A DNA stretch of 22,830 bases, taken from positions 1 to 22,830 of the IMG/VR virus record IMGVR_UViG_3300025487_000054; one strand, written 5' to 3'. The DNA comes from a virus. Position numbers and translations under genes: made by a program. Position 1 is the first letter of the stretch. Each line of letters opens with the position of its first letter. Of this stretch, positions 1 through 22,830 are shown piece by piece. Below the pieces are notes generated by a model. That model worked only from the letters and a program-made list of their open reading frames with translations. It made no database searches and had not been told where the DNA came from.

Positions 1-2
1 TC

Positions 3-41
3 AATCCAAATATTCCTTCTACTCTTGCTCCTTACTTTTAA
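3..41 (+). CDS. 3' end of an upstream phage gene (partial)
   Basis: The first bases hold a short open stretch that ends in TAA at 39-41 and reads NPNIPSTLAPYF. This proline- and serine-rich, aromatic-ended tail is what many phage structural proteins end with. The gene starts outside the window, so its product cannot be named. A competing frame is open from 1 to 87 but gives an implausible leucine run, so I prefer this one. The direct repeat at 45-62 starts 3 nt after this stop. Confidence 0.4.
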   Translation, partial: NPNIPSTLAPYF

Positions 42-44
42 GCC

Positions 45-62
45 CAAGTCATCGGCTGGGTC
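45..62 (+). repeat. 18-bp direct repeat, copy 1 (second copy at 315-332)
   Basis: The 18 bases CAAGTCATCGGCTGGGTC occur here and again, identically, at 315-332 inside the DUF7936-like gene, where they encode QVIGWV. Here the same reading frame gives QVIGWV followed at once by a TAG stop. An exact 18-mer shared by two sites 270 bp apart is very unlikely by chance, so this is probably the remnant of a second, deleted copy of the downstream gene, or a recombination scar. Confidence 0.75.
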
Positions 63-88
63 TAGTGCGTTTTATATGGAGTTGTAAA

Positions 89-121
89 ATGTCGTCGAAT
101 AAGAACTTTTGTTATGTTTAA
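89..121 (+). CDS. possible 10-residue leader ORF (MSSNKNFCYV)
   Basis: The clearest Shine-Dalgarno sequence in this gap (GGAG, 78-81) sits 7 nt ahead of the ATG at 89, not ahead of the ATG at 114 that starts the recognisable protein. The resulting frame is only ten codons and its TAA (119-121) overlaps the first codons of the next gene. It could act as a translational-coupling leader, or be a leftover of the deleted gene suggested by the repeat at 45-62. No function can be assigned. Confidence 0.25.
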   Translation: MSSNKNFCYV

Positions 122-446
122 TATTATTTACACATGGACGATCACGCAGCTTGATTGTTACCCGTCCTATGCGGGACAGGCTGACGTTGTGTTTACGGTG
201 CATTGGACATACACAGGCACTGACGGAACAGCCACATCAAGCCTCAATGGCACGGTTAATTGCCGGTACATTGCTGGTGCACCATTTACGCCCTACAATG
301 AATTGACACAGGATCAAGTCATCGGCTGGGTCGTAGAAGCACTTGGCCCTAGCCAAATCGCCACATATCAAGGTATAATAGCCAACGAAATTGGCATCCA
401 AGAAGGCCCAACTCCCGTAACGCCTCCATTGCCATGGGTGAAGTAA
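114..446 (+). CDS. DUF7936-like small phage protein
   Basis: This 110-residue protein starts with a beta-rich segment (TWTITQLDCYP, residues about 8-18, then DVVFTVHW and TGTDGTATSS). It continues with PFTPYNELTQDQVIGWVVEA and ends in a proline-rich TPPLPW tail. That layout matches, from memory, a small protein family (DUF7936) common near the tail and fiber genes of environmental podo- and siphoviruses. Its biochemical role is unknown, and a virion or tail-associated role is inferred only from position. The ATG at 114 is chosen because the family begins just before the TW-I-T-LDCYP segment. Its own ribosome binding site is weak, so translation may depend on the tiny frame at 89-121. The stop at 446 lies one base before the tail-fiber start, so the two genes are probably co-translated. 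Confidence 0.75.
   Translation: MFNIIYTWTITQLDCYPSYAGQADVVFTVHWTYTGTDGTATSSLNGTVNCRYIAGAPFTPYNELTQDQVIGWVVEALGPSQIATYQGIIANEIGIQEGPTPVTPPLPWVK
315..332 (+). repeat. 18-bp direct repeat, copy 2 (first copy at 45-62)
   Basis: Identical to 45-62. Here the repeat lies in frame within the DUF7936-like gene and codes for QVIGWV, the conserved centre of its C-terminal helix. The preceding bases do not match those before copy 1, so identity stops at the repeat edges. Confidence 0.75.
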
Positions 447-447
447 A

Positions 448-1914
448 ATGACCAGTTCGTACACAACCAATAAGGGTTTGGAAAAGCCAGGATATAACGA
501 CTACGTTAACTCGTGGAACGTGCCGCTCAACAGCGACATGGACGTGGTTGATTCGTCCTTGGGCAGCACTTATTCGATTGCGCTTACGAACGCCAACGTC
601 AATTTGACGCAAACCAACTGCCAGAATGCCCGCATTAAGTTGACGGGTCTGTTGTCGGCAAACGTCACCATTTACTTTCCATCCGGTGTCGGTGGCTTTT
701 TCATTGTTCAAAATGCCACCACGGGCGCTTATACTGTCACTTTGGCCTCTGCTGGCGGCGGCACTTATGTGACAGCATCTGGTGGTGGTGGTATTACGCA
801 AAGCACGTTTATCTTTTCGGACGGCACAAACATCACTTTTGCGGACGACGTGCGCCTGCAATTGAATGCTGGTACGGGTATCTCAATCACGTCTGGCACC
901 AATCCGACAATCAGCAATACGGGTGTCCTGTCCTTCAATACCCGCACGGGTACGGTGTCGCTGACATCGGGGGACGTTACAGGCGCATTGGGGTATACAC
1001 CGCCAACACCTACTGGATCTGGTGCATCTGGCACTTGGGGCATCAATGTTACGGGTACGTCCTATAACATTACACAGTATACAATTAACCAAAGCGTTGG
1101 TACGGGCAATACGCCAAGTTTTACTGGCCTCAATGTTACTAACGGTGACTTGTATGTTTACCGTACAGGTGGAACTACAGGCGTTTTGTATCTTGGTAAT
1201 AGTGGAGCGCGGTATCTTTATTATGATGGCTCCAACTATCAAATGTCCGGCGCTGAATTATACGTCAATGGTGCCCTTGCTCTAAATACTGGCAATTACA
1301 ACAGCTACGCACCCACACTGACGGGTACGGGAGCCTTTGGCACTTGGGGCATTAACGTATCTGGCAATGCCGCTACGGTTACCAATGGCGTGTATAACAA
1401 TGGCGGCACATACGGCATCAACATTTCCGGCAATGCTGCAACTGTTACCAATGGCGTATACAACAACAGCGGAACTTATAGCATTAACATCACGGGCAGT
1501 TCTGGTTACGCATCGACTGCCGGGACTGCCAGTACAGTTTCTGGCGGTTATGTTTCCGCTGTCTATGCCGGTTCGGGCATTTCGGTTAATGCCAACCAAG
1601 GCGCGATTACTATCTCGTCCACACTTGCTGGCGGCACGGTAACATCCGTTGCAACAAACAACGGCCTTACAGGCGGCACAATCACCACAACAGGGACATT
1701 GGGCATAAACACAAACAACTCTGGTGGTGTAGGAGCTTATGCAGTTTACTTTGCGCCCAATAGCGGCGCGTTTACACAAAACGGCACATATTCTGCTGCG
1801 TCTATGGGGCAAAGTGCTGGAACTTGGCGTTGCATGTCAATCCAAGCGCAAATTACAGGTATTACATGCGGAACAGTAACTATGTCAGTCGCATTATTTA
1901 TAAGGACTGTTTAA
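448..1914 (+). CDS. tail fiber protein with tandem GTWGIN repeats
   Basis: This is a 488-residue receptor-binding-type protein. The N-terminus (YTTNKGLEKPGYNDYVNSWN, residues 4-23) matches the conserved start of many phage fibers that attach to the virion and is followed by an aspartate-rich DSDMD-like turn. A middle region rich in Thr, Gly, Ser and Asn holds GTWGIN-V/I-G repeats from about residue 195, with two full 22-residue copies at 298-341 and a partial copy after them. The C-terminus (AGTWRCM near residue 459, ending ALFIRTV) resembles fiber tips with a GTWR motif and a hydrophobic last strand. Composition and repeats predict a beta-structured trimer. The fiber probably binds the host surface. 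It starts one base after the preceding stop, and a small fiber-associated gene follows. Receptor specificity cannot be read from the sequence. Confidence 0.85.
   Translation: MTSSYTTNKGLEKPGYNDYVNSWNVPLNSDMDVVDSSLGSTYSIALTNANVNLTQTNCQNARIKLTGLLSANVTIYFPSGVGGFFIVQNATTGAYTVTLASAGGGTYVTASGGGGITQSTFIFSDGTNITFADDVRLQLNAGTGISITSGTNPTISNTGVLSFNTRTGTVSLTSGDVTGALGYTPPTPTGSGASGTWGINVTGTSYNITQYTINQSVGTGNTPSFTGLNVTNGDLYVYRTGGTTGVLYLGNSGARYLYYDGSNYQMSGAELYVNGALALNTGNYNSYAPTLTGTGAFGTWGINVSGNAATVTNGVYNNGGTYGINISGNAATVTNGVYNNSGTYSINITGSSGYASTAGTASTVSGGYVSAVYAGSGISVNANQGAITISSTLAGGTVTSVATNNGLTGGTITTTGTLGINTNNSGGVGAYAVYFAPNSGAFTQNGTYSAASMGQSAGTWRCMSIQAQITGITCGTVTMSVALFIRTV
1339..1500 (+). repeat. tandem 66-bp coding repeats in the tail fiber
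   Basis: Two consecutive 66-base units (1339-1404 and 1405-1470) and a partial third (from 1471) encode 22-residue repeats beginning GT-W/Y-GIN and containing GNAATVTNGVYNN. A diverged relative starts at 1030. Synonymous differences between units show that the protein repeat is under selection and is not a fresh DNA duplication. Such repeats commonly vary in number between related fibers. Confidence 0.8.
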
Positions 1915-1915
1915 A

Positions 1916-2164
1916 ATGGTTGTAACAGACGTTAAAAGCCCAGTTTACGCAAACGCAGAAAACACGCAAATAAATTGCAATGTAAAGTTTGAAGAAATTC
2001 CTGAATATTTTCCGTTTACTGCATCACCAACTGATCCTATGGATTATGGGCGTGAATTGTACGCACAACTTGTAGCTGGACAATGGGGCCAGATAGCACC
2101 TTATGTTCCTCCTGCGGCTCCGATAATTGATCCCGCAAAACAAGTTGGACCAAAGGTGCTGTAA
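1916..2164 (+). CDS. small tail-fiber-associated phage protein
   Basis: This 82-residue protein runs from an acidic N-terminus (MVVTDVKSPVYANAENTQI) through VKFEEIPEYFPFTASPTDPM to YGRELYAQLVAGQWGQIAPY and a proline/alanine-rich tail. The central pattern of hydrophobic VKFE, then PFTASP-DP, then YGRELY with a conserved tryptophan, recurs in small proteins encoded directly after phage tail fibers, often annotated as fiber assembly or XkdW-like. I do not recognise a catalytic motif. AAGGA at about 1902-1906 precedes the ATG at a usable distance. Its TAA shares one base with the ATG of the cupin gene (TAATG at 2162-2166), so the two are tightly coupled. A role in fiber assembly or adaptation is inferred from context only. 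Confidence 0.65.
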   Translation: MVVTDVKSPVYANAENTQINCNVKFEEIPEYFPFTASPTDPMDYGRELYAQLVAGQWGQIAPYVPPAAPIIDPAKQVGPKVL

Positions 2165-2430
2165 TGTTGCAATCAAAACCATTAGAACTTGGTAAATTAA
2201 AGGGCACTATCTACGACTTTCCCAATGTGGGAGACGAACTCCCGCTTCATGTTCATACGGAAGATGACGTTCATATTTCTATCTGTGCGAAAGGTTCTAT
2301 AAAAGCCTTTGGCGAAGGATGGGAAACTATTATATCTTCTGGTGCAGTACTTGACTGGGAAGCCGGTCAATATCATGGGTTCATTTCACTTGAACCTAAT
2401 TCTAGACTTGTAAACATCATAAAGGGTTAA
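2164..2430 (+). CDS. single-domain cupin protein
   Basis: This compact 88-residue protein has the features of a one-domain cupin. A first motif contains LPLHVH (His29, His31) with a third histidine at 37 (DDVHISICAKG). A second region contains GAVLDWEAGQYHGFISLEP with His71, and the last strand is LVNIIKG. Four histidines in cupin spacing suggest a bound metal ion, but the usual glutamate of motif 1 is not at its canonical position. The size fits a bare cupin core. Similar small cupins are found in phage tail-fiber neighbourhoods, where their role is not established; sugar or surface-ligand binding or modification would be plausible. The start overlaps the stop of the preceding gene by one base, so this gene belongs to the fiber operon. 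A non-enzymatic structural role is also possible. Confidence 0.75.
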   Translation: MLQSKPLELGKLKGTIYDFPNVGDELPLHVHTEDDVHISICAKGSIKAFGEGWETIISSGAVLDWEAGQYHGFISLEPNSRLVNIIKG

Positions 2431-2432
2431 AC

Positions 2433-2603
2433 ATGAATATCAATCTTACTTTGACTGTCGATGAATTGAACTACATCTTGAACGCTGTTGCGGCTCGTCC
2501 GTATGCAGAAGTGAAGGATTTGGTTGAAAAGATTCAAAAACAAGGTGCTGAAGAACTTGCAAAAGCTCAGGCTTCGCAGGCTCCAGAGCCTCCCACACAG
2601 TAA
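2433..2603 (+). CDS. 56-residue phage protein, helical with charged tail
   Basis: This short gene begins at the ATG two bases after the preceding stop. AAAGGG just upstream is a good ribosome binding site. The product starts MNINLTLTVDELNYILNAVA, continues with RPYAEVKDLVEKIQKQG, and ends in an Ala/Gln/Pro-rich tail (EPPTQ). The LTV-EL--IL-AL-RP--EV--LI-KI-KQ pattern is a familiar small phage protein encoded between the fiber and lysis genes of many environmental phages. It would form two amphipathic helices. No function is known to me. It lies between the cupin and the putative holin on the same strand and has no other good reading frame over it. Confidence 0.75.
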   Translation: MNINLTLTVDELNYILNAVAARPYAEVKDLVEKIQKQGAEELAKAQASQAPEPPTQ

Positions 2604-2619
2604 TTAAAAGGGTGCAGCC

Positions 2620-2802
2620 ATGATCGGCAAGCAAGAACACGGCGCCACATTAGACGCCGCTTTGGCTGGTGGGGCCATAACGATGCCCTTATGGGCAGCG
2701 GAATTAAACTTTTGGCTGCACCTTTTTATGGCAATAGGCGGTTCAATTTTAATTGCCTATCGTATTTGGATTTTAATTAAAAAATCTTATAACGGGGATT
2801 AA
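2620..2802 (+). CDS. small membrane protein, possible holin
   Basis: This 60-residue protein has a strong membrane span at about residues 31-54 (FWLHLFMAIGGSILIAYRIW, then ILI) followed by a short basic tail (KKS). A weaker hydrophobic stretch lies at about 13-27. AAAAGGG seven bases before the ATG is a good ribosome binding site. Size, the membrane span followed by a positive C-terminus, and its place two genes ahead of the muramidase all suit a holin or holin-like lysis protein. Small proteins of this type are too diverse to classify by sequence alone. It may act with, or oppose, the membrane protein encoded just downstream, since antiholin/holin pairs are common. The stop at 2802 is five bases before the next start. 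Confidence 0.6.
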   Translation: MIGKQEHGATLDAALAGGAITMPLWAAELNFWLHLFMAIGGSILIAYRIWILIKKSYNGD

Positions 2803-2807
2803 ATGAA

Positions 2808-3305
2808 ATGGATCTCGGCGTATTTGGAAAGTTGATTGAAAATGTGGCACCCACTATCGCAACCGCTTTGGGCGGCCCAGTGGCCGGAATGGCCGTCAAG
2901 GCACTGTCTACGGCTCTCTTGGGTCACGGTGACGGGTCTGAAGACGACATTAGAAATGCGCTGGCAAATGCTACCCCTGACCAAATAACGGCCATCAAAA
3001 AAATCGATGCCGATTTTAAGGTGCAAATGAAGTCGTTGGACATTGATCTTGTGAAGATTGCAGCCGATGACCGCGCGAATGCACGCAATTATGCCATTCA
3101 AACACATGACTTGACCCCTCGCGCATTGGCAGTAGTCATTGTTGTTTGTTATGGCCTCGCTCAATATTTCTTGTTCACGCATGTCATTGACGCCTCAATG
3201 AGGGAATTGGTTGCCCGCGTTTTGGGGACGATTGATGGCGCCTTGATGCTTGTCCTTTCGTATTATTTTGGCAGCAGCCACCAACATTCTTCCAATGGAG
3301 AATAA
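2808..3305 (+). CDS. GTA-type 3-TM holin family protein
   Basis: This 165-residue protein resembles the holin family first described for release of gene transfer agents. It has an N-terminal hydrophobic, glycine-rich segment (about residues 13-39). A charged central region follows (ITAIKKIDADFKVQMKSLDI) leading into the family-typical DDRANAR at 87-93. Two clear membrane spans come next, at about 106-124 (ALAVVIVVCYGLAQYFLF) and 138-153 (VLGTIDGALMLVLSYY), then a short tail with YYFGSS. The expected role is timed permeabilisation of the inner membrane so that the downstream muramidase reaches the peptidoglycan. ATG 2808 is preferred to the out-of-frame ATG at 2803, and CGGGG about ten bases upstream can serve as ribosome binding site. 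The muramidase ATG follows its stop by one base. Confidence 0.85.
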   Translation: MDLGVFGKLIENVAPTIATALGGPVAGMAVKALSTALLGHGDGSEDDIRNALANATPDQITAIKKIDADFKVQMKSLDIDLVKIAADDRANARNYAIQTHDLTPRALAVVIVVCYGLAQYFLFTHVIDASMRELVARVLGTIDGALMLVLSYYFGSSHQHSSNGE

Positions 3306-3306
3306 A

Positions 3307-3900
3307 ATGAATTTTGTGGGTGAAGCCAAAAAGCTTGTGTCGGCTGACTTTATGACTGTTGCGGATGAATTGGATGTCGATAGCGCGGCCCTGCGGGCTG
3401 TGTTGACTGTTGAAACAGGCGGGAGTGGGTTTGATGCTGCGGGACGTCCTAAGGCGCTGTTTGAGCGTCATTACTTCTATAAATTCTTGGCTGACAGACC
3501 AGATATTCAGGCTGACGCCGTCGGGCGTGGTCTTGCGTACCCTAAGTGGGGAGAAAAGCCTTACCCTAAAAATTCTGACGGTGTTTACGCTGAAATTAGT
3601 GCTGCCTGCGACATCGATTTGGACGCGGCTCTGCGATCAACTTCGTGGGGTTTGGGCCAAATTATGGGCAATAACCATAAAATGGTGGGTTTTGATACAG
3701 CAGAAGATATGGTCAAAAACGCCATGGAGTCGGAACTGAACCAACTTCGGCAAATGGCGGCATTCATCAAGGCAGCGGGGTTGCTTGATGAACTTCAAAA
3801 TAAAAATTGGGCTGCATTTTCTAAGGGTTATAATGGCCCTCAATATGCACAAAACCAATATGACGTAAAATTGGCTGATGCGTACAACAAGTTTGCGTGA
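3307..3900 (+). CDS. endolysin, N-acetylmuramidase family
   Basis: This 197-residue protein belongs to the N-acetylmuramidase family formerly called DUF3380. Diagnostic stretches are AVLTVETGGSGFDAAGRPK (residues about 31-49, with candidate catalytic Glu36), LFERHYFYKFL, the WGLGQIMG block followed by an NH pair, and AAFSKGYNGPQYAQNQYDVK near the C-terminus. It should cleave the glycan strands of host peptidoglycan at lysis. The catalytic domain fills the protein, with no cell-wall-binding module and no signal peptide, so export would depend on the upstream holins. The frame is open from 3250, but ATG 3307 is chosen because GGAG at 3297-3300 lies ahead of it and it directly follows the holin stop. 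It is the last gene of the lysis block. Confidence 0.93.
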   Translation: MNFVGEAKKLVSADFMTVADELDVDSAALRAVLTVETGGSGFDAAGRPKALFERHYFYKFLADRPDIQADAVGRGLAYPKWGEKPYPKNSDGVYAEISAACDIDLDAALRSTSWGLGQIMGNNHKMVGFDTAEDMVKNAMESELNQLRQMAAFIKAAGLLDELQNKNWAAFSKGYNGPQYAQNQYDVKLADAYNKFA

Positions 3901-3906
3901 TATACT
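3898..3906 (+). promoter_or_regulatory. possible extended -10 promoter element
   Basis: The sequence TGATATACT matches an extended -10 element (TG, one base, then TATAAT with one mismatch) and overlaps the end of the muramidase gene. It lies 30 bp ahead of the adaptor ATG in one of the few gaps of the late operon. No convincing -35 box is found at normal distance, so this is only a candidate internal late promoter. Confidence 0.25.
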
Positions 3907-3935
3907 CCGCGAAATGCTAACACGGGCGCTAAAAC

Positions 3936-4652
3936 ATGACAACGGGCTTAACATATTCTCAGTATGTCACGCAGATAGCGACCATGGCCGTTGTGCCAGA
4001 GACAGACCCTAATTACGTCATTATCTTGCCGCAGATGATCACGTTTGCGGAAAACATGATTTGCCGCGACTTAGACTTTTTATCTACGCAAGGCTCGCGC
4101 ACCTATACAATGACGACTGGCGTTAGCCAATTAACGATCCCGACGTCCGACTTCATCACCATACAGACCGTGTCGGTGACGTCGGGAACCAACACCATTC
4201 CTCTATTGCCGGTGGCCAAAGAATACATTCAAAACGTGTATGGCGGCAGCGGCTTTAATGGCCTCCCGTCACTTTTTGCCGTGTATGGTGGCGACTTGGC
4301 CACGACCGGCAACACAAGCCAATACATCATTGTCGCGCCATGGCCCGACCAGAACTATCCCACGCTGATTACGGGCACCATGCGCCCCGCAAGCTTGTCG
4401 GCGACAAATACGACCTCCTTCATTAGCACATACCTGCCAGACCTCTTGATCATGGCTAGTATGGTTTACATATCCGCATACCAACGCAATTTTGGCCGTG
4501 CGAATGATGATCCGCAAATGGCCATCACTTACCAAGGTGAATACCAGAGGTTGCTGTCTGCGGCTCAAGTGGAAGAGGCACGCAAAAAATTCCAAAGCGC
4601 CGCGTGGACGTCTTATTCACCTGCTTCGGCAGCTTCTCCGACAAGGGGATAA
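3936..4652 (+). CDS. head-tail adaptor protein (SU10/T7 gp11-like)
   Basis: This 238-residue protein has the layout of podovirus adaptors that sit below the portal and connect it to the tail nozzle. The N-terminal helix (YSQYVTQIATMAVV) and helix ILPQMITFAENMICRDLDFL are followed by a beta-rich middle (SRTYTMTTGVSQLTIPTSDF, then a paired strand ending PLLPVAKEYIQNVYG). The C-terminal helical part contains TYLPDLLIMASMVYISAYQRNFG and EYQRLLSAAQVEEARKKFQS. The LPQMI-FAE--I-RDLDFL segment and the PDLLI-ASM-Y---YQRNFG segment are what I recognise from this family. The nozzle gene starts four bases after its stop, the usual adaptor-nozzle order. AAGGGG at its end serves as ribosome binding site for the nozzle. 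Confidence 0.82.
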   Translation: MTTGLTYSQYVTQIATMAVVPETDPNYVIILPQMITFAENMICRDLDFLSTQGSRTYTMTTGVSQLTIPTSDFITIQTVSVTSGTNTIPLLPVAKEYIQNVYGGSGFNGLPSLFAVYGGDLATTGNTSQYIIVAPWPDQNYPTLITGTMRPASLSATNTTSFISTYLPDLLIMASMVYISAYQRNFGRANDDPQMAITYQGEYQRLLSAAQVEEARKKFQSAAWTSYSPASAASPTRG

Positions 4653-4655
4653 GCC

Positions 4656-6941
4656 ATGCCCCACGCCGCCCTTAAATTGATACCTGGCGTTGATACACAA
4701 AAGACGCCCGCATTGAATGAAGTCGCTCTTTCGAAAACCAACTTGATTCGGTTTTTGCCTGACCGGTCAGGCCTTGGTTTGCCACAAAAATTGGGCGGTT
4801 GGACAAGATATTACCCCAACACAATTGCGTCGCCAGTCCGCAACATGAAGGCTTGGCAAGACTTGAATGGTGTGCAACGTCTTGCTGTTGGAGCCGAATT
4901 ATCTTTGTCTGTTATTTATAACGGCATCAACCAAGACATTACGCCAAAACAAACTATTTATGTTTTGATTCCACCGTTTACGACAACGTCCGGATCGACC
5001 GCAATCTCAATGAAAATTAACTCAAGTCTTGCAAACACTTACAGCTATATTTATTATGTGACGCCTGTATCTGTCGGCGGTGCAAAACTTTTCGGTGCCT
5101 ATACAATTGACAATGTCATTGACGCCAATGACTTCCAAGTCAATGCCGAGACGCCCGCAACATATACAAACGTGCAAACTGCCACGATCAGCAATGCGTC
5201 GCCTGCGGTTATTACAGTTGCCGCAGCGCCAGCTAGCGGCACGGTCGTTAAATTTACAACGACTGGCACATTGCCGACTGGCATAACGGCTGGAACAACT
5301 TATTTTGTCCGCAATCTAACATCGACGACGTTCAACATTTCTTTGACGCCAAGTGGGTCATTGATCAATACGTCGTCTGCCGGATCCGGCACACACACTG
5401 CCACGTTCCCTGGCCAAGTTGCATATTATCAAACATCAATTGGTTTGCCGACGATAACCGTAACATTTCCGAATCACGGCCAAGTTGTGGGCGCGCAATT
5501 GGCCGTCAATCCCGCGACGACCGTTGGCGGCGTAACGCTGACCGGAACATACACTGTGGTTTCGGTTGTCAATTCAAACACATTCACTTTTACGGCTTCA
5601 AACACTGCCACATCAACGGCTGGAGCCTTTGAAAACAACGGTTACGTTGAAGCCATTATTTATTATGCCACCGTCCCTCAGCCTGCTGGTTCTGGTTATG
5701 GTGTCGGTGGTTATGGCGTAGGCGGTTATGGCACCGGCTCTGGCATCACGCCGACCGCAGGAACGCCCATTACGGCCACTGATTGGACTTTGGACAATTG
5801 GGGCGAATATTTGTTGGCTTGCCCCACAGGCGGCCCCATTTACGTTTGGCAACCTTATGGTGTCATTCAAAATGCTCAAATCATTGACAATGGCCCCTTG
5901 GCCAATACGGGCATGTTTGTCGCCATGCCGCAACGTCAGGTCATTGCTTATGGCTCTACCGACACAGGCCAGTTGGATCCCCTTCTTGTTCGCTGGAGTG
6001 ATGTCGAAGATTATACGGTATGGACTGCGACAGCGACAAATCAAGCGGGCGAATATCGCATTCCGACAGGCAGTTTGATTGTTGGCGCCATACAATCAAA
6101 CCAACAAGGCTTGCTTTGGACAGATATTGACCTTTGGTCCATGCAATACATTGGATTTCCTGACGTTTATGGCTTTAACAAAGTCAAAACGGGGTGCGGT
6201 TTGTATGCGCGCGGTGCTGCGGCCAATTTGGGCGGCGTGACCTATTGGATGAGCCAAAAACAATTTTTCAGTTATTCTGGCGGCGACCCCAATACAATTC
6301 CGTGCCCTGTGTGGGACGTTGTATTTCAAAACCTCAATCAAGGCACAGATGCAAACGGATTGCCGTATACGAATCGCATTCGTTGCGCGACAAATGCTCA
6401 ATTTAACGAAGTGGCTTGGTATTACCCATCTGTTGCAGGTAATGGCGAAGTGGACAGTTACGTCAAATTTAACACTGTCTTGCAGCAGTGGGATTACGGT
6501 TCTTTGTCCCGCAGCGCGTGGGTTGACCAATCTGTTTCTGGGCCGCCGATTGGTGCTGATCCATCGACTGGTTACATTTATCAGCACGAAATAACAAATG
6601 ACGCCGACGGGCAGGCCATGTTGTCCAGCTTCCAAACCGGCTATTTTGAAGTGTCTGAGGCAGATAATTTGGTATTTCTTGACCAAGTTTGGCCTGACAT
6701 GAAATGGGGGCAATATAGCCAACCCCAAAATGCGACTGTTGAAATTACGTTCTACTCGACCAATTACCCAGGCGATACGCCAATAGCGTATGGCCCGTAT
6801 AACATGACGCAGGCGGTTGAATATATCAGCACGCGGATTAGGGGTCGTTTGATTGCCATTAAGGTCTCCAGCAATGACGTTGGGACATTTTGGCGTTTGG
6901 GTGACATCCGCTATCGCTTTCAACCAGATGGACGGTTCTGA
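4656..6941 (+). CDS. tail nozzle / DNA stabilization protein (T7 gp12, P22 gp10-like)
   Basis: This 761-residue protein begins with LIPGVDTQKTPALNEVALS and KTNLIRFL, then LGGWTRYYPN: the characteristic start of podovirus nozzle/stabilization proteins. Residues about 110-345 are an insertion of beta-rich modules, one with ATISNASPAVITV through GTTYFVRNLTSTTFNISL and another with GVTLTGTYTVVSVVNSNTFTF. A glycine/tyrosine stretch (GYGVGGYGVGGYGTGSG, about 347-363) then leads into the propeller-like core: WTLDNWGEYLLACP, YVWQPYG and WSDVEDYTVWTATATNQAGE. The C-terminus ends in WRLGDIRYRFQPDGRF. It should form the hexameric tube that closes and opens the DNA exit channel. The inserted modules may decorate the outside of the tail. 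Its TGA overlaps the next ATG by one base. Confidence 0.85.
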   Translation: MPHAALKLIPGVDTQKTPALNEVALSKTNLIRFLPDRSGLGLPQKLGGWTRYYPNTIASPVRNMKAWQDLNGVQRLAVGAELSLSVIYNGINQDITPKQTIYVLIPPFTTTSGSTAISMKINSSLANTYSYIYYVTPVSVGGAKLFGAYTIDNVIDANDFQVNAETPATYTNVQTATISNASPAVITVAAAPASGTVVKFTTTGTLPTGITAGTTYFVRNLTSTTFNISLTPSGSLINTSSAGSGTHTATFPGQVAYYQTSIGLPTITVTFPNHGQVVGAQLAVNPATTVGGVTLTGTYTVVSVVNSNTFTFTASNTATSTAGAFENNGYVEAIIYYATVPQPAGSGYGVGGYGVGGYGTGSGITPTAGTPITATDWTLDNWGEYLLACPTGGPIYVWQPYGVIQNAQIIDNGPLANTGMFVAMPQRQVIAYGSTDTGQLDPLLVRWSDVEDYTVWTATATNQAGEYRIPTGSLIVGAIQSNQQGLLWTDIDLWSMQYIGFPDVYGFNKVKTGCGLYARGAAANLGGVTYWMSQKQFFSYSGGDPNTIPCPVWDVVFQNLNQGTDANGLPYTNRIRCATNAQFNEVAWYYPSVAGNGEVDSYVKFNTVLQQWDYGSLSRSAWVDQSVSGPPIGADPSTGYIYQHEITNDADGQAMLSSFQTGYFEVSEADNLVFLDQVWPDMKWGQYSQPQNATVEITFYSTNYPGDTPIAYGPYNMTQAVEYISTRIRGRLIAIKVSSNDVGTFWRLGDIRYRFQPDGRF

Positions 6942-7285
6942 TGCCAGCTTCACTTGACGATCTTTTAACGGCGCAAAAGAACGGTGTGACAGCCATCAAT
7001 GGTGTCGCAAACGCAAATTTGTTTTTGGCCGGTAAAACGTCTGCACCTGCCGTTACGTCCGCGACACTTGTTCGCTCTGGTGCTGGTTGGGTTGCAAAAG
7101 TGTCAGTTACGGTTGCCGGATCTGCTTCGGGGACTATTTATGACAGCCTATCAACCACGTCTCCAACATTGCCAATTGCCATTATACCAAACACAGTTGG
7201 GATTGTTACGGTCAATTTGCCTGTGACAAATGGGATTGTGTTTGTCCCTGGGTCTGGCATGACTGCCACCGTAAGTTATTCGTGA
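6941..7285 (+). CDS. small beta-rich virion-associated protein
   Basis: This 114-residue protein opens with MPASLDDLLTAQKNGVTAIN, a sequence start I have seen repeatedly next to nozzle genes of environmental podoviruses. It continues as a Thr/Val/Ser-rich beta domain (about residues 35-114: SATLVRSGAGWVAKVSVTVA, then GSASGTIYDS and a final TATVSYS strand). A head or tail decoration or nozzle accessory role is likely from location, but the family has no assigned function that I know of. The start shares one base with the nozzle stop (TGATG at 6939-6943), which implies coupled translation and matched production. GAGGA at its 3' end is the ribosome binding site of the next gene. Confidence 0.7.
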   Translation: MPASLDDLLTAQKNGVTAINGVANANLFLAGKTSAPAVTSATLVRSGAGWVAKVSVTVAGSASGTIYDSLSTTSPTLPIAIIPNTVGIVTVNLPVTNGIVFVPGSGMTATVSYS

Positions 7286-7292
7286 GGACGCC

Positions 7293-8636
7293 ATGCCGCT
7301 GAAAAAAGGCAAAAGCAATAAAAAAATTAGCGCCAACATTTCAGAGTTGGTTGAAACAGGCCACTCGCATGATCAGGCAGTGGCGGCGGCCCTTAATGTG
7401 GCGCGCCGTGCAAAACGTGAAGTTGGCGGACCTTTATGGGGTTCAACAACAATAAAACCTGCTTGGGCAATGGACAATTTTAACCCTGAAATTACAGATC
7501 CAGAGTTGTTGGCAAAACGTAAACGCTCTCAAGATCTTTTGGCCATTTCGCAAGGGCGTTTTTTGGACGCACAAGAACAGTCTCGTTCACCCATGGTTGG
7601 GTCAGTTCCCACGCCATCCCAAGATGATGCGGATGAATCCGCTTTTTGGCGTGAACGCGCCATTCAAAATGCTCTTCAAAACGCAACGACCGATGACTCA
7701 TTATATACATCACCACAGGCTCTCAAACCTAATCCGACGCAAACCAGCGGCAGAGGTACTCCAATGCCTGTTGCACGCCCACAGGCGGCGCAAACGCCTA
7801 GTCAAGTTTATTGGCTTGATCGCGGTGATGGCAGCCCGCTTGTGCCAATGGGTGGTGCACTGCCCAAAGGGATGCAAGCCGGAGCGCAGCCAGGCGGCGG
7901 GTTTATTTCTGCCGTCAATGCTCCGACAAAGTCATTGTGGTCTGACCTAAAAAGTGTTTTTGCCAGCAAGCCGCAAACACAGCCCCAAGCACAGCCTCAA
8001 GTGGCGGCTCCGGTTCCGGCAAAACCAGAACAAACTATTGATTACGCGGCCAAAAAGCCGGCCGAAGTGCCTGATCAATACAAAAATTGGCCTGATCGGC
8101 AGCCTGATCTGGTTGCGACAGAACCGACCGACGGCATGGCAGACGGCGGTATGCTTAAAGGTGGGTTCCACCCTCCTCACACGCCTAAATTGTTTCATGG
8201 CCCCATTCACAGCCCTGTTGCCGGCCGCACCGACCACTTGCCTATGCACGTCGCATCCGGCTCCTACGTCATCCCTGCCGATATTATTTCGTCAATGGGT
8301 GAAGGCAATACCATGGCCGGCTTTAAAGCGGCGCGAAAGATCTTCACGAGGCCGATGTCTTTTTCCGGCATGCCATATGGCTCAGGATCTCATCCTTATG
8401 GTGAAAGTGGATTGCCATATGGTGCTCAATCGGTCGGTCACGCTCATGGCGGCGCAACAGGCGCAGTCCCTGTCGTCGTTGCCGGTGGGGAGTATGTTAT
8501 TCATCCCGACGATGTGGTACACATCGGTCGAGGTGACTTGGAGCGTGGCCATAAAATCTTGGATTCGTTTGTAAAAAAACAACGCGCCAAGACAATTAAC
8601 ACGTTGCAAAAATTGCCTGGTCCTAAGAAAGATTGA
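7293..8636 (+). CDS. virion-associated protein with duplicated YVIP modules
   Basis: This 447-residue protein has three parts. Residues 1-45 form a basic helical module (MPLKKGKSNKKISANISELV, then HDQAVAAALNVARRAKRE) that also exists as a short stand-alone phage protein. Residues about 46-310 are low-complexity, rich in Gln, Pro and Ala. The C-terminal part carries two related modules: HVASGSYVIPADIISSMGEG (from residue 319) and VVAGGEYVIHPDDVVHIGRG (from about 395). Each is followed by a helix (NTMAGFKAARKIF and LERGHKILDSFVKK). The duplicated GxYVIPaDii pattern recurs in ejected or scaffold-like virion proteins of environmental phages. Function is unknown; a minor structural or ejection role fits its place between the nozzle and the giant proteins. 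GAGGA ahead of ATG 7293 supports the start. Confidence 0.6.
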   Translation: MPLKKGKSNKKISANISELVETGHSHDQAVAAALNVARRAKREVGGPLWGSTTIKPAWAMDNFNPEITDPELLAKRKRSQDLLAISQGRFLDAQEQSRSPMVGSVPTPSQDDADESAFWRERAIQNALQNATTDDSLYTSPQALKPNPTQTSGRGTPMPVARPQAAQTPSQVYWLDRGDGSPLVPMGGALPKGMQAGAQPGGGFISAVNAPTKSLWSDLKSVFASKPQTQPQAQPQVAAPVPAKPEQTIDYAAKKPAEVPDQYKNWPDRQPDLVATEPTDGMADGGMLKGGFHPPHTPKLFHGPIHSPVAGRTDHLPMHVASGSYVIPADIISSMGEGNTMAGFKAARKIFTRPMSFSGMPYGSGSHPYGESGLPYGAQSVGHAHGGATGAVPVVVAGGEYVIHPDDVVHIGRGDLERGHKILDSFVKKQRAKTINTLQKLPGPKKD

Positions 8637-8647
8637 GGGGTTTTTCT

Positions 8648-9142
8648 ATGACTGACGAATTGCAAATTCGGATTGGAGTGCCTGAAGACATCGACGAAAT
8701 GATGGAATTGTCAGCGTCGGCGTGTGATGAAAACGGGTTTACAAACCCAAATCCAGCAAAGATTTTGCACGAAATTTGGCCAGCCTTGAACCGTGATCAC
8801 GGGTTGGTTGGCATCATAGGTAAGGCTGGCGGAAAGGCAGAGGGTGCCGTTCTTCTCAGAATTATCTCGACGTGGTATTCTGACGATCTGGTTTTGGAAG
8901 AACGGGCAATTTTTATTCACCCAGACTTTCGAAGCGCCAAGGGCGGACGTGCTCGCAAACTTTGCGAGTTTTCAAAGCAAGTGGCGGACGGATTGGGCAT
9001 ACCTTTAATGATTGGCGTTTTGTCCAACCATCGGACAGAGGCCAAAGTGAAACTTTACGAGCGGGCTTTTGGTGCCCCTGCAGGTGCGTTTTTCCTGTAT
9101 GGCGCCAAGACCGGCGGTAAGCCAATGATTATGGAGCACTGA
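8648..9142 (+). CDS. GNAT-family acetyltransferase-like protein
   Basis: This 164-residue protein has the order of a GNAT fold. An N-terminal RIGVPEDIDEMMELSASA block is followed by the central strands AEGAVLLRIISTWYSDDLVL, then motif A (AIFIHPDFRSAKGGRARKLC, about residues 88-107) and the strand LGIPLMIGVL. It ends with NHRTEAKVKLYERAFGAPAG and FFLYGAK. The acetyl-CoA pyrophosphate loop, normally Q/R-x-x-G-x-G/A, is degenerate here (RSAKGGRA). The frame is open from a TTG at 8633, but ATG 8648 is chosen because GAGGGG lies seven bases ahead. The same family recurs in the virion operons of environmental phages. The substrate is unknown and may be a virion or host protein. It sits directly upstream of the giant virion protein, one base before its start. 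Confidence 0.75.
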   Translation: MTDELQIRIGVPEDIDEMMELSASACDENGFTNPNPAKILHEIWPALNRDHGLVGIIGKAGGKAEGAVLLRIISTWYSDDLVLEERAIFIHPDFRSAKGGRARKLCEFSKQVADGLGIPLMIGVLSNHRTEAKVKLYERAFGAPAGAFFLYGAKTGGKPMIMEH

Positions 9143-9143
9143 C

Positions 9144-12100
9144 ATGGGTGGCGGCAAGAGCGGCACTTCACAATCGACTGTGTCAATCCCACCAGAGGTT
9201 CTTGCGAGGTATAACGCAGTCAACGCGACCGCCGAAAATGTCGCAAAACAGCCATTTCAGGCATATTCGACCGATCCGAATGCTTTTGTCGCGCCCGTTA
9301 ATCCGGTGCAGGCATCTGGCATCAATACCATTTACAATGCTCAAAATGCCGCACAACCGTGGTACGGAGCCGCTGGTCAGGCATATGCTCAAGGCGCACA
9401 AGCCGCTCAACCTTTTACCGACCTGTCTGCCGCAAATGTTCAAGGCGCACAACAGTCTGGCGCTGCCTTTAACCAAGCGGCCGCCAATCTTTATGGTGGC
9501 GCGCAGGCTGCAGCATCTCCTTTTATTCAAGGCGCTACTTCTGCCACAGGTCAAGCACTTTCCTCTGGCGTTCCTTTAACGCAACAAGCTTATAATCAAG
9601 GGGCCGGTTTGACCCAACAAGGTTTGGGCCAAATTGGTGGAATTGTCGGTCAAGGGCAAAATTATATTAACGCGGCTAACGGTAATTTGGCTGCGGGGCA
9701 AAATGCGGCCAATCCTTTATTGCAAAATGCCGCAATGGCTTATCAAGGCGGCCTTGGTGCTGCCATGCCTTTTGACCTTGCTGGCGCTCAAGCCGTTAAT
9801 GCACAGCAAATTGGTGGCCGACAAATTAACCAATTTATGAACCCGTATATGAACCAAGTCATAGGCGGTACATTGGCTCCATTGCAACAACAGCAGGCAA
9901 TGGACCGTCAATCTCAATTAAGCAATCAAATACGGTCGGGTGCTTTTGGAGGCAATCGCGCGGCAATTTCTAGCGATGTTTTAAAAGGCCAACAAGACAT
10001 TGCAACAGGCAATGTTGTCGGCAACTTGCTCAATCAAGGTTACGGACAAGCTTTGTCTGCTGCGGAACAACAGCAGGGCGTTAATTTGGCCGCACAGCAG
10101 GCCAATCGTGCTGCGCTGCAACAAACAGGCCAAAATATTTACGGTCAAATGACTGGCACAGGCCAGCAACAAGCTGCCCTTGGCAATCAACTTTTTGGTA
10201 TGGGAAATACGGCCGCAGGCACATTGGCAAGCCTTGGTCAGCAAGGGTACCAACAGGGCATGGGCGGAGTGCAACAAGGCCTTGCAGGCGCTCAACAATT
10301 GTACAATATGGGCGCAGGTGCAGGACAGCAACTGTACAATCAGTATTCTGGTACAGGCCAGCAGTTGGGTAATCTTGGTCAACAAGTTTTTGGTCAACAG
10401 ACGGGTGTTGCCCAAGGCCTTGGCAATATAGGCCAACAGCAATTTGGTCAGGGCATGACGGCCGCGCAACAGCAGGCGGCTCTTGCCAATCAGTTGTTTG
10501 GTCAGGGCGTTACTGGCGCGCAGACACTTGGCTCTCTTGGTACAGGCGCACAAAACGCTGCAATCAGCGGCGGGCAGGCTGCATTGGCGGCTGGCACTGT
10601 TCCACAGCAGACGCAGCAGGCAGGTCTCAGCGCCCTTTACAATCAATTCCAGCAGCAGCAGGGTTACCCTTTCCAAGTCGCTCAATTCTTGGCAAACATT
10701 GCCGAAGGTACCGGCGCTTTGTCTGGATCCACCACAACAACAACGCAGCCAACGTCATTTTTCTCCGACGAGCGTCTTAAAGAAGACATTGAGCCAATTG
10801 GTGAAACCTATGACGGGCAGAAAATTATCAAATTCCGCTATAAAGGCGAAAAGGGTCCAAAACAAATTGGTTTGGTGGCTCAGGACGTTGAAAAACATCA
10901 CCCTGACGCCGTTGGCGAATCTCACGGGTATAAAACTGTCGATTACGACAAAGCGACACGCGAAGCGGCGCATCGTGGCCACTTTTATAAGGGCGGCCTT
11001 GTTCCCTCGTCGGAAGGCGGTGTTGTCCATATGGGGCATGCCGGTGAAGGGTTTGCGGGAGGCGGAAGCACGTCCAGCATCGTTGACGCGCAAGATTTGA
11101 ATGCGCTCCTTGGCGCGCATCAACAAATGTATGCAGGCTTTAACCCTGCTGGCTTATACGGTGGCGCAAGTCCTGCCGGCCAAAAAGGCGGTATTGTTCC
11201 CGCCGCGTCTCTGGCAGTTCCCAAATTGGTAACAGCGTCAAATGTTGCCCCGCAGAACCAAGCGACATTGGGCAGCACATTGCATGGCGCCGTTCAAACG
11301 GGATCAGACATTACAAATGCTTATGGCATGGGTAAGTCAGCTTTATTTGGTTCACCTGCAACAAAAGACAGTGCTGCAACCAAAGGTGTCTTTGGAGATG
11401 CTGGCAGTTCAGACAAAGGTGGTTATCTTAGCGACGCCAAAAAGGCTCTTGGGTTTACTGACAGTGCTGCCCGTGGCGGCGTGATCCCATTTCATCGTGG
11501 GACCGGCGGAGAATTGCCTTATGGCGAAGATCAAGACGAAACCAAAGGCTACATGGGCACAATTTCTTATGAGCGCAAGTCGCCGCAGGAATTGAAGAAT
11601 GAACAAGACGCCCAGCGCCAGGGCAAATTGCCGCAACAATCACAAAGCGGTTTGGGCAGTGCAATCGGTGCAGCAAAAGACATTTATGGCGCAGGTAAAT
11701 TAGGTAAATCCGCACTTGAAGGCGCAAAAGGTTTGATGGGTGCTGACAAAATTGGATCGGCCACCATGTCAGGCGTTACTGACGCCGCTCAAGTTGGTCC
11801 TTTTATGTCAGAAGCGCCTGCCGGTATTGCTGGCGCGATTGTTCCGGCTGAAGCTGCAGTTGCCGCTCCTGCTGCCGAGGCTGCAGGTGGTGCTGGATTG
11901 TTGGGCGGACTTGGTTCGGCTATTGGGTCTGTTGGCGAAAGCATCGCAAGCTTCTTGCCATTCCTGTTGAAAGATGGCGGCGTTGTTCCGCGTGAACATC
12001 ACGCTGGCCCAGACAGCACCAATGGCCAAAGCAATGTCGTCGGTGATGGCGGCGGTGGCGGAGACGATGGTACTGTTGACACCGGCCGCGTGTCGCCAAA

Positions 12101-14105
12101 AGACCTTTATGACCATTTAGTTAGTCAGGGCGCTGATCCGCGCACTGCACTTGTATTGACCAGCGGTGCGGCAAGCGAGAGCGGATTTAATCCGACTGCA
12201 AAACATGATTACGATGAAAATGGTGTGGCGCAAGGTTACGGTTTGTTTGGCCACCAAGGCCCGCGCCTTGACGCCATGCGTCAACAGACAGGCACCCAAT
12301 ACCCTAATTGGAAACAGCAAGCATCCTTTGCATTGAGCGAAATGCAGGATCCGCGTTACCAAAAAATGATTGCTGCGGCCAATTCTCCGGAAGATTTGAC
12401 CAAGGTGCAAATGCACTTTGAACGTCCGAAGGGTTACACTCCAGACAATCCAGAAGCCGGACACAACTATACCGGCCGCGTGGCTGACACAAATGCCCTT
12501 ATGCCGTTGGTTCTCGGTCAGGACATTAATTGGGGTGCAACAACCAAAGCCGCTGCCGCTGGACGTCCTTCTCAAGGTGGATTAGGTGGTGCAGGCAGCG
12601 CAGGAACATCAACAGGCGGCGGCGGATTGCTCGACACGCTGACAAGCGAAAAATTCCTTATTCCGTTAGCTTCTGGCCTTGCTGGTATGGCATCATCGCC
12701 GAGCCGATACCTTGGCGCGGCCGTATTGCAGGGCTTAGGTGCTGGCGCTCAATCTTATCAGCAGATGAAACAGCAAGAGTCTGCCATTCAAAAACAACAG
12801 GCCGATATTCAGCGCGAAAGAGAGCAAAGCCAAATTGGATTTGGTCAATTGGCTGTTCAACAGCAACAGGCAAACATTGCCAGAACGGCAAAGGTTGCAG
12901 AACTTATGCAGCAATTGCGTACTCTTAACGCAACACGTCAAATTGCCGGCCTTGATCCTTTGGATACAACAGAATTTTTCAAATCTATGGGCGCTGGTGA
13001 TCTTGTTAAAGACGTTACGATGGCTCCCAAACAAGCGGGTGTTGGCGCTCCTGCACAACAACCTGCACAGGCTGCAGCGGCAGGTCAACCGGCACAAGCA
13101 GGTGCGGCTCCAGCCCAAACTGCGGTTGAGACTGCAAAATCGGTTACTGGCGCTCCTGCCCCGTCAACCGCAACTGTTACAACACAGGCAACACAAGGTG
13201 TTCCGAAGCCAGGAGATGACTTCTGGAAGGGTGTCGATCCGCAAGACAATCTTCACACCTTGGCAAAGAATTACCAAGTCGCCATGGCCGGCAATTTGCC
13301 ACAAGTGGGGCAACAGATTTTGGCTGACATCAATCGTGTCAAATCGTCTGGCATGGTTATGAAAGACGGCCAGATGGTGCCTATCCCAGGCTTTGCGGAA
13401 GCAGAAGCAGCTAAAAAAGCCATGATCGCAAAATCTGAAGCGGAAGTTAAAGAGCCATTTGAAACAAAGAAAATGGCTACTGAAAAAATGTATACGACGC
13501 AAAATGCGGCGCGTACTGCTGCGGCTAAAGAAGCTGATAATGCCAACGACATTATCTCTCAAACCAATGCCATGAAGGATTTGATGTTTGACCGCGAAAC
13601 CGGCAAGCCTCTCCTTAACACTGGCCCTATGGGTGAGAAGATCAACCAGTATGCAGCGTACTTTAAGCAAGCAGGCTTTAGCGATAATTTTATCAAAACG
13701 CTTGCCAATACCGATCCGTCAAATGCTGACTCTCTCCGTAAAATGCAAACGACGGCCGGTACAGAATTGGCTCGCATGGAATTGAATGGATCTCCTGTGC
13801 GCGTTTCAGAGTTTAATCGGTTCTTGCAATCAACACCTGGTGAACAAATGTTGCCTGGTGCGTTTAAGTGGATCATCGAAAATGTTCTGCAGCCTAAAGC
13901 CATGGCCCAGCAAAAGGTTTATGAGCGGGTTATGGATATGGATCCGGCTAAGGACAACATCGAAAAAGAGATTTACTTGGCTCGTAAAGAAAATCCTTGG
14001 TATCGGTATAATCCTCCTGCGCCACAACAGCAGGCCGCTCCTGCATTGTCGCCAGACCAAGCTAGGGAAGAATTGCAACGTCGTCGGTCCCAAGGGGTAC
14101 AGTAA
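9144..14105 (+). CDS. giant virion/ejection protein with internal S74-type chaperone motif and tail lysozyme domain
   Basis: This 1653-residue protein is modular. Residues 1-540 are Gln/Ala/Gly-rich with an 11-residue periodicity near 384-460. Residues about 541-610 match the intramolecular chaperone (peptidase S74) family: SDERLKEDIEPIGETYDGQK, then IGLVAQDVEKHHPDAVG, with Ser541 and Lys546 placed like the self-cleaving Ser-Lys pair. Four K/R-GG-x-V/I-P motifs follow (near 616, 681, 777 and 943). A glycine-zipper hydrophobic stretch lies at about 915-942. Residues about 983-1110 resemble the phage tail lysozyme domain (YDHLVSQGADPRTALVL, ASESGFNP with Glu1012, GYGLFGHQGPRLDAM). A hydrophobic segment (1165-1200), a Gln-rich coiled coil (to about 1250), an Ala/Pro/Gln linker and a helical C-terminus complete it. 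It probably degrades peptidoglycan and helps form the DNA path during ejection. GGAG precedes ATG 9144. Confidence 0.75.
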   Translation: MGGGKSGTSQSTVSIPPEVLARYNAVNATAENVAKQPFQAYSTDPNAFVAPVNPVQASGINTIYNAQNAAQPWYGAAGQAYAQGAQAAQPFTDLSAANVQGAQQSGAAFNQAAANLYGGAQAAASPFIQGATSATGQALSSGVPLTQQAYNQGAGLTQQGLGQIGGIVGQGQNYINAANGNLAAGQNAANPLLQNAAMAYQGGLGAAMPFDLAGAQAVNAQQIGGRQINQFMNPYMNQVIGGTLAPLQQQQAMDRQSQLSNQIRSGAFGGNRAAISSDVLKGQQDIATGNVVGNLLNQGYGQALSAAEQQQGVNLAAQQANRAALQQTGQNIYGQMTGTGQQQAALGNQLFGMGNTAAGTLASLGQQGYQQGMGGVQQGLAGAQQLYNMGAGAGQQLYNQYSGTGQQLGNLGQQVFGQQTGVAQGLGNIGQQQFGQGMTAAQQQAALANQLFGQGVTGAQTLGSLGTGAQNAAISGGQAALAAGTVPQQTQQAGLSALYNQFQQQQGYPFQVAQFLANIAEGTGALSGSTTTTTQPTSFFSDERLKEDIEPIGETYDGQKIIKFRYKGEKGPKQIGLVAQDVEKHHPDAVGESHGYKTVDYDKATREAAHRGHFYKGGLVPSSEGGVVHMGHAGEGFAGGGSTSSIVDAQDLNALLGAHQQMYAGFNPAGLYGGASPAGQKGGIVPAASLAVPKLVTASNVAPQNQATLGSTLHGAVQTGSDITNAYGMGKSALFGSPATKDSAATKGVFGDAGSSDKGGYLSDAKKALGFTDSAARGGVIPFHRGTGGELPYGEDQDETKGYMGTISYERKSPQELKNEQDAQRQGKLPQQSQSGLGSAIGAAKDIYGAGKLGKSALEGAKGLMGADKIGSATMSGVTDAAQVGPFMSEAPAGIAGAIVPAEAAVAAPAAEAAGGAGLLGGLGSAIGSVGESIASFLPFLLKDGGVVPREHHAGPDSTNGQSNVVGDGGGGGDDGTVDTGRVSPKDLYDHLVSQGADPRTALVLTSGAASESGFNPTAKHDYDENGVAQGYGLFGHQGPRLDAMRQQTGTQYPNWKQQASFALSEMQDPRYQKMIAAANSPEDLTKVQMHFERPKGYTPDNPEAGHNYTGRVADTNALMPLVLGQDINWGATTKAAAAGRPSQGGLGGAGSAGTSTGGGGLLDTLTSEKFLIPLASGLAGMASSPSRYLGAAVLQGLGAGAQSYQQMKQQESAIQKQQADIQREREQSQIGFGQLAVQQQQANIARTAKVAELMQQLRTLNATRQIAGLDPLDTTEFFKSMGAGDLVKDVTMAPKQAGVGAPAQQPAQAAAAGQPAQAGAAPAQTAVETAKSVTGAPAPSTATVTTQATQGVPKPGDDFWKGVDPQDNLHTLAKNYQVAMAGNLPQVGQQILADINRVKSSGMVMKDGQMVPIPGFAEAEAAKKAMIAKSEAEVKEPFETKKMATEKMYTTQNAARTAAAKEADNANDIISQTNAMKDLMFDRETGKPLLNTGPMGEKINQYAAYFKQAGFSDNFIKTLANTDPSNADSLRKMQTTAGTELARMELNGSPVRVSEFNRFLQSTPGEQMLPGAFKWIIENVLQPKAMAQQKVYERVMDMDPAKDNIEKEIYLARKENPWYRYNPPAPQQQAAPALSPDQAREELQRRRSQGVQ
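10293..10520 (+). repeat. 11-residue periodic coding region in the giant virion protein
   Basis: Residues about 384-460 of the giant protein show consecutive 11-residue units, clearest in QQLYNMGAGAG, then QQLYNQYSGTG, then QQLGNLGQQVF. Related blocks LGNQLFGMGNT and LANQLFGQGVT occur at either end. An 11-residue period favours a long amphipathic helix or right-handed coiled coil, rather than the 7-residue period of ordinary coiled coils. Confidence 0.65.
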
Positions 14106-17100
14106 TGCCTACCGATCTCAGCCAGTATTCTGATGCCGATCTTGAAAAAATAGCGTCCGGCAATCAGCCGGCTGCGGCTCCAGATCTTAGCCATTATTCC
14201 GACGCGGATTTGCACGCAATTGCCAATCAGGGCACGCTTTTGGGCAACGTGCTTGGTGGCACACCGACCGAACAAGCTATCCCCAAAGCCATGGGCACGG
14301 CGGCCATTAAAGGCGTTGCGTCCATTCCTAGTATGTGGGGTGGCCAAGGACAAGCCGACATGGTTGATTACCTTATGGCGCGTGCTCATAGCGCCATTTC
14401 AGGCGAACCGACCGAAGACGTCTTAAAAAGGTACAAACAGCGCCAAGACGAATTTAAAGAGAAGGCTGGCCCAATTGGGCGCGCCGCTGAAACAATAGCG
14501 CCTAGGAACGTCATCCCCAGCGGCGAACAACTTGCTGCACCAATTTTGGAACGCACCGGCGAATATAAGCCAGAAAGTCTGTTGGGCCAGATCGGCATGG
14601 CCGGCACTGAAATGGCCGCCAGCGGTTGGGGGCCAGGCATCGGTTCTAAAGTCGGAGCCTTTACCAAGCCAGGCACATTTAATGCTTTAAAAGAAATGGC
14701 CACAGACGCCTTGAAAATGGCTCCGGCTAACTTTGTAGCCGGCAGCACGGGTGAGGCTGTCACACAAGCTACAGGCGATCCTTTGGCCGGTCTTTTGACG
14801 GGCATGGTTGTCCCTCACGTTGGTGGGCAAGTCCTTGATGCTTTGGGCCGTCCTATCAAGAAATTTGCAGAACCAATGTTTGCCTCTAATCGCCCTGATA
14901 TGGCGGACAGTTTGTTTTATCAAATGTTCACCGACCCCAAGGCGGCTTATGAAAATTTAAAAAACCGCAATTATAATCTTTTGACCGGCGCCCCTGCATC
15001 GACGGCCGAATTGGCTATGGATCCTGGCGCATTGCTGGCTCAAAAGAATGCCGAAAACGCCAACAATGACTTTAAAGTTCGTATGGACCAGATCCGTAAC
15101 GAACAGAACCGTGTTCGCGTTGAGTCTTTAAAAAGCATGGCGCCGGAGGGTGCAGACGTTTTGTTGCCAAGCCGCACTTTGGCTGATCAGGCGGACACGA
15201 TCAACAAAGCGCATGACGACATTATCAACAACTTGGTCGATAATGCCGTTGATTTGCACAATGCCATGCCTGCTGGAACAAAGCCCGAAGACACTGGTTC
15301 TGCAATCCGTGAAATGACCAATAAGGCCATGATTGCGGCTCGTCAGGAACGCTCTAACTTGTACAAACAAGTAGATCCCGATCAGAAAATGTCGGTGATC
15401 ACTGAAAATGCAAGAAAGACTGGTGAAAATCTTAAAAACAGCATTGATCCGAATGTCAGCATTCCAAGTTCAAATGCTGCGCCTGTCATCGATATGGTGG
15501 CAAACCTTAACGACGTCACGCCATACCACAAACTGATTGACCTAGACTCGACCATTACAAACCAAATGGCGCAGGCAAAACGTGCTGGTGATTGGACAGG
15601 CCATGGGCAGTTGAGAACCTTAAAAGAAGCTGTTATGGCCGACATTCACAATGCCGTCGATAATCAGCATGCTTGGGAACAAGCCGCTGTTAAAGAAGGC
15701 AAATTGAACCCTGATGATACCATTGAGGCTCGGTTAAAACGGTATGGCGCAGGAACAGTCCAACAGCCAGGAGACGCCAGTACAGCTAGTGCAGCGAGTG
15801 CTGTCGGGACTGGAACCAATGGAGCGACCGGAGTTCCTCAAGAGGGCGTGGCAGAACGCGGTCCAAGCGGGCGACTTCCAAGTGCTGCAGCACCTCAAGG
15901 CGTACCGTCAGTGGAGCCAAAAACAGCCGACTTCACTCAAGACCTGAACAACTACACAATCCATTACCCGCATGGCCAATTGCAGGCTCGGTATGAAGTT
16001 GTTGATCTGCCGTCTTTGGTTACGTCGCATGGCCCAGATCTGAACGTCAATTCAAAGTACCCACAAGAATTGCAGCCGCGTGAACGGTCGATGGCTGGCT
16101 CGCAGCAACAGATCGAAGACATTGCCAATAAATTGAACCCTGAATTGCTTGGGCCTGCAAAGGAAGCCAATTCTGGTGCGCCTATCGTCGGCCCCGACAA
16201 TGTCGTTGAAAGCGGCAACGGCCGCACATTGGCGCTGTCAAAAGCCTATGATGGCCCCAACGGCCAAAAGTACCGCAATTGGCTTGAAAGCAACGGGTTT
16301 GATACAACAGGCATGGAAAAGCCTGTCTTGATTGCGCGGCGCACAAGCGAAATGACGCCGCAAGAGCGTGAATTGTTCACCAGATCAACAGCCTCCCAAA
16401 CTGGACTGGCATTATCTGCGTCTGAAAAAGCACGCGCTGACGCGAAAATGGCGGCAAACATCGACGAGCCGGTAAAATTTGGCAATGTTGGTAATCGACA
16501 AAATGCAGACTTTGTCCGCAAGTTCACTGAATTGTTGCCTGCATCTGAACGTGCAACGATTATGGACCGCAATGGCAATTTGTCTGCAGAAGGCGAACGT
16601 CGCATCGAGGCGGCCATTACGTCGCGGGCTTTTGGTGATTCGCCAATTGTCGAAAAGGCTTTTATGGACCGTGACAACGACATCAAGTCGATCACAAATT
16701 CCATGATTGACGCCGCTGGGCCTTGGCATGAAATGCGTAAGGCAGCCAGTGAAGGCCGCATTCCGACAGACGCTGACATTACCGACAATCTTCTTGAAGC
16801 AATCTCTCTTGTGTCGAAAGCAAAGAGCGAAGATTTGCCACGGGGTTTTTACCTTAACCAAGCAGATTTCTTCAGAAGCCCGTTGCAGGAACGTGTTCGC
16901 GCTATGCTTTCCCCAGATGGGAAAAACATCGGCAGCCAAAAGTTCATTGCCCAAGCATTGAATAATTATGCCGAAGAGGCGTTGAAAAACGTCAAAGAAG
17001 GCAGGTTGTTTGAAGGGGTATCAAGCACGGATGACGTGCTGAAAGCGGCCTTGGACAAGACTGCGCGTGAAAATGGCGTCAATTTAAGGGAAGTGGCACC

Positions 17101-18562
17101 TGGTCAACCGGCTGAAGCCGCTCCAGAAGCGCCCAAGAAATTGACAGAAGGGTCTGTGTTCAACCGCCCAAGTTTCGAGCAAGAGGCGGCCGACAAATTG
17201 GCTCAGGCCAAAAAGGCGCATGCTGAATTTGCCCAAACATATCGCCAAGAGCCGATCAAAGGCACACTGGCCGATTATGGCTATGCCGGTCAGTACAAGA
17301 TTCCGTCAGGCTCTGTGCCTGATCGTGCTTTTCCAGCCGGCTCAAGGGGCTTTGAAGCCACAAATGCTTTTTTAAAGGCCAACAATAATTCGCCAGAAAT
17401 AATCGCCAATTTGCAACAGACGGCGGTTAATAAATTGCGCGACATTATGGGCAGCGATCCTTTCCTGACGCAAAAGAAACTGGACACATGGAAGTCTCGG
17501 TTTGACAGTTCATTGCGTGCGATTGACCAAGCATCGCCTGGCTTCTTGAGCAAATTTGATGATTTGGCGGCTGCGACCGAAAGCCTGAACAGCGCCAAAA
17601 AAGCAAATATGGACCGCATTGATCTGGAAAAGAAAATGGCCGCCAATCAGATTATTGGCGCTCCGACTGCCGAAGAAATGCGTTCGCGTGTTGGATCTCT
17701 TTTGTCATCGACAGATGGCGCCACAAAGATCAAAGAGATTATGTCTCGCCTGGCTGGCAACCAAGACGCCATTGATGGATTACGTCGCGCAGCCACTGAA
17801 CACATGCTGGAACGGTTTAGCAATGCGTCGTTCTCCGGCGACGAGCGGACGTTGTCTGGCGCAAAATTCAACAAGTTTCTGACATCCAATGCAGACGCAT
17901 TAGAGGCAATGTATGGCAAAGAAGGCCTTGCAAATATGCGTCGCATCGGTGCGGATCTTGACCGTACACAGCAAGCTATGGACGCTGTGAAGGCCAGAAC
18001 GGGATCCGACACAGCGCAAAACCTGTTCTCTGAATTTGGCAAAATTATCCAATCTGGCCAGAAAGGTTCTTTGGGCTCTGTGTTTGCCATTGCTGGCATG
18101 GAGGCCTTTGACAAATTGGGTGTTCTGGGTGCTTTGGGCGTTGGCACAACGGCTGCGATTAAAAATGCCGTTGATCGCATGCGTGCCAGTGGCGTGAAAG
18201 ACGTTAATGATTTGGTTCTGCGTGGCTTGGAAGACCCATCCGTCGGCGCGGCCATGCTGCAACGCGCCATTGATAAGAACGGCAAGCCTGACGTCTCTGC
18301 CCTCAATCGCCTGGCATCGACCTTGACCAAAGGATCCCAGTACATGCAGGAAGAGGAACAGCGGCGTCGCGGCCGTGCGTCAGGCGGGCGCATAGAACGG
18401 TCAACGGGCGGCGGTGCTTTTGATCACGAGACAGAGGCCGACAAGCTTGTGCGGGCCGCAGAGCGGGCCAAGAACGACGTCAACAAGACGACAGAGCCGT
18501 TGCTGAATGTTGACGACAATACTATTGCGCGGGCTCTGGACGTGGCGCAGGCGGCAATATAA
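14105..18562 (+). CDS. large ejection-type virion protein with ddrB/ParB-like domain
   Basis: This 1485-residue protein opens with two copies of DLSxYSDADLxxIA (residues 4-17 and 27-40), a start typical of large internal phage proteins. A helical region follows with hydrophobic glycine-rich stretches (about 150-260) and long charged helices (300-500). Residues about 630-780 resemble the ddrB/ParB-like domain: YEVVDLPSLVTSHG, YPQELQPRERS, IEDIANKLNPELLG, APIVGPDNVVESGNGRTLAL (SGNGR at 703-707 is in the place of the ParB nucleotide-binding motif), then RELFTRSTASQTGLALSASE. A second helical region runs to about 1310, with a hydrophobic segment near 1320-1360. The C-terminus (SGGRIERSTGGG, HETEADKLVRAAERAK, PLLNVDDNTIARALDVAQAA) is a recurring end module of ejection proteins. 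The start shares one base with the preceding stop. The region 15744-15930 has foreign composition (separate entry). Confidence 0.75.
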   Translation: MPTDLSQYSDADLEKIASGNQPAAAPDLSHYSDADLHAIANQGTLLGNVLGGTPTEQAIPKAMGTAAIKGVASIPSMWGGQGQADMVDYLMARAHSAISGEPTEDVLKRYKQRQDEFKEKAGPIGRAAETIAPRNVIPSGEQLAAPILERTGEYKPESLLGQIGMAGTEMAASGWGPGIGSKVGAFTKPGTFNALKEMATDALKMAPANFVAGSTGEAVTQATGDPLAGLLTGMVVPHVGGQVLDALGRPIKKFAEPMFASNRPDMADSLFYQMFTDPKAAYENLKNRNYNLLTGAPASTAELAMDPGALLAQKNAENANNDFKVRMDQIRNEQNRVRVESLKSMAPEGADVLLPSRTLADQADTINKAHDDIINNLVDNAVDLHNAMPAGTKPEDTGSAIREMTNKAMIAARQERSNLYKQVDPDQKMSVITENARKTGENLKNSIDPNVSIPSSNAAPVIDMVANLNDVTPYHKLIDLDSTITNQMAQAKRAGDWTGHGQLRTLKEAVMADIHNAVDNQHAWEQAAVKEGKLNPDDTIEARLKRYGAGTVQQPGDASTASAASAVGTGTNGATGVPQEGVAERGPSGRLPSAAAPQGVPSVEPKTADFTQDLNNYTIHYPHGQLQARYEVVDLPSLVTSHGPDLNVNSKYPQELQPRERSMAGSQQQIEDIANKLNPELLGPAKEANSGAPIVGPDNVVESGNGRTLALSKAYDGPNGQKYRNWLESNGFDTTGMEKPVLIARRTSEMTPQERELFTRSTASQTGLALSASEKARADAKMAANIDEPVKFGNVGNRQNADFVRKFTELLPASERATIMDRNGNLSAEGERRIEAAITSRAFGDSPIVEKAFMDRDNDIKSITNSMIDAAGPWHEMRKAASEGRIPTDADITDNLLEAISLVSKAKSEDLPRGFYLNQADFFRSPLQERVRAMLSPDGKNIGSQKFIAQALNNYAEEALKNVKEGRLFEGVSSTDDVLKAALDKTARENGVNLREVAPGQPAEAAPEAPKKLTEGSVFNRPSFEQEAADKLAQAKKAHAEFAQTYRQEPIKGTLADYGYAGQYKIPSGSVPDRAFPAGSRGFEATNAFLKANNNSPEIIANLQQTAVNKLRDIMGSDPFLTQKKLDTWKSRFDSSLRAIDQASPGFLSKFDDLAAATESLNSAKKANMDRIDLEKKMAANQIIGAPTAEEMRSRVGSLLSSTDGATKIKEIMSRLAGNQDAIDGLRRAATEHMLERFSNASFSGDERTLSGAKFNKFLTSNADALEAMYGKEGLANMRRIGADLDRTQQAMDAVKARTGSDTAQNLFSEFGKIIQSGQKGSLGSVFAIAGMEAFDKLGVLGALGVGTTAAIKNAVDRMRASGVKDVNDLVLRGLEDPSVGAAMLQRAIDKNGKPDVSALNRLASTLTKGSQYMQEEEQRRRGRASGGRIERSTGGGAFDHETEADKLVRAAERAKNDVNKTTEPLLNVDDNTIARALDVAQAAI
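15744..15947 (+). other. compositionally foreign segment with a plausible +1-frame coding reading
   Basis: Inside the 1485-residue gene, the main frame here gives a low-complexity linker rich in Ala, Gly, Ser and Pro. The +1 frame, open from ATG 15744 to TGA 15947, gives a natural-looking helical peptide containing LVQRVLSGLEPMERPEFLKR and AWQNAVQAGDFQVLQHLKAY. My count over 15781-15900 is 74 G+C in 120 bases (62%). In the +1 frame 46 of the first 58 codons end in G or C, with many CTG, CAG, GTG and AAG, whereas the surrounding gene favours TTG and CAA. The likeliest reading is a fragment captured from a higher-GC gene and now translated out of its original frame. An overlapping gene is less likely, because no ribosome binding site is evident. 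Confidence 0.5.
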
Positions 18563-18755
18563 CGCGCTCCAAGGTGGGATTGTTCTGCGCGCGGACTTGG
18601 TGGTTTGGCCAAGTCCAGCACTCTCCTGTGTCGTCCTGAAAGCAGACCCATAGCAGGTGCGCTTCTTCTCCATAATCAATCAAAAAGTGGCACAGCGCCT
18701 TTCCCTTCGGTGTGTTGAGGGGAAGGGTGGGAGACAATTGAATGATCGTGGCCAT
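18522..18755 (-). CDS. conserved small phage protein, function unknown
   Basis: This 77-residue protein contains PLNTPKGKALCHFLIDYGEE, then HLLWVCFQDDTGECWTWPN, then VRAQNNPTL. The sequence KGKA-A-FLIDYG--H-L-W-V---D-TGECW-W-N---R-Q-N-T-GR is one I recognise as a widespread small protein of proteobacterial phages and prophages, without known function. It has no catalytic motif that I can point to. The start lies three bases after the stop of the GcrA-like gene, so it is the last gene of the minus-strand operon. Its 3' end overlaps the convergent late gene by 41 bp (18522-18562). It contains an 8-bp inverted repeat (18593-18616). Confidence 0.75.
   Translation of the reverse strand: MATIIQLSPTLPLNTPKGKALCHFLIDYGEEAHLLWVCFQDDTGECWTWPNHQVRAQNNPTLERVILPPAPRPEPAQ
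18593..18616. repeat. perfect 8-bp inverted repeat near the operon convergence
   Basis: GGACTTGG (18593-18600) and CCAAGTCC (18609-18616) form a perfect 8-bp stem with an 8-base loop, 31 bp past the stop of the late operon and inside the converging small gene. There is no T-run on either side, so it is not a classical intrinsic terminator, although it could slow or end transcription from either direction. Part of the symmetry may simply reflect the WTWPNHQV codons. Confidence 0.35.
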
Positions 18756-18758
18756 TTT

Positions 18759-19253
18759 TCACCGATTGAACGCGAAGCCCGACTTGTTCTGGAAATCGGG
18801 TCTGCTGTTCATTACCTTTTCACGCCCCATATAACACAAAATTGCGTGACTTTCACAATAAGATCCGCGTTCGACCTCTTTGCCGCAATAAAATGTCGAT
18901 GCGACCGGCCCGTCTCCGTCGATAATATATCGGCAAGTGCTGTAATTTAACTTTAGGATAAGAATGCCAGGCTCACCTTTGCTGGCCTTTGGCACCGGTT
19001 CAAACGTCATGCGCCGAATGATTTTGGCGCGCGATATTTTCTTAACCTTTGGCCTTTCTGGCGCCTTTGGCACGCGCGGCTTGTCAACCTTTGGTGGCTT
19101 GTCCCTGTATCCTATTTCGCCGGCTGCACGCATGCGGCCCAAAATCCCTGCCACGACATTTCTTGTCACCCCTAATCTCATGGCAATTTCTTTTGTCGTG
19201 TGCTTTTGATCCCACATCTTTAATATTGTGGCTTTTCGCTGCGTCGTGAGCAT
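18759..19253 (-). CDS. GcrA-family cell-cycle regulator homologue
   Basis: This 164-residue protein has the two-part structure of GcrA. The N-terminal helix-turn-helix (KATILKMWDQKHTTKEIAMR, then LGVTRNVVAGILGRMRAAG, residues 7-45) matches the GcrA pattern W--G-S--QIA--LG-VTRNAVIGK-HRL. A Lys/Pro-rich linker spans about 50-80. The C-terminal domain (STCRYIIDGDGPVASTFYCG, then GSYCESHAILCYMG) keeps the GcrA C-R-[WY]-I-x(n)-FCG-x(n)-YC-x-H order, with Cys107, Cys123, Cys133 and His136 spaced like a metal site. In alphaproteobacteria GcrA binds sigma-70 RNA polymerase and favours promoters with methylated GANTC. A phage version may redirect host or phage transcription. ATG 19253 directly follows the preceding stop, with GGAGA as ribosome binding site. 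Confidence 0.85.
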   Translation of the reverse strand: MLTTQRKATILKMWDQKHTTKEIAMRLGVTRNVVAGILGRMRAAGEIGYRDKPPKVDKPRVPKAPERPKVKKISRAKIIRRMTFEPVPKASKGEPGILILKLNYSTCRYIIDGDGPVASTFYCGKEVERGSYCESHAILCYMGREKVMNSRPDFQNKSGFAFNR

Positions 19254-19463
19254 CTATTCGTCTCCATCTTCAATGAATGATAAATCGAATGCTTGTTTTT
19301 CTTCAGAAGTCAATCGCTCCGCAGCTTCCATCTGACGAAGAAGATTGATCATTTTGGCACACCGAGACGTCAACACTTTCAACTGTTTCTTGGCCAACGA
19401 ATGCAGCGCCTGCTCGCTCTGCAATAGAAGGGTCAAGTGTCTTATATGTTTTTCCGGTGACAT
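19254..19463 (-). CDS. possible overlapping helical protein (69 residues)
   Basis: This frame overlaps the last 161 bp of the gene ending at 19303 and ends in TAG immediately before the GcrA-like ATG. The product is charged and helical: MSPEKHIRHLTLLLQSEQAL, then AKMINLLRQMEAAERLTSEE and an acidic end (FIEDGDE). This looks like a real coiled-coil protein, and its end fills a gap of 49 bp that would otherwise be non-coding. The ribosome binding site is weak (GGAA eight bases before ATG 19463), and internal starts at 19352 or at TTG codons are possible. The alternative is that the upstream frame is joined to this one by a frameshift. Confidence 0.4.
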   Translation of the reverse strand: MSPEKHIRHLTLLLQSEQALHSLAKKQLKVLTSRCAKMINLLRQMEAAERLTSEEKQAFDLSFIEDGDE

Positions 19464-19686
19464 TGCTGAAATTCCAAAGCGCCCACTTGGCAATTTGTTT
19501 GTAGTGTCCGGCCTCATTATCTTCTGTCGATGGGCCGTTGGCAATCTTTTCCAAAGCGTGCTTATACTTTTGGTTTTCAAATGCCAAAATCTGCATATCG
19601 ACTTGCGCCCGTTCGTAGTCTGCCTTTGGCGTGATGATCAACCCTTGGTCAATCAAATATTGATATTCTACGCTACCCTTAACCAT
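19303..19686 (-). CDS. small phage protein with central coiled coil, function unknown
   Basis: This 127-residue protein begins MVKGSVEYQYLIDQGLIITP. It has a helical stretch (ADYERAQVDMQILAFENQKY, then KHALEKIANGP) and a motif AGHYKQIAKWAL. It ends in a Ser/Asp-rich tail (SSSSDGSCGAIDF). The pattern of a coiled coil followed by AL-KIA and a second A-WAL helix is common among small, uncharacterised early phage proteins. The frame is open from 19860, but ATG 19686 is chosen because GAGGG lies just ahead of it, overlapping the stop of the upstream gene (19694). The C-terminal third overlaps the frame at 19254-19463, and only one of the two readings may be used there. No function can be assigned. 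Confidence 0.65.
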   Translation of the reverse strand: MVKGSVEYQYLIDQGLIITPKADYERAQVDMQILAFENQKYKHALEKIANGPSTEDNEAGHYKQIAKWALWNFSNVTGKTYKTLDPSIAERAGAAFVGQETVESVDVSVCQNDQSSSSDGSCGAIDF

Positions 19687-19693
19687 TTTACCC

Positions 19694-19948
19694 TCACTGT
19701 ATGGTTGTATTGACTGGCTCTCTGTTGATTTCCAAAAAACGTCCCATGGCAATGATAGCGCCTTCGCGGCCCTCTTTGTCCAAGTCTTTAATGATGGCAA
19801 AGTATGCGATCTGCATGGAAATGATGCCAATGCCAATCTCCTTGCCGTCAACTGCGTCACCTATTTGATTGACCGTTTGCTGTATTTGATCAGAGTGTTT
19901 TTCAATAAAGTCTACAAAGCAGCTATCCAATTTTACGCCGACAATCAT
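19694..19948 (-). CDS. small hypothetical early protein
   Basis: This 84-residue protein starts with MIVGVKLDSCFVDFIEKHSD and contains an amphipathic centre (QIQQTVNQIGDAVDGKEIGI) and a second helix (MQIAYFAIIKDLDKEGREGA). I do not recognise a family. It is probably a soluble mixed alpha/beta protein; the hydrophobic IGIGIISMQIAYFAII stretch is short and contains no clear membrane-span flanks. Its ATG overlaps the stop of the upstream gene in an ATGA arrangement (19945-19948). AAGGATGG just upstream is a strong ribosome binding site, so expression in this operon is well supported even though the role is unknown. Confidence 0.65.
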   Translation of the reverse strand: MIVGVKLDSCFVDFIEKHSDQIQQTVNQIGDAVDGKEIGIGIISMQIAYFAIIKDLDKEGREGAIIAMGRFLEINREPVNTTIQ

Positions 19949-20157
19949 TTTTTGCCATCCTTGAACTGTTTAAAAAAATACAAAACCTTATGCTTATTTT
20001 TCAACAGCACCTCCCAACAATCATCAATGTCAACCGACATGCAACACACAGGTTGTCCATCATTATTCAAATAAACGACTGTCCAAACATCTTCTTCAGG
20101 AATCCAATAGCGCTGTTTGTTAATCCATTCAAATGTTTTTGCATTGTCATGCGTCAT
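19945..20157 (-). CDS. small hypothetical early protein
   Basis: This 70-residue protein contains EWINKQRYWIPEEDVWTVVY, then LNNDGQPVCCMSVDIDDCWE, and a lysine-rich C-terminus (FFKQFKDGKK). Three tryptophans and a beta-hairpin-like VWTVVYLNNDGQPV suggest a small compact beta-alpha domain. No known family is recognised. The start overlaps the upstream gene by 11 bp and the stop overlaps the next gene by 4 bp (ATGA), which strongly supports it as part of the operon. GGA eight bases before the ATG is a weak ribosome binding site, so coupling to the upstream gene is likely. Confidence 0.6.
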   Translation of the reverse strand: MTHDNAKTFEWINKQRYWIPEEDVWTVVYLNNDGQPVCCMSVDIDDCWEVLLKNKHKVLYFFKQFKDGKK

Positions 20158-20482
20158 TGGGCGGTTCCTGTGATGGTAGATCTAACGGCTTCCAATGCGT
20201 CAAGAATGGCAATGCAATGTCTATGCCTTGACCATATTTATTGCCTGAACGAAAGATTGAAGCTGAAGCACAACAGCGCCATGTTTTGTTTGGTAGTTTG
20301 CTATCCTTCATTACAATTGCCACCTCAGCACTTCCTGTTTCAAACACTTTCATGCCGATGAATGGCGTGCCGTCATCCGGCGCGGTATCAATCGGCCTCC
20401 ACCCGTGAGCACATGATATGCTGTCCGCGCCAGCCTTGGCCAACTTTTGCCGCTCCAGTTCAGACAATTCAATCCTTGGCAT
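20147..20482 (-). CDS. DUF551-like phage protein
   Basis: This 111-residue protein contains GWRPIDTAPDDGTPFIGMKV (residues about 27-46) and ends with THWKPLDLPSQEPP. The W-PI-TAP-DG-P-- opening and the THW-PLP-PP closing are the hallmarks of DUF551 and related small phage proteins, whose function is unknown. A 26-residue helical extension (ELSELERQKLAKAGAD) precedes the domain. ATG 20482 is supported by GGAGG six bases upstream. The gene overlaps its upstream neighbour by 14 bp and the next gene by 11 bp. The family often occurs in early regions of phages of Gram-negative bacteria. Confidence 0.75.
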   Translation of the reverse strand: MPRIELSELERQKLAKAGADSISCAHGWRPIDTAPDDGTPFIGMKVFETGSAEVAIVMKDSKLPNKTWRCCASASIFRSGNKYGQGIDIALPFLTHWKPLDLPSQEPPNDA

Positions 20483-20672
20483 CGCGGGCCTCCATCATCT
20501 TGTCAGCAACATAAAATGCAAATGTTGTTGCTTCGGTAACTGTACAAAAATTACCTATCGACCCAGTCATTGCCGCCATCGCAAATTGATCACGCAGTGT
20601 GGGCTGTGCCGCCTTTAATCGGGCAATCTCTGCCTCAAGATCCCCAATCCGCTGTTTGGTTTCACCGCTCAT
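20469..20672 (-). CDS. small coiled-coil phage protein
   Basis: This 67-residue protein opens with a coiled coil (TKQRIGDLEAEIARLKAAQ). A second part, TLRDQFAMAAMTGSIGN, then ATTFAFYVADKMMEARDAK, resembles a small phage and prophage family with RD-FA--AM and A-Y--AD-M---R motifs and unknown role. The frame also contains a GTG at 20675, but the ATG at 20672 shares one base with the upstream TGA (TGATG), the same coupling signal used elsewhere in this genome, so it is the preferred start. The short helical design suggests a protein that works by binding another protein. Confidence 0.7.
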   Translation of the reverse strand: MSGETKQRIGDLEAEIARLKAAQPTLRDQFAMAAMTGSIGNFCTVTEATTFAFYVADKMMEARDAKD

Positions 20673-20920
20673 CACTTGTCCTCCATCATGGCGTCAACTT
20701 CCGCCTGAAGGCGTGCAGCCAATTGGCCCACATTAATCTCTGGGTTCACCACTTGGGTGTATTTCTCAAGCGCCGCACGGTAACGGTCGTGCGCCATCTT
20801 AATCGCAACAAGTGCGTCCGCCTGCTCGTCGCCGTGCATGCAATGCTGCTTTGGCACAAGGCTCAACCAAAAGTCAGCATAATATAAAATCTCGTCAACC
20901 GTTGGAATGTGGTCAGACAT
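20672..20920 (-). CDS. small helical early protein, function unknown
   Basis: This 82-residue protein begins MSDHIPTVDEILYYADFWLS. It continues ALVAIKMAHDRYRAALEKYT and ends with NVGQLAARLQAEVDAMMEDK. It is almost entirely helical and charged. I do not recognise a family with known activity. The reading frame is open to 20956, but ATG 20920 is chosen because GGAGG lies nine bases ahead, inside the tiny membrane-protein gene upstream. It overlaps that gene by 8 bp and the following gene by one base. Confidence 0.65.
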   Translation of the reverse strand: MSDHIPTVDEILYYADFWLSLVPKQHCMHGDEQADALVAIKMAHDRYRAALEKYTQVVNPEINVGQLAARLQAEVDAMMEDK

Positions 20921-20999
20921 AATAATGTTCCTCCAATAGATAAACGGCGAGCGCAAAGCCCGCTGCTATCCCTAAAACAAATGCAAACAATTCGGTCAT
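20913..20999 (-). CDS. 28-residue single-span membrane protein
   Basis: Between the DUF6378-like gene and the next one lies a 28-codon frame: MTELFAFVLGIAAGFALAVY followed by LLEEHYYV. Residues about 4-22 form one hydrophobic helix with small residues suited to packing (G-x-x-x-G, IAAGFALA), then an acidic tail. Its ATG overlaps the upstream TGA as ATGA (20996-20999) and its stop overlaps the next start by 8 bp. Without it there would be a 75-bp gap in an otherwise fully overlapping operon. Its small size means standard gene callers would miss it. Possible roles include modulation of a host membrane protein or superinfection exclusion, but nothing in the sequence proves this. Confidence 0.6.
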   Translation of the reverse strand: MTELFAFVLGIAAGFALAVYLLEEHYYV

Positions 21000-21358
21000 T
21001 CGGCTGGTACCGTGGTGACACTGCTAGGGCCGCCAAAAGGCTCCACACGCGGCATTGGAGCAAACTTGGACGCAATGTCCTTGATGTCCTGCTCGACGTC
21101 CGCAGCGCCGCTAAATTGCGCGACAAATGCCAAGTAATTGATACCGTCAACGTAATGGTCTGGGTTCTTCCTGTCGCGCTTGGCTCTCACCAATTTCGTC
21201 GCATGGTGAACCATCGCCACTTCATACATCGTATACTTCCTGCCAAGCAAAATGGTCAGGACGTTTGCAATGTCTTCATGCACGTCTGTGATGTTGCCAT
21301 AGTCAGAACGGTCTTTGATTGCGCCGATGGCTCGGCTCATTGCTGCTTCATAATCCAT
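20996..21358 (-). CDS. DUF6378-like phage protein
   Basis: This 120-residue protein contains MSRAIGAIKDRSDYGNITDV (near the N-terminus), EDIANVLTILLGRKYTMYEV, AMVHHATKLVRAKRDRKNPD and HYVDGINYLAFVAQ. The order DYG----D---A--W--LLG, then EV--MM---K--R, then D-W-D--GY-A matches DUF6378, a small helical phage family that resembles the all-alpha NTP pyrophosphatase fold in layout. The acidic metal-binding residues of that fold are only partly visible, so enzymatic activity is uncertain. ATG 21358 is preferred to the in-frame TTG 21370: GAGG sits six bases ahead of it, and the upstream gene ends at 21367. Its stop overlaps the start of the tiny membrane protein. Confidence 0.75.
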   Translation of the reverse strand: MDYEAAMSRAIGAIKDRSDYGNITDVHEDIANVLTILLGRKYTMYEVAMVHHATKLVRAKRDRKNPDHYVDGINYLAFVAQFSGAADVEQDIKDIASKFAPMPRVEPFGGPSSVTTVPAE

Positions 21359-21366
21359 AATATACC

Positions 21367-21606
21367 TCAATATTTGCTGTTTAAGACTTTAACTTTCCCC
21401 ACATAACGATAGTTTATGCCGACAAAGCCATTGCTGTAATAGCTGCTGTCTTTGGGGTCTTTATAATACTCTTCAACCATTAAGAAATCGTTATCAGTCA
21501 AAGCTTCAAGAAATTCTTCAAGGCCTTTGACAGGATAACCGGCCACGATCTGGTGGACGGCAGTTCCGCTTTTGGCGGGCATATTCATTGTGATAACAAA
21601 TTTCAT
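21367..21606 (-). CDS. small hypothetical early protein
   Basis: This 79-residue protein begins with a beta strand (MKFVITMNMPAKSGTAVHQI). A helix follows (GLEEFLEALTDNDFLMVEEY), and a beta-rich end contains NGFVGINYRYVGKVKVLN. The strand-helix-strand order with a conserved-looking LEEFLEALTDNDFLMVEEYY suggests a small alpha/beta domain. No family is recognised. It is the first gene after the gap that holds the inverted repeat and promoter-like sequence (21634-21673), so it may head a separately regulated transcript. An AGG about nine bases ahead of ATG 21606 is a modest ribosome binding site. Confidence 0.65.
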   Translation of the reverse strand: MKFVITMNMPAKSGTAVHQIVAGYPVKGLEEFLEALTDNDFLMVEEYYKDPKDSSYYSNGFVGINYRYVGKVKVLNSKY

Positions 21607-21633
21607 CGGTTGTACCTAACTACAATGGTGGGC

Positions 21634-21673
21634 GGGCGGATTATACCAAACGAAGGAAAAATATAATCCGCCC
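21634..21673. repeat. perfect 12-bp inverted repeat, candidate operator
   Basis: GGGCGGATTATA (21634-21645) and TATAATCCGCCC (21662-21673) are perfect inverted copies separated by 16 bases. They fill most of the gap of 74 bp between the ssDNA-binding-type gene and the 79-residue gene. The arms contain a TATAAT on each strand. There is no T-run after the hairpin, so it is unlikely to be an intrinsic terminator. A binding site for a dimeric regulator, or an RNA hairpin marking a processing site, is more likely. Confidence 0.7.
21640..21648 (-). promoter_or_regulatory. candidate extended -10 promoter (TGGTATAAT)
   Basis: On the minus strand the sequence reads TGGTATAAT, a perfect extended -10 element, placed so that transcription would start about 27 bases before ATG 21606. 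No good -35 box is seen, which extended -10 promoters can do without. The element overlaps one arm of the 12-bp inverted repeat, so a protein bound there would block it. Confidence 0.5.
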
Positions 21674-21680
21674 TTAACCA

Positions 21681-22322
21681 TTAACCGAAATCTTCTTCGT
21701 CAAACGCTGCTTGCGGGGCGTTGACTTTCGTTGATCCGGTCGATGGTGCGCTCGTCCGCGCGGAAGCAGGCGCGGGAGAGCGTACTTGAGGCTTGAGATC
21801 CGCAGGGCGGGCAACCCATGCGGTAATCTCAAAGACTGGGCTGTAGTTGGTTGACTTCCGAGCCCCCTCGCCCGTCGTCACCGCTACAGTGTCTTTCAGA
21901 ACAACAACCGGCAATTTGCCAGGGTTCTTCTGAACGCCCGCCTCATAGGCGTCATGCAATTCATCAAGGCCGCGCAAGAATGCCTTGGCAGTTGACGCCA
22001 TTTCGCGCACGTCACCGCCACACTCTTTCGCCAACTTCACAATAAAGCGCACGCCATCCTTGTGTTTTTCGCTAGGCTTTTCCGGCTTTTCACCCAGTGG
22101 GCCCAATGCAAAGTTTGGGGCGCCTCCAGTATCAAAATCAATCCAGCCCACTTCCAAGTTTTCAAAGTCAACGACGGCTTTGAATGTCTTCGTGATGTCC
22201 ACGTCGATATTCTCGCCACCCTCACGTTCGCGGCGGAACATGCGTCCGGCGCGGCAGTCAAACTTGGCTATAGGTAAAAAATCTCCGCCTGCGGAGGATG
22301 AGGTGTTAATTCCAAGTGCCAT
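21681..22322 (-). CDS. putative phage ssDNA-binding protein
   Basis: This 213-residue protein begins MALGINTSSSAGGDFLPIAK. It has a beta-rich core (FKAVVDFENLEVGWIDFDTG, then KDGVRFIVKLAKECGG) and a helical segment (MASTAKAFLRGLDELHDAYE). Strands LPVVVLKDTVAVTTG and YSPVFEITAWVARP follow. The last 35 residues are a flexible Ser/Pro/Ala linker ending in an acidic tip (AAFDEEDFG). A beta-rich body, flexible linker and acidic aromatic-ended tail form the plan of phage T7 gp2.5 and bacterial SSB, in which the tail recruits replication and recombination partners. Sequence similarity to those proteins is not evident, so the assignment rests on architecture and on the adjacent nuclease gene. AAGGAC about nine bases upstream of ATG 22322 is the ribosome binding site. 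Confidence 0.65.
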   Translation of the reverse strand: MALGINTSSSAGGDFLPIAKFDCRAGRMFRREREGGENIDVDITKTFKAVVDFENLEVGWIDFDTGGAPNFALGPLGEKPEKPSEKHKDGVRFIVKLAKECGGDVREMASTAKAFLRGLDELHDAYEAGVQKNPGKLPVVVLKDTVAVTTGEGARKSTNYSPVFEITAWVARPADLKPQVRSPAPASARTSAPSTGSTKVNAPQAAFDEEDFG

Positions 22323-22389
22323 TTTTACAGTCCTTCTTCAAAATGCAAACATCTAGCCGTTTGCCTGCTCTTGCCCACACGGGCGAAGC

Positions 22390-22830
22390 TTATAGACCCC
22401 ACACATTGAACGCATTCTGGCGTGCCAGAGGGTCGGAAAAATAAAAACTGTCAACGTCTGGAACGACCAGACTTGCCAAGTATTTAGGGTCGTCGCTAAT
22501 CGACAGAAACCGTTGAATTGTCAGGGCAATTGTCTCCAAAGCCTTCACATGCTCGCGCTTGTTTTCAAGCTGGTATGTGGCAGACTTTTTTGACGTGACG
22601 TAGGTGATTCGCGCGTCCAAATTGTCTCCGCGTGCGGCGCAATACAATGCCACCTGACGCGCGTGATTCGTGCTGATCTTGGATGGTAAAGCGTGCGTTG
22701 TCTTTAAGTCAATCAGGATCCCGTGATTTTCCCACTCCATGTCGTAAAAGCCAATTAAAGGCACGGCTAAACCTTCGACTTCATACTTGATGGCGCCCTG
22801 CGTGCTTGTTGGTTTGCCGTATGCAGACAA
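22390..22830 (-). CDS. PD-(D/E)XK nuclease (RecB/Cas4-like exonuclease), partial
   Basis: The visible 146 residues are the C-terminal part of a nuclease; the frame is open at the right edge, so the true start lies outside. The motifs of the PD-(D/E)XK fold are present: Asp30 in GFYDMEWENHG, the D-x-K pair Asp41 and Lys43 in ILIDLKTTHALPS, and Gln59-x3-Tyr63 (HARQVALYCAARG), as in RecB- and Cas4-type enzymes. Such phage proteins process DNA ends for recombination or help degrade host DNA. The neighbouring ssDNA-binding-type gene supports a recombination or replication module. The leading TTG is at the window edge and is probably an internal leucine codon rather than a start. A gap of 67 bp separates its stop from the next gene. 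Confidence 0.82.
   Translation of the reverse strand: MSAYGKPTSTQGAIKYEVEGLAVPLIGFYDMEWENHGILIDLKTTHALPSKISTNHARQVALYCAARGDNLDARITYVTSKKSATYQLENKREHVKALETIALTIQRFLSISDDPKYLASLVVPDVDSFYFSDPLARQNAFNVWGL

Follow-up and report, generated by a model that had tools for sequence, protein, structure and literature searches.

The gene at 9144-14105 of the window, the 22,830-nt (22.8-kb) IMG/VR virus record analysed here (IMGVR_UViG_3300025487_000054), is very probably two neighbouring podovirus ejection-protein genes fused into one, judged by sequence comparison with relatives. The internal position of its Peptidase_S74 domain is explained, with equally high confidence, by fusion of neighbouring ejection genes, the first one bearing S74 as a detachable end. 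Residues 1-540 would be a helical first ejection protein in the position of T7 gp14 or P22 gp7. Residues 541-608 would be the short S74 that ends the first ejection protein in split relatives. Residues 609-1653 would be a second ejection protein that includes a peptidoglycan hydrolase, in this case Phage_lysozyme2. Fusion combined with S74 cutting before Ser541 is, with somewhat more belief than doubt, the best explanation as a whole.

The open reading frame runs from ATG to stop on the + strand and encodes 1653 aa. The features in and beside it are as follows.

8633..9142, + strand: acetyltransferase-like gene, directly upstream (phrog_1249 acetyltransferase, E 6e-8).
9144..10763, + strand: aa 1-540, Q/A/G-rich, predicted ejection-protein part in the gp14/IVPB-like position (phrog_6121; phrog_4287 matches of relatives; all alpha-helical AF2 model of relative L016).
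10683..10763, + strand: aa 514-540, conserved landmark and linker QFLANIAEGTGALSGSTTTTTQPTSFF, abutting Ser541.
Between 10763 and 10764, + strand: predicted cleavage site, before Ser541.
10764..10967, + strand: aa 541-608, short S74 domain with the partner Lys546 (PF13884; invariant S, D and K).
10968..12098, + strand: aa 609-985, Gly-rich linker region with repeated GG[LIV]xP motifs.
12099..12440, + strand: aa 986-1099, Phage_lysozyme2, exchangeable hydrolase cassette (PF18013; Hydrolase_2 or SLT at the corresponding region of relatives).
12441..14105, + strand: aa 1100-1653, C-terminal part of the predicted hydrolase/ejection half, gp15/IVPC-like position, including the stop codon.
14105..18562, + strand: next gene, 1485 aa, candidate for the third ejection-protein position (gp16/IVPD-like) by its place; ddrB-ParB domain at aa 625-746 (PF18763, E 3e-34).

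Peptidase_S74 (PF13884) is matched at aa 541-590 in the Pfam scan (E 3.3e-9; 37.3 bits, cut-off 22 bits). The segment SDERLKEDIEPIG begins with Ser541, and its Lys is residue 546. The first-pass annotation had claimed an S74 motif with this Ser/Lys pair and named an HMM search against Peptidase_S74 as the check; the search agrees, above cut-off. The tail-lysozyme domain that it placed downstream is likewise present as Phage_lysozyme2 (PF18013) at aa 986-1099 (E 5e-11, more exactly 5.3e-11; 43.3 bits, cut-off 28.2 bits). It is detected with the segment scanned alone and missed in the whole-protein scan. Glu1012, placed from the motif only, is the putative catalytic Glu of this domain. The N-terminal part, described earlier as Gln/Ala-rich, contains 18.5% Q and 17.4% A, and also 15.7% G. 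The fragment sizes proposed earlier, 540 and 1113 residues, are arithmetically right for a cut before Ser541, with predicted masses of 54.4 and 116.1 kDa (170 kDa for the uncut chain). The segment at aa 1400-1630 is conserved in L001, L005, L007, L014, L033 and L039. No family was found for the protein in the NCBIfam search.

The window protein matches phrog_6121 over aa 207-606. It does not match phrog_4287, 'DNA ejection protein', at E 0.01, and its membership there is by way of relatives: phrog_4287 matches the compact fused relative L016 at aa 1-329 (3e-17), the split protein P0005 and the S74-less L183. The first part is assigned to the T7 gp14/P22 gp7 position because of the gene order, these phrog_4287 matches and the helical model of L016. 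The order of acetyltransferase gene, S74 gene and 1485-aa gene is a placement matching the ejection operon of split podoviruses. An acetyl- or acyltransferase, like that at 8633-9142, is annotated before the S74 gene in L085, L086, L088 and L090. In the phiGT1 paper, the source of the phiGT1 gene naming, the acetyltransferase-type neighbour occupies the IVPA position and is P22 gp14-like (PMC10386132). A pore role may be ascribed to the first ejection protein from a review (PMC8954989).

Internal S74 is standard in this phage group. One scan gave 80 related viral loci, nearly all with the same order: an MGGGK..IPPEV-type start, Q/A-rich repeats of variable length, QFLANIAEGTGALSGSTTTT, short S74, Gly-rich linker and a long downstream part. 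In the broadened set S74 is internal in 91 unique fused members, from many metagenomes and phage record MW202675, and none of the fused members with the landmark ends after the first S74. A genome-contig scan with the window segment gave one MAG contig. The part up to the landmark ranges from about 240 to 965 aa across L074 and other fused relatives, apparently through repeat expansion. The cell-wall enzyme, located in the downstream part of several relatives, is exchanged between them, being Phage_lysozyme2, Hydrolase_2 or SLT transglycosylase (window 12099-12440; corresponding region of L003, L007 and L049). Seven fused relatives have no S74 at the corresponding place, and the chain is still fused; one of them, L255, is a 2459-aa chain that also contains an SLT hydrolase. 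On the tree, the distribution of S74 among fused relatives requires a minimum of 5 state changes. Long, evidently fused relatives in UniProt, from uncultured Caudovirales (e.g. A0A6J5LD05, 1487 aa), bear the label 'Intramolecular chaperone auto-processing domain containing protein', which is automatic. No published analysis of these entries was found.

A second S74 is present further downstream in 11 of the 91 fused members; such proteins would give three pieces if both copies cut. Both internal copies carry SDxxxK in L017, L049, L055, L057, L059, L061, L064, L065 and L070. In the window protein the hydrophobic GSVGESIASFLPFLLKDGG at aa 926-945 (11919-11978) resembles the segment directly before the second S74 of L055, L056 and L064 (..LPFLALLSDRRMK..). 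The window protein thus apparently has a second S74 site, near aa 926-945, that is empty, and S74 appears to behave as a cassette inserted after LPFL-type hydrophobic segments.

In at least a dozen podoviruses, isolated and metagenomic, a short S74 ends a gene of its own, of about 270-470 aa (mostly 330-470), and several of these genes match 'DNA ejection protein'. The split S74 gene occurs in EBPR podovirus 2, Bradyrhizobium phage ppBeUSDA76-2, Ochrobactrum phage OH, Rhizobium phage RHph_N2, Sinorhizobium phage phiM5, Sulfitobacter phages pCB2047-C, NYA-2014a and phiGT1, Pseudomonas phage PAE2, Mae-JY35 and others. Where annotated, the gene after it encodes a peptidoglycan hydrolase, a tape-measure or an internal virion protein. 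For phiM5, the annotation records detection in the virion for the products of both the S74 gene and the next gene. The fetched loci contain 91 S74-ended genes followed by another gene, and the next start is mostly 0, -3, 1 or 2 nt from the S74-gene end. Complete downstream genes of split pairs have a median of 608 aa. Seven separate downstream genes match the C-terminal parts of four fused relatives (family-wide phmmer, E 1e-31 to 1e-15), in the hydrolase region only. No direct match to a split gene was observed for the window's own C-terminal part, the matches being limited to four fused relatives. Profile comparison of fused C-terminal parts with the single split proteins P0003 and P0006 gave no match. 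Pfam detected a hydrolase in 1 of 10 downstream genes of split phages (L094, SLT); the other hydrolase labels are from GenBank annotation. The first-pass annotation had S74 lying between two functionally different virion-type parts and set this position apart from the usual C-terminal one. The two parts are borne out by other phages, in which each has a gene of its own, the two lying side by side with the boundary just after S74; the arrangement is not a lone oddity, given the 91 relatives and the precedent of MyRF (myelin regulatory factor).

Homologues of the ppBeUSDA76-2 protein are of two kinds. Eleven have S74, with 282-311 aa before Ser, and 23 lack it, ending at 284-305 aa and being 57-79% identical over residues 1-282. 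Homologous downstream genes are present in most of both kinds. S74 presence or absence has changed at least 4 times on well supported branches of this family. The genes of the S74-less phages code directly for the product expected from cleavage, since their chains end where the S74 homologues have Ser; gain or loss of S74 at the domain edge would equally explain this end point.

The segment is a real but reduced S74, a version of about 65 residues, as judged by profile and alignment. A profile of 102 relatives matches PDB sequences over a range of E 3e-6 to 9e-4: MyRF 7dc3 (3e-6), long tail fibre 6f45 (1e-5) and the GA-1 neck appendage 3gud (2.5e-4), the last match beginning exactly at Ser. 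In 87 split homologues the distance from Ser to the chain end is 64-102 aa (median 70). By this chain length a C-terminal triple coiled coil is absent from the split homologues; the last helix of the L016 model has 5 residues. The AF2 model of L016 is all-helical up to S74, and its S74 part has pLDDT 85-92. No triple beta-helix stalk was found upstream of S74 in this monomer model of a relative of the window protein, which shows a helical part followed by a low-confidence linker. The first model, of the window segment, has mean pLDDT 54. Its top Foldseek matches are three MyRF chains, weak at E 0.12, and the VIA match to MyRF is also weak (Z 3.2, rmsd 2.4, 59 residues). Fold search of the full L016 model against the PDB gave generic helical matches only, with no S74 and no T7 gp14; the absence of S74 says nothing against the domain, because helices fill the match list.

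The catalytic pair is strictly conserved. SDxxxK is present in 189 of 189 S74 domains and, in the broadened set, in all 91 fused ones. A total of 316 S74 domains, collected by profile with the motif not used for selection, were reduced to 90 clusters below 70% identity. Ser, Asp, Lys and one Ala are the sole invariant columns in all 90, where the median column has its top residue at 49%. In MyRF, Ser587 and Lys592 correspond to S911 and K916 of endosialidase NF and are indispensable for cleavage; S587A and K592A abolish it, while the S587A protein, although uncleavable, retained its fold and gave crystals (PMC8326128). Strict retention of Ser and Lys argues for chemistry rather than fold, because that MyRF mutant kept its fold. 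In MyRF the C-terminal triple helical coiled coil is the main driver of trimerisation, trimerisation is required for cleavage, and the trimerising helix extends to residue 705, which lies 118 residues beyond Ser587 (PMC8326128). Canonical trimer-dependent cleavage is not to be assumed here, because the C-terminal trimerisation helix is missing and helices are predicted for the upstream part.

Self-cleavage of the window protein by Ser541-Lys546 into the 54.4- and 116.1-kDa parts is a plausible prediction, slightly favoured. The S74 module would fold at the chain junction, and the pair would cut before Ser541 during assembly, yielding a 540-aa ejection protein and a 1113-aa S74-hydrolase protein. 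Left uncut, the chain of 170 kDa would be packed and ejected in one piece, presumably as in relatives without S74. The same fusion may instead carry an S74 that does not cut but acts in folding or oligomerisation, or caps the preceding hydrophobic segment, the whole chain being packed and ejected. This is given rather less than an even chance. It agrees with the lack of both the C-terminal trimerisation helix and the triple beta-helix, with the S74-less relatives that stay fused (the SLT-bearing L255 among them), and with a module that is optional in split and fused forms alike. Invariance of Ser and Lys in every cluster speaks against it, since a passive domain would be expected to drift, and in MyRF the two residues are, as far as reported, needed for nothing beyond cleavage. 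A membrane-cap role is just an idea, because the hydrophobic segment upstream of S74 is less pronounced at the first internal copy than it is in split genes. Splitting is not indispensable across the family, because the seven S74-less relatives remain fused; the fixed ratio of two virion parts suggested in the first-pass annotation does not therefore hold as a general requirement.

Two further explanations were weighed against fusion with cutting. That the protein is an ordinary tail spike or tail fibre, trimeric and assisted by an S74 chaperone, with the remainder an adhesin or tail lysin, is very unlikely. S74 is best known from fibres, and GenBank labels several homologues tail fibre, tailspike or 'tail fiber domain-containing protein'; however, the predicted structure is helical without beta-helix, relatives match the 'DNA ejection protein' profile, the gene sits between acetyltransferase and injection-protein genes, and ppBeUSDA76-2 has a separate conventional S74 fibre gene (P0008). 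A metagenomic virus record whose relatives include split pairs could raise the suspicion that an assembly error or a frameshift joined two genes into the long frame. This explanation is rejected, with next to no probability left to it: the fused form recurs in the 91 unique S74-bearing relatives, from many metagenomes and MW202675, none of which with the landmark ends after S74.

Fusion with cutting has partial counterparts among known systems. Canonical self-cleaving S74/ICA trimers share the SDxxxK pair and the above-cut-off profile match with the present domain. They have a C-terminal coiled coil and a triple beta-helix before the domain, whereas here the domain has about 65 aa and neither; here it is also borne by ejection proteins, and in the window protein it lies mid-chain. 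MyRF, the best sequence match of solved structure, likewise has an internal ICA domain between two functional halves. It keeps the trimerising helix, followed by a membrane anchor, and its cleavage is proven, whereas cleavage here is a prediction from sequence. T7 gp14/gp15/gp16 and P22 gp7/gp20/gp16 resemble the present genes in gene order, helical prediction and a hydrolase in the operon; their first and second ejection proteins are separate, whereas here they form one chain with S74 between. The T7 and P22 ejection proteins are not known to carry S74. phiGT1 gp17-gp18 and phiM5 27-28 have the same short S74 and the same kind of neighbours, but as two separate genes with S74 as the C-terminus of the first, where the window has one fused gene.

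The main known role of S74 domains is that of chaperone for trimeric fibres. Already known are the S74 domain family, ejection proteins, internal ICA domains (MyRF) and the automatic UniProt labels. Within its limited coverage, an open-literature search turned up no paper dealing with S74 in ejection proteins; no account was found of ejection proteins that carry a coil-less S74, or of such an S74 lying internally in the fused form. Here a shortened S74 with a strictly conserved catalytic pair is carried by ejection proteins of many podoviruses, repeatedly gained or lost, and internal in one fused group. Tentatively, the coil-free short S74 may cap the C-terminus of phage ejection proteins and then remove itself, its cutting being independent of the classical fibre trimer; fusion in one lineage would have made it the splitter of an ejection polyprotein, with a second S74 in some members giving three pieces. 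Phages with and without S74, split and fused, form a natural experiment on two questions: whether self-cleavage is possible in the absence of the known trimerisation helix, and whether ejection proteins are packaged by phages in polyprotein form.

Other genes of the window were also noted. The ddrB/DarB-like ParB-superfamily domain of the 14105-18562 product occurs in other phage proteins as well, among them one with the label DarB-like antirestriction. The gene at 4656-6941 encodes a 761-aa virion protein (phrog_3287) with a weak End_beta_barrel match at aa 266-322 (E 2e-4, below the Pfam cut-off). An endolysin-like gene is located at 3250-3900 (phrog_1224, E 5e-74). An 82-aa match to a tail-fibre N-terminus (phrog_1141) is located at 1916-2164, upstream of the adaptor gene.
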